Assembly (NCBI RefSeq): GCF_001562255.1
Contig: NZ_CP014301.1
Location: forward strand, 372,001-436,000
Length of the DNA stretch: 64,000 nucleotides
Reading direction: 5' to 3'
From: Bosea sp. PAMC 26642
Lineage (GTDB): Bacteria > Pseudomonadota > Alphaproteobacteria > Rhizobiales > Beijerinckiaceae
Shown: positions 1 to 64,000 of the stretch, one piece after another
Position numbering within the stretch: position 1 is the stretch's first letter
How the letters are laid out: every line of letters begins with the position of its first letter
The notes under the pieces: generated by a model
Database searches by the model: none
Told to the model about the DNA's origin: nothing
What the model saw: only the letters and a program-made list of their open reading frames with translations
Made by a program: the position numbers and the translations under genes

Positions 1-407
1 TCCATCAGCCTGACCGAGCCGGAGAGGAATTCCGGCACCGGAACCGAGAGCGGAGCCGCGCCCCACACCATCTTGACCGCTTGGTTCAGCAGCAGGATCA
101 GTCCGAAGGTCGCCAGAACCTGATCGAGATGATCGCGTTCGTAAAGATGGCGGAAGACGAGGAATTCGAGCGCCAGCCCGATCAGCAGGGCCGCCGCGAG
201 CGCCAGCACCAACCCCAGCACGAAGCTGCCGGTCAGCGAAACGAAGGTGACTGCTAGATAGGCGCCGAGCATGTACTGCACGCCATGCGCCAGATTGATG
301 AAGTCCATCACCCCGAACACGAGCGTCAGCCCAGCCGCGACCAGGAACAGCAGGATGCCGAACTGGAGCCCGTTAAGAGTCTGGACGATGAGGAGGCTGG
401 TGGTCAT
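1..407 (-). CDS. livH: Branched-chain amino acid ABC transporter permease, LivH type (partial)
   Basis: This is the N-terminal 135 codons of an inner-membrane permease; the rest lies beyond the left edge. It begins MTTSLLIVQTLNG and continues with long hydrophobic stretches and the sequence INLAHG, close to the N(F/L)AHG motif conserved in LivH permeases. The family moves Leu, Ile, Val or related amides across the membrane together with LivM, LivG and LivF. The binding-protein gene lies just upstream on the same strand, separated by a palindromic repeat of about 170 bp, so the two are probably one operon. The exact substrate cannot be read from the sequence. Confidence 0.88.
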   Translation of the reverse strand, partial: MTTSLLIVQTLNGLQFGILLFLVAAGLTLVFGVMDFINLAHGVQYMLGAYLAVTFVSLTGSFVLGLVLALAAALLIGLALEFLVFRHLYERDHLDQVLATFGLILLLNQAVKMVWGAAPLSVPVPEFLSGSVRLM

Positions 408-441
408 GGCGGATGGGTTCGCGCACCGTATCGGGAAAGGG

Positions 442-611
442 CTCCCCTTCTCCCCTTGCGGGAGAAGGTGGCCGCGCAGCGGCCGGATGAGGGGTTGCCG
501 TGCGCTCTCTGGTTGGCGGGGCGTCGCTCTCACCGGCTCAACCTGTGCGACCCCTCATCCGTCTCGGCGCGATCGCGCCGAGCCACCTTCTCCCGCAAGG
601 GGAGAAGGGGA
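442..611. repeat. Large imperfect palindrome between livJ-like and livH genes
   Basis: Two inverted arms, about 442-500 and 549-611, both carry the block CTCCCCTTCTCCCCTTGCGG or its complement, plus a GGATGAGGGGT block. Together they can form a long hairpin. The palindrome fills most of the 227-bp gap between the binding-protein gene and the permease gene, and there is no open frame that looks like a gene here. In such positions these elements may protect mRNA ends or lower expression of downstream genes. A related but different CCCTCTCC-type palindrome occurs at 7759-7916. Confidence 0.75.
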
Positions 612-634
612 GCGCAGCGCTCTACGCCGAAGCC

Positions 635-1804
635 TCACTTCAGCGGGCAATCCTTCGCGTGCGGATCGGCATAGTCCGTGAACACCTTCTGGGCGATCTC
701 GGTCTGGAACTTGCCGTCCGGCCGCTTCGCGACCTTCACCAGATAGAAGTCCTGGATCGGGAAGCCGTTGGTGTTGAACTTGAACTTGCCGCGCAGCGAG
801 GTGAAGTCGGCCTTCTTGATCGCGGCGCGCAGCTTGTCCTTGTCGCCCGTGCCGCCGGCCGCCTTGACCGCGGAGTCGATCAGCATGGCGGCGTCGTAGG
901 CCTGCTGGGCATAGGAGCCCGGCACGATCTTGTAGGCCGCCTCATAGGCCGTGACGAAGGCCTTGGTCTGCGGGTTGTCCATGTTCGGCGCCCAGGTCAT
1001 GCCGCCGAACAGGCCGACGGCAGCGTCCTGCTGTGCCGGCAGCGTCGATTCATCGACGGTGAAGGCCGAGAGGAACGGAATCTTGCCCTGAAGGCCTGCC
1101 TGCGACCACTGCTTGACGAAATTGACGCCGAGCCCGCCGGGAAGGAAGGCGAAGACCACGTCGGGCTTGGTCGAGGCGATCTTGGCGAGGTCGGAGGCGA
1201 AGTCCATGGAGGTCAGCGGCGCATAGACCTCGTCGACGATCTCGCCCTTGAAGTAGTTCTTGAAGCCGGCGAGCGAGTCCTTCCCGGCCTGGTAGTTCGG
1301 CGCGATGATGTAGGCGCGCTTGTAGCCCTGGTCCTGCGCGTATTTGCCCAGCACCTCATGGACCTGGTCGTTCTGGTAGGAGGTTACGAAGAAGTTCTGG
1401 TTGCAGGCCTTGCCGGCCATGGTCGAAGGGCCGGCGTTCGGCGAGATCAGGAAGGCGCCCGAATCCAGCACCGGCTTGGCGATGGCGCCGAGGATGTTGG
1501 AGAACACCGGGCCGACGACGAAGTCGACCTTGCTGCCCTCGACGAAGCTGCGGACCTTGCCGACCGCGACGTCGGGCTTCAGTTCGTCGTCGATCACGGT
1601 GATCTGCACGGGCACGCCGCCGAGCTTGCCGCCGTTCTTGTCGACCGCGAGCTGGAAGCCGTCGCGGACCTGCTGGCCGAGCGCGGCTGCCGGGCCGGTC
1701 AGCACGCTGACGACGCCGATCTTGATCGGCTCCTGGGCCTGGGCGCTGCCGGCGGCGAGCGCGAGCAGGCCGGCACCGAGTGAAAGCGCGAACTTGGATG
1801 TCAT
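635..1804 (-). CDS. livJ: Branched-chain amino acid ABC transporter substrate-binding protein
   Basis: A periplasmic binding protein of 389 aa (peripla_BP_6, Leu/Ile/Val-binding type). The start at 1804 gives a clean signal peptide (MTSKFALSLGAGLLALAAGS, cut near AQAQ) and follows a good ribosome site, GGGAGGAC. The mature part opens with EPIKIGVVSVLTGPAAALGQ, the usual start of this family, and the spacing of the two lobes looks complete. The frame is open further upstream to 2029, but that extension has no family character and overlaps intergenic sequence. It feeds substrate to the LivH-type permease encoded just downstream. The ligand could be a branched-chain amino acid, an amide or an aromatic acid; the family is broad. 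Confidence 0.9.
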   Translation of the reverse strand: MTSKFALSLGAGLLALAAGSAQAQEPIKIGVVSVLTGPAAALGQQVRDGFQLAVDKNGGKLGGVPVQITVIDDELKPDVAVGKVRSFVEGSKVDFVVGPVFSNILGAIAKPVLDSGAFLISPNAGPSTMAGKACNQNFFVTSYQNDQVHEVLGKYAQDQGYKRAYIIAPNYQAGKDSLAGFKNYFKGEIVDEVYAPLTSMDFASDLAKIASTKPDVVFAFLPGGLGVNFVKQWSQAGLQGKIPFLSAFTVDESTLPAQQDAAVGLFGGMTWAPNMDNPQTKAFVTAYEAAYKIVPGSYAQQAYDAAMLIDSAVKAAGGTGDKDKLRAAIKKADFTSLRGKFKFNTNGFPIQDFYLVKVAKRPDGKFQTEIAQKVFTDYADPHAKDCPLK

Positions 1805-1951
1805 GTCGAATGTCCTCCCGGGACGAGCGAGAAAGCGGCAGCGCGGCGGGGGTCCCTCAACCTCCCGGGCCACGCGATGAGGCCATATTGTTTCAAGCTT
1901 AAAATATCTGCAAGGGGTTCTTGGGCAAGAAATTTCGGGTTCCCGCCCGAT

Positions 1952-2080
1952 GTCATTCCGAGGCCCGGCAACGCCGGGAACCCGGAACCCACGACCGGGC
2001 GAGACATCCATCAGCCCGGACGAAAACATTCACCCGGTCGTGGGTTCCGGGTTCTTAGCTTCGCGAAGCCCCGGAATGAC
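1952..2080. repeat. GTCATTCCGG palindromic repeat, copy 1
   Basis: The element starts GTCATTCCGAGG and ends CCCCGGAATGAC, with an inner inverted pair GGAACCCACGACCGGG / CCCGGTCGTGGGTTCC. It lies between the livJ-like gene and the BMP binding-protein gene and stops 9 bp before the BMP stop codon. It is the first of several copies in the window (see 4137, 11876, 13415, 28184 and the split copy at 41915/43065). Confidence 0.85.
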
Positions 2081-2089
2081 AGTGGTGCG

Positions 2090-3169
2090 TCACGCCTGCA
2101 CACCGTCCACATACCAGTCCATCTTGGACATGATCTCGTCGGAGGCTTTTTCCCCGGCCTTGACCCGGACGACGCCCTTCTGGTCCTTCAGTTCGCCGGT
2201 GAAGGGATGCAGCGTGCCTGCCACGATCCCCTTCGTCACCTCGTCGGCGGCAGCCCGCGCGGCCGGCGTCACCGCGTCGTTATAAGGCGCGATCTTGACG
2301 AAGCCGTCCTTGATGCCGCCCCAGACGTCGCCCGACTTCCACTGGCCGTCCATGACCTCCTTGACGCGCTTGATGTAATAGCCCGACCAGTCGTCCACGA
2401 TCGCCGAGAGATGAGCCTTGGGCGCGAACGCCTTCATGTCCGAGGCCTGGCCGAAGGCAAAGACGCCGCGCTGCTCGGCCGCCTGCAGGGCCGCGGCTGA
2501 ATCGGTATGCTGGGTGATCATGTCGGCGCCCTGGTCGATCAGAGCCTTGGCGGCGTCGGCCTCCTTGGCAGGGTCGTACCAGGTCGAGGCCCAGATCACC
2601 TTGGTCTTGAAGTTGGGGTTCACCTTCTGCGCCGCCAGCGTGAAGGCGTTGATGCCCATCACCACCTCGGGGATCGGGAAGGAGGCGATGTAGCCGGCCT
2701 GACCCGATTTCGACATGTGACCGGCGATGGTGCCGATCACGGCCCGGCCCTCATAGAAACGGGCATTGTAGGTCGCGACGTTCTCGGCCCGCTGATAGCC
2801 TGTGGCGTGCTCGAAATGGATCTTCGGAAACTGCTTGGCGACCTGGATCGTCGGATTCATGAAGCCGAACGAGGTCGTGAAGATGATCTGGTTGCCGGCC
2901 TGCGCCAGCTGCCGGATGGCGCGCGCGGCGTCGGGCCCCTCGGCGACGTTCTCGATGAAGCTCGTCTTGATCTTGGCGCCGAACTCCTTCTCCAGCGCCA
3001 GCCGCCCCTGGTCGTGCGTCCAGGTCCAGCCATGGTCGCCGACCGGACCGACATAGATGAAGCCGACGCCGAGCGGCGCCTGCGCCGAGGCGCCGCCGAT
3101 CAGCGGAAGCGTTGCGGCCGCCGCGCCGGCGCCGAAGTTGAACCTGCGGCGGGTGATGATGGATGTCAT
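2090..3169 (-). CDS. BMP-family ABC transporter substrate-binding protein (nucleoside/purine type)
   Basis: A 359-aa binding protein of the BMP/Med family (PF02608), the class that binds nucleosides or purines. The start at 3169 gives MTSIITRRRFNFGAGAAAAT, an N-terminus with a twin-arginine-like motif (RRRFNF) followed by a hydrophobic stretch and a cut site near ASAQ, so Tat export is likely. Family features include the GVGFIYVGPVGDHGWT opening and GDVWGGIKDGFVKIAPY near the C-terminus. The genes upstream encode two permeases and a double ATPase of the same transporter type, then xanthine dehydrogenase genes. This context makes a purine (xanthine, hypoxanthine, guanine or their nucleosides) the likely cargo; that is inference. 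Confidence 0.9.
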   Translation of the reverse strand: MTSIITRRRFNFGAGAAAATLPLIGGASAQAPLGVGFIYVGPVGDHGWTWTHDQGRLALEKEFGAKIKTSFIENVAEGPDAARAIRQLAQAGNQIIFTTSFGFMNPTIQVAKQFPKIHFEHATGYQRAENVATYNARFYEGRAVIGTIAGHMSKSGQAGYIASFPIPEVVMGINAFTLAAQKVNPNFKTKVIWASTWYDPAKEADAAKALIDQGADMITQHTDSAAALQAAEQRGVFAFGQASDMKAFAPKAHLSAIVDDWSGYYIKRVKEVMDGQWKSGDVWGGIKDGFVKIAPYNDAVTPAARAAADEVTKGIVAGTLHPFTGELKDQKGVVRVKAGEKASDEIMSKMDWYVDGVQA

Positions 3170-3200
3170 GCTCGTGGTCTCCCGTGTGGTGGTGGCGGCG

Positions 3201-4124
3201 TCAGGACGCCGAGAAGGGTTTGCCGAGGCAGGCCGGCGCATCGAGCCGGCCGCTCTTTCGTCCAAGCGACATCATGGTCAGAACCGCGATCGTCGCAAGA
3301 TAGGGCGCCATCGCCAGGAACTCGGGCGCAAGCCATGTCACGCCCGCGGCCTTCGCCTGGAGCTCCAGCGTCATCACCGCGCCGAAGAGATAGGCCCCCA
3401 GCAGCAGCCGTCCGGGCCGCCACGCCGCGAAGACGACGAGCGCCAGCGCGATCCAGCCGCGGCCGGCTGTCAACCGGTCGGCCCACATCGGCGTCAGCGC
3501 CAGCGAGAAATAGGCCCCGCCCAGTCCCGCCAGCGCGCCGCCGAAGGCGATCGCGCCATAGCGGATGCCGATCACCGGATAGCCGATCGCATGGGCGGAG
3601 CCGTCGTTTTCGCCAACCGCCCGCAGGATCAGCCCCGGTCGCGTCCTGCGCAGGAACAGGCTGACCGCCAGGACGAGCAGAAGCGAGAGATAGACGACGA
3701 TGTCGTGGCCGAACATGGCGCGAAGCAAAGGATGGCCCGACAGAGCCTCGGGAAACACCGGCCCGAGCCGCGCGATGGTGCGCCCGACGAAGCCGGCCCC
3801 GATCAGCGACGACGCGCCGATACCGAAGATCGTCAGCGCCAGACCGGTCGCGACCTGGTTTGCGGTCAGCGACAGCGTCAGGACGGCGAAGACCATCGCG
3901 GTGGCGACGCCGGCAAGCGCCGCTGCCACGAGCCCGAGCCCCGTGCTGCCGGTGCTGTAGGCGACGGCGAAGCCTGCGACCGCGCCGCACAGCATCATGC
4001 CCTCGACGCCGAGATTGAGCACGCCCGACTTCTCGACGACGAGCTCGCCCAGCGCTGCGAGCAGGATCGGCGTCGAGGCCGCAACGAGGGTCATCAGAAT
4101 GGAAACGAGCATGGCGGAGGTCAT
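3201..4124 (-). CDS. BMP-type ABC transporter permease (second permease)
   Basis: A 307-aa integral membrane protein of the BPD_transp_2 family (YufQ/NupQ-like). The start at 4124 (MTSAMLVSILMTLVAAST) follows AGAGGGCG. It contains the conserved GELVVEKSGVLNLGVEGMML stretch that marks this permease type, followed by eight or so hydrophobic segments. It pairs with the permease at 4294-5358 to form the channel of the nucleoside/purine importer. A GTCATTCCGG palindrome lies between the two permease genes, in the middle of what must be one operon. The open frame extends upstream to 4454, but that extension is made of palindrome sequence and is not a credible N-terminus. Confidence 0.9.
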   Translation of the reverse strand: MTSAMLVSILMTLVAASTPILLAALGELVVEKSGVLNLGVEGMMLCGAVAGFAVAYSTGSTGLGLVAAALAGVATAMVFAVLTLSLTANQVATGLALTIFGIGASSLIGAGFVGRTIARLGPVFPEALSGHPLLRAMFGHDIVVYLSLLLVLAVSLFLRRTRPGLILRAVGENDGSAHAIGYPVIGIRYGAIAFGGALAGLGGAYFSLALTPMWADRLTAGRGWIALALVVFAAWRPGRLLLGAYLFGAVMTLELQAKAAGVTWLAPEFLAMAPYLATIAVLTMMSLGRKSGRLDAPACLGKPFSAS

Positions 4125-4136
4125 GGTGCGCCCTCT

Positions 4137-4273
4137 GTCATTCCGGGGCGCGCCAGAGGCGCGAACCCGGAACCCACGACCGAGTAATCGCGCCGTCCTG
4201 CCTCTTGCCCGGTCGCGAGGTCTCGCCCGGTCGTGGGTTCCGGGTTCTTCGCTGCGCGAAGCCCCGGAATGAC
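4137..4273. repeat. GTCATTCCGG palindromic repeat, copy 2 (inside an operon)
   Basis: Bounded by GTCATTCCGGGG and CCCCGGAATGAC, with inner arms GAACCCGGAACCCACGACCG and CGGTCGTGGGTTCCGGGTTC. It fills the gap between the two permease genes of the BMP transporter, where a hairpin could stabilise or attenuate the transcript. Confidence 0.85.
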
Positions 4274-4293
4274 AAAGGAGGATGTCCGAATCC

Positions 4294-5358
4294 TCATGCC
4301 GCCCGCACCTTCCACCCGATGCGATACCGCACCAGCACATCCGTCGCGAGCAGCACGAACAGCAGCAGCGCCTGGAACATCCCCGTCGCCGCTTGCGGCA
4401 GCTTGACCGTGGTCTGCGCGATCTCGCCGCCGACATAGGTCGCCGCCAGCACAATCCCGCCGAAGACGATGCCGAGCGGGTTCAGCCGCCCGAGAAACGC
4501 AACGATGATCGCCGTGAAGCCATAGCCGGTCGGGAATTGCGGCGTCAGCTGGCCGAAGGGGCCGGCCGCCTCGAAGAGTCCCGCGAGCCCCGCAAGCCCG
4601 CCACCCGCCAGCAGCGAGGCCCAGGTCACGGCATTCGCGGAAAAGCCGCCATGGCGCGCGGCAGCGGGCGCGAGGCCGACGACCTTCACCGCATATCCCG
4701 CCGTCGTCTTTTCTATCACCAGCCATGCGACGATCGCGATGACGATCGCCAGCGGGATACCAAGATGGACCAGCGAGCCCTCGGCCATCGCCGGCAGCGT
4801 CTGGTCGGCACTGAACATCCGCGTCTGCGGGAAATTGAAGCCGTCGGGATCCTTCCACGGGCCGCGCACGAGATAATACAGGCCCTGCACCGCGACATAG
4901 GTCAGCATCAGGCTGGTCAGGATCTCGCTGACCTGCAGCTTCACACGCAGGAAAGCCGGGATCGCGGCCCAGGCCATGCCGCCCAGGATGCCGGCGACGG
5001 CCATGGCGGGCAAAATCCACCAGCCGGTCATGCCGTGCGTCGCCAGCGCTACTCCGGTGCCGGCGATCGCGCCCATGACGTATTGCCCTTCCGCCCCGAT
5101 GTTCCAGACATTGGCGCGGAAGCCGATCGCGAGCCCTAGCGCGATCATCACCAGCGGGGCCGCCTTCACCCCGAGATCGGCCCAGCGCTGCGGCTCCAGG
5201 AACGGCGTCAGAAAAATGTCGCGCACGGCGTGGAAGCCGTCATAGCCCATCGCCGTGAACACGATCATGCCGATCAGCATGGTCAGCGCCACCGCGATCA
5301 GCGGGCTGGCATAGAGCATCAGCGTGCTCGGCTCGCGGCGGCGTCGCCACTCAAGCAT
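4294..5358 (-). CDS. BMP-type ABC transporter permease (first permease)
   Basis: A membrane permease of 354 aa, YufP/NupP-like (BPD_transp_2). I place the start at 5358 (MLEWRRRREPSTLM) because a GAGGAGG ribosome site sits about ten bases upstream and the ATG overlaps the stop of the ATPase gene by 8 bp (ATGCTTGA), a sign of translational coupling. A start at 5379 (MARRRKP...) is also open but has a weaker ribosome site. The family motif GLAIGFRANVWNIGAEGQYVMG is present at about residue 95, and there are many hydrophobic segments. It works with the permease at 3201-4124 and the ATPase at 5351-6880. Confidence 0.9.
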   Translation of the reverse strand: MLEWRRRREPSTLMLYASPLIAVALTMLIGMIVFTAMGYDGFHAVRDIFLTPFLEPQRWADLGVKAAPLVMIALGLAIGFRANVWNIGAEGQYVMGAIAGTGVALATHGMTGWWILPAMAVAGILGGMAWAAIPAFLRVKLQVSEILTSLMLTYVAVQGLYYLVRGPWKDPDGFNFPQTRMFSADQTLPAMAEGSLVHLGIPLAIVIAIVAWLVIEKTTAGYAVKVVGLAPAAARHGGFSANAVTWASLLAGGGLAGLAGLFEAAGPFGQLTPQFPTGYGFTAIIVAFLGRLNPLGIVFGGIVLAATYVGGEIAQTTVKLPQAATGMFQALLLFVLLATDVLVRYRIGWKVRAA

Positions 5359-6880
5359 GGGCTTGCGCCTCCTCGCCATGCACGCCGCCCATCATCAGGC
5401 CGATCTCGTCGATGCCGAGGCTCGCCACGTCGCGCGGGGCAGACAGCCTGCCCTCGTTGATCACGCAGAGCCGGTCGGCGAGCTCCAGCAACTCGTCGAG
5501 ATCCTGCGAAATCACCACCACGGCCGAGCCTTTCGCCGCCAGATCGACCAGTTCCTGCCGGATCGCGGCGGCCGCGCCCGCATCCACGCCCCAGGTCGGC
5601 TGGCAGACGACGAGCACCGAGGGCGTCTGGCCGATTTCGCGGCCCATGATGAATTTCTGCAGATTGCCGCCCGAGAGCGAGCGAGCCAGCGCAGCCGGCC
5701 CGGTGGTGCGGACATCGAAGCGCTTGATCACAGCGTCGGCAAAGCGCTGCACGTCGCCCCGGCTGATGAAGCCGAGCGGCGCGAGCGGCAGGCGGTGGCG
5801 CGCCGTCAGCACGGCGTTGTCTGCCAGCGAAAAATCCGGCACGGCGGCATGGCCGTTGCGCTCCTCGGGCACGCAGGCGAGCCCGAGCGACCGGCGCGCG
5901 CCGGCGCCCTCCAGCCCGATCGCCTTGCCGTCGAGCAGGATCGCGCCCGGCGACCCTGCCAGCCGCTCGCCCGACAGCGCCGTCAGCAGCTCCGATTGCC
6001 CGTTCCCGGCGACGCCGGCGATGCCGAGAATTTCGCCGGCCCGCGCCGCGAATGTCACCTCCTCCAGATCGGTGCCGAAGGGCGGCTCGCCGTCGAGCGA
6101 CAGCCCCTTGATCTCGAGTCGGACCGCGCCGGTCCCGCCGGCCGGCTTGCGTTCGATCTGGCGCAATTCCGCGCCGATCATCAGCTCGGCCATGCGCTTG
6201 GTGCTCTCGACCTTGGGATCGCAGGTCGCCACGACCTTGCCTCCGCGCAGGATCGTGGCCGCCTCGCACAGCGCTTTGATCTCGTGCAGCTTGTGCGAGA
6301 TGTAGAGGATCGCGCAGCCCTCCGACGCGATCTGCCGCAGCGTCAGAAACAGCTTGTCGACCTCCTGCGGTGTCAGCACCGAGGTCGGCTCGTCCATGAT
6401 CAGGAGCTTGGGCTTCTGCAGCAGGCAGCGCACGATCTCGATGCGCTGGCGCTCCCCCACCGAGAGCGTGTGGACCTCGCGCTCGGGGTCGAGTGGCAGC
6501 GAATAGCTGTCGAGGATTTTGGCGACGCGGGCCTTGAGTTCGTCGCGGTCGACCGCCTCGTCGAGCCCGAGCGCGATGTTCTCGATCACGGTCATCGCGT
6601 CGAACAGCGAGAAATGCTGGAAGACCATGCCGATGCCGAGCTTGCGCGCAGCCTTGGGCGAGGGGATCGCGACAGGCTGTCCGTCCCAGGCGATGGTGCC
6701 CTCGTCGGCCTGCTGCACGCCATAGATGATCTTGACCAGCGTCGACTTGCCGGCCCCGTTCTCGCCGAGCAGAGCGTGGATCTCGCCGGGCGCGACGCTG
6801 AGGCTGATATCTTCGTTCGCCTTCACGCCCGGAAAGCTCTTGGAGATATGCGCGAGCGCGAGGCGGGCAGGGGCGGTCAT
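5351..6880 (-). CDS. BMP-type ABC transporter ATP-binding protein with two ABC domains
   Basis: A 509-aa ATPase with two fused ABC domains, like NupO/YufO or the sugar importer RbsA. The first domain has Walker A GENGAGKST, signature LSVGERQR and Walker B LLIMDEP. The second has a degenerate Walker A region (GVAGNGQSE) and the signature LSGGNLQK, the usual asymmetry in this family. The start at 6880 (MTAPARLALAHISKSFPG) overlaps the xdhC stop by 4 bp (ATGA), so xdhC and the transporter are one transcript. It powers purine/nucleoside uptake by the two permeases encoded downstream. Confidence 0.92.
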   Translation of the reverse strand: MTAPARLALAHISKSFPGVKANEDISLSVAPGEIHALLGENGAGKSTLVKIIYGVQQADEGTIAWDGQPVAIPSPKAARKLGIGMVFQHFSLFDAMTVIENIALGLDEAVDRDELKARVAKILDSYSLPLDPEREVHTLSVGERQRIEIVRCLLQKPKLLIMDEPTSVLTPQEVDKLFLTLRQIASEGCAILYISHKLHEIKALCEAATILRGGKVVATCDPKVESTKRMAELMIGAELRQIERKPAGGTGAVRLEIKGLSLDGEPPFGTDLEEVTFAARAGEILGIAGVAGNGQSELLTALSGERLAGSPGAILLDGKAIGLEGAGARRSLGLACVPEERNGHAAVPDFSLADNAVLTARHRLPLAPLGFISRGDVQRFADAVIKRFDVRTTGPAALARSLSGGNLQKFIMGREIGQTPSVLVVCQPTWGVDAGAAAAIRQELVDLAAKGSAVVVISQDLDELLELADRLCVINEGRLSAPRDVASLGIDEIGLMMGGVHGEEAQAHA

Positions 6881-7725
6881 CGTCTCGTCGTTTCTCCCGC
6901 GTTGGAGCTTGCAGCCGCTACGCCATCCCGGCCAAGCAAGCTCCGCACCAGCTCGGCCGCCGTCAAGGCCGCTATCACTTCGGGGCGCTTGTCGGCGACA
7001 TCGCCGCCGCCGATCGGGCAGGTCAGATGCGCCAGCGCCGCGCGCGTGCCGCCGGCGCGCAGGAAGCCAGATTCGAAGCGCGCGCGCTTGGTCGCCGAGC
7101 CGATCATGCCGACATAGGCCGCGTTGCCGCGCGCCAGTGCGGCCTCCGTCAGGCGGTAGTCGAGCGCATGGCTGTGCGTCAGCACGACAAAGGCGGCGCC
7201 CGGCGGCGCGGCCTCGACCGCTTCGACCGGATCGGCCATGCGGATGCAGGTCACGGCTGCCGGCAGTCCGTCCATCACACCGTCGCGGTCGTCGATCAGC
7301 GTGACGGAAAGGGGCAAGGGGCTGAGCGCCTGCGCCAGAGCCCGGCCGGTATGCCCCGCCCCGTAGATCAGCACCGTGGGCCGGGCGGCGGCCTCGGCCT
7401 TCTCGCGCGCTGCCTGCATGGCGAGATCGGCCTGCGTCGCCCGCCGGAGCGAGACCCGAACCCGCCCGCCGCAGCACTGCCCCATCTGCGGCCCGAGCGG
7501 GATGTCGAGGCTGCGCTCGCATGCGCACTCCGCCAGCATGGTGCGGGCGATGTCGATGCAGTGAAATTCAAGCTGCCCGCCGCCGATCGTGCCGGCGCTG
7601 GCCGAGGCACTGACGGCCATGGCTGCGCCGGTTTCACGGGGCGTTGAGCCTTCAGCCTGCGTCACGGCGACGAGGATGGCGCCGTCGGTGAGATGGCGCG
7701 CGAGGAAGGCGGAGAGGGGCGTCAT
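6877..7725 (-). CDS. xdhC: Xanthine dehydrogenase accessory protein XdhC
   Basis: A 282-aa XdhC/CoxI-family protein that binds molybdenum cofactor, helps sulfurate it and inserts it into xanthine dehydrogenase. The start at 7725 (MTPLSAFLARHLTDGAI) is chosen because the open frame further upstream is only repeat sequence. Family features visible are EGSTPRETGAAM, GTIGGGQLEFHCI, the Rossmann stretch VLIYGAGHTGRALAQAL, and YVGMIGSATKRARFE near the end. Its target enzyme genes, xdhA and xdhB, lie upstream on the same strand but are separated from it by about 280 bp of palindromic repeats. It is translationally coupled to the ATPase gene downstream. Confidence 0.93.
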   Translation of the reverse strand: MTPLSAFLARHLTDGAILVAVTQAEGSTPRETGAAMAVSASASAGTIGGGQLEFHCIDIARTMLAECACERSLDIPLGPQMGQCCGGRVRVSLRRATQADLAMQAAREKAEAAARPTVLIYGAGHTGRALAQALSPLPLSVTLIDDRDGVMDGLPAAVTCIRMADPVEAVEAAPPGAAFVVLTHSHALDYRLTEAALARGNAAYVGMIGSATKRARFESGFLRAGGTRAALAHLTCPIGGGDVADKRPEVIAALTAAELVRSLLGRDGVAAASSNAGETTRR

Positions 7726-7758
7726 GACCGCCTCGCGCGGCGCATGCCGGTGAAGCGC

Positions 7759-7916
7759 GGGGAACCCCTCTCCTGAAAGGAGAGGGGCAGGGGTGAGGTG
7801 ACGGACGTAAGACCAGTTGCGCGCCCGTCTCGGCACGAGGCAGCGCAGAGGTCCCGGACATATCGGCGAAGGGCCTTCCCCTCACCCTGCTCTCTCCCTC
7901 CGGGAGAGGGTTCCCC
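7759..7916. repeat. CCCTCTCC-type palindrome upstream of xdhC
   Basis: Two inverted arms, GGGGAACCCCTCTCC at 7759 and GGGAGAGGGTTCCCC ending at 7916, enclose secondary hairpins. The left arm alone holds a perfect 10-bp stem at 7765-7787 (CCCCTCTCCT, loop GAA). No gene is visible in it. Confidence 0.75.
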
Positions 7917-7921
7917 GCGCC

Positions 7922-7998
7922 CGTCATTGCGAGCGCAGCGAAGCAATCCAGACGTGTGCGCGAGACCTCTGGATTGCTTCGCTTCGCTCGCAATGACG
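7922..7998. repeat. CGTCATTGCGAGC palindrome next to xdhB 3' end
   Basis: The arms are CGTCATTGCGAGCGCAGCGA and TCGCTTCGCTCGCAATGACG with an inner inverted pair AGCAATCCAGA / TCTGGATTGCT. The sequence can fold into one almost continuous hairpin of more than 30 bp. It lies 7 bp beyond the end of xdhB, so it could act as an mRNA-end hairpin. It belongs to a different family from the GTCATTCCGG repeats, though its outer ends are similar. Confidence 0.8.
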
Positions 7999-8005
7999 GA
8001 ACGGT

Positions 8006-10366
8006 TCATAGCCCCGCCTCCGCCCGCACCCGCTCCACCGCCTCCAGCACCCGCTCCGGCGTCGCCGGCGTGTCGAGCCTCGGACAAACCCTGTGCCCGC
8101 CCACGCTCGCTACCGCGTCCGACAGCGCGTGCAGAACCGAGATCGCCAGCATCAGCGGCGGCTCCCCGACGGCCTTGGAGCGGTGGATCGTCGGCTCGCG
8201 GTTGGGTGCATTCTCCAGCAGTTCGACATTGAAGATGCGCGGCCGGTCCGAGGCCACCGGGATCTTGTAGGTCGAGGGCGCATGGGTCTTGAGCCGCCCC
8301 TTCTCATCCCAGACCAGCTCCTCGGTGGTCAGCCAGCCCATGCCCTGAATGAAGCCGCCCTCGATCTGGCCCTTGTCGATCGCGGGGTTCAGCGATGTCC
8401 CGCAATCATGCAGGATATCGACACGCTCGACCTTGTACTCCCCGGTCAGCGTGTCGATCGCGACTTCGGCTGCCGCCGCGCCATAGGCGAAATAATAGAA
8501 CGGGTGGCCGCGCCCGGTCTTGCGGTCCCAGTGGATCTTCGGCGTGGCGTAAAAGCCCGTCGCCGAGAGCTGGGTGCGGGCCATGTAGGCGGCGGACACC
8601 AGTTCGGTAAAGCTCATCTCATGCGCGCCGACCCGCACCCGGCCGGGCAGAAACACGACGTCGCTCTCCGCGACGCTCCACTTCTTGACGGCAAAAGCGA
8701 CGAGCCGCGCCTTGATCGTCTCGCAGGCATCGAGCGCCGCCATGCCGTTGAGGTCGGAACCCGAGGAGGCGGCGGTCGCCGAGGTGTTGGGCACCTTGCC
8801 GGTGGTTGTCGCGGTGATCTTGACCTGATCGAGCCCGATCCCGAAGGCCTGCGCCACCACCTGCGCCACCTTCACATAGAGCCCCTGGCCCATCTCGGTG
8901 CCGCCATGGTTCAGCATGACCGTGCCGTCGGTATAGACATGCACCAGCGCGCCTGCCTGGTTGAACCAGGTCGCGGTGAAGGAGATGCCGAACTTGACCG
9001 GCGTCAGCGCGATGCCGCGCTTGATGATCGGACTTTTGGCGTTGGCCTCGCGGATCGCCTGCTGTCGCGCGGTGTAGTCGCAACGACGCTCCAGCTCAGC
9101 CATCACCTCGCCGGCGATCATGTCCTCGACGGTCTGGTGATAGGGCGTGACGTCGCGTCCCGGCCCTTCACTGGAGGAACTGCCGCCATAGAGGTTGCGC
9201 CGGCGCACCTCCAGCGGGTCGAGCCCGGTCGCGAAGGCGACCTCCTCAATGAAGCGCTCGGCCCCGACCATGCCTTGGGGCCCGCCGAAGCCGCGAAAAG
9301 CGGTGTTGGAGACGGTGTTGGTCAGCAGGGGCTGGGAGACGGCCCGCACCGCCGGATAGAAATAGCAATTGTCCATGTGGAACAGCGCACGGTCGGTCAC
9401 CGGCCCCGACAGATCGGCGTTCCAGCCGCAGCGCGCGCCATAGACCGCATCGACTGCCAGGATATGGCCGGCATCGTCGAAGCCGATCTCGTAGTCGCAG
9501 ACGAAGTCGTGGCGCTTGCCGGTGATGATCATATCGTCGTCGCGGTCGGGCCTAAGCTTGACCGGCCGCTTCAGCGTGCGGGCGCTGAGCGCCGCCACGA
9601 CGGCGAACAGGTTTGATTGCGTCTCCTTGCCGCCGAACCCGCCGCCCATGCGCCGAATCTCGACCGTCACTGCATGCGAACCGACGCCGAGTACGGCTGC
9701 GACCATGTGCTGGACTTCCGACGGATGCTGCGTCGAGGAGAGCACGGTCATGTCCTCGTCCTCGCCCGGAATGGCGAGCGCGATCTGGCTTTCCAGATAG
9801 AAATGGTCCTGGCCCCCGATCGCCATCGAGCCCCTGAGCCGGCGCGGGCTCGCGGCCATGGCAGCGGCGACGTCGCCGCGTTCGAGCGTCAGCGGATCGG
9901 TGACGAGCCCGCCGCCCGCCGCGCGTGCCGCCGCGACGTCGAGCACTGGCGCCTTCTCGTCATAGCAGGCCCTCGCCAGCAGGGCGGCGCGCCGCGCCTG
10001 GTCGCGTGTCTCTGCGACCACCGCGAAAAGCGGCTGGCCGTGATGCAGGATCGTCCCGGTCGCGAAAACCGGCTCGTCATGGCGATGCGTCGAGGAGATA
10101 TCGTTGGCGCCTGGAATGTCGGCGGCGGTCAGGACGGCGAGAACGCCGGGCGCCGTGCGTACCGCATCGAGGTCGAGCGAGACCAGCCTGCCATGCGCGA
10201 TGGTGCTCAGCCCGAGATAGGCGTGCACGAGTCCGGCGGGGCTCGCGACATCGTCGATATAGAGCGCCTCGCCCGCGACATGCTTGGCGGCAGAATCATG
10301 TGTGACGGCGGCGCCGACAAGGCCCGCCATGCTCGCCGGCTCCAGCCGCTTGCGCGCGTCAGCCAT
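8006..10366 (-). CDS. xdhB: Xanthine dehydrogenase, molybdopterin-binding subunit XdhB
   Basis: A 786-aa large subunit that holds the molybdenum centre and oxidises hypoxanthine to xanthine and xanthine to urate. The aldehyde oxidase/xanthine dehydrogenase a/b hammerhead domain spans roughly residues 20-130 and the Mo-binding domain roughly 150-780. Conserved motifs include MGGGFGGKETQ, NTAFRGFGGPQGM, GTEMGQGLYVKVAQ and, near the C-terminus, KAVGEPPLML with the catalytic Glu. The length matches the family. The start overlaps the xdhA stop by 8 bp, so the two subunits are translationally coupled. Confidence 0.95.
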   Translation of the reverse strand: MADARKRLEPASMAGLVGAAVTHDSAAKHVAGEALYIDDVASPAGLVHAYLGLSTIAHGRLVSLDLDAVRTAPGVLAVLTAADIPGANDISSTHRHDEPVFATGTILHHGQPLFAVVAETRDQARRAALLARACYDEKAPVLDVAAARAAGGGLVTDPLTLERGDVAAAMAASPRRLRGSMAIGGQDHFYLESQIALAIPGEDEDMTVLSSTQHPSEVQHMVAAVLGVGSHAVTVEIRRMGGGFGGKETQSNLFAVVAALSARTLKRPVKLRPDRDDDMIITGKRHDFVCDYEIGFDDAGHILAVDAVYGARCGWNADLSGPVTDRALFHMDNCYFYPAVRAVSQPLLTNTVSNTAFRGFGGPQGMVGAERFIEEVAFATGLDPLEVRRRNLYGGSSSSEGPGRDVTPYHQTVEDMIAGEVMAELERRCDYTARQQAIREANAKSPIIKRGIALTPVKFGISFTATWFNQAGALVHVYTDGTVMLNHGGTEMGQGLYVKVAQVVAQAFGIGLDQVKITATTTGKVPNTSATAASSGSDLNGMAALDACETIKARLVAFAVKKWSVAESDVVFLPGRVRVGAHEMSFTELVSAAYMARTQLSATGFYATPKIHWDRKTGRGHPFYYFAYGAAAAEVAIDTLTGEYKVERVDILHDCGTSLNPAIDKGQIEGGFIQGMGWLTTEELVWDEKGRLKTHAPSTYKIPVASDRPRIFNVELLENAPNREPTIHRSKAVGEPPLMLAISVLHALSDAVASVGGHRVCPRLDTPATPERVLEAVERVRAEAGL

Positions 10367-11837
10367 CGGCGGCCTCCACGAGCAGGCCGGCGACGCGGGT
10401 CTCGATGGTCGCGTCGGTGGTCTCGATCAGGAAGCGCCGCAGCAGGTTTCCGGCGACGGTCAGGCGATAGCGGGCCGAGGCGCGCATGTCCGAAAGCGGC
10501 GTGAAATCCTGGGGCAGGGCGGCGATGGCTGCAGCGACGGCGGCCTCGTCCCATGGCCGTCCGAGGAGCGCGGCCTCCGCTGCCTTGGCGCGCTTCGGGA
10601 TGCCCGCCAAGCCGCCATAGGCGAGGCGAGCCTCTGCGATGGGGCCGGACGCGTCGAGCCTGACGAAGAACGCCCCGCACACCGCGGAAATATCCTCGTC
10701 GAAGCGTTTCGAGATTTTCGAGACGTGAAAGAGCGCACCCGCCGGCAGCTTCGGAACCAGCACCGCCTCGACGAATTCGCCCGGCTGCCGGTCCTGTTTG
10801 CGGTAGTCGAGGAAGAAACGTTCGAGCGGGATTTCGCGCCGTTCCGTTCCCTTGCGCAGCATCAGACGCGCGTCCAGCGCGATCAGCGCCGGCGGCAAAT
10901 CGCCGATCGGCGAGCCGTTGGCGATGTTGCCGCCGATCGTGCCGGCATTGCGCACCTGCTCCCCGCCGAAACGGCGCATCAATTCGTCAAGTTGCGGTGA
11001 GAGTGCCGTCAGCGCGGTGCGGACATCGACGTGGTTCGCCATTGCGCCGAGGCGCAAATGGTCGCCTTCGTCGGCGATCTCGCGCAGGGCGGCGATGCGG
11101 CCGAGATAGATCACCGTCGCCGGCTGCTGCATGCCCTTGGTGACCCAAAGCCCGACATCGGTCGCGCCTGCCACCAGCGTCGCGTCGGGATGGGCGACGA
11201 CAAGCTCGGCCAGCGACTCGACACTGCCCGGCGCAAGGAAACGCCGCATCCCGTCGCCCAGCGACAGCGTCTCGTCGCCGGCCATCGCGGCAAGCCGCCC
11301 GGCTGTCTCGGCGGCGTCCAGCGCAAGGCGGTCGCTCGCCCGTCCACCGCGTCGGTACATCGCCTGTGCCGCCTTGATGATCGGCTCGTAGCCGGTGCAG
11401 CGGCAGAGATTGCCCGCGAGCGCATCCTCGATGCGGGCCACGTCCGGCGCGTTCTCGTTCAGCCAGAGCGCTAGAAGCGACATCACGAAGCCCGGCGTGC
11501 AGAAGCCGCATTGCGAGCCATGGCAGTCCACCAGCGCCTGCTGAACGGGATGCAGTGCGCCGTCCGCGCCTTTCAGATGCTCGACAGTGAGCAGATGGCA
11601 GCCGTCCAATGTCGGCAGGAAGCGGATGCAGGCATTGATCGCCTCATAGCGCAGCCGGCCGCGATCGAGCCGCCCGACAACGACGGTGCAGGCACCGCAA
11701 TCGCCCTCGGCGCAGCCCTCCTTGCTCCCGGTCAGGCGCCGGTCGAGCCTGAGCCAGTCGAGCACCGTCAGCGTCGGGTCGCAGGACGCGATCTCGACCG
11801 GTTCGGTTCCGAGGATGAAGCGCAGCGTGTCACGCAT
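10359..11837 (-). CDS. xdhA: Xanthine dehydrogenase small subunit XdhA (2Fe-2S and FAD)
   Basis: A 492-aa subunit that passes electrons from the Mo centre through two 2Fe-2S clusters to FAD and then NAD+. The start at 11837 gives MRDTLRFILGTEPVEI. The first cluster is bound by the motif GCAEGDCGACTVVVG and the second by CGFCTPGF and CRCTGYEP. The FAD domain starts near residue 185 and includes GGNIANGSPIGDLPPALIAL. A start ten codons further upstream is open, but the shorter form fits the family. It is the first gene of the xdhAB-xdhC-transporter run and is divergent from guanine deaminase. Confidence 0.94.
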   Translation of the reverse strand: MRDTLRFILGTEPVEIASCDPTLTVLDWLRLDRRLTGSKEGCAEGDCGACTVVVGRLDRGRLRYEAINACIRFLPTLDGCHLLTVEHLKGADGALHPVQQALVDCHGSQCGFCTPGFVMSLLALWLNENAPDVARIEDALAGNLCRCTGYEPIIKAAQAMYRRGGRASDRLALDAAETAGRLAAMAGDETLSLGDGMRRFLAPGSVESLAELVVAHPDATLVAGATDVGLWVTKGMQQPATVIYLGRIAALREIADEGDHLRLGAMANHVDVRTALTALSPQLDELMRRFGGEQVRNAGTIGGNIANGSPIGDLPPALIALDARLMLRKGTERREIPLERFFLDYRKQDRQPGEFVEAVLVPKLPAGALFHVSKISKRFDEDISAVCGAFFVRLDASGPIAEARLAYGGLAGIPKRAKAAEAALLGRPWDEAAVAAAIAALPQDFTPLSDMRASARYRLTVAGNLLRRFLIETTDATIETRVAGLLVEAADG

Positions 11838-11875
11838 GCGAATGGGTTCCCGCGACGCCTGCACCAACCACCGCC

Positions 11876-11979
11876 GTCATACCGGACAAGCGGCAAAGCC
11901 GCGCCGATCCGGAATCCATCGCAGAGCACCGCGCCCTATGATGGATTCCGGGTCTCCGCTTCGCTGCGCCCGGAATGAC
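11876..11979. repeat. GTCATTCCGG palindromic repeat, copy 3
   Basis: It lies in the 284-bp divergent region between xdhA and guaD, bounded by GTCATACCGG and CCCGGAATGAC, with inner arms CCGGAATCCATC and GATGGATTCCGG. Its right arm contains TGGATTCCGGGTC at 11942-11954, exactly the core target sequence of the IS110 element at 41947-43062. The rest of the divergent region shows no gene, and I could not identify promoters with confidence. Confidence 0.85.
11942..11954 (+). other. Unoccupied match to the IS110 target sequence
   Basis: The 13-mer TGGATTCCGGGTC here is identical to the sequence that the IS110 element interrupted at 41945/43065. It therefore matches both predicted target guides of that element's bridge RNA. 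A second unoccupied copy lies at 43099-43111. Whether it is used as a target is inference. Confidence 0.6.
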
Positions 11980-12121
11980 GTCAGTGGTTCCAGCGCGAAA
12001 CCGCCTTGCGCGATCGTGGCGTTCGTCCAAATCATGCCCGCAGATTAGGCATGTTCCAGGCTTGGCCGGAAGCGCTGATTTGGTGCAGATATGGCGTGAA
12101 TTTGGGCCGGAGCCGAAAGCC

Positions 12122-13444
12122 TTGAGCGAAACGAAAGCCCTGACGGCCCTGCGCGGTCGCCTGCTCTGGTTCGTCGATGATCCTGAAGCGGCCGGCGACG
12201 CCGCTCATCGCTACATCGAGGACGGGCTGCTGCTGATCGAAGGCGGCCTGATCGCGGCGGTCGGCGAGGCCTCCGCGCTCCTGCCGACGCTGCCGGCAGG
12301 TACCCATGTCGCCGACCATCGCCCGCATCTGATCATGCCGGGCTTCATCGACGCGCATCTGCACATGCCCCAGACCCAGGTGATTGCCTCCTATGGCGCG
12401 CAGCTGATGGACTGGCTGAACCGATACACCTTCGTCGAGGAGCAGAAGCTCGGCCAGCAGGGCCATGCCGAAAAGCTCGCCACCTTCCTGCTCGACGAAT
12501 TGCTGGCGAACGGCACCACGACGGCAGTCGCCTTCTGCTCGGTTCATCCGCAATCGGCCGAAGCCTTCTTCACCGAATCCGAGCGCCGCAACACCCGCAT
12601 GGTCGCCGGCAAGGTGATGATGGACCGTAACGCGCCCGAGGCGCTGACCGATACCCCCGAAAGCGGCTATTCCGACAGCAAGGCGCTGATCGAGCGCTGG
12701 CACGGACGGGGCCGCCAGCGTTACGCGATCAGCCCGCGCTTCGCGATCACCTCGACGCCGGAGCAGCTTGCGGCCGCCGGGCGGCTGGCGGCGGAACATC
12801 CCGACTGCCACGTCCAGACCCATATCAACGAGAACCAGGCCGAGATCGCCTTTGCCCGCGAACTCTATCCCGAGTCCGCCGACTACACCGGCATCTACGA
12901 AGATTTCGGTCTGCTCGGACGCAACAGCCTGATGGGCCACTGCATCCACATGACCAAGCGCGAATGGCGCGCTTTTGCGCAAGCCCGCGCCGTGGCGGTG
13001 TTCTGCCCGACCTCGAACCTGTTTCTAGGCTCTGGGCTCTTCGACTGGGCCCGCGCCCGCCACGAGGGCGTGCGCGTCGCGGTCGCGACCGATATCGGCG
13101 GCGGCACCTCCTACTCGATGCTGCGAACCATGGCCGAGGCCTACAAGGTGCTGCAATTGCAGGGGCAGTCGCTCAGCGCGCTGGCGGCGCTCCACGCCAT
13201 CACGCGCGGCAACGCAATGGCTATCGGCCTCGACCACCTCATCGGCTCGCTGGAAACCGGCCACGAGGCCGATGTCGTGGTGCTCGATCCCGCCGCGACG
13301 CGGGCGATGGCGCACCGGCTGGAAACGGCGCGCGATCTGGCCGAGGAGTTGTTCGTGCTGGTCACGCTGGGCGACGCCAGCAATATCGTCGCGACCTATG
13401 TGATGGGCGCTCCCGTCATTCCGGGGCAAGCGCGAAGCGCTTGA
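12122..13444 (+). CDS. guaD: Guanine deaminase
   Basis: A zinc amidohydrolase of about 440 aa that turns guanine into xanthine, the substrate of the divergent xanthine dehydrogenase. Metal-site motifs are visible: GFIDAHLHMPQTQ, QTHINENQ, GHCIHM and ATDIGGGTSYS. There is no ATG in a sensible place, so I chose the TTG at 12122 (LSETKALTALRGRLL), which gives the usual length and has a GGAG about 12 bases upstream. GTG at 12083 is an alternative, and an ATG at 11975 lies in the palindrome and is unlikely. The last nine residues (VIPGQARSA) and the stop codon are encoded by a GTCATTCCGG palindrome, so the repeat has replaced the original C-terminus. Confidence 0.92.
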   Translation: MSETKALTALRGRLLWFVDDPEAAGDAAHRYIEDGLLLIEGGLIAAVGEASALLPTLPAGTHVADHRPHLIMPGFIDAHLHMPQTQVIASYGAQLMDWLNRYTFVEEQKLGQQGHAEKLATFLLDELLANGTTTAVAFCSVHPQSAEAFFTESERRNTRMVAGKVMMDRNAPEALTDTPESGYSDSKALIERWHGRGRQRYAISPRFAITSTPEQLAAAGRLAAEHPDCHVQTHINENQAEIAFARELYPESADYTGIYEDFGLLGRNSLMGHCIHMTKREWRAFAQARAVAVFCPTSNLFLGSGLFDWARARHEGVRVAVATDIGGGTSYSMLRTMAEAYKVLQLQGQSLSALAALHAITRGNAMAIGLDHLIGSLETGHEADVVVLDPAATRAMAHRLETARDLAEELFVLVTLGDASNIVATYVMGAPVIPGQARSA

Positions 13445-13559
13445 GCCCGGAACCCATAGCCACTGCGCTTCGGGCGGAAAACTCTAACGCAGGTCCCTGG
13501 CTACCGGGCGACGGTGCGTATGGGTTCCGGCTCTTGGCTGCGCCAAGCCCCGGAATGAC
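13415..13559. repeat. GTCATTCCGG palindromic repeat, copy 4 (overlaps guaD 3' end)
   Basis: Bounded by GTCATTCCGGGG and CCCCGGAATGAC, with inner arms CCCGGAACCCATA and TATGGGTTCCGG. The first 30 bp are translated as the end of guanine deaminase, and the other end lies 6 bp before the stop of the convergent aminotransferase gene. It separates two convergent genes and may serve as a two-way terminator. Confidence 0.85.
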
Positions 13560-13565
13560 GCCGGT

Positions 13566-14423
13566 TCAGCCCAGAACCCCGCCCTTCCTGGCGAAATCGA
13601 GATAGATCTCGCGCAGCCGAAGCGCGGCCGGTCCTGGCGCGCCGTTGTGGATCGTGTGGCCGTCGATCGAGACCACCGGCATGACGAGACTGGTGGCGGA
13701 GGTGATGAAGGCCTCTTCCGCGTCGAGTGCTTCGCTCAGGGTGAACTCGCGCTCCTCGAAGGCGTAGCCGGACTCGGAGAGATAGGCGAGGACGGCCTTG
13801 CGCGTGATGCCCGGCAGCACCTTCTGCGACAACGGCCGCGAGATCAGCGTCTTGCCCTTGACGATCCAGGCGGTCGAGGAAGCGCCCTCGGTGACGACGT
13901 CGCCCTCCAGCATCCAGGTCTCGGCCGCGCCGTTCTCGGCCGCGAACTGCTTGGCCAGCACCTGCGCCAGCAGAGCCACGCTCTTGATGTCGCGGCGCGC
14001 CCAGCGGATGTCGGGGCAGGTCACCACCTTGATGCCGGTCCTGGCCGCCGGAGCCGAACTCATGTTGCGCTCTTGGGTAAACATCACCAGCGTCGGGGCG
14101 ATATCCTTCGGGAAGGCGAAATCGCGATCGGTCGCGCCACGCGTCACCTGCAGGTAGACGCCGCCCTCGTCGACCGCGTTGCGCGCGATCAGCTCCTCAT
14201 GGATCGCGATCAGCTCGGCTTTCGACCAGGGCAAGGGTAGCTTGATCTCGCCGCAGGAGCGTTCGAGCCGGGCAAGATGCGCCTCGCAATCGACCAGCTT
14301 GCCGCCGAGCACCGCTGAGACCTCGTAGATGCCGTCGGCGAAGATGAAGCCACGGTCGAAGATCGAGATCCTGGCGTCTTCCTCGGGGAGGTATTCGCCA
14401 TTGACGTAGACAGTGCGGCTCAT
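13566..14423 (-). CDS. dat: D-amino acid aminotransferase (class IV PLP enzyme)
   Basis: A 285-aa fold-type IV PLP aminotransferase. The start at 14423 gives MSRTVYVNGEYLPEEDARIS, the typical opening. The motif RRDIKSVALLAQVLAKQFA, with the PLP-binding Lys of DIKS, is characteristic of D-amino acid transaminase rather than the branched-chain enzyme, as are GVYLQVTRG and GDVVTEGASST. The expected reaction is D-Ala plus 2-oxoglutarate to pyruvate plus D-Glu, which feeds cell-wall precursors or D-amino acid breakdown. It stands alone, with the hydrolase gene upstream in the same direction. A branched-chain or aminodeoxychorismate lyase role is less likely given the motif. Confidence 0.85.
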   Translation of the reverse strand: MSRTVYVNGEYLPEEDARISIFDRGFIFADGIYEVSAVLGGKLVDCEAHLARLERSCGEIKLPLPWSKAELIAIHEELIARNAVDEGGVYLQVTRGATDRDFAFPKDIAPTLVMFTQERNMSSAPAARTGIKVVTCPDIRWARRDIKSVALLAQVLAKQFAAENGAAETWMLEGDVVTEGASSTAWIVKGKTLISRPLSQKVLPGITRKAVLAYLSESGYAFEEREFTLSEALDAEEAFITSATSLVMPVVSIDGHTIHNGAPGPAALRLREIYLDFARKGGVLG

Positions 14424-14536
14424 GGATCGGGGCTCTCGCAAGGCAGGGGCAGGGGAGATCAGGATGGGTTTTCTTCGTAGCCGAGCCCTTCCAGCGATGC
14501 GAGCCCTTCCGAACGGCTTCGTCGCTGCGCGCGGCG

Positions 14537-15664
14537 CTATTCCGGCAGCATCGGCCTGTCGTTTTCGAAGGCGACGACGCAATCAGGCGCGGCCTTCTTG
14601 CACTCGCGCAGCGCATTCTCGCGGGCCAATTCGAGACTATCGGTGCCGAACCAGTAGCGGAAATGCTTTGTCGAGGGGCTCAGCGCCATCGCCTTTTCGC
14701 CGGGCGCGGCGAAATAGCGCTCGAACGTCCCCGCCCGCGCCGTCAGCCCGAGCTTGGCAAAGCGCAGCCGCGCTTGCGCTGGCGACCATGTCGGCAGTTT
14801 CCAGGCGCGCAGCGAGGCGTCCATTTCGGCGAGCCAGACATAGCGCGCCTGCCCGTTGCGGAAGATCAGGTGCCCGCGCGGCTTGATCTCGGGCAGTTCG
14901 ACGAAGCGGACATCGCCTCCCGCATCGAGCGCCGCCGCCCGCATCCGGTCGACCAGAGGCGGCGGGAAGAGTTCGTCGTTCTTGGCATAGACCCAGAGCT
15001 GAGGCACGCCGCTCGCGGCCTGAAAGCCCTTCACGGTCGAAACCAGCGCGTCGCGGCCCTTCTCGGTGCACTCTTCGAGGTTCAGGCCGCCCGCGACATT
15101 GATCACGCCGCGCAAACCGGCGGGCTTGCGCCGTGCCAGCGCCAGGACGGCCGCCCCACCGGCGGATTCGCCGAGCGCGATGGCCCGCTCGGGATCGACG
15201 TCGGGGCGCTGCTGGAGGGTTCGCAAGGCCTCGATCAGTTCGTCGGCGTCCCCGTTGAACTGGGTCGTCAGATCGGGATTGGCGCAGGAGGCGGCGGCCG
15301 GGAACGGCCCGTCCGACTGGCCGAAACCGCGCCGCATCACCACCGCCGCGAGCCAGCCGCGGCGGGCGAGATCGCGCGCCACCGTCGCATAGGAGGCCGC
15401 GCGCAGATCGCCCATGCTGATGTGGCTGGCCGATTTGCCATGCGTGATCAGGGCCAGCGGCAGCTTCCCGGCCGCCGCGGCCGGCCGCACGATCAGCGCC
15501 TCCAGCCGAACGTCGCGACCGCCGAGCTTGATGCGCAGGAAGGTGCTCTCCTCGCGCAGGGGCTCCTGCGCTCGCGAAGCGGTCGCGGCCATGGCAAGAA
15601 GGGCAAGGCCCAGCACGGCGAGACGGACAATCGAGGACAGGGATCGCTCCTGCGAGACATTCAT
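14537..15664 (-). CDS. Exported alpha/beta hydrolase (dienelactone hydrolase-like)
   Basis: A 375-aa secreted serine hydrolase. The start at 15664 (MNVSQERSLSSIVRLAVLGL) gives a signal peptide ending near ASRAQ. The fold motifs are ALITHGKS for the oxyanion region, the nucleophile elbow ALGESAGGAAVLA (Ser in GESAG), WVYAKNDELFP for the Asp and PRGHLIF for the His. The C-terminal 90 residues form an extra segment with two Cys. The substrate is not evident: related proteins act on esters, dienelactones or small peptides. It lies between the aminotransferase and malic enzyme genes, neither of which explains its role. Confidence 0.8.
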   Translation of the reverse strand: MNVSQERSLSSIVRLAVLGLALLAMAATASRAQEPLREESTFLRIKLGGRDVRLEALIVRPAAAAGKLPLALITHGKSASHISMGDLRAASYATVARDLARRGWLAAVVMRRGFGQSDGPFPAAASCANPDLTTQFNGDADELIEALRTLQQRPDVDPERAIALGESAGGAAVLALARRKPAGLRGVINVAGGLNLEECTEKGRDALVSTVKGFQAASGVPQLWVYAKNDELFPPPLVDRMRAAALDAGGDVRFVELPEIKPRGHLIFRNGQARYVWLAEMDASLRAWKLPTWSPAQARLRFAKLGLTARAGTFERYFAAPGEKAMALSPSTKHFRYWFGTDSLELARENALRECKKAAPDCVVAFENDRPMLPE

Positions 15665-15713
15665 CGGATGCCGATGATGGCAGAGCGGATGCCGCGTCGG
15701 CAATGGTCGGTCC

Positions 15714-18011
15714 TCAACCCGCCAGCGCCTCCTGCTCCTGCGCCTCGACCACCGCGACCGCCGTCATGTTGACCACGCCGCGCGCCGTCACCGAGCCGGT
15801 AAGGATATGGGCGGGCTTGGCGGCGCCGATCAGGATCGGCCCGACGGGCAGCGCGTCGGCCAGCACCTTGGCGAACTGGTAGGCGATGTTGGCGGCGTCG
15901 AGATTGGGGAAGATCAGCACGTTGGCGACGCCTTTGAGCCGCGAGGACGGCAGCACGCGCTCGCGGACCATCGCGACCAGCGCGGTGTCGGCCTCCATCT
16001 CGCCGTCGCATTCGAGCTCCGGCGCCCGCTCGCGGATCAGGCAGACCGCCTTGCGCATCTTCAGCGAGGAGGGCGTGTCGGCCGCGCCGAAATCCGAATG
16101 GGAGAGCAGCGCGATCTTGGGCTCGATGCCGAAGCGGGCGACATGGCTCGCCGCCAGCACCGTCATGTCGGCGATCTCCTCGGCGGTCGGATCGGCCTTC
16201 ACATGGGTGTCGGCCAGGAAGAACGCGCCCTTGTTGGTCACGATCAGCGTCATCGCCGAGATGTCCTGCGCGCCGGGCGCCAGGCCGATGATGTCCTTGA
16301 TGTGCCGCAGCCGCGAGAGATAGCGCCCCTCCAGCCCCGCGATCATCGCATCCGCCTCGCCGCGCACCACGGTGAGCGCCGCGATCACGGTGTTGTTGGT
16401 GCGAACGAGTGACCGCGCCGCCTCCGGCGTGATGCCGCGCCGGCCGGCGATGTCGAGATAGGTCTGGACATAGTCGCGATAGCGCGGATCGTCTTCCGGG
16501 TTCACCAGCTCGAAATCGACGCCGGGCTTGATCGACAGGCCGAAGCGCTGGATGCGGGTCTCGATCACGCTCGGCCGGCCGATCAGGATCGGGATGGCGA
16601 GCCCTTCCTCCAGTGCGACCTGGGCTGCGCGCAGCACGCGCTCGTCCTCGCCCTCGGCATAGATCACGCGCTTGGGGTTGGCCTTCGCCTTGGCGAAGAG
16701 CGGCTTCATGATGAAGCCCGAGCGGAAGATGAAGCGCGACAGGTCCTCGCGATAGGCCTCGACATCGACCAGCGGCTTGCGCGCCACGCCGGTCGCCATT
16801 GCGGCTTCCGCGACGGCGGGAGCGATGCGCAGGATCAGGCGCGGATCGAACGGGTTGGGGATCAGCGAATTCGCCCCGAAGGTCGAGGCCTCACCGCCAT
16901 AGGCCCGCGCCGCGATGTCCGAAGTCGCTTCGCGGGCAAGCGCCGCGATGGCGCGCACGGCCGCAAGCTTCATCGCCTCGTTGATCGTCGTCGCCTGCAC
17001 GTCGAGCGCGCCGCGGAAGATGTAGGGAAAGCACAGGACGTTGTTGACCTGGTTGGGATAGTCCGACCGCCCGGTGCAGATCATCGCATCGGGCCTGACT
17101 GCCAGCGCATCTTCGGGCGTGATCTCGGGATTGGGATTGGCCAGCGCCAGGATCAGCGGCTTCGGCCCCATGCGCTTGGCCATGTCGGGCTTGAGCACGC
17201 CGGCCGCCGATAGCCCCAGAAAGATGTCGGCGCCTTCGATCACCTCCGAGAGCGTGCGGGCGTCGGTCTCCTGCGCGTAGATCTCCTTCCAGCGGTCCAT
17301 CAGGGTGTTGCGGCCCTTGTGAACGACGCCTTCGAGGTCGGTGACCCAAATGTTCTTGCGCTGCGCCCCGAGTTCGACCAGCAGGTTGAGGCAGGCAAGC
17401 GCGGCCGCGCCTGCGCCGGAAACGACGATCTTGACGTCAGCGATCTTCTTTTGAGCGAGATCGAGCCCGTTCAGGACCGCCGCCGAGACGATGATCGCCG
17501 TGCCGTGCTGGTCGTCATGGAAGACCGGAATCTGCATCCGGGCCTTGAGCTGCTCCTCGATCTCGAAGCATTCCGGGCCCTTGATGTCCTCGAGGTTGAT
17601 GCCGCCGAAGGTCGGCTCCAGCGCGGCTACCACCTCGACGAACTTCTCGATGTTCTTCTGCTCGACCTCGATGTCGAAGCAGTCGATCCCGGCGAACTTC
17701 TTGAACAGGACCGCCTTGCCCTCCATCACTGGCTTGGAGGCCAGCGGCCCGATGTCGCCTAGCCCCAGCACGGCGGTGCCGTTGGTGATGACGGCGACGA
17801 GGTTCTGGCGCGAGGTCAGTTCCGCCGCCTGGCCGGGATCGTCGACGATCGCCTCGCAGGCAGCAGCGACGCCGGGCGAATAGGCGAGCGCGAGATCGCG
17901 CTGGTTGCCGAGCGGCTTGGTCGCCTGAATCTCGATCTTACCGGGACGGGGGCTGCGATGGTAAACCAGCGCTCCCGAGCGCAGATCTGCCGACAAGGTG
18001 CTCTTAGCCAT
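15714..18011 (-). CDS. maeB: NADP-dependent malic enzyme with C-terminal phosphotransacetylase-like domain
   Basis: A 765-aa fusion protein typical of alphaproteobacterial MaeB. The N-terminal malic domain (about residues 15-160) has [12 protein letters not shown] and [18 protein letters not shown]. The NAD(P)-binding domain (about 165-420) has [10 protein letters not shown] and [13 protein letters not shown]. The C-terminal part (about 430-760) resembles phosphate acetyltransferase and is thought to bind acetyl-CoA as a regulator, not to catalyse. The reaction is malate to pyruvate plus CO2 with NADPH. The start at 18011 ([13 protein letters not shown]) follows GTGGGG. The open frame upstream to 18080 has no family similarity. 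Confidence 0.95.
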
Positions 18012-18317
18012 CCCCACGCTTCCTTCGCGTCCGTAATCGAGGCAACGAGGTCGCGCGGAAAGGCCGCCCGCGTCAAGCATCGAGCGGCGAAACTCGTTTG
18101 ATCAAACTGAGGAGGATGCGGGTGCACGCTTAGGCTCGGCCATTGACAAGGCGCGCGCCCTTTGCGCTCGAAGTCAGCGCGGCTGCTCGCAAAACATGGT
18201 TAGCAAAACAATAAAATGGATCAGCGTTGCACCACAAAATCTTGAAACGATTCAGATTTCGGGGCTCAAGCGATGCATGAACTCGGCCTCATGGGCTGTG
18301 AAAACTCAGGCGCCGCC
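18012..18317. other. Intergenic region with no gene seen
   Basis: This stretch between maeB and the Lrp-like gene is noticeably more AT-rich around 18195-18270 than its surroundings, as expected for a promoter region. Short frames here have no family character. I cannot name a promoter or operator with confidence. Confidence 0.4.
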
Positions 18318-18554
18318 TCAGAACGCCTTGAACGTGATGATTGTGTGCGTATCGGCGATCTCGGGGATCGACTGCACCTTCTGCGCCACGAAATGGCCGA
18401 TATCGACGTCGGCCCCGACATGGAACTTGGCCAGGATGTCGTAATTGCCGGCGGTCGAATAGATTTCCGAGGCGATCTCGCGGTCGGCCAGCTCGCTGGC
18501 GACCTCATAGGTTTTGCCGAGCTTGCATTTGATCTCGACGAAGAAGGTCTGCAT
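18318..18554 (-). CDS. Stand-alone Lrp/AsnC ligand-binding (RAM) domain protein
   Basis: A 78-aa protein consisting only of the RAM/AsnC_trans_reg domain, without the helix-turn-helix of full Lrp regulators. The start at 18554 gives MQTFFVEIKCKLGKTYEVAS, and the core GNYDILAKFHVGADVDIGHFV is typical of this fold. Such proteins form ring-shaped oligomers and bind amino acids; some modulate full-length Lrp proteins. It is a single gene between malic enzyme and an esterase, so the context does not give its ligand. Confidence 0.85.
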   Translation of the reverse strand: MQTFFVEIKCKLGKTYEVASELADREIASEIYSTAGNYDILAKFHVGADVDIGHFVAQKVQSIPEIADTHTIITFKAF

Positions 18555-18620
18555 CGCGTAGCTCCAAGCCGTTGCCCGCTCTGATAGAGGCTCGGGCCCC
18601 TCAAGATCAAGCGCTCGCAA

Positions 18621-19445
18621 TCAAGCGCCGGCCAGCGCCGCCAGCCTGCGGCTCATGCCGCTTTCGGGATCTGCAAGCCCGGCTACCACCGTGAAATGGT
18701 TCGCCCCTGCAATCTCCTCATAGCGCGTCTGGACGCCTTCCAGCCCCCAGACATCGACGATCCGTCGGCTCTGCTTGAGATATTCCTCGCTTTCGGTACC
18801 GCCGACGACCGCGTCCATGACCAGCCGCGAAGGCGCGGGCCAGAACAGCGGGCTTTCCCGCTCGGCGGCCTCGAATGTCAGCCCCAGGGCCGTATTGACG
18901 CTGGTCTCGGTGAGGGGTTTGAGATTGTAGAGACCCGAAATGCCATAGGCTGCGGGCACCACATGGTCCGGCAGCTCCGGATCGACATTCTTCCAGTCCG
19001 TGGCGAGCAGGCAGGCGGCGAGGTGACCGCCGGCCGAGTGCCCGGCCGCGATCACGGGCAGGTTGTAGCGCTGCCATAGTGCCGCCGCCGCCTGCTGCAT
19101 CTCCCAAACGATGTGGCCGACCTCGACTTGCGGGCAGAGATCATAGCCGGCGACCGCCACCGGAACCCCGAGCAGGTTCAGGCCCCGCGCCATATGCGAG
19201 AAGAAGCTCGGATCGAGCGCCTGCCAGTAGCCGCCATGGATGAACAGTACGATCGCGTTGCCCTTGGCCGTGTCCGGTTTGAACAGGTCGTAGCGTTGCC
19301 GCTCGCTCGCGCCATAGGGCACGCCGAATTCGCCGACGGCGGCGTTGCGATAGGCCGCCGCATCGCTCGCCCAACCGGTGATGATGCCGGGATGTTCGGG
19401 CACGCGGGCGCGGTTGTTATATTCGGTCTCGTAGTCCGGCGACAT
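18621..19445 (-). CDS. Alpha/beta hydrolase, arylformamidase/esterase-like
   Basis: A 274-aa cytoplasmic serine hydrolase. The start at 19445 (MSPDYETEYNNRARVPEHPG) is the typical opening of a family often annotated as arylformamidase-like or carboxylesterase. The oxyanion motif HGGYW is at about residue 75, the nucleophile elbow AGHSAGGHLAA at about 140, and the His sits in GANHFTVV near the end. Arylformamidase (N-formylkynurenine to kynurenine) is one possibility, but no other tryptophan-breakdown gene is nearby. It is divergent from asparaginase. Confidence 0.82.
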   Translation of the reverse strand: MSPDYETEYNNRARVPEHPGIITGWASDAAAYRNAAVGEFGVPYGASERQRYDLFKPDTAKGNAIVLFIHGGYWQALDPSFFSHMARGLNLLGVPVAVAGYDLCPQVEVGHIVWEMQQAAAALWQRYNLPVIAAGHSAGGHLAACLLATDWKNVDPELPDHVVPAAYGISGLYNLKPLTETSVNTALGLTFEAAERESPLFWPAPSRLVMDAVVGGTESEEYLKQSRRIVDVWGLEGVQTRYEEIAGANHFTVVAGLADPESGMSRRLAALAGA

Positions 19446-19596
19446 TCTGGTCTCGGGTTCGTGGCCCGGAGCGTTGCGGGCGGAAGTCCTTGCATGGCAG
19501 CGAGCTGCAGTGTGCGCCATGGCTTTTGACAGGTCGAGTGGCAGACGCCACAAGGCGGCGCGCCGCCCAACGCGGCGACAGGCAGCGGAGATCGCC

Positions 19597-20595
19597 ATGG
19601 ACAACCCGGTTCTCGCCGAGGTGACGCGCGGAAACGTCGTCGAATCGCGCCATCGCGGCTCGGCGGTCGTGGTCGATGCCGATGGTGCGGTGGTGTTCTC
19701 GCTCGGCGATGTCGCGCGCCCGGTGTTTCCGCGCTCGGCCGTCAAGGCGATCCAGGCCTTACCGCTGTTCGAGAGCGGCGCGGCCGATCGCTACGGCCTG
19801 ACGGAGCCCGAAATCGCGCTTGCCGTCGCTTCGCATTCCGGCGAGCCGCAGCACGCCGAGACTGCGCTTGCCATGCTGCGCAAGGCCGGGCGCGATGCCG
19901 GTTGCCTCGAATGCGGGGCGCATTGGCCGATGAACGACGCCGCCGCACGCGCCATCGCGAGGGCCGGCGCCGAGCCGAGCGCGCTGAACAACAACTGCTC
20001 GGGCAAACATGCCGGCTTCGTCTGCCTCGCCTGCGGGCTGGACGAGGATCCCGCCGGCTACGTCACCGCTGGCCATGCCGTGCAGAAGGCCGTGCGCGGC
20101 GCGCTGGAGGAGGTTACGGGCGCGGCTCATACCAGCGAGCGCATGGGTACCGATGGCTGCTCGATCCCGAGCTACGCCGTGCCGTTGGGCGCGCTGGCAC
20201 TCGGATTTGCCCGCATCGGCACGGGCCATGGCCTCGGCCCTAAGCGCGCCAAGGCTGCCGCCCGCATCCGCAAGGCCGTGGCGGCCCACCCCTTCATGGT
20301 CGCGGGCACCGGCCGCTTCGACACCCGCGCGATGGAGCTTTTGCGCGAGCGCATTTTCATCAAGACGGGCGCCGAGGGCGTTTATTGCGGCGCGATCCCG
20401 GAACTGGGCTACGGCATCGCTCTGAAATGCGACGACGGTGCCGGCCGCGCCGCCGAGGTCGTCATGGCCGCGCTGATCGCCCGTTTCCTGCCGATGAGCG
20501 AAACGGAAACGATCGGCTTTTCGCCATTGCGCGAGAGCGTGCTGACGAACTGGAACGGCATCGAGGTCGGGCGGGTGAGGGCGGCGGAGGTTTGA
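19597..20595 (+). CDS. L-asparaginase II, Rhizobium etli (ReAV) type
   Basis: A 332-aa enzyme that hydrolyses asparagine to aspartate and ammonia. It belongs to the R. etli AnsA/ReAV class, unrelated to the E. coli enzymes. Residues known to matter in ReAV appear with a one-residue shift: Ser47 and Lys50 in PRSAVK, Ser79 in VASHSGE, and the zinc-site cysteines Cys134 in NNNCSGKHAG and Cys188 in GTDGCSIPSY. The start at 19597 (MDNPVLAEVTRGN) follows GGAG at the right spacing. The longer frame from 19474 runs through the divergent promoter region. It stands alone. Confidence 0.92.
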   Translation: MDNPVLAEVTRGNVVESRHRGSAVVVDADGAVVFSLGDVARPVFPRSAVKAIQALPLFESGAADRYGLTEPEIALAVASHSGEPQHAETALAMLRKAGRDAGCLECGAHWPMNDAAARAIARAGAEPSALNNNCSGKHAGFVCLACGLDEDPAGYVTAGHAVQKAVRGALEEVTGAAHTSERMGTDGCSIPSYAVPLGALALGFARIGTGHGLGPKRAKAAARIRKAVAAHPFMVAGTGRFDTRAMELLRERIFIKTGAEGVYCGAIPELGYGIALKCDDGAGRAAEVVMAALIARFLPMSETETIGFSPLRESVLTNWNGIEVGRVRAAEV

Positions 20596-20640
20596 CGGCG
20601 CAAAGGTCGCGCATTACCTTTGCGTTCGAAGGAGATCGCC

Positions 20641-20868
20641 ATGCCGCGCCCCGCGATCAAGGACGGCCTGACCAAGCAGGCCCGCTACCGCGCCGCCAAG
20701 AAGGCGGCGGGGTTGAAGGAGGTGCGCATCTGGACGTTCGATACCAGCGATCCAGCGTTTCTCGCTCAGTTGAAGCGAGACATGGAACTCATCAGGAACG
20801 ATCCGGACGAAATCGAGGTCATGAAGTTTATCGAGGCCGTGGCAGCCTGGCCGACCGACGACGAATGA
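20641..20868 (+). CDS. MazE-like antitoxin (DUF3018 family)
   Basis: A 75-aa protein starting MPRPAIKDGLTKQARYRAAK after AAGGAGATCGCC. The DUF3018 family is known as the partner of MazF-type toxins. The N-terminal half is basic and probably binds DNA, and the acidic C-terminal part (NDPDEIEVMKFIEAVAAW) probably wraps the toxin. Its stop codon overlaps the toxin start by 4 bp (ATGA). The pair is likely to repress its own promoter, as is usual for type II modules. Confidence 0.88.
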   Translation: MPRPAIKDGLTKQARYRAAKKAAGLKEVRIWTFDTSDPAFLAQLKRDMELIRNDPDEIEVMKFIEAVAAWPTDDE

Positions 20869-21191
20869 AGCGGGGCGATCTTGTAACGATTGCCATCCAA
20901 GGCGATTTCGGGAAGCCAAGACCAGCGCTTGTCGTTCAGAACAACAAGGTTGACGCGACGCCAAAAGTGCTTGTCTGCCCGCTTACGCGCAACAAATCGC
21001 CTGCGCCGTCGTTAAGGCTCGTCGTTGCTCCGACGCCTGCAAACGGCTTGCGTGAGATTTCGGCGGTCATGGTGAGTAGCGTGATCGCGGTGCCGCGAGA
21101 GAAATGTGGAGCTGTAATCGGGTCGTTGACGCCAGAGCAGATGCAGGAGATCGACACCCGCTTGGCCTTCATATTGGGCTTGGCCTTCTGA
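20865..21191 (+). CDS. MazF/PemK-family toxin (mRNA interferase)
   Basis: A 108-aa endoribonuclease-type toxin. It begins MKRGDLVTIAIQGDFGKPRP with the family pattern GD(L)VxI...GKPRPALVVQ, followed by VLVCPLTRN and ISAVMVSSVIAVPREKCG, where MazF proteins usually have the conserved basic and Thr/Ser active-site residues. The length is normal and the frame is intact. It follows the DUF3018 antitoxin with a 4-bp overlap and converges on the Tat-protein gene at 21192. Confidence 0.9.
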   Translation: MKRGDLVTIAIQGDFGKPRPALVVQNNKVDATPKVLVCPLTRNKSPAPSLRLVVAPTPANGLREISAVMVSSVIAVPREKCGAVIGSLTPEQMQEIDTRLAFILGLAF

Positions 21192-22571
21192 TTATCCAAT
21201 CGCGTTGTTCTCGACCCTGACCCCCGCCGCCCGCGCATCGGCCGCCTTCGTCAGATCTCCCGTCACGACCTTCCCATATTCCGTTCCGACCACAGCGCCC
21301 CTGCTCGCTTCCGCGATGACGTTGTTGGCGATCAGGCAGTTCCGTTCCTTGGGCACGAGCGAGACCGAGATGCCGATGCCGGTCCTGCGCACCATGTTGC
21401 CGGTGGCCACCAGATTGCGCATGGCCCAGGACCAGCCGAGCGAGATGCCGGTCTCGCTGGCGTTCTCGATGACGTTGCCGGTGATGCTGGCTTCCGCCTC
21501 GACGTGCACGCCGACGCCGCCGACCGGCTCCTTGCCCTTGGGGGCGAACCCCTTCTGTGCATTGCGGATGATGTTGTTGGCAAAGACGCTGAGCCGACCG
21601 CCATGGTCCAGATTTGTGATGTTGGCGCCCTGCGCGCAGTCTTCGACGAGATTGTTGGCGATGATCGCGCCCTCGAAGGCAAATTCCGAATAGAGTCCGA
21701 CCTCGCCGCAGCGCCGGCCCTGATTGCCGATCATCTGGACGCCGGAGCCGGAATTGTTGCGGATGAAGGTCAGCGCGCAGTCGCGCAGGGAATTGCCCTC
21801 GATGATGATGCCGCCGGCCTTGTACAGGCTGATGCCGTTGCCGTTGGGGCCGTCGCCGCCGGCATCCGAGCGGATGCGGTTGATCCGGTTGCCCCTGACG
21901 ATCGACTGGTCATCGCCTGGCTGGCTGCGCCAGATCTGGATGCCGTTATTGCCGCAATCCTCGATCTGGTTGCCCTCGATCGAGAGCCCGCGCGAATCGA
22001 GCGAGAACAGCGCCGCATCGCGTATCGTCCGGAAGCGGTTCGACTGGATGCGGCCCGCCGTGCGGTTCAACGAAAGACCGACCGAGCCTGCATTGGCGAA
22101 TTCGCAGTCGCTCACGCCGGCGTCGAGCACCTCGTCGAAGCTCAGCAACGCGCTACGCTGCGCGGTGGCGATGTCGAGCCCGTCGAGCACCAGCCCGGTC
22201 AGCGCGACCCGCTTGATCCTCCGGCCGATCAGCAGAGGGCCGGCCCGGGCCGCGACCAGATGCGTCGCGCCGGGCATGCCGATGAGCCGCGCGCCCTCCG
22301 GCAGTACGATCTGTGCGACACGGTAGCGCCCGGGCGCGATAACGAGCGGTGCCTCCCGTTTGGCCGCCTCGACCAGAGCATTCTGAAGGATGCCGGACTG
22401 ATCTTCGGTCGCGCCGGCGCGCAGGCCGAATTGCGCCGCGTCCAGCCCGAAGGAACCGAGCGGAACGGCCGCGCCGGCACGCGGCAGTGTCTGGCCGAAC
22501 GCCTGACGCGCCGCGACCAGCCCTGTGCCGAAAACGGCCGCTCCCAGCACGGAACGTCGCGAAAACGCCAT
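21192..22571 (-). CDS. Tat-exported repeat protein, TIGR03808 family (parallel beta-helix)
   Basis: A 459-aa protein with a clear twin-arginine signal (MAFSRRSVLGAAVFGTG) and a body of right-handed beta-helix repeats, seen as many short GN.I/NN.I turns such as EGNQIEDCGNNGIQIW and IIANNLVEDC. TIGR03808 proteins are found mainly in Rhizobiales and their function is unknown. The fold is shared with pectate lyases and other polysaccharide-active enzymes, so a role on cell-surface glycans is possible. The start at 22571 is fixed by the signal peptide. Its end abuts the MazF gene on the other strand. Confidence 0.9.
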   Translation of the reverse strand: MAFSRRSVLGAAVFGTGLVAARQAFGQTLPRAGAAVPLGSFGLDAAQFGLRAGATEDQSGILQNALVEAAKREAPLVIAPGRYRVAQIVLPEGARLIGMPGATHLVAARAGPLLIGRRIKRVALTGLVLDGLDIATAQRSALLSFDEVLDAGVSDCEFANAGSVGLSLNRTAGRIQSNRFRTIRDAALFSLDSRGLSIEGNQIEDCGNNGIQIWRSQPGDDQSIVRGNRINRIRSDAGGDGPNGNGISLYKAGGIIIEGNSLRDCALTFIRNNSGSGVQMIGNQGRRCGEVGLYSEFAFEGAIIANNLVEDCAQGANITNLDHGGRLSVFANNIIRNAQKGFAPKGKEPVGGVGVHVEAEASITGNVIENASETGISLGWSWAMRNLVATGNMVRRTGIGISVSLVPKERNCLIANNVIAEASRGAVVGTEYGKVVTGDLTKAADARAAGVRVENNAIG

Positions 22572-22666
22572 GAAACACTCCTTCAAGCGTCGCCGCTTCA
22601 AAGCGTGTGCCATGCTGGTAGTATTGTCCTGAGACAAATCGCCGTAGGAATTCGGCCTGTGCGCGA

Positions 22667-23308
22667 CTAGCGGAACGCCGCTTGCTCGCGCCGACCTTGC
22701 ACGACAAGGCTGCGACCGATCATGGCGAGCGCATCTGCCAGCGTCCCCGCGTCTGGGCGAAAGCCCCGGCTGCGCTCCGTCGGCCTCGTTCCGGGCGCCG
22801 GTTTCAACCACGGCACATGCACGAACAGGACCGGCGTGGCCGTCCCTTTCGTATCCGACAGCGCCGCCGCATAGCAGGCATCGCACAGATAGCGCCCCGC
22901 CGAGGCCGAAAGCTGCGTTGCGATGCCGCTGCGCCTCAGCATGGCGAGCGCGCCTTGCGGATTGCCTGTCGTCCGCAGGGGCAGGGCCGGCGCACCCTGC
23001 AGCCGCCCGGCCGGCGTGCCGCCGGTCTTGTCGGGATGCAGCCGGCTGGAATGGCCGCGCGCAAACAATTCGACCCTCACGAAACGGGCGCGCGCGGCGA
23101 GACCGAGCATCAGGACGGCCCGGGGCCGCGCTTTTGCCAAACGCTTGCGCAGCGTCGGCAGTCCACCGCTGTAGCTCGTCTCGACGACGAGTGCCCGCGC
23201 GTCGAGGCCTGACCGGGCGAGCCGGCTCGCGACGGCTTTTGCGAGCGTCGTCGTCGGATTCACCCTGACATGCGGGAAGGGGCCGAACCCTGTGACGAGC
23301 AAGTCCAT
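22667..23308 (-). CDS. pcp: Pyroglutamyl-peptidase I-like cysteine peptidase (family C15)
   Basis: A 213-aa enzyme that removes N-terminal pyroglutamate. The start at 23308 (MDLLVTGFGPFPHVRVNPT) gives the family opening TGFGPF. The catalytic triad can be placed as Glu in VRVELFARG, Cys in GRYLCDACYA and His in VLFVHVPWL. Several positions are less conserved than in the best-studied enzymes (for example RARFVRVE where others have a Gly/Arg-rich turn), so specificity may differ. An upstream start at 23335 would overlap meaB and is less likely. It is 11 bp downstream of meaB on the same strand. Confidence 0.82.
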   Translation of the reverse strand: MDLLVTGFGPFPHVRVNPTTTLAKAVASRLARSGLDARALVVETSYSGGLPTLRKRLAKARPRAVLMLGLAARARFVRVELFARGHSSRLHPDKTGGTPAGRLQGAPALPLRTTGNPQGALAMLRRSGIATQLSASAGRYLCDACYAAALSDTKGTATPVLFVHVPWLKPAPGTRPTERSRGFRPDAGTLADALAMIGRSLVVQGRREQAAFR

Positions 23309-23318
23309 CAGTCCGACC

Positions 23319-24305
23319 TCACAATCCCAGCGCATTCGCGATGTCGTCGGCGGCTACCGTCGCGGCAAGTTCGCCTGCGCCGACAGCCACCTCAAGCGCC
23401 GGCGCGCGTGCTTTCAGCACCGGATCGTGCCGAAGCTTCGCCTGCAACCGGTCCTGAACCATCGCCCACATCCATTTCACGTCCTGGCGCCGACGCTTCT
23501 CGGCAACGAGGCCCTTGGCCTCGTGCCGGGCATGGTGGTCCTCGACCTTGCTCCAGAGCGCGTCGAGACCGTCTCCGGTCAGGCCGGAGATCGTCAGAAC
23601 GGGCGTCGACCAGATCACTGATGCGGGCGCCAGGATGTGCAGCGCCGCCTGATACTGCGCTGCCGCGGTGCGCGCCGCCATCGCCCCGGCGCCATCGGCT
23701 TTGTTGACGGCGATGATGTCGGCGAGCTCGATGATGCCCTTCTTGATGCCTTGCAGTTCATCGCCGGCATTGGGCAGCATCAGGACGAGGAAAAGGTCGG
23801 TGAGGTCGGCGACCGCCGTCTCCGATTGTCCGACGCCGACCGTCTCGACCAGGACCACGTCGAAGCCCGCCGCCTCGCAGAGCAGCATGGTCTCGCGCGT
23901 CCTCGCCGCGACGCCGCCCAGCGTTCCCGACGAGGGCGAGGGCCGGATATAGGCTTGGCGATCGACGGCGAGCCGCGCCATCCGGGTCTTGTCGCCGAGG
24001 ATCGAGCCGCCGGTTCGGGTCGAGGACGGATCGACCGCCAGCACCGCGACCTTATGGCCCTTTGCTGTCAGGAAGCTCCCGAGCGCGTCGATCGTCGTCG
24101 ATTTGCCGACGCCGGGAACTCCGGTGATGCCGATCCGGATCGCGCGACCCGTATGCGGAAGCAGCCGCTGGATCAGCGCGCGCGCCTGCTCGCGATGGTC
24201 GGGCCGGCGCGATTCCGCCAGCGTGATGCCGCGCGCCAGCGCCGCCCGCTCCCCGGCGAGGATCGCGTCGCCAAGAGAGATCCACGGGGTTGCTGCTTCG
24301 GCCAT
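23319..24305 (-). CDS. meaB: MeaB/ArgK-type GTPase, methylmalonyl-CoA mutase chaperone
   Basis: A 328-aa G3E-family P-loop GTPase that protects and reactivates adenosylcobalamin-dependent methylmalonyl-CoA mutase. It has the P-loop [18 protein letters not shown] near residue 60, the switch region [30 protein letters not shown] and the NKAD specificity motif. The C-terminal helix pair is complete. The mutase subunits are encoded about 10 kb away at 33638-39621, so partner and client are in the same neighbourhood but not in one operon. Confidence 0.94.
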
Positions 24306-24414
24306 GGCACTTCAGTAGCAAGGCAGCGCGTGCCGCGACAAGGCGGCGATCCCGTCGTTACTGTGTCGCGGATACATCTTGATCATCGCGGTCTTCGATG
24401 GGACGAGTGCGTCC

Positions 24415-25578
24415 ATGATGCGTGGCGGTTTGCGGTTTCGGGCGTTGCTGTTGGCGTTGCTGGTCCCGCTGGCGCTCGCGGCCTGCGGCGGCGCGCCGCG
24501 CACGCTGATGCTATCGACGGTCAAGCCGGACGATCTGGCCGGAAGGGTGCGGATTTTCGTCGCGACGACGCGCGAAACCTCCGCCGAGCCGCAATACTTC
24601 ACCGGCGAGCGCGGCCTGAAGCTGTCTTTCGCCCAGGTCGACATCACCGTCCCGCGCGCTCACAAATCCGGTGAACTCGAACTGCCCTCGACTGGCAGCG
24701 CGGCCGATCCGGCGGCGCAGTTCGCGGTCACCTCAGTCGAGCGGCTCGATCTGCCGCCGGTCGTCGCCCGCGTCCGGCGCGAGATCGCGAGCCGGCCGGC
24801 CTCTGAGCGGGACGTTCTCGTCTTCGTCCACGGCTTCAACACGAATTTCGCCGACGCCGCCTATCGCTTCGCCCAGATCGTCCATGATTCGGGCTTCAAG
24901 GGCGTGCCGGTGCTGTTTACCTGGCCGTCGCGCGGCCAATTGCTCGCCTATCCCTACGATCGCGAGAGCGCCTTCTATTCCCGCGATTTCCTCGAGACCA
25001 ACCTGCGCGCGATCGCCCGCGATCTCGGCGGCGCCCGAGTCGACATCCTGGCGCATTCGATGGGCACGATGCTGACGCTGGAAACGCTGCGCCAGGCCGC
25101 GATCCGGGGAGACGGCACTTTTGGCGGCAAGCTGCGCGACGTCATTCTGGCGGCGCCGGACGTCGATATCGACGTCTTCAAGACGCAGATGCGCGAAATC
25201 CGGCGGCCGGTGACGGTCTTTGCCTCGGCCGACGACCGGGCGCTGGATTTTTCGCGCCGCTTCGCCGGCGACAAGACGCGGCTCGGTGCGGTGTCGGCCA
25301 AGGACACGCAGATCATCGCCGATCTGGAAAAGCTCGGCGTCAAAATCATCGACCTGTCGGATATTTCGACCAGCGACAGCCTGAACCATGCGAAATTCGC
25401 CGCGTCGCCCAAGGTCGTTCAACTGATCGGCGCCCGCCTGAAGGCCGATAACGGCATCGCCATCGCCGGCCCGCGCATCGCCGACAAGATCGGCGACATC
25501 GCCAGCGGCGTCGTCGGGACGGTCGGTTCGACCGTCGATCTCGTCGTCACGACGCCGGCCGCCGTCGTCGGGCGATAG
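24415..25578 (+). CDS. DUF900 alpha/beta hydrolase lipoprotein (first of two)
   Basis: A 387-aa predicted lipoprotein, with a signal peptide and lipobox LAAC about 22 residues in. The body is a DUF900/COG4782 esterase-lipase-like domain: VFVHGFNTNFADAAYR, FTWPSRG, DILAHSMGT (nucleophile Ser) and a C-terminal HAKFA His. The start could be either of two adjacent ATGs at 24415 and 24418, with GGGACGAG about ten bases upstream. It is followed by a paralogue of the same architecture at 25668. The substrate is unknown; the location would be the outer face of a membrane. Confidence 0.85.
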   Translation: MMRGGLRFRALLLALLVPLALAACGGAPRTLMLSTVKPDDLAGRVRIFVATTRETSAEPQYFTGERGLKLSFAQVDITVPRAHKSGELELPSTGSAADPAAQFAVTSVERLDLPPVVARVRREIASRPASERDVLVFVHGFNTNFADAAYRFAQIVHDSGFKGVPVLFTWPSRGQLLAYPYDRESAFYSRDFLETNLRAIARDLGGARVDILAHSMGTMLTLETLRQAAIRGDGTFGGKLRDVILAAPDVDIDVFKTQMREIRRPVTVFASADDRALDFSRRFAGDKTRLGAVSAKDTQIIADLEKLGVKIIDLSDISTSDSLNHAKFAASPKVVQLIGARLKADNGIAIAGPRIADKIGDIASGVVGTVGSTVDLVVTTPAAVVGR

Positions 25579-25667
25579 CCTTCCGCCCCAATATGGCCGC
25601 GTTAGCCTGTCCTTAAGGGGATCGTGGCCAATTCGGCCGACCCCAGACACCCGGACGGTTTCCGCCC

Positions 25668-26669
25668 ATGCCAGATTCACGGCACGCATCCCTTTGCCGA
25701 CGCTCCGTGCTGTTCGCACTGCTTTCGACCACGCTCGCGGCCTGCGCCCAGAGCGAGGCCAGCGTCTCGCCCTTCACCGAACCAACACGCGCCGATGCCT
25801 CGGCGCTCGGCAAGGAGCCGACTCTGCTCGTCGCCACGACCCGCAAGTCGCTTGGCGCCCGCGAGCCCTTCTTCGGCTCGGATCGCAGCTCCCTGACCTT
25901 TGCCGAAGTGCAGCTCGCGCCACCGGGCCGCGGCATCTCCGGCCGCGTCTCCTCGGTGGTCAGCGGTGACTGGGCCGTGCTCGGTGTCGAGAAGCGCACC
26001 TCCAGCGACGCCGCCCGCGCCTTCGCGGAGGCCGCGACGGGCCGCGACGTGTTGCTCTACGTCCATGGCTACAACGAGACCTTCGAATCGGCCGTCCGCA
26101 GCGCCGCGCAACTCTCGCATTCGCTGGAATTCCAGGGCAGGACGGCCCTCTTCACCTGGCCATCGGGCGGCAAGCTCTTCGACTATGCCTATGACCGCGA
26201 GAGCGCGCTGTGGTCGCGCGACGGTTTCGTCCAGACGCTGAAGGCACTCGTCGCCAACCCGACGGTCGGGCGCATTCACATCGTCGCCCATTCGATGGGT
26301 ACGTTCCTGACGTTGGAAGGCCTGCGCGAACTGCGTGATTCGCCCGAGGTTTATGCGCGGATCGGCTCGCTCGTCTTCGCGTCGCCCGATATCGACATCG
26401 ACGCCTTCGAGCAGACCGTCTCCAGGCTCGGCCCCCTCGCGCGCCGCATGACGCTGATCATCGATCCCGGCGACCGGGCGCTCGCCGTCTCGGCGCGGAT
26501 CGCCGGCGGCGTCGCACGGGCTGGTGCGGCCGATCGCTCGCGGCTGGAAGCGCTCGGCGTGCGCGTCGCCGACACCTCCGGGCGCGGCTGGAGCATGCTG
26601 CGGCACGACCTCTTCCTCTCCGACAGCGAGGTTACGCAGGTGGTCCGCCGGGCGATGGATCGCGGCTGA
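25668..26669 (+). CDS. DUF900 alpha/beta hydrolase lipoprotein (second of two)
   Basis: A 333-aa paralogue of the preceding gene, with its own lipobox (TLAAC, Cys at about residue 26) and the same motifs in the same order: LLYVHGYNETFESAVR, LFTWPSGGKLFDYAYDRESA, HIVAHSMGTFL and a C-terminal LRHDLFLSD with the likely His. The tandem arrangement suggests a duplication within this lineage. The gap of 89 bp leaves room for separate translation signals but not clearly for a promoter. Confidence 0.85.
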   Translation: MPDSRHASLCRRSVLFALLSTTLAACAQSEASVSPFTEPTRADASALGKEPTLLVATTRKSLGAREPFFGSDRSSLTFAEVQLAPPGRGISGRVSSVVSGDWAVLGVEKRTSSDAARAFAEAATGRDVLLYVHGYNETFESAVRSAAQLSHSLEFQGRTALFTWPSGGKLFDYAYDRESALWSRDGFVQTLKALVANPTVGRIHIVAHSMGTFLTLEGLRELRDSPEVYARIGSLVFASPDIDIDAFEQTVSRLGPLARRMTLIIDPGDRALAVSARIAGGVARAGAADRSRLEALGVRVADTSGRGWSMLRHDLFLSDSEVTQVVRRAMDRG

Positions 26670-26840
26670 GCGCCTGTTCGGCAATTTCCAAAGCCTTCAT
26701 TTTGGCAGGCTGGCTGAATGAACTGAACGATTTCGGTGGATCGACCTTTCCGCTCCATGCGCCGTCATGTGAAGTCGGCAAGCAAAGCCGCCGCAATGCG
26801 CCTATCGTAAAGGCGACCGCGAGCCGCATCGGAGGAAACC

Positions 26841-28124
26841 ATGACCGACGACAACTACCACAAGGACCGGATCGCCAACCGCAAGCTCCATCCCGAGACG
26901 CTGATGATGGGCTTCGGCTATTCGCCGGCGATGTCCGAGGGTTCGCTGAAGCCGCCGATCTTCCTGACCTCGACCTTCGTTTTCGAGAACGCCCAGCAGG
27001 GCAAGGATTTCTTCGATTTCACTTCGGGCCGGCGCCAGCCCAGGCCGGGCGAGAAGCCGGGCCTGGTCTATTCGCGCTTCAACCACCCCAACATGGAAAT
27101 CCTCGAGGATCGCCTCGCGATCTGGGACGAGGCGGAGAAATGCGCCGTCTTCGCCAGCGGCATGGCCGCGATCGCCACGACCTGCTTCGCTTTCCTGCGT
27201 CCCGGCGACACGGTCCTGCATAGCCGCCCGCTCTATGGTGGCACCGAGACCCTGCTGAAGAACCAGATGGGCGCCTTCGGCGTCACCGCCTTCGGCTTCA
27301 CCGACGGGCTCGACATCGACCAGATGCGCGCCAGCGCCAAGGCAGCGGCCGCCAAGGGGCGGGTCGGAATGATCCTGGTCGAGACGCCGGCCAATCCGAC
27401 CAATGGCCTGGTCGATCTCGCCGCCTGCGCGATCATCGCCGACGAACTCGAGACATCGCAGGGCCATCGCCCGCCCGTCGTGGTCGACAACACCATGCTC
27501 GGCCCGAAATACCAGAAGCCGCTGAAGCAGGGCGCCGACCTCTCGCTGCTCTCACTGACGAAATATGTCGGCGGCCATTCGGACCTCGTCGGCGGTTCGA
27601 TCAGCGGCTCGGAGGGGCTGGTGCGGCAGGTCAAGAGCTGGCGCGGGTCGTTGGGCACGCAGCTCGATCCGAATTCCTGCTGGATGCTGATGCGCTCGCT
27701 GGAAACCCTCGACATCCGGATGAGCCGCGCCAACGAGAACGCCAAGCTGGTCGCGGAATACCTTTCGGCGCACCCGAAGGTGGCCAAGGTGCATTATCTC
27801 GGCGATCTGCAGGACGGCGACCCGCGCAAGGAGGTCTTCGACCGGCAATGCACGGCGGCGGGCTCGACCTTCGCTTTCGACGTCGTCGGCGGCGAGAAGG
27901 AGGCGTTCGCGCTGCTGGACAACCTCCAGATCATGAAGCTGGCGGTGAGCCTTGGCGGTACGGAGACGCTGGTCTCGCACCCTGCCGCTATGACGCATTC
28001 GGGTGTCGCGCGCGAACTGCGCGAGGAGATCGGCCTCACCGACGCCCTGATCCGCATCTCGGTCGGCATCGAGAACATCGAGGACCTGATCTCGGATCTG
28101 GCGCAGGCGCTGGAGGTGGTGTGA
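26841..28124 (+). CDS. Cys/Met-metabolism PLP enzyme (cystathionine gamma-synthase / methionine gamma-lyase family)
   Basis: A 427-aa fold-type I PLP enzyme. A strong GGAGG ribosome site precedes the ATG. Key motifs are YSRFNHPNMEILEDRLA, SGMAAIATTC, the Tyr-containing PLP loop RPLYGGTETLL, VVVDNTMLGPKYQKPL, the Lys-containing SLTKYVGGHSDLVGG and SLGGTETLVSHPA. The N-terminal 35 residues and the insert FTSGRRQPRPGEKPG set it apart from MetB, MetC and MetZ, and such proteins are usually only called cystathionine gamma-synthase family. It may act in transsulfuration or in methionine or homocysteine cleavage. It is a single gene followed by a palindrome. Confidence 0.88.
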   Translation: MTDDNYHKDRIANRKLHPETLMMGFGYSPAMSEGSLKPPIFLTSTFVFENAQQGKDFFDFTSGRRQPRPGEKPGLVYSRFNHPNMEILEDRLAIWDEAEKCAVFASGMAAIATTCFAFLRPGDTVLHSRPLYGGTETLLKNQMGAFGVTAFGFTDGLDIDQMRASAKAAAAKGRVGMILVETPANPTNGLVDLAACAIIADELETSQGHRPPVVVDNTMLGPKYQKPLKQGADLSLLSLTKYVGGHSDLVGGSISGSEGLVRQVKSWRGSLGTQLDPNSCWMLMRSLETLDIRMSRANENAKLVAEYLSAHPKVAKVHYLGDLQDGDPRKEVFDRQCTAAGSTFAFDVVGGEKEAFALLDNLQIMKLAVSLGGTETLVSHPAAMTHSGVARELREEIGLTDALIRISVGIENIEDLISDLAQALEVV

Positions 28125-28183
28125 GGGTCGGGCGTCATGCTCGGATCGTTTGCCGCGATGAATTTTCAACCGGCACCCGCTCC

Positions 28184-28324
28184 GTCATTCCGGGGCGACC
28201 CGTAGGGTCGAGCCCGGAACCCATAACCACTGTCGCAGCCGAACATAGCTCCGACCGCTATCGACCCGGCGCAACCTGTGTCTATGGGTTCCGGGCTCTT
28301 CGCTGCGCGAAGCCCCGGAATGAC
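28184..28324. repeat. GTCATTCCGG palindromic repeat, copy 5
   Basis: Bounded by GTCATTCCGGGG and CCCCGGAATGAC, with inner arms CCCGGAACCCATA and TATGGGTTCCGGG. It lies between the convergent PLP-enzyme and DUF3750 genes, where it may work as a two-way terminator. It most resembles the copy at 13415-13559. Confidence 0.85.
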
Positions 28325-28353
28325 GGCGGGACGTCTCCGGAGAATGGCTCGCG

Positions 28354-29091
28354 CTAAAGCCCCACCCGCCCCCACCCCGGCAGCTTGAGCGCCGGGCTGC
28401 GCAGGTCGAAGCCCGCCACCAGCCCGAGCAGGTTGAGCTCGATCCCCTCGACCCAACCCAGCGTCACGCCGGCAACGCCGTAGAGCGAGGCCTGCACGCC
28501 GGTGCGGCTCGGGGTCAGCCCGGCGAACAGACCGTTCTCGCGAAAATCCTTGCCGATCGCGGTCGGCGGCAGCGCCTGCGCCAGCTCCGGCACCTCGGCG
28601 AGCACATGCTGAACGAAGCTGTTGGAGTTCGGCCCCGGCCACGCGAAATAGGTGCCCGGTGTGACATAGGCATAGGACTTCACGGCAGCGCGGATGCGCG
28701 GGATCAGCCGCTCAGCGGCCTCGCCACGGATTTCGGCGACCGGTTCAGGCACGTTGCCGTACCAGCGCCCATCGGCCTCGCGATGGTTGACGCGCACCGG
28801 CGTACCCCAGCCGACCACGTCGAAGCGCGTATAGGCGCTGGCGCCGCGCTCCTTCACCACCACCCAGGAATGATGCGCGAAGACGCCGCGCCAGCGCCCG
28901 ACCCGAGCAGCGAAGACATGCACGGTCGCCTCGGGCTCGATCGTGGCGGCCGGCAGCAGCTTGGCGCTCGACCAGTCGGCGCCGCGCCAGTCGCTGGCGT
29001 TGCTCTGCATCGACCACCATGCGGCATGTGTCGCGACGGGCAATAGGAACAGCACGGTGAAGAGGAGGAGGATACGGCGGGCGATGCGCAT
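28354..29091 (-). CDS. DUF3750 domain protein
   Basis: A 245-aa protein with an N-terminal signal or anchor (MRIARRILLLFTVLFLLPVA). The DUF3750 domain is recognisable by VFAARVGRWRGVFAHHSWVV, YTRFDVVGWG, YVTPGTYFAWPGPNSNSFV and a Gly-rich C-terminal part. The conserved His/Trp residues and the PGPNSN stretch hint at an enzyme, but no activity is known for the family to my knowledge. The start at 29091 is chosen for the signal sequence; an ATG at 29163 is also open. It is divergent from potF. Confidence 0.82.
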   Translation of the reverse strand: MRIARRILLLFTVLFLLPVATHAAWWSMQSNASDWRGADWSSAKLLPAATIEPEATVHVFAARVGRWRGVFAHHSWVVVKERGASAYTRFDVVGWGTPVRVNHREADGRWYGNVPEPVAEIRGEAAERLIPRIRAAVKSYAYVTPGTYFAWPGPNSNSFVQHVLAEVPELAQALPPTAIGKDFRENGLFAGLTPSRTGVQASLYGVAGVTLGWVEGIELNLLGLVAGFDLRSPALKLPGWGRVGL

Positions 29092-29231
29092 GGCGAGGAA
29101 TATGTGGCCGGCTTGTTGCATCGCAAAGGTCGAGGCTGGCGTCTTGCGCCTGCGGGCGATCACAATGGGTTGAGGCGCGCGGGCAAGCTGCTAGCTTCGC
29201 AGCGACGGCGACGAGGGGAATCGGACGGACG

Positions 29232-30341
29232 ATGACGGCGCGTGATTGGCTGAAGCGGATCGTCTGGGGCGCCGCATTGGGGTTCGCTGTGTTTACCGGC
29301 GGGGTGGCGGCGCAGGACAAGGAACTGCGGATCTACAACTGGTCGGACTATGTCGATCCGGAGGTTTTGAACGCCTTCACCAGGGAGACCGGGATCGCCG
29401 TCGTCTACGACACCTTCGACCAGATGGAGACCGTCGAGACCAAGCTTCTGGCCGGCAAGACCGGCTACGACCTGATCGCGGTCACCGCCTCCTTCCTGCC
29501 GCGCCACATCCCGCTGGGGCTCTATGCGCCGATCGATGCGGCCAAGGTGCCCAACCTCAAGAACGCCTGGCCGGAGATTCAGGGGCGGTTGGCGAAATAC
29601 GATCCCGGCAACGCCTACGCCGTGAACTACATGTGGGGCACGACCGGGATCGGCTACAACGTCGCCAAGATCAGGGAGCGGCTCGGACCCGATGCGGTGA
29701 TCGATTCCTGGAAGATCCTGTTCGAGCCCGACCAGCTGAAGAAGCTGTCGAACTGCGGCGTGCATGTGCTCGATGCGGTCGAGGAGATGTTTCCAGCCGC
29801 TCTGCGCTATCTCGGGCTGAACCCGGATTCCAAGGTCGAGGCCGATCTCAACAAGGCCGGCGACCTGCTGCGCAGGATCCGCCCGCACATCCAGAAATTC
29901 CATTCCTCGGAATACATCAACGCGCTGGCAAACGGCGATATCTGCTTGGCGGTCGGCTATTCCGGCGATGTGCTGCAGGCGAGGAAGCGCGCCGAGGAGG
30001 CCAAGAACAACGTCCAGATCGCCTATGCCATTCCCAAGGAAGGCGCCTTGATGTGGTTCGATTCCTTCGTGATCCCGAAGGACGCCGGGAATCCCGAAGC
30101 GGCGCTGAAGTTCATCGACTTCGTCAACCGTCCCGAGATGGCGGCGAAGAACTCAGACTTCATCCAGTATGCCAACGGCAACATAGCCTCGAAGCCGCTG
30201 CTCTCAGCGGCCGTGCGCGACAATCCCGGCATCTATCCGACCGAAGCGGTGATGGCGCGGCTCTATACGATCACGCCCTACGATCAGAAGACGCAGCGGC
30301 TGGTCAACCGGCTGTGGACGCGCGTCAAGACCGGCAAGTGA
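29232..30341 (+). CDS. potF: Putrescine ABC transporter periplasmic binding protein
   Basis: A 369-aa binding protein of the PotD/PotF family with a signal peptide cut near GVAAQ. The mature protein starts DKELRIYNWSDYVDPEVL, the family hallmark, and has VNYMWGTTGIGYN and YSGDVLQARKRA, where polyamine-contacting residues normally lie. It is the first gene of a four-gene operon (potF-potG-potH-potI) in the standard order. Putrescine is the likely substrate by analogy with E. coli PotFGHI. Other polyamines or agmatine are possible. Confidence 0.93.
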   Translation: MTARDWLKRIVWGAALGFAVFTGGVAAQDKELRIYNWSDYVDPEVLNAFTRETGIAVVYDTFDQMETVETKLLAGKTGYDLIAVTASFLPRHIPLGLYAPIDAAKVPNLKNAWPEIQGRLAKYDPGNAYAVNYMWGTTGIGYNVAKIRERLGPDAVIDSWKILFEPDQLKKLSNCGVHVLDAVEEMFPAALRYLGLNPDSKVEADLNKAGDLLRRIRPHIQKFHSSEYINALANGDICLAVGYSGDVLQARKRAEEAKNNVQIAYAIPKEGALMWFDSFVIPKDAGNPEAALKFIDFVNRPEMAAKNSDFIQYANGNIASKPLLSAAVRDNPGIYPTEAVMARLYTITPYDQKTQRLVNRLWTRVKTGK

Positions 30342-31525
30342 GCGAGACCGGAGGCCCCAGCACGCGCGCGACGCGCAAGGCGTCGCCCGGCAGCGTGCGC
30401 CGCGCCTTCCAGCCCTGGAACGACCCCTCGGTGCGGCCGCTCGTGGAGTTCAGGGACGTGACCCGGCGCTTCGGCGGCGTGACGGCGGTTGATGGCGTGA
30501 CCCTCTCGCTCTATCCGCGCGAGTTCTTCGCCCTGCTGGGACCCTCGGGCTGCGGCAAGACCACGCTGATGCGGATTCTGGCCGGGTTCGAGACGCCCGA
30601 CGAGGGCTCGATCTGGCTCGACGGGCAGGACATCACGGCGATGCCGCCGCATCTGCGGCCGGTCAACATGATGTTCCAGTCCTATGCGCTGTTCCCCCAT
30701 CTCAGCGTCGCCGGCAACATCGCCTATGGCCTGAAGCGCGCCGGGCTGCCACGCGCGGAGGTGGCGGGCCGCGTCGCCGACATGTTGGCACTGGTGAAGC
30801 TGGACGGGCTCGGCGCTCGCCGGCCCGACCAGCTCTCGGGCGGCCAGCGCCAGCGCGTGGCACTGGCCCGCGCGCTGGCCCGAAAGCCCAAGCTTCTGCT
30901 GCTCGACGAACCCATGGCCGCGCTCGACCGCAAGCTGCGCGAGGCGACGCAGTTCGAGCTCGTCAACCTGCAGAGCGAGCTCGGCACCACCTTCATGGTC
31001 GTCACTCACGACCAGGACGAGGCGATGACCATGGCCGATCGCATCGCGGTGATGGACCATGGCAGGCTCGTCCAGACCGGCACGCCTGAGGCGATCTACG
31101 AGCAGCCGGCCAACCGTCATGTCGCGGAATTCGTCGGCGACATCAATATCCTCGAAGGCCGTGTGATCGCCATCGCGGGCGACCGGGTCAGGGTCGATGC
31201 AGGACTCGCCGGCATCGTCGAGCTCGACGACGAGGCACCGTCCGAACGCCCGGGCGACGCGATCGTGGTCGGCCTGCGGCCCGAGAAGATCGCGCTCGGC
31301 CATGACGAGCCGGGCCAGGCCGCAAACAAGATCCGTGGCGCCATCTGGGACATCGGCTATCTCGGCGACGTCACCATGATCCAGGTCATGGTCGGCGGCG
31401 TGGGCGGGCTTCTGTTCAAGGTCGCCATCGCCAACCGCACGCGCCGGATCGCGCGGCCCTTTGGCTGGGAGGACGAGGTCTGGCTCTCCTGGGACGTCGG
31501 GGCCGGGCTGGTGCTGCCGCCATGA
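30338..31525 (+). CDS. potG: Putrescine ABC transporter ATP-binding protein
   Basis: A 395-aa ATPase. I place the start at the GTG at 30338 (SETGGPSTRATRKASPG follows), which overlaps the potF stop by 4 bp (GTGA). Motifs are Walker A GPSGCGKT, Q-loop FQSYALFPH, signature LSGGQRQR, Walker B LLLLDEP and the switch His in VVTHDQDEAM. A C-terminal TOBE domain spans about residues 285-385. The N-terminal tail of 35 residues before the ABC domain is also typical of PotG. Confidence 0.94.
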   Translation: MSETGGPSTRATRKASPGSVRRAFQPWNDPSVRPLVEFRDVTRRFGGVTAVDGVTLSLYPREFFALLGPSGCGKTTLMRILAGFETPDEGSIWLDGQDITAMPPHLRPVNMMFQSYALFPHLSVAGNIAYGLKRAGLPRAEVAGRVADMLALVKLDGLGARRPDQLSGGQRQRVALARALARKPKLLLLDEPMAALDRKLREATQFELVNLQSELGTTFMVVTHDQDEAMTMADRIAVMDHGRLVQTGTPEAIYEQPANRHVAEFVGDINILEGRVIAIAGDRVRVDAGLAGIVELDDEAPSERPGDAIVVGLRPEKIALGHDEPGQAANKIRGAIWDIGYLGDVTMIQVMVGGVGGLLFKVAIANRTRRIARPFGWEDEVWLSWDVGAGLVLPP

Positions 31526-32418
31526 CCGGAACGACCGGCCGCCTGCGTCGGCTTGCCGTTGCCATCCCCTATCTCTGGCTGCTGGCCTTCACGCTCGCGC
31601 CCTTCGCCATCGTGCTGCGGCTGTCGCTGTCGGATGCCGACACGGCCCTGCCGCCCTATGCGCCGCATTTCGAGGGTTTTTCCGGGTTGGGCGACTTCCT
31701 CGCCGCTCTCGATCTCGAAAACTTCAGGCTGCTGGCCGATGACGGGCTGTATTGGGGCAGCTACCTCGCGTCGCTACGCATCGCCGGGCTCACCACCCTG
31801 TTCGCGCTCGCGATCGGCTATCCGCTGGCCTATGCCATGGCCAGCGCGCCGCGTCGCTGGCAGGGTGTGCTGCTGGTCGCGGTCATCCTGCCGTTCTGGA
31901 CCTCGTTCCTGATCCGCGTCTACGCTTGGATCGGCATCCTGCGGCCCGACGGCCTGCTCGATGGCGCTCTGATGGCGCTCGGCCTCACATCCGAGCCTCT
32001 GCGGCTGCTCAACACCGAAGCGGCGGTGCTGATCGGCATGGTCTATTCCTACCTGCCCTTCATGGTCCTGCCGCTGTTCACGACCCTGCAGAAGCTCGAC
32101 CGGACGCTGCTCGAAGCCGCAGCAGATCTTGGGGCCAAGCCTTCCCATGCCTTCCTCACGGTGACGCTGCCGCTCTCGCTGCCGGGCATTCTCGCAGGCA
32201 CGGCACTCGTCTTCATCCCGGCTGTCGGTGAGTTCGTCATTCCCGACCTGCTCGGCGGCCCCGATACGGCGATGATCGGAAAAGTGCTCTGGACGGAGTT
32301 CTTCTCCAACCGCGACTGGCCGCTCGCCTCGGCGGTGGCGGTCGTGCTGCTGCTCGTGCTGGTCCTGCCTCTGGCGCTGCTGCAGCGCGCGAGGCTGGCA
32401 AGGGGAGGGGCGCCATGA
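31522..32418 (+). CDS. potH: Putrescine ABC transporter permease PotH
   Basis: A 298-aa inner-membrane permease with six or so hydrophobic segments and the EAA loop motif LEAAADLGAKPSHAFLTVTL that contacts the ATPase. It overlaps potG by 4 bp and potI by 4 bp. The N-terminal region with a large periplasmic loop before the second membrane segment fits the PotB/PotH type. Confidence 0.93.
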   Translation: MTGTTGRLRRLAVAIPYLWLLAFTLAPFAIVLRLSLSDADTALPPYAPHFEGFSGLGDFLAALDLENFRLLADDGLYWGSYLASLRIAGLTTLFALAIGYPLAYAMASAPRRWQGVLLVAVILPFWTSFLIRVYAWIGILRPDGLLDGALMALGLTSEPLRLLNTEAAVLIGMVYSYLPFMVLPLFTTLQKLDRTLLEAAADLGAKPSHAFLTVTLPLSLPGILAGTALVFIPAVGEFVIPDLLGGPDTAMIGKVLWTEFFSNRDWPLASAVAVVLLLVLVLPLALLQRARLARGGAP

Positions 32419-33203
32419 GGCGGCTCGGTCCCGGTCTCGTCCTTGCCTTGGCGGCTGGCCTCGCCTTTCTTTATCTGCCGATCGTTGCGCTGGTGGCTTA
32501 TTCCTTCAACGCCTCCCGGCTGGTCACGGTGTGGGGCGGCTTTTCGACCCGTTGGTACGGTGCCCTGCTCGGCAACCAGCCGCTGCTGGACGCCGCCTGG
32601 CTCAGTCTGCGCCTCGCCACAGTCTCGGCGACGCTGGCAACGGTTCTGGGCACGCTGGCGGCGCTGGCTCTGGCGCGCCATCGCCGCTTTGCCGGTAGAG
32701 CCCTGTTCTCGGGGCTGGTGCTGGCGCCGCTGGTCATGCCGGAGGTGGTCACGGGCCTGTCGCTGCTGCTGATGTTCGTCGCGGCCGATGTCGAGCGCGG
32801 CTTCTGGACGGTTACGGTCGCGCACGCGACCTTCGGCATGGGCTTCGCCTGCATCGTCGTCCAAGCGCGGCTTTCCGGCTTCGACCGCTCGCTGGAGGAG
32901 GCCGCGCAGGATCTCGGCGCAACGCCACTGGTCACCTTCGCCACCGTGACCCTGCCGCTGATCGTGCCCGGCGTGGCCGCAGCGTGGATGCTCGCCTTCA
33001 CGCTCTCGCTCGACGACCTTGTGATCGCGAGCTTCACCACCGGTCCCGGCGCGACCACTCTGCCGATGCGGCTCTATTCGGCCGTCAGGCTCGGCGTCTC
33101 GCCCGAGATCAACGCGGCCTGCACGCTGATGATCGCGACCGTGGCGTCGGTCGTGATCGCCGCATCGCTGCTCCTGAAGCGCGAGGACCGCGTTCGCGGA
33201 TAA
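32415..33203 (+). CDS. potI: Putrescine ABC transporter permease PotI
   Basis: A 262-aa permease of the PotC/PotI type with the EAA motif EEAAQDLGATPLVTFATVTL and the usual LSLDDLVIASFTTGPG stretch near the end. Its start overlaps potH by 4 bp. It completes the four-gene importer; a hairpin follows 8 bp after the stop. Confidence 0.93.
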   Translation: MRRLGPGLVLALAAGLAFLYLPIVALVAYSFNASRLVTVWGGFSTRWYGALLGNQPLLDAAWLSLRLATVSATLATVLGTLAALALARHRRFAGRALFSGLVLAPLVMPEVVTGLSLLLMFVAADVERGFWTVTVAHATFGMGFACIVVQARLSGFDRSLEEAAQDLGATPLVTFATVTLPLIVPGVAAAWMLAFTLSLDDLVIASFTTGPGATTLPMRLYSAVRLGVSPEINAACTLMIATVASVVIAASLLLKREDRVRG

Positions 33204-33211
33204 ATGCCGCG

Positions 33212-33237
33212 TGAATGGCGGCCTCAACCGCCGTTCA
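33212..33237 (+). terminator. Hairpin after potI
   Basis: A 10-bp stem (TGAATGGCGG pairs with CCGCCGTTCA, one G-U pair) with a CCTCAA loop lies just after the potI stop. There is no T-run, so it may be a 3' stabilising hairpin, not a classic terminator. Confidence 0.45.
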
Positions 33238-33303
33238 GATCGGGAATGCGAATGTCCGTGTCAGGCGAGGGATGTCTCTCGCCGATACACAAGGACAGGA
33301 ACC

Positions 33304-33573
33304 ATGGTCCGCAGATTCGCCGCCACCAGCCTCGCCACCCTCGTCATCGGCGCCGCGGCGCTGGCGGGCGCGAGCTTCATGACCCCCGACGCGGCGCAGG
33401 CCTATGACGGCCGCCACGAGCGCGGCTGGGACCGCCCGTCCTATGGCTGGCGCCCGGCCCCGCCGGCCTTCCACGGCTATTGGGGCGAGCGTCGCTGGCG
33501 CCGTCATGATGGGTACGGCCACGGCTTCCGCGCTCCCCCGCCGGCTCCGGCCTATCGTTACGGCTGGCGGTGA
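33304..33573 (+). CDS. Small secreted Arg/Tyr/Trp-rich protein of unknown function
   Basis: An 89-aa protein with a signal peptide (MVRRFAATSLATLVIGAAAL, cut near AQA) and a mature part of about 55 residues that is rich in Arg, Tyr, Trp, His, Gly and Pro (for example RPSYGWRPAPPAFHGYWGER). The ribosome site AGGACAGGAACC supports the start at 33304. Low-complexity exported proteins of this kind are common in Rhizobiales, and their role is unknown. I cannot assign a family. It stands between potI and the convergent mutase operon. Confidence 0.7.
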   Translation: MVRRFAATSLATLVIGAAALAGASFMTPDAAQAYDGRHERGWDRPSYGWRPAPPAFHGYWGERRWRRHDGYGHGFRAPPPAPAYRYGWR

Positions 33574-33607
33574 AGCCTGCGGGAGCTGATTTCTGGTACG
33601 GGATAAC

Positions 33608-33629
33608 GCTCGGCCCGTGAGGGCCGAGC
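33608..33629. terminator. Bidirectional hairpin between convergent genes
   Basis: A perfect 9-bp stem GCTCGGCCC / GGGCCGAGC with a GTGA loop lies between the small secreted protein gene and the convergent mutase operon. There is no clear T-run on either side, so termination efficiency is uncertain. Confidence 0.5.
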
Positions 33630-33637
33630 CTCACGCT

Positions 33638-35799
<2,162 letters not shown>

Positions 35800-35803
<4 letters not shown>

Positions 35804-36249
35804 GGCCGTGCCTCCAGTTTCGCCAGGGCGGCGCGTCGTTTGGCCAGCGCCGTGTCGAGCTTGCGGCGACGGCCCGGTTTCTCCGAGCCCTTGCCGTCGC
35901 CACCGAAATCGAGCCCGCCGAGATCGCCCTCGAACAGGATGGCGAGCAGCAGAGCGACGAGGATCACGGGGATCCAGAGCGTGTACCGCCCGAGCCACCA
36001 GACCAGCGCCGCGATCGCAACGCTCGCCGTGATGACGGCGACGGGATGATACATGAAATAATGCAGCTTCGCCGCGGTCAGCGTCAAAAGCAGGGCCATG
36101 AAGGCGACGGCGACGCCTGAATCGATGAGCGCCCTGCGCCAGAGGCGGCCGTCCATGTGTTCAAGCAGCCCGATCTCGCGCCGTAACCGCTCGGCTCGCC
36201 GGGAGCGGAGCGGATCGGAAGAGCGCGTCTTGCTGGGGGCAGTGCTCAC
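35800..36249 (-). CDS. Membrane protein of unknown function between thiD and mutB
   Basis: A protein of about 149 aa with a basic N-terminus (about 45 residues, [20 protein letters not shown]), three likely hydrophobic segments (about 50-115) and a basic, possibly helical tail ending [15 protein letters not shown] choose the GTG at 36249 because it overlaps the thiD stop by 4 bp (GTGA), the same junction type as its neighbours; an ATG at 36264 is also possible. The frame overlaps mutB by 4 bp. I do not recognise the family. Its position suggests it is expressed with the mutase, but no functional link is visible. Confidence 0.7.
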
Positions 36250-37064
36250 GCCTTGCCCCACCAATGGTGGAAATGATGCACCGGTCCATGGCCATGGCCA
36301 ACCGGAACCTGATCGGCCGCCGCGATCGCTGCCGTGATGTAGGTCTTGGCCTGGGCGACCGCGTCGGGCAGGGCGAGCCCATGCGCCAGCCCCGACGCGA
36401 TTGCCGAGGACAGCGTGCAGCCGGTGCCGTGCGTGTTTTGCGTGTCGTGGCGCGGCGCATTGAAGTGTCGCCGCTCACCGCCGGCGAGCAGCAGGAGATC
36501 GCTGCTGGTTTCGCCCGCTCCATGGCCGCCTTTGATCAGGACGCTCATTGCGCCGAGCGCCTGCAGCCGCGCCGCCTGATCGTCGATGGCCGTCTCGCTT
36601 TGAGCGATGCTCGTTCCAAGCAGCGCCGCGGCCTCCGGCAGATTGGGCGTCACCAGCGCGGCCAGCGGAAAGAGATGGCGCCGGATCGCATCGACCGCGT
36701 CGTCCTGCAGCAGCTTGGCACCAGAGGCCGCGACCATCACAGGGTCCAGCACGATGTTGCGTGCCTTGTGACGTTTCAGGCCGGCTGCGACCGTTTCGAT
36801 CAGTGCGGTTGTGGCGAGCATTCCGATCTTGACTGCCGCCACGTCGAGATCGGCGAAGACCGCGTCGATCTGCGCCGTGACGAAGTCGGCCGGCACGGCA
36901 TGAATCGCACTGACGCCCATCGTGTTCTGCGCCGTCAGCGCCACGATGACGCTCGCGCCATAGACCTGATGCGCCGCGAAGGTCTTCAGATCGGCCTGGA
37001 TGCCGGCACCGCCGCTCGAATCCGATCCGGCGATGGTCAGCGCTATGGGATGGCGTGTGCTCAC
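36246..37064 (-). CDS. thiD: Hydroxymethylpyrimidine/phosphomethylpyrimidine kinase
   Basis: A 272-aa ribokinase-fold enzyme that phosphorylates HMP and HMP-P in thiamine synthesis. The start is the GTG at 37064 (STRHPIALTIAGSDSSGGAG follows), overlapping the antitoxin stop by 4 bp. Motifs are AGSDSSGGAGIQADLKTF, LTAQNTMGV, VLDPVMVAASGAKLL, and the anion hole/catalytic segment NTHGTGCTLSSAIASGL. The C-terminus is unusually rich in His and Gly (VGHGHGPVHHFHHWWGK), which could bind metal. No TPP riboswitch is visible upstream, and its placement between a toxin-antitoxin pair and mutB is unusual. Confidence 0.93.
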   Translation of the reverse strand: MSTRHPIALTIAGSDSSGGAGIQADLKTFAAHQVYGASVIVALTAQNTMGVSAIHAVPADFVTAQIDAVFADLDVAAVKIGMLATTALIETVAAGLKRHKARNIVLDPVMVAASGAKLLQDDAVDAIRRHLFPLAALVTPNLPEAAALLGTSIAQSETAIDDQAARLQALGAMSVLIKGGHGAGETSSDLLLLAGGERRHFNAPRHDTQNTHGTGCTLSSAIASGLAHGLALPDAVAQAKTYITAAIAAADQVPVGHGHGPVHHFHHWWGKA

Positions 37065-37357
37065 TCGGCGGCTTCCAATGTGATCCGGAGCCTCGTGCCG
37101 GTCGCCCTGGCGTAGCGTTCCAGAGTCCGCGTCGAAGGCTTGCCCCGGCCGCTTTCGAGCCGAGCGACGACCGATTGCGTCGTGCCCATGCGAGTGGCGA
37201 GTTCCTCCTGCGTCAGCCCGGCACGGGTGCGGGCGCGCAGCAGGGAGGTGAGCAGGGCGAATTCTTCTTCCAACGCGTCGTATTCGCGCTTGAAGTCGGG
37301 GTCTTTCATCTGCTCCAGGCCCCATTCCCGGACGCTGAGTGTCTGGCTTGCTTTCAC
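37061..37357 (-). CDS. XRE-family antitoxin (HigA-like)
   Basis: A 98-aa helix-turn-helix protein. The N-terminal half (MKASQTLSVREWGLEQMKDP) is followed by an XRE DNA-binding domain at about residues 38-92 with AGLTQEELATRMGTTQSVVARLESG. It follows the toxin gene with a 4-bp overlap, and this toxin-first order is the HigBA pattern. It probably neutralises the toxin and represses the module's promoter. Here it is also coupled to thiD by a GTGA overlap. Confidence 0.9.
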   Translation of the reverse strand: MKASQTLSVREWGLEQMKDPDFKREYDALEEEFALLTSLLRARTRAGLTQEELATRMGTTQSVVARLESGRGKPSTRTLERYARATGTRLRITLEAAE

Positions 37358-37689
37358 GGAATGTCCCTTGCTCGCTCGCGGGCGATACGAAGTTCCTTCG
37401 GCGGCGTCTTCTCGGTCTTCTTAAGGAAAACACGCAGAATGACGACCCGTTTGCCGGTCGCAGCCAGATAGATCGCTCTCGCGATCCCGTCGCGGCCCGT
37501 CAACCGCAGCTCCCAGAGCTTGTCGCCAAGCGGCTTGACCCAGCCATAGGGCAAAGCCTCAAGGCCTTCATCCTCGATGAGGTCGGAATAACGATAGAGC
37601 TTGGCTCGCATATCCCGCGGCAGCGCGCCCGCCTCTGCTTTGACAGCCGCATTCAGGAACTCGAACGTCCAGCCTGATTTCAGGTTCAT
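37354..37689 (-). CDS. RelE/HigB-like toxin (phage Gp49-like family)
   Basis: A 111-aa protein of the Gp49-like/HigB family (PF05973): YRYSDLIEDEGLEALPYGWVKPLGDKLWELRLTG with RAIYLAATGKRVVILRVFLKKTEKTP, where the KKT.KTP stretch is the usual signature near the active site. These toxins cut mRNA on the ribosome. It starts 12 bp after the mutA stop and precedes the HigA-like antitoxin with a 4-bp overlap. Confidence 0.88.
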   Translation of the reverse strand: MNLKSGWTFEFLNAAVKAEAGALPRDMRAKLYRYSDLIEDEGLEALPYGWVKPLGDKLWELRLTGRDGIARAIYLAATGKRVVILRVFLKKTEKTPPKELRIARERARDIP

Positions 37690-37701
37690 AGCAAAAAAGC
37701 G

Positions 37702-39621
37702 CTAATCCGGCAAGGCCGGCAGTGCCACGTCCTGCGCTTCTGTCAGGACCACTACGGCATCGCAACCGGCCTGGATAAACGTTCCCACGCCTGCTTCCCG
37801 TAGCCGGACCTCCAGATCGCCCGGTCTGCCCGCGAGCCAGACCGTCGCTCCGCCGGCCGCCAGCGCCTCTGCCACCGCGATCGCTTCGGCCTCGTAGCCC
37901 GCGTCCGAGCCGCATAGGCAAGCGAGTCTCGCGCCGGAAGCCTGATAGGCCGAGACCAGTGCCGCGATGTCCGTCGCGCCGTCCCTGGCGAAGCCGTCCG
38001 TGCTCGGCGCCGACAATCCTCCGGCTTCGAACAGGTTGCGGGCAAAACCGGCGCGCGCACTGAAATCGGCGACGGGGCCGAGCGTCGCCAGGAACACGGT
38101 CGGCCGTTCGTCGGCGGCATCGGCTTTGTCGCGCAGCGCCTCGAACGCTTCGGCAAGACGCCAGGACGGCAGCGGCTCGAGGCGTAAGCCGCTAGCCGGA
38201 GCTGAAATGCCTGCGTCGTCGCGCGCGACTGGCGCGACTGGCTCGACTGCCAGTACCGCCACATCGGCCTCCTTCAGATTGGGAAATTCGCTGGTGCCGG
38301 TGAGCGGCTCACGTCGCGTGGCGACCACTTTGGCGCGCAGATCGCGCTCCCGGCCGAGGCCGGCCTGCACATGGCCGTTGGCGAGCGCCGCGACGATACC
38401 CGGCAGGCCGTCGCCCGCCTCGCGCTCCAGATCCTGCAGCTTGCTCCAGGCCTGCTCGCACAGCGCCTGCGTCAGGGCCTCGAAGCCGCCTGCGCCGGCA
38501 GCCGGATCGGCAACGCGGGCCAGTTGCGCCTCCTCCAGCAGGACCAGTTGCGTGTTGCGAGCGACACGCCGCGCAAAGCTATCCGGCAGGCCGAGCGCGG
38601 CGGTGAAGGGCAGGACGGTTAGACTGTCGGTGCCGCCGATCCCGGCCGAGAAGGTCGCGATCGTGCCGCGCAGCATGTTGACCCACGGGTCGCGCCTCGT
38701 CATCGCGCGCCACGCCGTCTCGGCGTTCAGGACCATGGGAGCCGGCTCCAGTCCGCAGGCGACCTGCACTCGCTCCCAGAGCAGCCGCGCTGCCCGGAAC
38801 TTGGCGATGGTCATGAACTCGTCGGTATCGGCGACCAGCACGAAGGAGATCGCGTCGCGCGCCTCAGCCAGTGCCATGCCCTGCGCTTCGAGTGTGCGCA
38901 GATAGGCGATTGCGGTGGCCAGCACGCTGCCGAGTTCCTGCGCCTCGCTCGCGCCCGCCTCGTGCCAGGGGCGGGCATCGGCGGTGACAAAGGGGCCGGC
39001 GAAGCCGCGCGTCTTCAGGTGCCGGATCGTTTCAGCCAGTCTGCGGCCGATCTCGGGCCATGGAGCGGGCAAGCTGCCATCGCTCGCCAGTACGCCGATC
39101 GGATCAAGGCCGAAATCGATTGAAGTGAGCGACGGCGCGACGCCGCGCGTTTCGACCAGCGCCGCCAGCATCAGCGCGTTGGCGTGCCCTCGCGGCGCCG
39201 GGTCGAGCCGGAGCCGGATCAGGTCGAGCATGATGCCGTCGAGTGCTGTCTCGAGGCTCGCGACATCGTCGGCGACGAGGCCGAAGCCGCGTGCCGCCCG
39301 CGCTCCGGCGAAACTCAGGACGAGTGCGGTTGCACCGCCCTCCAGATCGGCCAGCGCAAGCTCGCGCGCTTGCTCAGGCTCAGGATGGTCGATGCGGGCG
39401 CAGACGTCCCAGCGCCCGCTCGTGTCGCGCGAAGGCCGCCGGGCCGGGCTGGCGGCAGGGTAGAGCGGCTCGATCCGGATGCCGTCGGCGCTGCGGGAGA
39501 CGAGGCGCTTCTCGAAATCGCCGCCCTTGAGAACCTTATCGACCGCCGCGCGCCACTGCGCCATGTCGGGTTGCGGAAAGGCATCCATGAAAGGCAGGTC
39601 TGACAAGGCGGCCGGGTTCAT
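37702..39621 (-). CDS. mutA: Methylmalonyl-CoA mutase small subunit
   Basis: A 639-aa partner of the catalytic subunit. The N-terminal part resembles the mutase barrel. The C-terminal B12-like domain (about residues 500-639) lacks the DxHxxG motif, as expected for the non-catalytic subunit of bacterial heterodimers. Recognisable stretches are MAQWRAAVDKVLKGGDFEKR and DGIRIEPLYPA near the start. The start at 39621 is followed by MNPAALSDLPFMDAFPQ. It is the first gene of the operon mutA-higB-higA-thiD-membrane protein-mutB. Confidence 0.92.
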   Translation of the reverse strand: MNPAALSDLPFMDAFPQPDMAQWRAAVDKVLKGGDFEKRLVSRSADGIRIEPLYPAASPARRPSRDTSGRWDVCARIDHPEPEQARELALADLEGGATALVLSFAGARAARGFGLVADDVASLETALDGIMLDLIRLRLDPAPRGHANALMLAALVETRGVAPSLTSIDFGLDPIGVLASDGSLPAPWPEIGRRLAETIRHLKTRGFAGPFVTADARPWHEAGASEAQELGSVLATAIAYLRTLEAQGMALAEARDAISFVLVADTDEFMTIAKFRAARLLWERVQVACGLEPAPMVLNAETAWRAMTRRDPWVNMLRGTIATFSAGIGGTDSLTVLPFTAALGLPDSFARRVARNTQLVLLEEAQLARVADPAAGAGGFEALTQALCEQAWSKLQDLEREAGDGLPGIVAALANGHVQAGLGRERDLRAKVVATRREPLTGTSEFPNLKEADVAVLAVEPVAPVARDDAGISAPASGLRLEPLPSWRLAEAFEALRDKADAADERPTVFLATLGPVADFSARAGFARNLFEAGGLSAPSTDGFARDGATDIAALVSAYQASGARLACLCGSDAGYEAEAIAVAEALAAGGATVWLAGRPGDLEVRLREAGVGTFIQAGCDAVVVLTEAQDVALPALPD

Positions 39622-39732
39622 CTGCGCGGGTGCTCCTCTGCCGGCCCATTGTGCAATCGCGAAGCGCTGATTGCCATGGGCGTCGGTGCACCGCCATCCC
39701 TACTTCGTCGCAGACCTCGTGCGCCAACGGGC

Positions 39733-39768
39733 GCAAAAAACGAAAACGCCGCCCGGCGAGGGCGGCGT
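39733..39768 (-). terminator. Rho-independent terminator downstream of the 40182-39796 gene
   Basis: Read on the minus strand, a perfect 9-bp GC-rich stem (ACGCCGCCC / GGGCGGCGT, loop of 5) is followed by TTTTCGTTTTTTG. It ends transcription of the upstream small gene before the mutA operon begins. Confidence 0.8.
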
Positions 39769-39795
39769 CGAATTATACGGGGAGATAGGCCGGGC

Positions 39796-40182
39796 TCAGA
39801 CGAACTGGCCGAGGCCCGGGATCGCGCCGACGATCGACCCCATCGCGTCCTCGCCGGCCTTCTCGCGTCCGACCGCGAACATCTCCTTCGAGACCGACTG
39901 GATCTGTCCCATCGAAAGGCCGGCGCCCATCAGCTGGCCTCCCAGCGCCATGACGCCGCCACCGCCGCCCATCATGCCGCCGACCATGCCCATCAGCCCG
40001 CCCTTGGCGCCGCCCTCGGCGTCGGCAAGTTCCTGCGCGCCCGGCAGCGCCGCCATCAACTGGCTGATCTCGGCGGGAGGGCCTTCCTTCTGCAGGAATG
40101 CGAGGATGATGCCGATCGCCTTGCGAGCGAGCTCTTCATTGAGGCCCGAGGCCGCGATGATGCGGGAGATCAGTTCGTCCAT
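39796..40182 (-). CDS. Small Gly/Met-rich protein, possibly DUF2780/DUF2267-like
   Basis: A 128-aa protein starting MDELISRIIAASGLNEELAR. The N-terminal 45 residues look like a small helical domain, the centre is a Gly/Met-rich linker (about 60-85: GGLMGMVGGMMGGGGG), and the C-terminal part (SVSKEMFAVGREKAGEDAMG, then GAIPGLGQF) resembles the end of DUF2780 proteins. The function is unknown. It stands alone with its own terminator. The family name is uncertain. Confidence 0.7.
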   Translation of the reverse strand: MDELISRIIAASGLNEELARKAIGIILAFLQKEGPPAEISQLMAALPGAQELADAEGGAKGGLMGMVGGMMGGGGGVMALGGQLMGAGLSMGQIQSVSKEMFAVGREKAGEDAMGSIVGAIPGLGQFV

Positions 40183-40326
40183 CGGTGGTGTCCTCTCAAT
40201 TCGGCGGGTGCCGGCGGATAGTTCACATATCAACGATCTAATCAAGCCCGGATCGGACTTCCGCCGGCCAGCGCGTTTCGCTACACCCTTGCCCCTGACC
40301 TTTCGATAACACAACAGGCGGATATC

Positions 40327-41883
40327 ATGGCGCAAGCGGACACCGGCAACGGCGCGATCCTGATCGGCAAGAGCTGGAAAGAGGAAGATCTGCTGCTCAA
40401 GCTCGCCAACCGCCATGGGCTGGTGACAGGCGCGACCGGCACCGGCAAGACCGTGACGCTGCAGGTGATGGCGGAGGGCTTTGCCCGCAACGGCGTCCCG
40501 GTCTTCGCCGCCGACATCAAGGGCGATCTGTCGGGTATCGCGGCGCCAGGCGATTCCAAGCCGCCCTTCGTCAAGCGCGCCCAGGAAATCGGCATCAAAT
40601 ACGAGCCCGACCAGTTCAGCACCGTGTTCTGGGACGTGTTCGGCGAGCAGGGCCATCCCGTCCGTGCGACGATCTCGGAGATGGGGCCGCTGCTGCTGGC
40701 GCGGCTGCTCGATCTCAACGACACCCAGGAAGGCGTGCTCAACATCGCCTTCCGCATCGCCGACGAGCAGAAGCTCTTGCTACTGGACCTCAAGGATCTG
40801 CGCGCGATCCTTGCCTTCATCGCTGAGAACGCCAAGGACCTGACGACGAAATATGGCAACGTCACCTCCCAGACGGTCGGCACGATCCAGCGTTCGCTGC
40901 TGGTACTGGAGAACCAGAAGGGTGACCTGTTCTTCGGCGAGCCGGCGCTGGAGATCGCCGACCTGATGAAGACCGACCGCTATGGCCGCGGCATCGTCAA
41001 CATCATGGCCGCCGACAAGCTGATGGCCAATCCGCGGCTCTACGCGACCTTCCTGCTCTGGCTGCTCTCGGAATTGTTCGAGCAGCTTCCCGAAGTCGGC
41101 GACCTCGACAAGCCGAAACTCGTCTTCTTCTTCGACGAGGCGCATCTGCTGTTCAATGGCGCGCCCAAGGCGCTGCTGACGGCCGTCGAGCAGGTCGTGC
41201 GGCTGATCCGCTCGAAAGGCGTCGGCGTCTATTTCGTCACGCAGAACCCGCTCGATATCCCCGATACGGTGCTGGCCCAGCTCGGCAACCGCGTCCAGCA
41301 CGCGCTGCGCGCCTTCACCCCGCGCGACCAGAAGGCGGTCAAGGCCGCTGCCGAAACCTTCCGCCAGAACCCGAAATTCAGCACCGAGGAGGCGATCACC
41401 CAGCTCGCCGTCGGCGAGGCGCTGACCTCGACGCTGGAAGGCAAAGGCACGCCGACCATGGTCGAGCGCACGATGATCGCGCCGCCGATGGCTCAGGTCG
41501 GTCCCTGCTCGGCGCAGATCCGCCAGCAGGCGATGAACGCGTCCGGCTTCAAGGGCAAATACGACACGATGGTCGACCGCGATTCGGCCTATGAAGAACT
41601 GATGAAGCGCAAGAACCTGACGCCGGACGGCGAAGCGCCGGTCGAGGCCTCGACCACGGGCGGCGGCGGGATCATGGATACGATCGGCGGCTGGCTCGGC
41701 GGCAACGCGAATGCGCCGCGCCCCAAGACCGGCCCTGGCAGCCGCGGCGGCGCCCTGCCGCAGAGCATGACCGAGAAGATCATCACCTCGGCGGCGCGCT
41801 CGGCGGCCACGTCTATCGGCCGCCAGGTCGGCAGCGCGATTTTGCGCGGCGTGCTCGGCAGCATGATGGGTGGGCGGCGCTGA
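40327..41883 (+). CDS. HerA/YjgR-like ATPase (DUF853)
   Basis: A 518-aa P-loop ATPase of the helicase HerA-like C-terminal family, equivalent to E. coli YjgR. The Walker A motif is GATGTGKT at about residue 37, with Walker B LVFFFDEAHLLF near 265, a FVTQNP sensor and an Arg-rich region after. The C-terminal 80 residues are Gly-rich and end GVLGSMMGGRR. It may be a hexameric DNA-translocating ATPase, but the cellular role of YjgR is not settled. No nuclease partner (NurA) is next to it. Confidence 0.9.
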   Translation: MAQADTGNGAILIGKSWKEEDLLLKLANRHGLVTGATGTGKTVTLQVMAEGFARNGVPVFAADIKGDLSGIAAPGDSKPPFVKRAQEIGIKYEPDQFSTVFWDVFGEQGHPVRATISEMGPLLLARLLDLNDTQEGVLNIAFRIADEQKLLLLDLKDLRAILAFIAENAKDLTTKYGNVTSQTVGTIQRSLLVLENQKGDLFFGEPALEIADLMKTDRYGRGIVNIMAADKLMANPRLYATFLLWLLSELFEQLPEVGDLDKPKLVFFFDEAHLLFNGAPKALLTAVEQVVRLIRSKGVGVYFVTQNPLDIPDTVLAQLGNRVQHALRAFTPRDQKAVKAAAETFRQNPKFSTEEAITQLAVGEALTSTLEGKGTPTMVERTMIAPPMAQVGPCSAQIRQQAMNASGFKGKYDTMVDRDSAYEELMKRKNLTPDGEAPVEASTTGGGGIMDTIGGWLGGNANAPRPKTGPGSRGGALPQSMTEKIITSAARSAATSIGRQVGSAILRGVLGSMMGGRR

Positions 41884-41914
41884 GAAGGTTCGCAAGTCTA
41901 CGCAAAAGCGTGGC

Positions 41915-41946
41915 GTCATTCCGGGCGGAGCGAAGCGGAGACCCGG
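41915..41946. repeat. GTCATTCCGG palindrome, copy 6, left fragment (split by the IS110 element)
   Basis: GTCATTCCGGGCGGAGCGAA continues to ACCCGG at 41946, where the repeat stops abruptly. Its continuation (AATCCATGCC...) is found 1.1 kb away at 43065. Joining the two parts rebuilds a complete palindrome with matching arms. Confidence 0.9.
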
Positions 41947-41970
41947 CAACTGTGTCGTTGCGCATCCTGA

Positions 41971-42899
41971 TCATGGCTGGAAGGCTGTGTTTGTCTTGAT
42001 CATGGCGTTGAGGATTGTGAGGAGTTTTCTGGCGACGGCGATCAGGGCGACTTTTGCTGCGGCACTTCGTTCGAGGATGGCGTCGTAGAAGGCCTTGAAG
42101 CGCTGGCAGGTTCGCTTGGCTGCCAGTGCCGCCATGTAGAGGGCGCTCCGGACGCGGCTGCGCCCGCCCCTGATGCTGCGCTTGCCGCGGTGGCGGCCGC
42201 TGTCGTTGTTGAAGGGGGCCAGCCCCGCCAAGGCTGCTATCGCCTTTGGCGAGACATGTCCGAGTTCTGGCATCAGCGCGATCAGGGTGGTTGCGGTGAC
42301 GTGTCCGACGCCCGGCGCCGAACGCAACAGAGCCTGTGTGCGGGCCAGGGCCTCGTTTGCGCACAAGGCATCGCTGATGAGGCGCTCGAGCGTGTCGATC
42401 TCGTCGTCGAGCCAGGCAAGATGGCGCGCCAGGCTGCCGCCTTGGTCCTGTCCCTCGCTGAGACGGACGCGCTCGGCGGCACGGATCGCGACGAGCTGGT
42501 CGCGGCGTTTGTGCAGTTGGGCCAAAGCGTTGCGAGCGGGCTCGACAGGTGCGTCGGGTTCCAGCGCGAGGCTGCGGGCCATGGCGGCGAGCATGCGGGC
42601 GTCGATCGCATCGGTCTTGGCCAGGCGCCCCGTGGCGCGGGCGAAGTCACGCGCGCGCGCCGGATTGAGGCGCACGAAACGCAAGCCGGCCTGTTCCAGC
42701 GCACGGCGCAGGGTTGCATCGTAGGGGCCGGTGGCCTCGAAGGCGATGAGGCTACCGGCCGGATCGGCCAGCCCCGACAGCCAGGCCGCGATGGCCGGGC
42801 TCGTATTGGCGATACGAAGACTTGTGCCACTCGCCTCATCGAACAGGTCGAGATGGTGTTTGCGATATCGCATCCGATGAAGCAGGGGTGTATGATCAT
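41971..42899 (-). pseudogene. IS110-family DEDD recombinase, frameshifted near the N-terminus
   Basis: The expected protein starts at 42899 with MIIHPCFIGCDIA, carrying the first catalytic Asp of the DEDD RuvC-like domain. It should continue KHHLDLFDEASGTSLRIANT, but that part is in another frame. One base is missing at about 42861/42862. After the shift the frame is open to 41971 and includes EATGPYDATLRRAL, KTDAIDARMLA with further catalytic acids and, in the Tnp20 part, SAPGVGHVTATTLIALMPEL and the Ser-containing APFNNDSGRHRGKR. A start at 42873 or 42933 would make a protein without the first Asp. It could be a decayed gene, a sequencing error or programmed frameshifting; decay is simplest. 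Confidence 0.85.
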
Positions 42900-42902
42900 G
42901 GG

Positions 42903-43040
42903 GCCTGTCCCTGTGCTGCGAGGTCCGGTGCAAGCGGCCTCGGTCAACTGTTCAGGATGGGGTCTTGGAACGCGGGCGGGAGCCTGGCCGGGTCACGGTG
43001 TTTGCCACCAGGAATCCAACGGCTTCCCGCCCGCACAAAT
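42903..43040 (-). ncRNA. Predicted bridge RNA of the IS110 element
   Basis: The DNA upstream of the recombinase, read on the minus strand, folds into two internal loops in series. Loop 1 (43034-42972): a stem GCGGGCGGGA/TCCCGCCCGC extended by GCC/GGC encloses an internal loop capped by GGTG-GCAAA-CACC. Its 5' side contains TGGATTCC, identical to the left half of the target; its 3' side contains GACCCGG, the complement of the right half (CCGGGTC). Loop 2 (about 42959-42903) is capped by CGAGG/CCTCG. Its 5' side contains ACAGTTG, identical to the element's right end; its 3' side contains CACAGG, the complement of core plus left end (CCTGTG). This is the target-then-donor loop order and strand logic described for IS621. 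The RNA ends are guesses. Confidence 0.75.
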
Positions 43041-43064
43041 CATGACACAGATCAAACACACAGG

Positions 43065-43136
43065 AATCCATGCCTGAGCCTAGATTGGCGTTCCGGCATG
43101 GATTCCGGGTCTTCGCTGCGCCGCGCCCGGAATGAC
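43065..43136. repeat. GTCATTCCGG palindrome, copy 6, right fragment
   Basis: It starts AATCCATGCCTGAGCC, holds the inverted GGCATGGATTCCGGGTC and ends GCGCCCGGAATGAC. Together with 41915-41946 it forms one complete palindrome. The right arm still carries an intact TGGATTCCGGGTC target at 43099-43111. Confidence 0.9.
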
Positions 43137-43267
43137 GGCGCTCGGTTGTCGAGCCGACGCAATGCGTCATGCCCGTCTTGGTAGCTGACGCCGCCGCCAA
43201 GCCTTGTCATGATGGCGCCACCTGAATCGGCTCTCAGGCGATGAGAGCCCAGCCTGTGCCGAGTGCC

Positions 43268-44647
43268 ATGTCAAAACTTCCCGCGATCCTCTCCCGCCTC
43301 GATTCCGATCTCGAGGCTGCGCTCGGGCGTCTGTCGTCCTGGCTGGAGATCCCCTCGATCGGCACCGATCCGGCTTTCAACGCCGATACGCGCCGCGCTG
43401 CCGAATGGCTCGTTGCCGATCTCGAGTCGCTCGGCTTCGAGGCGAGCCTGCGCGAAACGCCGGGCCAGCCGATCGTCCTCGCGCACCGCCCCAGGCCCGG
43501 CGCGCCGCATGTGCTGTTCTACGGCCACTACGACGTCCAGCCGGTCGATCCGCTCAATCTCTGGGATACCGAACCGTTCAAGCCGGTGGTCAGGGAGATC
43601 GAGCCGGGCCGCCGGGCGATCATCGCGCGCGGAGCGTGCGACGACAAAGGCCAGGTCATGACCTTCGTCGAGGCGATGCGTGCGACGCTCGCCGAGACCG
43701 GCGACCTGCCGGTCGGCGTCACCATCATGGTCGAGGGCGAGGAGGAATCGGGCTCGCTCAACCTGCCGGCCTTCGTCCGTGAGAATGCCGAGGAGCTGAA
43801 GGCGGATTTCGCGCTGGTCTGCGACACCGGCATGTGGGACCGGCAGACACCTGCGATCACCGCCTCGCTGCGCGGCATGGTCTATCAGGAGGTCACGATC
43901 ACCTGCGCCGATCGCGACCTGCATTCGGGCCTGTTCGGCGGCGCGGCCGCCAACCCGGTGCATGTTCTGGCGAAGATCGTCGCCGGCCTGCACGACGAGG
44001 ACGGCCGGATCACGCTGCCCGGCTTCTATGAGGGCGTCGAAGAACCGTCCAACCAGCAGAAGGCCGATTGGGCCGATCTGAACCTCACCGAGGAGGAGTT
44101 TCTGGGCCAGATCGGCCTGAAGCACTCGATCGGCGAAAAGGGCCGCATGCTGATCGAGCAGATACAGTCGCGGCCGACCTGCGACGTTAACGGCATCTGG
44201 GGCGGCTATACCGGGGAGGGCACCAAGACCGTCATCGCCGGCAAGGCCTCGGCCAAGATCTCGTTCCGCCTCGTCGGCAAGCAGGACCCCGGCAAGATCG
44301 CCGCGGCGTTCCAGGCCTTCGTGCGCGAGCGCCTGCCGGCCGATGTGACGGCGGAGTTCATCGCGCACGGCGCCTCGCCCGCCATCGCGGTTCCCTCGGA
44401 TTCGCCGGCGCTGACCAAGGCGCGCGCGGCGCTGACCGAGGAATGGGGCCGCAAGGCCGTGACCATCGGCTCGGGCGGCTCGGTTCCCGTGGTCGGCGAT
44501 TTCAAGCGCCTGCTCGGCATGGACACGCTGCTCGTCGGCTTCGGCCTCGATGACGACCGCGTGCATTCGCCCAACGAGAAATACGACCTGTCCTCGTTCC
44601 ACAAGGGCCAGCGCTCCTGGGCGCGCATCTTGCAGGCTCTGGGCTGA
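43268..44647 (+). CDS. M20-family metallopeptidase (dipeptidase, carnosinase-like)
   Basis: A protein of about 459 aa, a zinc dipeptidase of the M20/M25/M40 group. Metal ligands and catalytic residues can be placed in FYGHYDVQPVD (His, Asp), GACDDKGQ (bridging Asp), VEGEEESGS (general base Glu and a ligand Glu), VCDTGMW (Asp) and the C-terminal VHSPNEKYDL (His). The dimerisation domain lies at about residues 200-350. The start at 43268 (MSKLPAILSRLDSDL) fits the family; an ATG at 43241 is also open. Substrates are probably dipeptides or N-acyl amino acids. It is followed by a LOG-family gene 22 bp downstream. Confidence 0.9.
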   Translation: MSKLPAILSRLDSDLEAALGRLSSWLEIPSIGTDPAFNADTRRAAEWLVADLESLGFEASLRETPGQPIVLAHRPRPGAPHVLFYGHYDVQPVDPLNLWDTEPFKPVVREIEPGRRAIIARGACDDKGQVMTFVEAMRATLAETGDLPVGVTIMVEGEEESGSLNLPAFVRENAEELKADFALVCDTGMWDRQTPAITASLRGMVYQEVTITCADRDLHSGLFGGAAANPVHVLAKIVAGLHDEDGRITLPGFYEGVEEPSNQQKADWADLNLTEEEFLGQIGLKHSIGEKGRMLIEQIQSRPTCDVNGIWGGYTGEGTKTVIAGKASAKISFRLVGKQDPGKIAAAFQAFVRERLPADVTAEFIAHGASPAIAVPSDSPALTKARAALTEEWGRKAVTIGSGGSVPVVGDFKRLLGMDTLLVGFGLDDDRVHSPNEKYDLSSFHKGQRSWARILQALG

Positions 44648-44669
44648 GGAGAAAGGCGTTTTAAGGAAA

Positions 44670-45260
44670 ATGGCTGGCATGAAATCTGTCTGTGTCTTCT
44701 GCGGGTCCAATCCCGGCAACGATCCCGTCTATGCCGACGGCGCCCGCGCCATGGGCGCCGAGGTCGCCCGGCGTGGGCTGGTCCTAGTCTATGGCGGCGG
44801 CGCTGTCGGCCTGATGGGCATCGTCGCCAATGCGGCGCTGGAAGCCGGCGGCGAAGTCCATGGCGTCATCCCCCGGGCCTTGCGCGAGAAGGAGGTCGGC
44901 CATTTCGGGCTGACCCGGCTCGAGATCGTCGAGACCATGCATATTCGCAAGGCGCGCATGGCCGAACTCTCGGACGGCTTCATCACCATGCCCGGCGGCA
45001 TCGGCACCTTCGAGGAGCTGTTCGAGATCTGGACCTGGGGCCAGCTTGGCATCCATTCCAAGCCGCTGGCATTCCTGAACATAGCGGGTTTCTACGACCC
45101 GCTGGCGGCATTTCTCGATCAGACGGTCGAGGCCGGCTTTCTGAAGCAGACCCACCGCGCCATGACGATCACCGACACGCAGCCCGCGACCTTGCTCGAC
45201 CGGATGGAACAGTACGTGCCGGCGCAGACGATCAAATGGGTGGAGAAGGAGGAGGTTTGA
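44670..45260 (+). CDS. LOG-family cytokinin riboside 5'-monophosphate phosphoribohydrolase
   Basis: A 196-aa Rossmann-fold protein of the TIGR00730/lonely guy family. It has the FCGSNPGNDP opening, the nucleotide-binding VYGGGAVGLMG, RKARM and the hallmark PGGIGTFEELFE, where Arg and Glu act on the N-glycosidic bond. LOG enzymes release a base from nucleoside monophosphates, either to make cytokinins or as nucleotide hydrolases. ATG at 44670 has AAGGA five bases upstream; the ATG at 44679 is a second choice. It lies 22 bp after the dipeptidase, so they may be co-transcribed. Confidence 0.92.
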   Translation: MAGMKSVCVFCGSNPGNDPVYADGARAMGAEVARRGLVLVYGGGAVGLMGIVANAALEAGGEVHGVIPRALREKEVGHFGLTRLEIVETMHIRKARMAELSDGFITMPGGIGTFEELFEIWTWGQLGIHSKPLAFLNIAGFYDPLAAFLDQTVEAGFLKQTHRAMTITDTQPATLLDRMEQYVPAQTIKWVEKEEV

Positions 45261-45364
45261 CTTATCCCCGGCTTCGCACCTCCAGGTTGTAGGAATATTA
45301 TCTTGACAGCGTGACGCTGATCCGGTAGACATTCGGAACGCTCACGAAGTGTGACCAGACGCCA

Positions 45365-45394
45365 AGCCGCCGAGCCCCTCAGCCGGCGGCTTTC
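45365..45394 (+). terminator. Possible terminator between LOG gene and the GTA cluster
   Basis: An 8-bp stem AGCCGCCG / CGGCGGCT with an 11-base loop is followed by a short TTTCG. The T-run is weak. It lies 27 bp before the first GTA gene, so it would also sit in the GTA leader. Confidence 0.4.
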
Positions 45395-45420
45395 GCATGT
45401 CTGGCTGTCGAGGTTTCCAC

Positions 45421-45819
45421 ATGTCCGATGACGAAAACGACGCCCCGGTGCTGCCGGCTGCGAAACCCAAACGTCTGACCGTCGGCCGCAAGGCCGTGGT
45501 CAACACCCTGTGGCGGGCGGCCAAACGGCATCTCGATGCGCACGAGGCGCGTCTTGACGATCTGCCGACGGGCTCCGTCGCGAGCGAGTCCGACGCCAAG
45601 GCGCTTGCAGTGCTCGCCCGCACCGTCCGTGAACTGGTTGCCATGGAAGCGGCGAACGCGAGCCAGGAGGGCAAGCCCACCGATGAAGCCGACCCCGCCG
45701 ACGGATTGCGCCACGTTGCCGAACTCCGAAAGGAGCTTGCACGACGTCTTGATGCGCTTGCCGACCGAGAGTTGGGCAAGGCTGATCCCGCAGCATCTCC
45801 TTCCGGACCTGGAAGCTGA
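45421..45819 (+). CDS. GTA small terminase-like protein (gp1 position)
   Basis: A 132-aa hydrophilic, mostly helical protein starting MSDDENDAPVLPAAKPKRLT. It is directly upstream of the large terminase, in the place of gp1 of the Rhodobacter capsulatus GTA, which has been shown to be the small terminase. The central part (LAVLARTVRELVAMEAANAS) and the C-terminal VAELRKELARRLDALADREL may form the coiled-coil oligomer. The sequence alone is weak evidence; position is the main argument. Its last 68 bp overlap the terL start. Confidence 0.75.
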   Translation: MSDDENDAPVLPAAKPKRLTVGRKAVVNTLWRAAKRHLDAHEARLDDLPTGSVASESDAKALAVLARTVRELVAMEAANASQEGKPTDEADPADGLRHVAELRKELARRLDALADRELGKADPAASPSGPGS

Positions 45820-47065
45820 TTGCCTGACGGTGCTCGGCGAGGCGTGGAGCCTGTTTGGCCGGCTCGATCAGCGGCTTGGCGAGCCGCCGCAGAAGCCGAT
45901 CTGGCTCGTCCTCGGCGGGCGCGGCGCCGGCAAGACCCGCACCGGCGCCGAATGGGTCAAAGGCATGGCGCTGGGCCATCCGCCCTTCGCCGACATCAAA
46001 ACGGACCGCATCGCCCTAGTCGGCGAGACGCAGGGGCAGGTCCGCGACGTCATGATCGAGGGCGTTTCCGGCCTGCTCTCGATCCACACCCGCTGGGAGC
46101 GCCCGACCTGGTTTCCGTCGCGGCGCCGGCTCGAATGGCCCAACGGCGCGATCGCCCAGGCCTTTTCGGCCGAAGATCCCGAAGGCCTGCGCGGCCCGCA
46201 ATTCGGCGCCGCCTGGTCCGACGAACTGGCCAAATGGCCGAACCTTCAGGAGTGCTGGGACATGCTGCAATTCGGGCTTCGCCTCGGCGACCGGCCGCGC
46301 CAGATCGTCACCACGACGCCGCGTCCCGTGCCGCTGATCAAGCGCCTGCTGGCCGATCCGCATGTCGCGATCAGCCGCGCAGCAACCCGCGCAAACCACT
46401 TCAATCTGGCTGCTGAATTCATCCGCAGCGTGACGCAGACCTATGGCGGCACGTGGCTGGGCCGGCAGGAACTCGATGGCGAACTTGTCGAGGAAAGCGC
46501 CGACGCACTCTGGACGCGGGCGACGATCGAGGCCTGCCGCGAGACGGAGGCGCCGGGGCTGGCGCGCATCGTGGTCGCCGTCGATCCGCCGGCCTCGTCC
46601 TCGCAGCGGGCCGATTCCTGCGGGCTGGTGGTTGCCGGCATCGACAGGGACGGCGTCGGGCATGTGCTGGAAGACGGCACGGTCTCCGGCTGCCGTCCGC
46701 ATGAATGGGCGGCGAAGGCCGTGGCGCTCTATCGCCGCCATGAGGCCGATGCGCTGGTCGTCGAGGTCAACCAGGGCGGCGAAATGGCGACCTCCGTCAT
46801 CCGCGAGGTCGATCCGGGCGTGCCGGTGATGGCGGTCAGGGCGACGCGCGGCAAGTACCTCCGGGCCGAGCCGGTGGCGGCGCTCTATGCGCAGGGCCGG
46901 GTGCGCCATGCCGGATGCTTCCCGGCGCTGGAGGACGAGATGTGCGATTTCGGGCCGGGAGGACTGAGTTCGGGCCGATCGCCGGACCGGCTCGACGCGC
47001 TGGTCTGGGCACTGACGCATCTGATGCTGGCAGCCAAGGGCCGCCCGCGAGTGAGAGGGCTGTAG
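45752..47065 (+). CDS. GTA large terminase (gp2)
   Basis: A 437-aa DNA-packaging motor. The ATPase domain has Walker A GGRGAGKT at residues 55-62 and a Walker B region around FGAAWSDELAKW. The C-terminal RNase H-like nuclease domain begins near IVVAVDPPASSS and ends with the conserved DRLDALVWAL. The start at 45752 (MRLPTESWARLIPQHLL) overlaps the gp1 gene by 68 bp. In GTAs this enzyme packages random host DNA headfuls of a few kilobases instead of its own genes. Confidence 0.93.
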   Translation: MRLPTESWARLIPQHLLPDLEADCLTVLGEAWSLFGRLDQRLGEPPQKPIWLVLGGRGAGKTRTGAEWVKGMALGHPPFADIKTDRIALVGETQGQVRDVMIEGVSGLLSIHTRWERPTWFPSRRRLEWPNGAIAQAFSAEDPEGLRGPQFGAAWSDELAKWPNLQECWDMLQFGLRLGDRPRQIVTTTPRPVPLIKRLLADPHVAISRAATRANHFNLAAEFIRSVTQTYGGTWLGRQELDGELVEESADALWTRATIEACRETEAPGLARIVVAVDPPASSSQRADSCGLVVAGIDRDGVGHVLEDGTVSGCRPHEWAAKAVALYRRHEADALVVEVNQGGEMATSVIREVDPGVPVMAVRATRGKYLRAEPVAALYAQGRVRHAGCFPALEDEMCDFGPGGLSSGRSPDRLDALVWALTHLMLAAKGRPRVRGL

Positions 47066-47109
47066 CGACATCCCGCCGCCGGTCCCGGACTCAAAATAGC
47101 GAGATCTCC

Positions 47110-48297
47110 ATGCTCGACTTTCTTCGCAGCCTGCGCGGCCTTGCCGCGCCGGATCGCAAACGCTCGCGCGTCGGGCCGTTGATCGCGTTGCACGAGGCCG
47201 GTCGCCCGGTCTGGACGCCGCGCGATTATGCGGCGCTCGCTCGAGAGGGTTATGAGCGCAACCCGGTCGTGCATCGCTGCGTCCGGCTGATCGCGGAAGC
47301 GGCGGCGCAGACCCCGCTCGTCGCCAAGGTGGCCGGGCGGGAGGAGCCCGGGCATCCGGCGCTGATGCTGATCGACAGCCCCAACCCGCGCCAGGGCGGC
47401 ATCGCCTTCCGCGAGATGCTCTATGGCCACCTGCTCGTCGCCGGAAACGCCTATGTCGAAGTAGCGAGCCTTGGTCGCGAGCCGCGCGAACTCCATGCGC
47501 TGCGGCCCGACCGGATGCGCGTCGTGCCAGGTCGCGACGGCTGGGCCGAAGCCTATGACTACAGCGTCGACGGCCAGACCGTGCGCCTGCGCCAGGACGA
47601 TGGCCCGTTGCCGCCGATCCTGCATCTGACACTGTTCCATCCCGTCGACGACCATTACGGCCTGTCGCCGATCGAGGCGGCGGCCTGCTCGCTCGACATC
47701 CACAATGCCGCCAGCAACTGGCACAAGGCCCTGCTCGACAATGCTGCCAGACCCTCGGGCGCGCTGGTCTATGACAGCCCCGATGGCGCCAGCCTGACGC
47801 AGGCGCAGTTCGATCGCCTCAAGGGAGAGCTGGAGGAGAGCTTCCAAGGCGCCCGCAATGCCGGCCGGCCACTGCTGCTGGAAGGCGGACTCGACTGGAA
47901 GCCTCTGTCCCTGACGCCGGCGGAGCTCGATTTCGTTGCGGCCAAGGGCGTGGCGGCGCGCGAGATCGCGCTCGCCTTCGGCGTGCCGCCGCTGCTGCTC
48001 GGCCTGCCCGGCGACAACACCCACGCGAATTTCGCCGAGGCCAACCGCGCCTTCTGGCGACAGACGGCGATCCCTCTGGTCCGCCGCACCGCGCAATCGC
48101 TGGCGCAATGGCTCGGGCCGGCCTTCGGCGACGACCTCACGCTCGAGCCCGATCTCGATGCGGTCGAAGCGCTCGCGGATGAGCGGGAATCGCTCTGGCG
48201 TCGGGTCGGCGCGGCCGACTTCCTCAGCGCAGACGAGAAACGCGAGGCCGTCGGCTACGGCCGGGCCGCGCCGGCAACTGGAGATGAACGATCATGA
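47110..48297 (+). CDS. GTA portal protein, HK97 family (gp3)
   Basis: A 395-aa portal that forms the dodecameric ring through which DNA enters the head. The start at 47110 (MLDFLRSLRGLAAPDRKRS) is followed by the family stretches NPVVHRCVRLIAEAAA, LLVAGNAYVEV, LTLFHPVDDHYGLSPIEAA and FGVPPLLLGLPGDNTHANF. The stop codon overlaps the next gene by 4 bp. Confidence 0.94.
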   Translation: MLDFLRSLRGLAAPDRKRSRVGPLIALHEAGRPVWTPRDYAALAREGYERNPVVHRCVRLIAEAAAQTPLVAKVAGREEPGHPALMLIDSPNPRQGGIAFREMLYGHLLVAGNAYVEVASLGREPRELHALRPDRMRVVPGRDGWAEAYDYSVDGQTVRLRQDDGPLPPILHLTLFHPVDDHYGLSPIEAAACSLDIHNAASNWHKALLDNAARPSGALVYDSPDGASLTQAQFDRLKGELEESFQGARNAGRPLLLEGGLDWKPLSLTPAELDFVAAKGVAAREIALAFGVPPLLLGLPGDNTHANFAEANRAFWRQTAIPLVRRTAQSLAQWLGPAFGDDLTLEPDLDAVEALADERESLWRRVGAADFLSADEKREAVGYGRAAPATGDERS

Positions 48298-48494
48298 ACG
48301 CGCTCGAACAGCTTCTCGCCGCCTTCGTCGGCAAGGGCGATGTCGGCCATCTCGGGCTGCTGCTCTGGGCCGGCTCGGCGTCCGCTTTCGCCTATGTCGT
48401 GATGCGCGAACTGACCGCCGCCAACCGGCGCTTCGATGAGTTCGTGCGCGAACTCAACCGCTTCAACGCCCGCCATGAAGGAGACCAGCCATGA
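48294..48494 (+). CDS. GTA small membrane-associated protein (gp3.5 position)
   Basis: A 66-aa protein with a hydrophobic segment (LGLLLWAGSASAFAYVVM) and a charged C-terminal helix (ANRRFDEFVRELNRFNARHE). It lies between portal and protease, the place of gp3.5 in the R. capsulatus GTA. ATGA overlaps at both ends argue that it is translated. The function is unknown. Confidence 0.75.
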   Translation: MNALEQLLAAFVGKGDVGHLGLLLWAGSASAFAYVVMRELTAANRRFDEFVRELNRFNARHEGDQP

Positions 48495-48673
48495 CCCGCT
48501 CGGGCGAGAAGACGCCGTCGCCATCCCTGTCTTCGGGTACGGGACGTGCCCGGCCGCCCAGGCCCGCTACACCGCCCCCGAAGATCGAGGCCTTCGGCCG
48601 CTTCGTCCAAAATCTCGGGCGGCTCGAAGGCGGCTCCGGCCGGCCGACAAAGGGTGGGGAGGGCGCCCGATGA
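48491..48673 (+). CDS. Small Pro/Ser-rich protein within the GTA head genes
   Basis: A 60-aa frame starting MTRSGEKTPSPSLSSGTGRA, with a low-complexity Pro/Arg-rich first half and a helical stretch (KIEAFGRFVQNLGRLEGG) in the second. I do not recognise it. It is joined to both neighbours by 4-bp ATGA overlaps, which is the main support for it being real. The canonical R. capsulatus GTA map has no separate gene here as far as I know. Confidence 0.6.
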   Translation: MTRSGEKTPSPSLSSGTGRARPPRPATPPPKIEAFGRFVQNLGRLEGGSGRPTKGGEGAR

Positions 48674-49188
48674 GGGCGGCCCTGCCGCTGACACCCTTTG
48701 CGCGGGAATCGAAGTTCCTGCCCTTGCCGCCCTCCCATATCGGCCTCGACGGCATGTTCGAGGGCTATGCCAGCCTGTTCCGCATCGCCGATCTCGGCAA
48801 GGACATCGTCGAGCAGGGCGCCTTTCGCGAGAGCCTGGTCAGGCGCGGCCCGGCCGGCATCAAGATGCTCTGGCAACACGACCCGGCCGAGCCGATCGGC
48901 CGCTGGACAACGCTGATCGAGGACAGCCGCGGCCTGTTCGTGCGCGGCCGACTCTCGCTCGCCGTCGCCCGGGCCCGCGAGATCCACGCCTTGATGCGCG
49001 AAGGCGCGGTCGACGGGCTCTCGATCGGCTTCCGGCCGGAGAAGGCCCGCACCGAGCCGCGCACCGGATTGCGGCGGCTGGAGCGGGTCGATCTCTGGGA
49101 AATCTCGATCGTCACCTTCCCGATGCTGCCGCAGGCCCGCGTCTCCGCCGTCAAGGCGCTGCCGCGTGACGCCTTCGCCTACGCCTGA
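48670..49188 (+). CDS. GTA prohead protease, HK97 family (gp4)
   Basis: A 172-aa U35/HK97-type maturation protease that trims capsid protein. The fold is recognisable from FEGYASLFRIADLGKDIVEQ, KMLWQHDPAEPIG with the catalytic His and VDGLSIGFRPEKA with the catalytic Ser, followed by LWEISIVTFPMLPQARV. The start at 48670 overlaps the preceding frame by 4 bp. Confidence 0.93.
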   Translation: MRAALPLTPFARESKFLPLPPSHIGLDGMFEGYASLFRIADLGKDIVEQGAFRESLVRRGPAGIKMLWQHDPAEPIGRWTTLIEDSRGLFVRGRLSLAVARAREIHALMREGAVDGLSIGFRPEKARTEPRTGLRRLERVDLWEISIVTFPMLPQARVSAVKALPRDAFAYA

Positions 49189-49214
49189 CACCCCGTTCAC
49201 CCCGAGGAGAGACC

Positions 49215-50459
49215 ATGACCCTTTCGACACACGCTCCCGAGACAAAGGCCGCAGGCCCTGATTTGTCGATGGCGCTCGACGATCTGCGCTACACGCTGGA
49301 GAATTACCGCGCGACCAACGAGCAGCGGCTGGCGCAGATCGAGGGCCGCAGCGGCGCCGATCCGCTGACCGAGGAGAAGCTCGCCCGCATCGACGCCGCG
49401 CTGGACGATTCGAAGCGCCGCCTCGATCGGCTGGTGCTGGATCGCAGCCGCCCGGCGCTCGGCCATGACGACAAGCGCGATCCGCTGGTGGGCGAGCACA
49501 AGGCCGCCTTCGCCGCCTATATCCGCAGCGGCGAGGCCGGCGGCCTGAAACGCCTTGAAGGCAAGGCGCTGTCGGCGGGCTCGGGCCCCGACGGCGGCTA
49601 TCTCGCTCCCTCCACGGTCGAGAGCGAGATCCTGCGGCGCCTGGCCAACGTTTCGCCGATCCGCGGCATCGCCAGCGTCCGGACGATTTCATCGGGGACC
49701 TACAAGAAGGCGTTCTCGACCACCGGTCCGGCCTCGGGCTGGGTCGCGGAGGCCGCGGCGCGGCCGCAGACCGGCTCGCCGACGCTGGCCGAGCTCAGCT
49801 TCCCGGCGATGGAGCTCTACGCCATGCCGGCTGCGACCCAGACCCTGCTCGACGACGCGATCGTCAACATCGACCAGTGGATCGCAGAAGAGGTCGAGAG
49901 CGCCTTCGCCGAACAGGAGGGCGCGGCCTTCGTCATCGGCGACGGCACGGACAAGCCGAAAGGTTTCCTGGCCTACCCCTTCGTGGCCGAGACCAGCTGG
50001 AGCTGGGGCAATATCGGCGTGCTCAACACCGGCGTCGCGGGCGCCTTTCCGGGCGCCAACCAGTCCGACATCCTGGTCGACCTAGTCTATGCGCTGAAGG
50101 CCGGCTATCGCCAGAACGCCTCCTTCGTGATGAACCGCAAGACGCAGAGCATTATCCGCAAGTTCAAGGACTCGACCGGGCATTATCTCTGGCAGCCGCC
50201 GGCCTCGGTGGGTGCGCCCGCGACACTGATGGGCTTCCCGCTGGTCGAGGCCGAGGACATGCCCAACATCGCCAACAACGCGGTCGCCGTGACCTTCGGC
50301 GATTTCCAGCGCGGCTATCTGGTGGTCGACCGGGCGGGCGTGCGCATCCTGCGCGATCCCTATTCCGCGAAACCCTATGTGCTGTTCTACACCACCAAGC
50401 GGGTCGGCGGCGGCGTGCAGGACTTCGCGGCGATCAAGGGCCTGCGCTTCGCGGTCTGA
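49215..50459 (+). CDS. GTA major capsid protein, HK97 fold (gp5)
   Basis: A 414-aa capsid subunit. The N-terminal 110 residues are a coiled-coil scaffold-like delta domain (LRYTLENYRATNEQRLAQIE and on), probably removed by the gp4 protease. The mature capsid fold starts near LSAGSGPDGGYLAPSTVESE, and ends FYTTKRVGGGVQDFAAIKGLRF. A GAGGAGAG ribosome site precedes the start. In most GTA clusters the next gene is gp6, but here two inverted protease genes intervene. Confidence 0.95.
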   Translation: MTLSTHAPETKAAGPDLSMALDDLRYTLENYRATNEQRLAQIEGRSGADPLTEEKLARIDAALDDSKRRLDRLVLDRSRPALGHDDKRDPLVGEHKAAFAAYIRSGEAGGLKRLEGKALSAGSGPDGGYLAPSTVESEILRRLANVSPIRGIASVRTISSGTYKKAFSTTGPASGWVAEAAARPQTGSPTLAELSFPAMELYAMPAATQTLLDDAIVNIDQWIAEEVESAFAEQEGAAFVIGDGTDKPKGFLAYPFVAETSWSWGNIGVLNTGVAGAFPGANQSDILVDLVYALKAGYRQNASFVMNRKTQSIIRKFKDSTGHYLWQPPASVGAPATLMGFPLVEAEDMPNIANNAVAVTFGDFQRGYLVVDRAGVRILRDPYSAKPYVLFYTTKRVGGGVQDFAAIKGLRFAV

Positions 50460-50472
50460 GCCGAAAGCAGGC

Positions 50473-51312
50473 TCAGCGCGAGAACCACCAGCTGTAGCCG
50501 GCGCGCGGAGGTTCGCGTTCGACCTCCCGCGCGTCGGCGCCGAAGGACAGCAGCCGGGTGCTTGCCTCGGAGATCCAGGCGCGATGGTCGCTGACCGGCG
50601 TGATCGCGGTGAAGCCGCCGCAGATGCGTCGCACGCGGGCATTGAGAGGGCCGCTCGACCAGCTCACGATCCCGACGAGATCGCGGGAACTGGCTCTGCC
50701 GCGCAGCACCGGCCCGCCGGAATCGCCGCGGCAGGCTCCGGCGCCGGGGGTCTCGCCCTTGGCCTCGGTATCGACGGCGACCTTGACGGTGTTGGCGGTC
50801 GTGTAGTTGCCGGCATTGACGAGGCGCGTCTCGCGCAGGCGGCGCGCCGTGCCCTTGTTGTCCTCGATCGCGAGCCCGAAACCCGCCATGGTGACGGTCT
50901 CGCCCTGCCACATCCCACCGCCGAGGGTCAGGGGCTCGATGTCGCGCGGCAGCGGCGCCGAGAGGCGCAGCACTGCGAGATCGGCTCCCGGCTGGGTGCG
51001 CGGCGTCGTGCCGGGCACGAAGCTCGGATGCGGCAGCACCGCGACGACGGCGTGCCGGCGGGCGCGAAAGCGGGGGTCGAGGCTGACGACGCTGACCGCG
51101 CCGCCGCCCATCAGGCAATGCGCGGCGGTCAGCACGAGTTCGGGCCCGATCGCCGCGCCCGAGCACAATTCGCCGCGGCTGGTTTCCACCCGCAGGGTGG
51201 AGGCGCGCGCACCGGAGACGTCGCGCGAGGCCGTGCCGCCGACGACGGCGAAGGCCGGCGAGGCCAGGGCCGCCATGGCGGCGAAGGCGAGGGGAAGGAC
51301 GCGCAATGTCAT
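50473..51312 (-). CDS. Secreted trypsin-like serine protease A, inserted in the GTA cluster
   Basis: A 279-aa S1-family protease with a signal peptide (cut near AFA, mature start VVGGTASRD). The catalytic triad is complete: His65 in LTAAHC, Asp111 in GADLAVL and Ser198 in GDSGGP. Cys50 and Cys66 would form the usual disulfide near the His. It is on the strand opposite to all GTA genes, only 13 bp after the capsid stop. It has a paralogue at 51377-52156 in the same direction. A periplasmic or extracellular place of action is expected, which does not fit a head-maturation role; insertion by transfer is more likely. Confidence 0.92.
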   Translation of the reverse strand: MTLRVLPLAFAAMAALASPAFAVVGGTASRDVSGARASTLRVETSRGELCSGAAIGPELVLTAAHCLMGGGAVSVVSLDPRFRARRHAVVAVLPHPSFVPGTTPRTQPGADLAVLRLSAPLPRDIEPLTLGGGMWQGETVTMAGFGLAIEDNKGTARRLRETRLVNAGNYTTANTVKVAVDTEAKGETPGAGACRGDSGGPVLRGRASSRDLVGIVSWSSGPLNARVRRICGGFTAITPVSDHRAWISEASTRLLSFGADAREVEREPPRAGYSWWFSR

Positions 51313-51376
51313 GGCCGGAACCTGTTTGAAGACAAGGCCAGTCTATGGCTTGCGGCGCGCCAGTCCAGCCCCCCGA

Positions 51377-52156
51377 TCAGCGGCGTGTCGTCCAGAGCGC
51401 GCTTTCGCCCCATTGCGACAAGGTTCTGTCGATCCAGGTGCGCTGGGGCGCGACCACGACGCCCTGGCTGAGCAGCCCGCATTGCTTGCCGGCAGGGCCG
51501 GTAGACCAGCTCGTAACGGCGACGATCCCGCCGTCGTCGCCAAGCATCGGGCCGCCTGAATCGCCCTGGCAGGCGCCGGCTCCCGGCTTTTTCCCGCCGG
51601 TCGCGGCGTCTGAAGCCCAGAGCAGGATCCGGCCCGGGCCATAGGGCTCGACCGCGACCAGTTCGGCGGAGCGATAGGCGCCGGTGGTGCGGGCCTCGCC
51701 CTCGCGCAAAACGCCATAACCCGCGAGCATGACGGTGGCGCCGGCGCGCGGCAGCGGACCGTCGATCAGCGTGGCCGGCACGAAGCGGGCCGGCAGCGGC
51801 TCGGCCATACGCAGCAAGGCCAGGTCGATCGAGCGTCGCCGCGTCGTGATCGCCTTGGCGTCGAATTCGGGATGGAGCGCGATGCCGGCCGGGGCGATCA
51901 GCACCGGCGCGTTTGCCCCGTCCTTCCAGTGGACCCGGAGATCGACACCGCCATCGGCGCAATGCGCCGCCGTCAGGATCGCTCGGGACGACAATACGAT
52001 CGCCGAACAGACGCCGCCGCGGGCGTTCAGCACCATCAGAGTCGCGGTCGCTGCCGGCCCGCCCTCGCGGCCGCCGACCACGGCCGCGGCGGGGGCTGCA
52101 ACAAGCAGCAGGCCGAGCGCCGACAGCGCGGCTGCGATCCCGTGACCGATCTTCAT
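51377..52156 (-). CDS. Secreted trypsin-like serine protease B, inserted in the GTA cluster
   Basis: A 259-aa S1-family protease with a signal peptide (mature start VVGGREGGP), His65 in LTAAHC, Asp111 in SIDLALL and Ser200 in GDSGGP. It shares layout and spacing with protease A, so the two arose by duplication. It is the upstream gene of the pair; 72 bp separate its start from the start of GTA gp6 on the other strand, so this gap must hold the divergent signals for both. Target proteins are unknown. Confidence 0.92.
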   Translation of the reverse strand: MKIGHGIAAALSALGLLLVAAPAAAVVGGREGGPAATATLMVLNARGGVCSAIVLSSRAILTAAHCADGGVDLRVHWKDGANAPVLIAPAGIALHPEFDAKAITTRRRSIDLALLRMAEPLPARFVPATLIDGPLPRAGATVMLAGYGVLREGEARTTGAYRSAELVAVEPYGPGRILLWASDAATGGKKPGAGACQGDSGGPMLGDDGGIVAVTSWSTGPAGKQCGLLSQGVVVAPQRTWIDRTLSQWGESALWTTRR

Positions 52157-52228
52157 CGCGTTCTCCCTCTCGTCACGAGGGCTGATAGCGCGCCGAGCCG
52201 ATCAATTGAACCCGCATTCGGAGCGACC

Positions 52229-52798
52229 ATGACGCCCCTTGCCCTTACGCCGCCGGCGATCGAGCCGGTTCCACTTGCCGAGGCCAAGGCCTTCCTGCGC
52301 CTCGACCAGTCCGATGAAGACGAGCTTCTCGCCACGCTGATCACGGCCGCGCGCCTGATGATCGAGGCGGCGTCCGGCCGGATGCTGATCTCTCAGGGCT
52401 GGCGGATCGTGATCGACCGCTGGCCGGAGGGCGGAGAACTGCGGCTGCCGCTTTCGCCGGTCGCTGCGATCGTCGCCGCGCGGGTCTATGACGGCCTCGG
52501 GCAGCCCCAGGCCGTATCGCCTGGTTCGCTGCAACTCGATGCGCTGGCCGACCCGCCTGTCGTCCGGGCGGTAGGCGCCGTGCCGGCTCCCGGCCGCAGC
52601 CGGGGTGCGATCGAGATCGATGTCACGGCCGGCTACGGGCCGGCCGTATCCGATGTGCCGGCGCTGCTGCGGCAGGCTGTACTAAGGCTGGCGGCGCGCT
52701 GGTTCGAACTGCGCGGCGATGTCGCGGGCCGCGACGCGGCTGCGCTCCCGCCCGAGATCATGGCGCTGGTCGCACCGTTCCGCCGGGCGAGGCTCTGA
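52229..52798 (+). CDS. GTA head-tail adaptor (gp6)
   Basis: A 189-aa connector protein of the phage gp6-like/TIGR02215 type. The opening PAIEPVPLAEAKAFLRLDQS and the helical pair DELLATLITAARLMIEAASGR are typical, as is the end ALLRQAVLRLAARWFELRGD. It binds under the portal. The start at 52229 is the first GTA codon after the inverted protease genes. Confidence 0.88.
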   Translation: MTPLALTPPAIEPVPLAEAKAFLRLDQSDEDELLATLITAARLMIEAASGRMLISQGWRIVIDRWPEGGELRLPLSPVAAIVAARVYDGLGQPQAVSPGSLQLDALADPPVVRAVGAVPAPGRSRGAIEIDVTAGYGPAVSDVPALLRQAVLRLAARWFELRGDVAGRDAAALPPEIMALVAPFRRARL

Positions 52799-52801
52799 GC
52801 G

Positions 52802-53137
52802 ATGAGTGCGCCATCCCACACGGTCGGAATTCTGAAGCGACGTCTCGCTCTCGAGGCCCCGGTCGAGACGCCCGACGGCCTTGGCGGCAGGACACAAGGA
52901 TTCGCCACCATTGCGGCGCTCTGGGGCCAGGTCGAATGGCTCTCCGGCGACGAGCGCTGGCGCATGGGTCGGCCTGAACAGCTGGCCACCCACCGCATCA
53001 CTTTGCGCTGGCGCGCCGGCATCGATGCCAGCCAACGCTTCCGCGATCAGGAGCGGATCTTCGAGATCCGCGCCGTCGTCGATCCCGATGGCGGCAGGCG
53101 CCGGCTTGTCTGTCTCGTCGAGGAGATCAAGCCATGA
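52802..53137 (+). CDS. GTA head-tail joining/stopper protein (gp7)
   Basis: A 111-aa protein of the phage head-tail joining family: RRLALEAPVETPDGLGGRTQ, then WGQVEWLSGDERW and THRITLRWRAGIDASQRFRD, ending in the IRAVVDPDGGRRRLVCLVEE strand pair. It starts three bases after the gp6 stop and overlaps gp8 by 4 bp. Confidence 0.9.
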   Translation: MSAPSHTVGILKRRLALEAPVETPDGLGGRTQGFATIAALWGQVEWLSGDERWRMGRPEQLATHRITLRWRAGIDASQRFRDQERIFEIRAVVDPDGGRRRLVCLVEEIKP

Positions 53138-53688
53138 GCGACGCGATCCTCGCCCTCCGCGCGGCGATCCAGACCCGGCTGACCGCAGACACGGATCTCA
53201 CGGCGCTGATCGGCGCCGGGTGCGTCCACGACGAGGCGCCGCGCGCCGCGAGCGGCGTCTATGTCGTCCATGGCGAGGTCGACGCGCAGGACTGGTCCAC
53301 CGGCAGCGACAAGGGCTGCGAGCAGGGTCTGTCGCTCGTCGTCTGGGCCGACCGGAGCAGTTCGTCGCGCCTCGCGCTGGAAGCGGCCGCGCTCGTCGTC
53401 CTGGCGCTGGACGAGGCGCCGCTCGCGCTGTCCGGGCACCGCCTGATCAACCTGCGCTGGCAGTCGTCGCGGCTGGCGCGCACGAGCCGAACGGGTCTGG
53501 CATCGGTCACGATCCGCCTGCGCGCCGTCACCGAAACTCTCTGCTCCCATCTGACAAGGAGGTGCCGATGTCGGCCCAAAGAGGCAAGGACCTGCTGCTC
53601 AAGGCGGCCGATGCCGGCGGTGCGTTCGTCACGGTCGCGGGCCTGCGGGCCCGCCAGATCGCCTTCAATGCCGAGGCGGTCGACGTGA
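53134..53688 (+). CDS. GTA tail terminator protein, DUF3168 (gp8), with an unusual C-terminal run-on
   Basis: The first 135-140 residues are a normal DUF3168 protein (MSDAILALRAAIQTRLTADT through VTIRLRAVTE), which caps the tail. Family members end about here. In this sequence the frame has no stop and continues about 45 codons, ending at 53688, well inside gp9. The added residues are Arg/Ser/Cys-rich and look like out-of-frame gp9. A TGA at 53552 is one base out of frame, so a small indel near 53540 probably removed the normal stop. The tail may be tolerated. Confidence 0.85.
   Translation: MSDAILALRAAIQTRLTADTDLTALIGAGCVHDEAPRAASGVYVVHGEVDAQDWSTGSDKGCEQGLSLVVWADRSSSSRLALEAAALVVLALDEAPLALSGHRLINLRWQSSRLARTSRTGLASVTIRLRAVTETLCSHLTRRCRCRPKEARTCCSRRPMPAVRSSRSRACGPARSPSMPRRST
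53556..53562 (+). promoter_or_regulatory. Strong ribosome-binding site of gp9
   Basis: AAGGAGGT, a near-perfect Shine-Dalgarno, sits five bases before the gp9 ATG at 53568. It lies inside the run-on part of the gp8 frame and fits the high level of tail-tube protein needed. Confidence 0.8.
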
Positions 53689-53978
53689 CCCACGCCGAAT
53701 CGGCCGGGCGCTGGCGCGAACTGCTTGCCGGCGCAGGCGTCAGGCGCGCCAGCATCAGCGGCGCCGGCATCTTCAAGGACGAGGCTTCGGACGCGCTCGT
53801 GCGCCAGATATTCTTCGACGGCGTGATCCGCAACTGGCAGGTCGTCGTGCCGGAATTCGGCACGATCGCGGGGCCGTTCCAGCTCTCGAGCCTCGAATAC
53901 CGCGGCGACCACGACGGCGAGGTCACCTTCGACCTGTCGCTGGAATCCGCCGGCCTGCTGACCTTCACCGCGCTTTGA
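53568..53978 (+). CDS. GTA major tail (tube) protein (gp9)
   Basis: A 136-aa protein of the TP901-1 major tail family. It has QRGKDLLLKAADAGGAFVTV, FNAEAVDVTHAESAGRWREL and the closing FDLSLESAGLLTFTAL. It forms the stacked rings of the tail tube. Its 5' end overlaps the gp8 run-on by 121 bp. Confidence 0.94.
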   Translation: MSAQRGKDLLLKAADAGGAFVTVAGLRARQIAFNAEAVDVTHAESAGRWRELLAGAGVRRASISGAGIFKDEASDALVRQIFFDGVIRNWQVVVPEFGTIAGPFQLSSLEYRGDHDGEVTFDLSLESAGLLTFTAL

Positions 53979-53989
53979 GGAGCTTTTCC

Positions 53990-54349
53990 ATGGTCAATCG
54001 CTACCGGGGCGAGACCGCCCTCATGGTCGAGGGCGAGGCCCTGCCGATGCGCCTGACGCTTGGCGCACTCGCCGAACTGGAAGATGCGTTCTCGGTCGAC
54101 AGCCTGCCGGCGCTCGGCGAGCGATTCGTCGCTGGTCGGCTCTCGGCCCGCGACGTCACGCGCATCCTGGCCGCCGGCCTGCGCGGCGCGGGCAGCAGCA
54201 TCAGCGACGATCAGGTCGCGGGCCTTTCCTTCGAGAACGGGCTGAACGGCGCGATCACGGCGGCGATCCGCCTGCTCGACGCCACCTTCGGCGATCCCGC
54301 TGCGGAGGCCGGCGACGCAAGCCGCCCTTCGCTGCCGCCGGCGGGGTGA
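53990..54349 (+). CDS. GTA tail assembly chaperone (gp10)
   Basis: A 119-aa protein starting MVNRYRGETALMVEGEALPM, with LTLGALAELEDAFSVDSLPA, the typical gp10/TAC pattern, and a variable acidic end. A GAGGAG ribosome site precedes the ATG at 53990. It probably coats the tape measure during tail assembly. Its stop overlaps the next gene (GTGA). Confidence 0.87.
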   Translation: MVNRYRGETALMVEGEALPMRLTLGALAELEDAFSVDSLPALGERFVAGRLSARDVTRILAAGLRGAGSSISDDQVAGLSFENGLNGAITAAIRLLDATFGDPAAEAGDASRPSLPPAG

Positions 54350-54549
54350 GCCCTTCGGCGGCGGTACCGTTTCCTTGGGATGAAGTCATGAGCTTCGGCC
54401 TCGGACGGCTGGGCTGGAGCCCCGACCAGTTCTGGAACGCGACGCCACGCGAGATCGGCGCCGCGCTTATGGCCCATCGTCCCGCGCGTCGCGCCGCGAC
54501 GGAGCGTGGGGTTCTGCAGCAACTGATGGCGGCGCACCCCGATGGGTGA
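54346..54549 (+). CDS. GTA second tail chaperone (gp10.1, rcc01693-like)
   Basis: A 67-aa protein from a GTG start at 54346 that overlaps the gp10 stop by 4 bp. The core VMSFGLGRLGWSPDQFWNAT followed by PREIGAAL is typical of the small phage tail chaperone found at this spot in GTAs. Upstream residues (SPSAAVPFPWDE) are variable. Confidence 0.85.
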   Translation: MSPSAAVPFPWDEVMSFGLGRLGWSPDQFWNATPREIGAALMAHRPARRAATERGVLQQLMAAHPDG

Positions 54550-54583
54550 GGCCGCTCGTTTGCGATCAAAGGAGGGGCCTGCC

Positions 54584-55183
54584 ATGGCCGAGGACGATAT
54601 CGCGGGTTCGTCCCGTCTCGCCGATCTGCGCGCGATGAACATCTTGACTCGAAATCTCAGCAAATCGGCCGATGCCTTTGGCAAATCGATCACCTCAGCC
54701 TTCGCCAAGGGCATCATCGAGGGCAAGCGCTTCGAGGACGTGCTGCGCAGCGTCGGCAAGTCGATGACCGAGAGCCTGCTCAAATCCGCGCTGAAGCCGA
54801 TCCAGAGCAGTCTCTCCGGCCTGCTGAGTTCGGGCGTGAAGAGCCTGACCGGGCTGTTCACCGGAGCGCTGGGAGGCCTCGGTGGAGGTGGGGGCGCGGC
54901 GCGCCCGGTCCCCTTCGCCGATGGCGGGGTCGTCGCCTCACCATCCTATTTCCCGCTCGGTCGTGGTCTCGGTCTGATGGGCGAGAGGGGCGCCGAGGCG
55001 ATCATGCCGCTGTCGCGCGGACCCGATGGCAGGCTTGGCGTCCGGGCGGGAGGTGCGGCGGTGCGCCCGCTCAGCGTCACGGTCCAGGTCCAGACGCCAG
55101 ACGCCGACAGCTTCCGTCGCTCGGAGGCGCAGGTCTCGGCCGCGATCGCGCGGGCCGTGGCGCGTGGCAGCCGCGCACTGTGA
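54584..55183 (+). CDS. GTA tail tape measure protein (gp11)
   Basis: A 199-aa protein, short as in other GTAs with short tails. The start at 54584 (MAEDDIAGSSRLADLRAMN) follows AAAGGAGGGG. The middle is helical (FGKSITSAFAKGIIEGKRFE), then comes a hydrophobic Gly-rich segment (LTGLFTGALGGLGGGGG) and the tape-measure end motif FADGGVVASPSYFPLG...GERGAEAIMPL. It sets tail length. Confidence 0.92.
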   Translation: MAEDDIAGSSRLADLRAMNILTRNLSKSADAFGKSITSAFAKGIIEGKRFEDVLRSVGKSMTESLLKSALKPIQSSLSGLLSSGVKSLTGLFTGALGGLGGGGGAARPVPFADGGVVASPSYFPLGRGLGLMGERGAEAIMPLSRGPDGRLGVRAGGAAVRPLSVTVQVQTPDADSFRRSEAQVSAAIARAVARGSRAL

Positions 55184-55226
55184 GAACCCTTTCGCGGACA
55201 TGCCATGACACGGGAGGCCGGCGGCG

Positions 55227-55865
55227 ATGAGCGATTTCCATGAGGTTCGGTTTCCGCTCGACATCGCGCGCGGTGCGCGGGGCGGGCCGGAGCGGCTGAC
55301 GCAGATCGTCGCGCTGGCCTCGGGTCGCGAGGTCCGCAACAGCCGCTGGGCCCATTCGCGGCGGCGCTACGATGCCGGGCTCGGCGTGCGCACGCTCGAT
55401 GCGCTGATGGCGATCATCGACTTCTTCGAGGAGCGGCGCGGTCGGCTCTACGGCTTCCGCTGGCGCGACCAGCTCGACTGCAAGAGCTGTCCGCCCTCGC
55501 AGACGCCGTCGGCGACCGACCAGACGCTCGGCATCGGCGACGGCGTGACGCGAATCTTCCAGCTCGCGAAGGACTATGGCTTGGCAGAGGCGCCCTACCG
55601 GCGCGTCATCGCCAAGCCGGTTGACGGCAGCGTGCTCGTCGCCGTCGCGGGCATCACGGCGTTGCCGGATGTCGCGAGCTGCGACCCGGCGACCGGTCGC
55701 GTCACCTTCGCGCCGGGACACGCTCCGGCGTCCGGCGCCGCCGTGACGGCGGGCTTTTCCTTCGACGTTCCTGTGCGCTTCGACACCGACATGATCGAGG
55801 TCGATCTCTCGGCCTTCGAGGCTGGCGAGATCCCCAAGATCCCGGTCGTCGAGATCATCATCTGA
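55227..55865 (+). CDS. GTA distal tail protein, DUF2460/TIGR02217 (gp12)
   Basis: A 212-aa protein that opens FHEVRFPLDIARGARGGPER and has RNSRWAHSRRRYDAGLGVRT and FFEERRGRLYGFRWRD, the family signature. Its single Cys in DCKSC pairs with neighbours in related proteins. It forms the distal tail ring at the baseplate. Confidence 0.94.
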   Translation: MSDFHEVRFPLDIARGARGGPERLTQIVALASGREVRNSRWAHSRRRYDAGLGVRTLDALMAIIDFFEERRGRLYGFRWRDQLDCKSCPPSQTPSATDQTLGIGDGVTRIFQLAKDYGLAEAPYRRVIAKPVDGSVLVAVAGITALPDVASCDPATGRVTFAPGHAPASGAAVTAGFSFDVPVRFDTDMIEVDLSAFEAGEIPKIPVVEIII

Positions 55866-55875
55866 GGAGGCCGCG

Positions 55876-56757
55876 ATGCGCGCCATTCCGACCGCTCTGG
55901 CCGCCCATCTCGAAGGGACCGCCACGACCTTGTGCCATTGCTGGAGCCTGACCCGACGCGACGGGCTCGTGCTCGGCTTCACCGATCACGACCGCGACCT
56001 GAGTTTCGACGGCATCGTCTTCGCCGCCAGCACCGGACTTGAGGCGGCCGAAACCGCGGCCGAACTCGGCTTCGCCATCGGCGGCGGCGAGGTCTCGGGC
56101 GCCTTTGCCGCAAGCGGGCTCAACGAGGCCGATCTGTCGCGCGGGCTCTACGACGATGCGCGCGTTTCGGTCTGGCTGGTCAACTGGGCCTCTCCAGACC
56201 AGCGCCTGCTGCTGGAAGCCGGCTTCGTCGGCGAGGTCCGGCGCGGCGATACCGGCTTCACCGCCGAGGTGAGAGGGCTCGCAAAGGCATTCGACGAGGA
56301 GCGCGGCCGGCTCTACACCCGCTCCTGCGCCGCCGATCTCGGCGATGCGCGCTGCGGCGTCGCATTGTCTCCGGTCGAGGCTGTCGTCGCAACGAGCGAC
56401 GGCCGGCTCGGGCTGACCGCGCCGGGGCTGGGCGCCTATGCCGACGGGTATTTCACCGGCGGGAGGCTGGTCTTCACCAGCGGCGCCAATCTCGGCTTCG
56501 TCACGGAGGTGAAGCGCCATTCCGGCGCCGATGGGCTCGTCGCGATCGAACTCTGGCAGGCGTCGCCCGCCGCGATCGCCGTCGGCGACGCCTTCATGCT
56601 GACGCCCGGCTGCGACAAGACCTTCGAGACCTGCCGATCGAAATTTTCAAACGGAATCAATTTTCGCGGCTTTCCGCATATCCCCGGCAACGACTTCATC
56701 ATCGGCGGCGTGAAACCGGGAGACGGGCAACTCGACGGCGGGAGTCTGTTTCGATGA
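55876..56757 (+). CDS. GTA baseplate hub protein, DUF2163/TIGR02218 (gp13)
   Basis: A 293-aa protein with HLEGTATTLCHCWSLTRRDG and GFTDHDRDLSFDG at the start, and Cys-rich motifs SCAADLGDARCGV and PGCDKTFETCRSKFSNGINF near the end. These Cys residues coordinate an iron-sulfur cluster in the R. capsulatus GTA hub. It overlaps gp14 by 4 bp. Confidence 0.94.
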   Translation: MRAIPTALAAHLEGTATTLCHCWSLTRRDGLVLGFTDHDRDLSFDGIVFAASTGLEAAETAAELGFAIGGGEVSGAFAASGLNEADLSRGLYDDARVSVWLVNWASPDQRLLLEAGFVGEVRRGDTGFTAEVRGLAKAFDEERGRLYTRSCAADLGDARCGVALSPVEAVVATSDGRLGLTAPGLGAYADGYFTGGRLVFTSGANLGFVTEVKRHSGADGLVAIELWQASPAAIAVGDAFMLTPGCDKTFETCRSKFSNGINFRGFPHIPGNDFIIGGVKPGDGQLDGGSLFR

Positions 56758-57203
56758 GCGCCGGGCTCGTCACGCAAGCGCGCATCGTCGAGGCGGCCCA
56801 GGCCTGGCTCGGCACGCCCTATCACCACCAGGCCTCGCTGCGCGGCGTCGGCTGCGACTGCCTCGGGCTGATCCGCGGCATCTGGCGCGATCTTTATGGC
56901 AGCGAGCCGGAATTGCCGCCGCCCTATTCGCAGAGCTGGGCAGAAAGTCTCGGAGGGGACAGGCTTGCCGCCGCAGCCTTGCGGCATCTGCGGCCCCTAT
57001 CCGACGCCGGCGAGGCCCTGCCCGGCGACGTTTTGCTGTTTCGCTGGCGCGCGCATCTGCCGGCCAAGCACTGCGCCATCCTGAGCGCGCCCGACCGCAT
57101 CATCCACGCTCATGACGGCGCGCAGGTGAGCGAGGTCGCCTTCACGGATTGGTGGCGGCGCCATCGCAGCCACGCCTTTTCCTTTCCGGAGCTCGCAGAC
57201 TGA
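56754..57203 (+). CDS. GTA tail-associated NlpC/P60 peptidase (gp14)
   Basis: A 149-aa cell-wall peptidase with the catalytic Cys36 in GVGCDCLGLIRG and His in the HLPAKHCAIL strand. It cuts recipient peptidoglycan during DNA delivery. The start overlaps gp13 by 4 bp, and the stop overlaps gp15 by one base (TGATG). Confidence 0.93.
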   Translation: MSAGLVTQARIVEAAQAWLGTPYHHQASLRGVGCDCLGLIRGIWRDLYGSEPELPPPYSQSWAESLGGDRLAAAALRHLRPLSDAGEALPGDVLLFRWRAHLPAKHCAILSAPDRIIHAHDGAQVSEVAFTDWWRRHRSHAFSFPELAD

Positions 57204-60200
57204 TGGCCACGCTTCTTCTCCAGGTCGCCGGCGCCACGATCGGGACGGCGCTGGGCGGGCCGATCGGCGGCGCGATCGGGCAGGCGCTCGGCGGCATCGC
57301 CGGCAGCCGGATCGACCAGGCCCTTCTCGGCGGCGAGGGCGGCAGCCGCGCCGTCGAGGGGCCGCGCCTGAAGGAGATCGGCGGGCTTGCCTCGACCGAG
57401 GGCGCAGCCGTCCCGCGCCTCTACGGCCGGGCGCGGCTCGGCGGCCAGTTGATCTGGGCGACGCGCTTCGAGGAGGAGATCAAGGTCACCGTCTCGCGCA
57501 CGAAATCCGGCGGCAAGGGCGGGCGCTCGCAGAAGACGACCGAGACCACCTACAGCTACTACGCCAATCTCGCGATCGGGCTGTGCGAGGGGCCGATCGC
57601 CTTCGTGCGCCGGATCTGGGCCGATGGCCGCGAGATCGATGTCGCGACGATCGCCATGCGTGTTCATCACGGCCATGAGAGCCAGGAGCACGACCCATTG
57701 ATCGCGGCCAAGGAAGCGGGCGCGGCGCCGGCCTATCGCGGCCTCGCCTATGTCGTGTTCGAGCGCTTTTCGCTCGGCGACTATGGCAATCGCGTACCGC
57801 AATTCTCCTTCGAGGTGGTGCGGGCCGTCGAGGGGCTCGGCGGCATGATCCGGGCCGGGACCCTGATCCCGGGCGCCGGCGAGTTCATCTACGAGACGCG
57901 CGCCGTCAGCCACGAGCCGGAACCCGGCGTCACCGCCAGCCAGACCCGCCACCAGCTCTATGGCGGTGCCGATGTCGATACCGCGCTCGGACATCTGATG
58001 GAGCTCTGCCCGGCGCTGCGTCGCATCTCGCTCGTCGTCTCCTGGTTCGGCGACGATCTGCGCGCCGGGCATTGCACGCTCGCGCCGCGCGTCGAGATCC
58101 CGCACAAGCCGACCATCGGCGCGGAATGGTCCGCCGCCGGACTGTCGCGCGCCACGGCCCTTATCGTCAGCCAGGTCGACGGCCGTCCGGCCTTCGGCGG
58201 CACGCCCTCCGACGAGAGCGTGATCGCGCTGATCCGGCGCCTGCGCGATGCCTATGGGCTGGAGGTCGTGCTCTATCCCTTCGTTATGATGGACATCCCG
58301 ACTGGCAACGGCCTCATCGACCCCCAGACCGGGCTCGCCGGACAGCCGGCCTATCCCTGGCGCGGCCGCATCACCTGCAACCCCGCGCCTGATGCCGAGG
58401 GCAGCGCGGCGGCCGATGCGCAGATCGCCGCCTTCATCGGCACAGTTGCGCCAGCGGACATGGCGCTTGCAGGCGAACAGATCCTCTGCGCCAAGCCGGA
58501 CGAATGGAGCTATCGCCGCCTCGTCATGCACGCCGCGATGCTGGCTCAGGCGGCAGGCGGCGTCCACGGCTTCGTCCTGGGCTCGGAGCTGATCGGCCTG
58601 ACGCATGTGAGAGGCGAGGCCGGCTATCCCATGGTCGACGGGCTGGTCGATCTGGCTCAGGACGTGCGGACGCTGCTGCCCGACACTAAGCTGACCTATG
58701 CCGCCGACTGGACGGAGTATGGCGCCGATGTCCGCGATGACGGCGACGACATCCGCTTTCCGCTCGATCCGCTCTGGGCCTCGCCCGCCATCGACGCGAT
58801 CGGCATCGACTGGTATCCGCCGCTTTCGGACTGGCGCGACGGCGGCGGCCATGCCGATGCCGCGATCGCCGGCGGACCGGCCGATCTCGCCTATCTGCGG
58901 TCGCGCCTGAATTCGGGCGAGGCCTATGACTGGTATTATGACGATGCTGACGGACGCCTCGCGCAGGACCGGCTGCCGATCGAGGATGGGGCCTACGACA
59001 AGCCCTGGATCTTCCGCCCCAAGGACCTCGTGAACTGGTGGAGCCAGCCGCATGTCGAGCGCGCGGGGGGCGTCGAGACCACAGCCACCTCATTCGTGCC
59101 CGGCGCCAAGCCGATCTGGCTGACCGAGATCGGGCTGCCGGCGATCGACAAGGGCGGCAATGCCCCAAACGCCTTCGTCGATCCGAAATCGGCCGAGGAC
59201 GCCTGGCCGCATTTCTCCAGTGGCGCGCGCGACGATCTGGTGCAGGCGCGCGGGCTGGAGGCTATCATCTCCGGTTTCGATCCGGCGCGCGCGGGCTTCG
59301 ACCCGGCCCGCAACCCGGTTCATCCCGTCACCGGCATCCGCATGGTCGATCCCGCCGGCATCTTCGTCTGGACCTGGGATGCCAGGCCGTTCCCGGCCTT
59401 CCCCGATCTCAACGCGATCTGGGCCGACGGCGCCAATTACGACACCGGGCACTGGATCAACGGACGCATCGAGGGCACGCCTGTCGACCGCCTGCTGCGC
59501 GCCATCCTCGCCGATTTCGGCCTGCCGGCGCCCGACGAGGTAACGCTGGACGGCTTCGTCGATGGCTATGTGATCGAGCGCCCGATGTCGGCGCGCCAGG
59601 CGCTCGACTCGCTGGCGCAGGCCTTCGGTTTCGATGCGACGATGAGCGCTGGCCGGCTCGTCTTTCGCGGCCGGGGCGGCAAGGTTGTGCGCGCGCTCGG
59701 CCTCGACGATCTGCTGCTCGATCGCGAGGGGCGCCCCTACGAACTGCGCCGCGCCCAGGAAAGCGAATTGCCGCGCGAGCTGCGGCTCTCCTTCAGCGAT
59801 GGCGACGGCGACTATCGCGCGGCGGCCGCGCGCTCGCGCCGGCTCGCGGGCGCCGCCCGTCGAGAGATCGGTGTCGAGACCGCGATCGTGACGCGCCCGG
59901 CCGAGGGTCAAAGGCTGGCCGACCAGCGCCTGCAGGAGGTCTGGGCCGGCCGCGAGACGCTGGAACTCGACCTGTCGCCACGCTGCATCGACCTCGAACC
60001 CGGCGATGTCGTCTCGCTCGCGATCGACGGCAGCGATCGGCTGTTCCGCCTGACCCGGATCAGCGACGGGCCGAGCCGCAAGGCGAGCGCGCGGGCCGTC
60101 GAGCCGGCGATCTACCGGACGGCAGGGGCACGTGGGCCGGCCCGCATCCCGCGCGCCGCTCCGGCATTGCCCGGCCGCCCGATGGTCGTGCCGCTGTCCC

Positions 60201-61108
60201 TGCCGATCGTGCGAACCCAGCCGCCGCCCTTGCTGTCGTTGGCAGCCTTCGCGTCGCCCTGGCCGGGCGCGCTCGCTGTCTGGCAGGCAGACGACGCCGG
60301 CGTGTTCTCGCCGCTCAGCTTGATTGAGGCGCCTTCCATCGTCGGCGAGACGCTGACCGCGCTGCCGCCGGGGCCGCTCTGGCGCAGCGATCGCCACGCG
60401 ACGCTCGACGTCAGGCTGCGCGGCGGCGTGCTCTCCTCCGTGCCGCCGGAAGCGGAGCTCGGTGGGGCCAATGCGCTTGCCTTGTTGGATGCCGACGGCA
60501 CGGTCGAGATCGTCACGGCCTCGCGCGTCGAACTCATCGGCGAGCGCATCTTCCGGCTGTCGGGCTTCGTCCGCGGCATAGGCGGCTCCGAGGCGGCGGC
60601 ATCGCGCACGCTGCCGGCCGGGTCGCGGGTGGTCGTCCTCGACGGTGCCGCCGTTCCGCTGACCAGCGACGTTTCCGATCTGGGCATGGTCCGGCGTTAC
60701 CGGATCGGGCCCGTGCAGAGCGATATCGGCGATCCGACGATGGCCGAGGTCGAGGCAAGCGTGACCGGGGCGGCACTCGTCCCCTTCGCTCCCGTCCGGC
60801 CGCAGGCGCGGCGCACGGTCGCCGGGATCGAACTGCGCTGGATCAGGCGCACGCGAATCGACGGCGATTCCTGGGACATCGCCGATGTGCCGCTCGGCGA
60901 GGACAGCGAGCGCTATGTGGTCGGCGTGCTGAACGGGACGGAGCCGTTGCGGCAGGCGGAGACGGCTGCGCCATCCTGGCTCTACCCCGCTGCGCTCGAA
61001 CTCGCAGATTTCGGTGCGCCGCAGGCCGATATCGACCTCGTCATCGCACAAATCAGTGTGGTCGCGGGGAGGGGGCACGAATGGCGTGGACGGATCGCGG
61101 TGCGCTGA
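57203..61108 (+). CDS. GTA host-contact tail protein with TIM-barrel-like domain (gp15, megatron)
   Basis: A 1301-aa baseplate protein. The Gly-rich N-terminus (GATIGTALGGPIGGAIGQAL) is probably a membrane-active or trimer-forming helix. The GTA TIM-barrel-like domain (about residues 430-740) is recognisable from KLTYAADWTEYGADVRDDGD and IDAIGIDWYPPLSDWRDGG. The phage tail-3/rcc01698-like domain follows (about 790-960). The C-terminal third holds beta-rich domains that probably reach the recipient surface. The start at 57203 (MATLLLQVAGATIGTALGG) overlaps the gp14 stop. It is the last gene of the cluster. Confidence 0.95.
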   Translation: MATLLLQVAGATIGTALGGPIGGAIGQALGGIAGSRIDQALLGGEGGSRAVEGPRLKEIGGLASTEGAAVPRLYGRARLGGQLIWATRFEEEIKVTVSRTKSGGKGGRSQKTTETTYSYYANLAIGLCEGPIAFVRRIWADGREIDVATIAMRVHHGHESQEHDPLIAAKEAGAAPAYRGLAYVVFERFSLGDYGNRVPQFSFEVVRAVEGLGGMIRAGTLIPGAGEFIYETRAVSHEPEPGVTASQTRHQLYGGADVDTALGHLMELCPALRRISLVVSWFGDDLRAGHCTLAPRVEIPHKPTIGAEWSAAGLSRATALIVSQVDGRPAFGGTPSDESVIALIRRLRDAYGLEVVLYPFVMMDIPTGNGLIDPQTGLAGQPAYPWRGRITCNPAPDAEGSAAADAQIAAFIGTVAPADMALAGEQILCAKPDEWSYRRLVMHAAMLAQAAGGVHGFVLGSELIGLTHVRGEAGYPMVDGLVDLAQDVRTLLPDTKLTYAADWTEYGADVRDDGDDIRFPLDPLWASPAIDAIGIDWYPPLSDWRDGGGHADAAIAGGPADLAYLRSRLNSGEAYDWYYDDADGRLAQDRLPIEDGAYDKPWIFRPKDLVNWWSQPHVERAGGVETTATSFVPGAKPIWLTEIGLPAIDKGGNAPNAFVDPKSAEDAWPHFSSGARDDLVQARGLEAIISGFDPARAGFDPARNPVHPVTGIRMVDPAGIFVWTWDARPFPAFPDLNAIWADGANYDTGHWINGRIEGTPVDRLLRAILADFGLPAPDEVTLDGFVDGYVIERPMSARQALDSLAQAFGFDATMSAGRLVFRGRGGKVVRALGLDDLLLDREGRPYELRRAQESELPRELRLSFSDGDGDYRAAAARSRRLAGAARREIGVETAIVTRPAEGQRLADQRLQEVWAGRETLELDLSPRCIDLEPGDVVSLAIDGSDRLFRLTRISDGPSRKASARAVEPAIYRTAGARGPARIPRAAPALPGRPMVVPLSLPIVRTQPPPLLSLAAFASPWPGALAVWQADDAGVFSPLSLIEAPSIVGETLTALPPGPLWRSDRHATLDVRLRGGVLSSVPPEAELGGANALALLDADGTVEIVTASRVELIGERIFRLSGFVRGIGGSEAAASRTLPAGSRVVVLDGAAVPLTSDVSDLGMVRRYRIGPVQSDIGDPTMAEVEASVTGAALVPFAPVRPQARRTVAGIELRWIRRTRIDGDSWDIADVPLGEDSERYVVGVLNGTEPLRQAETAAPSWLYPAALELADFGAPQADIDLVIAQISVVAGRGHEWRGRIAVR

Positions 61109-61197
61109 CATACTCTGCGCAGGCCACAACCTGCGATAGCGCCGACGCCTCGGCGGGTTGCCTATTCATGGCGCGTTCAGTTGTTCGGGACTAGCGC

Positions 61198-61518
61198 ATG
61201 TCGATGATGCCCTTCGAACCGATCCTCGCCGTCGCCTTGCTGGCCGCGCCCTTGCCGATCGTCAGGATCGACGATCCGGCGCCGATTTCCTGTCTGTCGG
61301 CCGACGAGACGCGCGAGGCGGTGTCGGATGGCCGCGTCATGCAGCCGGCCCAGGCCTCGCTGCACGCCAGGAACGCGGCGCCCGGCGAGGTATTGCGGAT
61401 ACGCCTCTGTCGCCAGGGCGACGAATTCGTTTATGTGGTCACAACGCTGAAGCGCGACGGCCGCGTTGCGCGGGTCACGCTTGAAGGCCAGTCCGGCAAG
61501 GTCGCGACGATACGCTGA
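61198..61518 (+). CDS. Small exported protein upstream of a two-component pair (FeuN-like position)
   Basis: A 106-aa protein with a likely signal sequence (PFEPILAVALLAAPLPIV) and a mature PepSY-like core (CLSADETREAVSDGRVMQPA, ending RVTLEGQSGKVATIR). It lies 57 bp upstream of the response regulator. In Sinorhizobium a small periplasmic protein, FeuN, encoded next to feuP and feuQ, holds the sensor FeuQ in check; position and size suggest the same here. Sequence similarity to FeuN could not be tested. Confidence 0.7.
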   Translation: MSMMPFEPILAVALLAAPLPIVRIDDPAPISCLSADETREAVSDGRVMQPAQASLHARNAAPGEVLRIRLCRQGDEFVYVVTTLKRDGRVARVTLEGQSGKVATIR

Positions 61519-61575
61519 CGGGATCGTCCCCGCCGGGATGTCGCCGAAGATCTCATCCACAGGAGCAAGCCGACC

Positions 61576-62244
61576 GTGAGACTGCTCGTCGTCGAGGACG
61601 ACAAGGACCTGAACCGCCAGATCGTCACCGCGCTGGAGAATGCCGGCTATGCCGTCGACAAGGCGTTCGACGGCGAGGAAGGGCTGTATCTCGGCGAGAC
61701 CGAGCCCTACGACGCCGTCATCCTCGATCTCGGCCTGCCCAAGGTTGACGGCGTCGCCGTTCTGCAGGGCTGGCGTCGGGTCGGGAAATCGATGCCCGTG
61801 CTGATCCTGACGGCGCGCGACCGCTGGAGCGACAAGGTCTCGGGGTTCGACGCGGGCGCCGACGACTATGTCGTCAAACCGTTCCATATCGAGGAACTGC
61901 TGGCGCGCGTGCGGGCCTTGCTGCGCCGCGCGGCGGGACATGCCACCTCGGAACTGATCTGCGGCCCGGTCCGCCTCGATACGCGTGCGAGCCGCGTCGT
62001 CGTCGACGGCAATCCGGTCAAGCTCACCTCGCACGAATACCGCCTGCTCGCCTATCTGATGCACCATCAGGGCAGGGTGGTCTCACGCACCGAACTGGTC
62101 GAGCATCTCTACGACCAGGATTTCGACCGCGATTCCAACACGATCGAGGTCTTCGTCGGCCGCCTGCGCAAGAAGCTAGGCGTCGACATCATCGAGACCA
62201 TCCGTGGTCTGGGTTACATCGCCGCGGCCCCCGAGAAGGTCTGA
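61576..62244 (+). CDS. feuP: OmpR-family response regulator (FeuP-like)
   Basis: A 222-aa regulator. The GTG start at 61576 follows AGGAGCAAGCC. The receiver domain has the acidic pair Glu7/Asp8-Asp9, phosphorylation site Asp51 in VILDLGLP, Thr in LILTARD and Lys in VVKPFH. The winged-helix DNA-binding domain (about 125-220) has LTSHEYRLLAYLMHHQGRVV and VFVGRLRKKLG. Gene order (small exported protein, regulator, sensor, ccmI) matches the Rhizobiales feuNPQ-cycH region, in which FeuP controls cyclic glucan export. Confidence 0.88.
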   Translation: MRLLVVEDDKDLNRQIVTALENAGYAVDKAFDGEEGLYLGETEPYDAVILDLGLPKVDGVAVLQGWRRVGKSMPVLILTARDRWSDKVSGFDAGADDYVVKPFHIEELLARVRALLRRAAGHATSELICGPVRLDTRASRVVVDGNPVKLTSHEYRLLAYLMHHQGRVVSRTELVEHLYDQDFDRDSNTIEVFVGRLRKKLGVDIIETIRGLGYIAAAPEKV

Positions 62245-62253
62245 TCCGGTCCG

Positions 62254-63636
62254 ATGCCGTTCCGGTCGCATCGCTATTCGCTCGGCGCGCGGCTGTTCAT
62301 CTCGGCAGCGATCTGCTGCGCGCTGGTGCTGATCCTCGCCGGCTTCGGCCTGACGACATTCTACCGCCGCTCGGCCGAGCGCGGTTTCGACGAGCGCCTC
62401 AGCGTCTACATCAAGGAACTCGTCGCCGATCTCGCCGCCCCGCCCGAGACCGAGCGCCAGGCGATCGGCGACCTCGGCGAGCCACGTTTCGACCTGCCGC
62501 TGTCGGGCTGGTACTGGCAGATCATGCGTCTGGACGGCGAGCGGCCGAGCGTGCGCGCGTCGCGCTCGCTGGTCGGCGGGCAGCTGCCGAAGCTGCTCGA
62601 CCAGGAGATTGCGCCGAACGCGCGCGGCCTGCGGGAAAGCTACATCTCCGGCCCCGACGACCGCTCTCTACGGATTCTCGAACGCGAGATCGACGTCGGT
62701 GAGGACGGCCGGTTCACCGTCGCGGTCGCGGCTCCGACCGACGAGATCGATGGGGACATCCGCGATTTCCGCTTCGCCCTGACCATGACGTTTTTGCTTC
62801 TGGGGCTGGCGCTCGTCGCCTCCACCATCATCCAGGTCCGCTTCGGTCTGCGACCGCTCGTGCGGCTCGGCGCCGCCGTAGGCATGGTGCGCACTGGCGA
62901 GACGCCGCGCATCGTCGGGAAGTACCCGCCCGATCTCGCTCCGCTGGCCGGCGAACTCAACCAGCTCATCGACGCCAACCGCGAGATCCTGGAGCGCGCC
63001 CGCACGCAGGTCGGCAATCTCGCCCACGCGCTCAAGACGCCGCTCAGCGTGATGCTGAACGAGGCCGAGGCCGGCACGGGGGATGGCCAACTGCCGCAAA
63101 CGGTGAAGGCCCAAGCCGCAGTGATGCGCGATCAGGTCCAGTATTATCTTGATCGGGCCCGCGCCGCGGCCTTGTCGGGCGCGCTCGGCGGCGTCACCGA
63201 GGTCGTGCCCTCGCTCGACGCACTGATCCGGACCTTCACCAAGATATCACAGGAGCGCGGCATCGTCGGCACGCATCTCGTGCCGCAGGGCGTGAAGTTT
63301 CGCGGCGAGCAGCAGGATTTCGAGGAGATGCTCGGCAACCTGCTCGACAACGCCTTCAAATGGGCGCGTTCGCGGGTCGAGGTCGGGTTTGTGCCCGCAG
63401 CCGAGACGAGCGAAGGGCGTTTCGTTCTCCTGATCGACGATGACGGGCCGGGATTGCCCGACGACGCCATGGCTGTCGTCCTCAAGCGCGGCCGCAGGCT
63501 GGACGAGACCACGCCGGGCTCCGGCCTCGGACTTTCCATCGTGCAGGATCTCGCCAGGCTCTATGGCGGCGAGGTCATGCTGCAGCCGTCGCCGCTGGGG
63601 GGGCTCAGGGCGCGCCTCGTGCTGCCCTCGGTGTGA
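62254..63636 (+). CDS. feuQ: Sensor histidine kinase (FeuQ-like)
   Basis: A 460-aa inner-membrane kinase. There are two membrane segments (about residues 12-35 and 172-196), a periplasmic sensor domain between them (about 36-170), a HAMP-like linker, the phosphoacceptor His258 in NLAHALKTPLSVM and an ATPase domain with NLLDNAFKWA (N box), IDDDGPGLPDDA (G1) and GSGLGLSIVQDLA (G2). It starts 9 bp after the regulator gene. Its partner and any inhibitor are the two genes upstream. Confidence 0.9.
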   Translation: MPFRSHRYSLGARLFISAAICCALVLILAGFGLTTFYRRSAERGFDERLSVYIKELVADLAAPPETERQAIGDLGEPRFDLPLSGWYWQIMRLDGERPSVRASRSLVGGQLPKLLDQEIAPNARGLRESYISGPDDRSLRILEREIDVGEDGRFTVAVAAPTDEIDGDIRDFRFALTMTFLLLGLALVASTIIQVRFGLRPLVRLGAAVGMVRTGETPRIVGKYPPDLAPLAGELNQLIDANREILERARTQVGNLAHALKTPLSVMLNEAEAGTGDGQLPQTVKAQAAVMRDQVQYYLDRARAAALSGALGGVTEVVPSLDALIRTFTKISQERGIVGTHLVPQGVKFRGEQQDFEEMLGNLLDNAFKWARSRVEVGFVPAAETSEGRFVLLIDDDGPGLPDDAMAVVLKRGRRLDETTPGSGLGLSIVQDLARLYGGEVMLQPSPLGGLRARLVLPSV

Positions 63637-63710
63637 GCAAAGCCGGCGCGTGACCCTTTGTCGCCATCTTCGGACATGAAGCGAGCCTCGTGATTGGCTA
63701 AGAACGCAGA

Positions 63711-64000
63711 ATGCTGATCTGGATCATCTTCGCGGCCATGACCGGAGCGGCGGTTTTCGCGCTGCTCTGGCCTTTGGGGCGCAGGCATCCCGGCGCCTTC
63801 GCCGATACGGCCGATGCGACCAGCCTGTACCGCGCCCAATTGGGCGAGATCGATCGCGACCTCGACCGCAAGTTGATCGGACCCGCCGATGCCGACGCGG
63901 CCAGGGCCGAGGCTGCACGCCGCCTGTTGCGGGCGGCCGGCACCGAGGATGGCCCGACCGGGGAGACGGAATCTTCGCTGCGCCGCCGGCGGGCCAGCTC
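63711..64000 (+). CDS. ccmI: Cytochrome c-type biogenesis protein CcmI/CycH (partial)
   Basis: The first 96 codons of a gene that runs off the right edge. It starts MLIWIIFAAMTGAAVFALLW, a membrane anchor, followed by the family stretch SLYRAQLGEIDRDLDRKLIG and a basic region before the second membrane segment. CcmI delivers apocytochrome c to the heme ligation complex. Its location after a FeuQ-like kinase is the usual one in Rhizobiales. Confidence 0.85.
   Translation, partial: MLIWIIFAAMTGAAVFALLWPLGRRHPGAFADTADATSLYRAQLGEIDRDLDRKLIGPADADAARAEAARRLLRAAGTEDGPTGETESSLRRRRAS

Follow-up and report, generated by a model that had tools for sequence, protein, structure and literature searches.

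The left end of an IS110-group element of Bosea sp. PAMC 26642 very probably encodes a bridge RNA that guides recombination as in IS621, a reading to which we assign a probability of about 0.93. We base this on the order of the four guides, the 70 target copies in the genome, a conserved RNA structure, the joint change of guide and target, the match of the donor guides to the element's own ends and the kinship of the recombinase. An earlier note on the window (the whole 64,000-nucleotide stretch of DNA analysed here) had proposed this reading of the left end, and it gained support from the anatomy of the RNA, its conserved structure, the complementarity of the guides to target and donor, and their co-change, all at the level of sequence.

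In the proposed mechanism, the first loop would read the target, with an 8-nt left guide addressing the bottom strand and a 7-nt right guide the top strand (the CC core is part of each), and the second loop would read the joined ends of the circular element. The DEDD recombinase, presumably in complex with the RNA, would then exchange strands at CC, so that the element comes to lie in one arm of a REP palindrome of the genome. Transcription of the RNA would probably start from a promoter formed across the circle junction.

All four guide strings were located on the minus strand in the order given by the earlier note (Table 1). The target loop carries TGGATTCC and GACCCGG on its two sides, with a strong closing stem and the cap GGTGGCAAACACC, and these guides match the interrupted REP target in its two halves and its CC core, on opposite strands. 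The second loop presents ACAGTTG and CACAGG on opposite sides, each of which matches the element's own ends in sequence, as had been claimed. We generated 300,000 first-order random sequences with the dinucleotides of the left end, in which the ordered target pair (within 35 nt) occurred 11 times, the ordered donor pair (within 50 nt) 98 times and both pairs together never.

Table 1 Positions in the window of the element, its putative bridge RNA and its target.
Feature	Position	Strand	Remarks
Putative bridge RNA gene	42900..43035	-	match of covariance model R1, 151.2 bits; window sequence is among the 15 rows of R1
Left target guide TGGATTCC	43011..43018	-	final two letters pair core
Right target guide GACCCGG	42988..42994	-	final two letters pair core
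Left donor guide ACAGTTG	42945..42951	-	equals right end beside core; invariant in 15/15 aligned left ends
Right donor guide CACAGG	42910..42915	-	complement of core and left tip
GA after right donor guide	42908..42909	-	possible handshake guide for target positions 7-6; concept from part of PMC11208158
Target hairpin	42972..43034	-	outer stem 43034-43025 with 42981-42972; apical hairpin 43009-42997
Donor hairpin	42904..42956	-	outer stem CCTG 42956-42953 with CAGG 42907-42904; inner stem around 42943-42919
IS110-group element	41945..43064	-	CC core at both ends; from comparison with second and third copies
Left junction core	43064-43063	-	part of the element
Right junction core	41946-41945	-	part of the element
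Left half of target, ATGGATT	43065..43071	-	adjoins core
Right half of target REP, GGGTCTCCGCTTCGCTCCGCCCGGAATGACG	41914..41944	-	from comparison with second copy
Neighbouring REP palindrome	43098..43139	+	opposite orientation; unoccupied copy of same target type
CATGAT, possible -10 box	43039..43044	-	by eye; promoter would be completed by TTGCCT when ends join in circle
Recombinase gene	41971..42899	-	starts at ATG 42899; frame breaks about 13 codons in, directly behind GCDIA motif

The borders of the element follow from two further copies in the same genome. The second copy (L004/L086), on the same chromosome, differs from the window copy by 5 substitutions from ATGGATTCC through CCGGAATGACG and is unlike it outside; at the junctions the identity runs from ATGGATTCC followed by TGTGTG to ACACAGTTG, CC and GGGTCTCCGCTTCGCTCCGCCCGGAATGACG. 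The third copy (L001/L092) is 97% identical and is inserted in the same REP half. The letters common to both junctions of the element are exactly CC. Comparison of the flanks of the three copies beyond 60 bp revealed no mutual similarity, and we therefore regard them as separate insertions. There are 70 occurrences of the rebuilt target TGGATTCCGGGTC in the genome and 0 of its reversed control, in agreement with the earlier description of the target as an abundant palindromic repeat. At 43065-43139 of the window the occupied REP has an inverted REP as its partner, and L092 shows a similar pairing with a like spacer; the elements at these two sites therefore sit in composite REP units. The same genome also holds a different IS110-family gene (L002, G000:C1:864588-865001) with an open frame of 416 aa, in which model R1 found no match up to E 1.

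If the first loop addresses the target, its letters should change with the insertion site, and this was found. We tabulated 32 insertions in 13 guide classes, after dropping duplicates of one locus listed under several numbers, and shuffled the guides among classes in 20,000 rounds; elements found later (L132, L135-L138, L140, L141, L144, L145, L154 and L155) stand outside this test, L136 and L138 among them having been inspected only. All six non-core letters of the left guide matched in 26 of the 31 insertions with a left flank, the exceptions being L035 and L105, which match at 5 positions, and L009, L013 and L107, which match at 3 (in L013 and L107 the core lies inside a C run and was scored in the less favourable register). 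For the right guide, all five non-core letters matched in 8 of the 23 insertions with a right flank, or in 14 when G-U pairs were allowed. The mean match was 5.3/6 on the left, as against 3.5 after shuffling, and 4.2/5 on the right, as against 2.8, and no shuffle attained the observed fit on either side, with or without G-U pairs (0/20,000 each). These insertions are related by descent and the counts are not independent events. A set of 25 more distant elements, chosen by their R1 match, gave a left-guide fit of 4.5/7 non-core letters against 2.4 shuffled (again 0/20,000) in the 22 elements where a rule set the start of the left end, the rule having skipped L030, L044 and L124. The predicted variation of loop 1 with the insertion site is thus borne out for each half across the 13 classes.

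The same data bear on the idea that REP recognition lies with the recombinase itself, in which case the target letters of the left end would be relics of past insertions or chance matches. Both target halves do occur in the genome as REPs, which would provide a source for such relics. Nevertheless, each of the 15 aligned left ends carries the halves at identical places in the loop and on the strands that the bridge model requires, the halves change with the flank, and the rate at which the ordered target pair arises by chance (11/300,000) also speaks against this idea, which we consider highly improbable.

The earlier note had asked whether the same loops might be found at unrelated targets. 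For the most part they are not, as guides fit their sites, the poor fits being those of L009 and L160. L009 is one of five copies in Labrys okinawensis and its site fits neither guide well (3/6 and 3/5), which may reflect an off-target insertion. In G058, a core letter of the guide is changed in both L135 and L144; the left flank fits in L144 and fits poorly in L135. Another Labrys okinawensis element (L008, 1248-1351) has its left end tandemly duplicated from the core to the left guide, over 52 nt. GTGCACCC, found at the ends of the repeat, represents the target letters of the flank and of the guide itself, and thus the RNA gene contains half of its own target; self-recombination or slippage could have caused the duplication.

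Within the genus, a single base of the left guide follows a single base of the landing site. The left guide TGGATTCC, present in the three copies of this genome and in two G051 copies, goes with the flank ATGGATTCC in 5/5 cases, and TGGATCCC, present in six G048, two G063, six G003 and two G064 copies, goes with ATGGATCCC in 16/16. The T/C change in the guide therefore agrees with the REP form, T or C, at each of the 21 insertions scored, a count which also took in L132, L140, L141, L137, L145 and L154 and whose copies are related by descent, so that they do not represent 21 separate events. Both REP forms were present in all 13 genomes counted, with T/C counts of 141/140 in G000, 62/189 in G051, 67/205 in G048, 46/122 in G063 and 39/362 in G003; the T form occurs only once in G031, and G064 was outside the count. 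The left-end sequences of the G003 copies are shared with Bosea lathyri contigs. A truncated remnant in G048 (L155, 1501-1553) ends within the target hairpin, where REP-like sequence is joined to it, and its guide and flank are both of the C form.

We also looked outside the model set, at 6 plasmid records among the 15 matches listed of 1,246, and all six contained an R1 match. Four S. medicae copies carry the left guide CGGAATCC, and by eye their flanks match 6, 5, 5 and 4 of 6 letters, the copy with two mismatches being L160. The left guide of an Agrobacterium copy matches 6/6 by eye, and that of a Sphingomonas copy is a C run and uninformative. The right guides match 3, 3, 3 and 1 of 5 letters in S. 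medicae and 3/5 in Agrobacterium (by eye), so that the right-side match in this plasmid set is weaker evidence. The right end of the Agrobacterium copy is one letter off its left donor guide.

On the donor side, 36 copies were examined and 35 scored, L007 being without a donor loop. The right donor guide pairs the core and left tip at 6/6 positions in 26 copies, at 5/6 in 8 and at 3/6 in one (L092). Together with the seven letters of the left donor guide, these counts indicate that the donor guides can pair the joined ends of the element itself, and, as expected in the earlier note, they hardly change among copies. Full core pairing on the donor side was not supported. Behind the left donor guide stand the two letters AC in 22 of the 35 copies, AT in 8 and CA in 5, where the core is CC, and the guide pairs the whole core in 0/35; in the window copy, ACAGTTG is followed by AC. 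In the IS621 structure, according to the available part of PMC11208158, only the first core base is paired by the left donor guide. The letters that follow the right donor guide could pair target position 7 in 34/34 copies (8 by wobble) and position 6 in 27/34, and they are GA except in two Hoeflea copies, where AT fits their target. They resemble the handshake guides that this part of PMC11208158 describes for IS621, by an analogy that is weak because only two states are seen.

The RNA structure was assessed on an alignment of 15 left ends from elements whose recombinases are about 51-100% identical. The named structure, from which RNAalifold pairs within the guide loops were excluded, consists of two hairpins with internal loops, target first and donor second; it is formed in 97.8% of the cells of the alignment, and only 34-44% are paired when it is slid by 1-3 columns. 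Eight pairs have changed on both sides, a number reached by 1/500 shuffles, and 7 of the 8 lie in the target hairpin, the remaining one being among the 12 pairs of the donor hairpin. Counting further pair types in the same 15 rows gave 14, no excess over shuffles (mean 15.7). The target hairpin folds strongly, with a z of -4.75 (0/200 shuffles as good); for the 179-nt left end as a whole the advantage over shuffles is only modest (z -2.17, 5/200 as good). Because the donor hairpin folded alone is no more stable than shuffles (z -0.69, 44/200 as good), the case for it comes mainly from near-invariance together with one covarying pair. The minimum-energy fold of the 179-nt left end was set aside in favour of the comparative structure, as it pairs guide letters. 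In an Alphaproteobacteria metagenome-assembled genome (HGW-Alphaproteobacteria-3), L007 has an internal deletion in its left end which removed most of the donor loop and kept the target loop.

The covariance model R1 has matches in 10 of 67 genomes of the genus. Of 43 sources, the window and 30 others match up to E 0.001, a number in which some loci or elements are represented more than once; the remaining 12, which include fragments and L002, lack a match at that threshold. The model locates the same RNA ahead of recombinases that are only about 40% identical. The covariance-model check proposed earlier thus yielded both loops in close relatives, in the alignment and in the R1 matches. Two weak hits of R1 in the window, one at 59249-59338 (E 0.11) and one opposite the same stem on the plus strand (E 0.019), were attributed to chance. 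Rfam 15 at the gathering score had 0 matches in the window.

The R1 match ends at the recombinase start codon, and the order of target loop, donor loop and gene agrees with the earlier note. The right donor guide and the end of its stem lie within 16 nt of this codon. This proximity would suit a structured left end that acts only as a leader or small RNA controlling recombinase expression, and the ISPpu9 transposase is regulated by small RNAs according to the available part of PMC8450116. Such a role leaves the co-change of guide and insertion site unexplained and is, on its own, very unlikely to be the answer; as a regulatory side role it is compatible with the bridge RNA reading. With regard to expression, the joined ends would read TTGCCT, 17 nt, CATGAT by eye, which would put the RNA start close to where the target stem begins, and in IS621 a promoter is reported to form across the joined ends in the circle (PMC11208160, available part). 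A promoter scan, which covered the linear form only, found none.

PF01548 and PF02371 (the DEDD recombinase) scored over the cut-off in the window frame and in L092, and the protein is related to the IS621 and ISCro4 proteins of solved structure. The 320-aa frame used in the searches is a frameshifted reading from an upstream TTG start, which lacks the first 23 positions of PF01548 and the GCDIAK motif. We take this motif to hold the first Asp of the DEDD set. The break in the frame, a point missed in the earlier note, is common to the window copy and L086. Open frames of 305-311 codons are present in L092 and in 14 further copies. A programmed frameshift was considered for the window copy; 15 of 17 translated copies have plain open frames. 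As the recombinase gene of the window copy is frameshifted, this copy would probably move only in trans. In addition, the last base of the right donor guide is changed in L086, and the left tip of L092 is 1 nt shorter. Judged by sequence, none of the three genome copies looks fully intact, and the protein of L092 with the RNA and ends of the window copy would make a full set.

These defects raise the alternative of a genuine bridge RNA in a lineage that is dying out, its copies in this genome being no longer mobile. The frameshifts in the window copy and L086, the changed donor guide base in the latter and the 3/6 fit of the left tip in L092 would be expected of such a lineage. On the other hand, the gene of L092 is open, and copies could make up for one another's defects in protein, RNA and ends; furthermore, the frameshift is common to two separate insertions, a sign that copies already carrying it may have moved in trans. 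The shared frameshift could also stem from gene conversion or from independent loss. We regard such a loss of mobility in this genome as possible but rather doubtful. Somewhat closer to an even bet, and still tentative, is the view that the bridge RNA belongs to a distinct clade, with a CC core, no 5' stem-loop and a left donor guide uncoupled from the core. In this clade, one left-guide base would re-address the element between two REP forms found side by side in the same genomes, and copies with a broken recombinase may still be spreading because their ends are served in trans by intact copies.

The near-identical elements of the genus, whose left guide and landing site differ by the same base, form a natural guide-swap series, and as both site types coexist in the same genomes the specificity at target position 7 is directly testable. 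A joint search of the literature for Bosea and IS110 found none, subscription journals being mostly outside its coverage. According to the available parts of the papers cited here, insertion of IS110 elements in REPs, co-change of guide and target, and natural re-direction are already in print (PMC11208160, PMC11208158, PMC11187229, PMC1525189).

As far as those parts describe them, several systems can be compared with the window element. ISRm19, ISPpu9, ISPpu10 and ISPa11 are likewise IS110 elements in REPs, ISRm19 in an alphaproteobacterium, the likeness being one of insertion sites only (PMC1525189). In the seekRNA elements ISEc21 and IS1111, an RNA from a long non-coding end also sets the target, and natural re-direction between relatives has been described; in contrast to the window element, the RNA lies downstream of the gene in the IS1111 type, and a shorter RNA suffices in ISEc21 (PMC11187229). 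IS621 shares the position of the RNA in the left end before a DEDD recombinase, the target loop followed by the donor loop, a left guide for the bottom strand and a right guide for the top strand with a shared core, REP targets, C-G-U before the left guide and possibly the handshake letters (PMC11208160, PMC11208158). It differs in its core, which is CT in IS621 and CC here, and in the left donor guide, which in relatives of the window element is followed by AC, AT or CA and not by the full core. A further difference is the distance from core to target stem, which at about 27 nt would leave little room for a 5' stem-loop; it is 27 nt in the window copy against 44-47 nt in 20/22 distant elements. 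Apart from core pairing by the left donor guide, the features tested fit an IS110-group bridge RNA system with clade-specific differences, and a CC-core recombinase with a possibly shorter RNA would be a possible addition to the programmable set.
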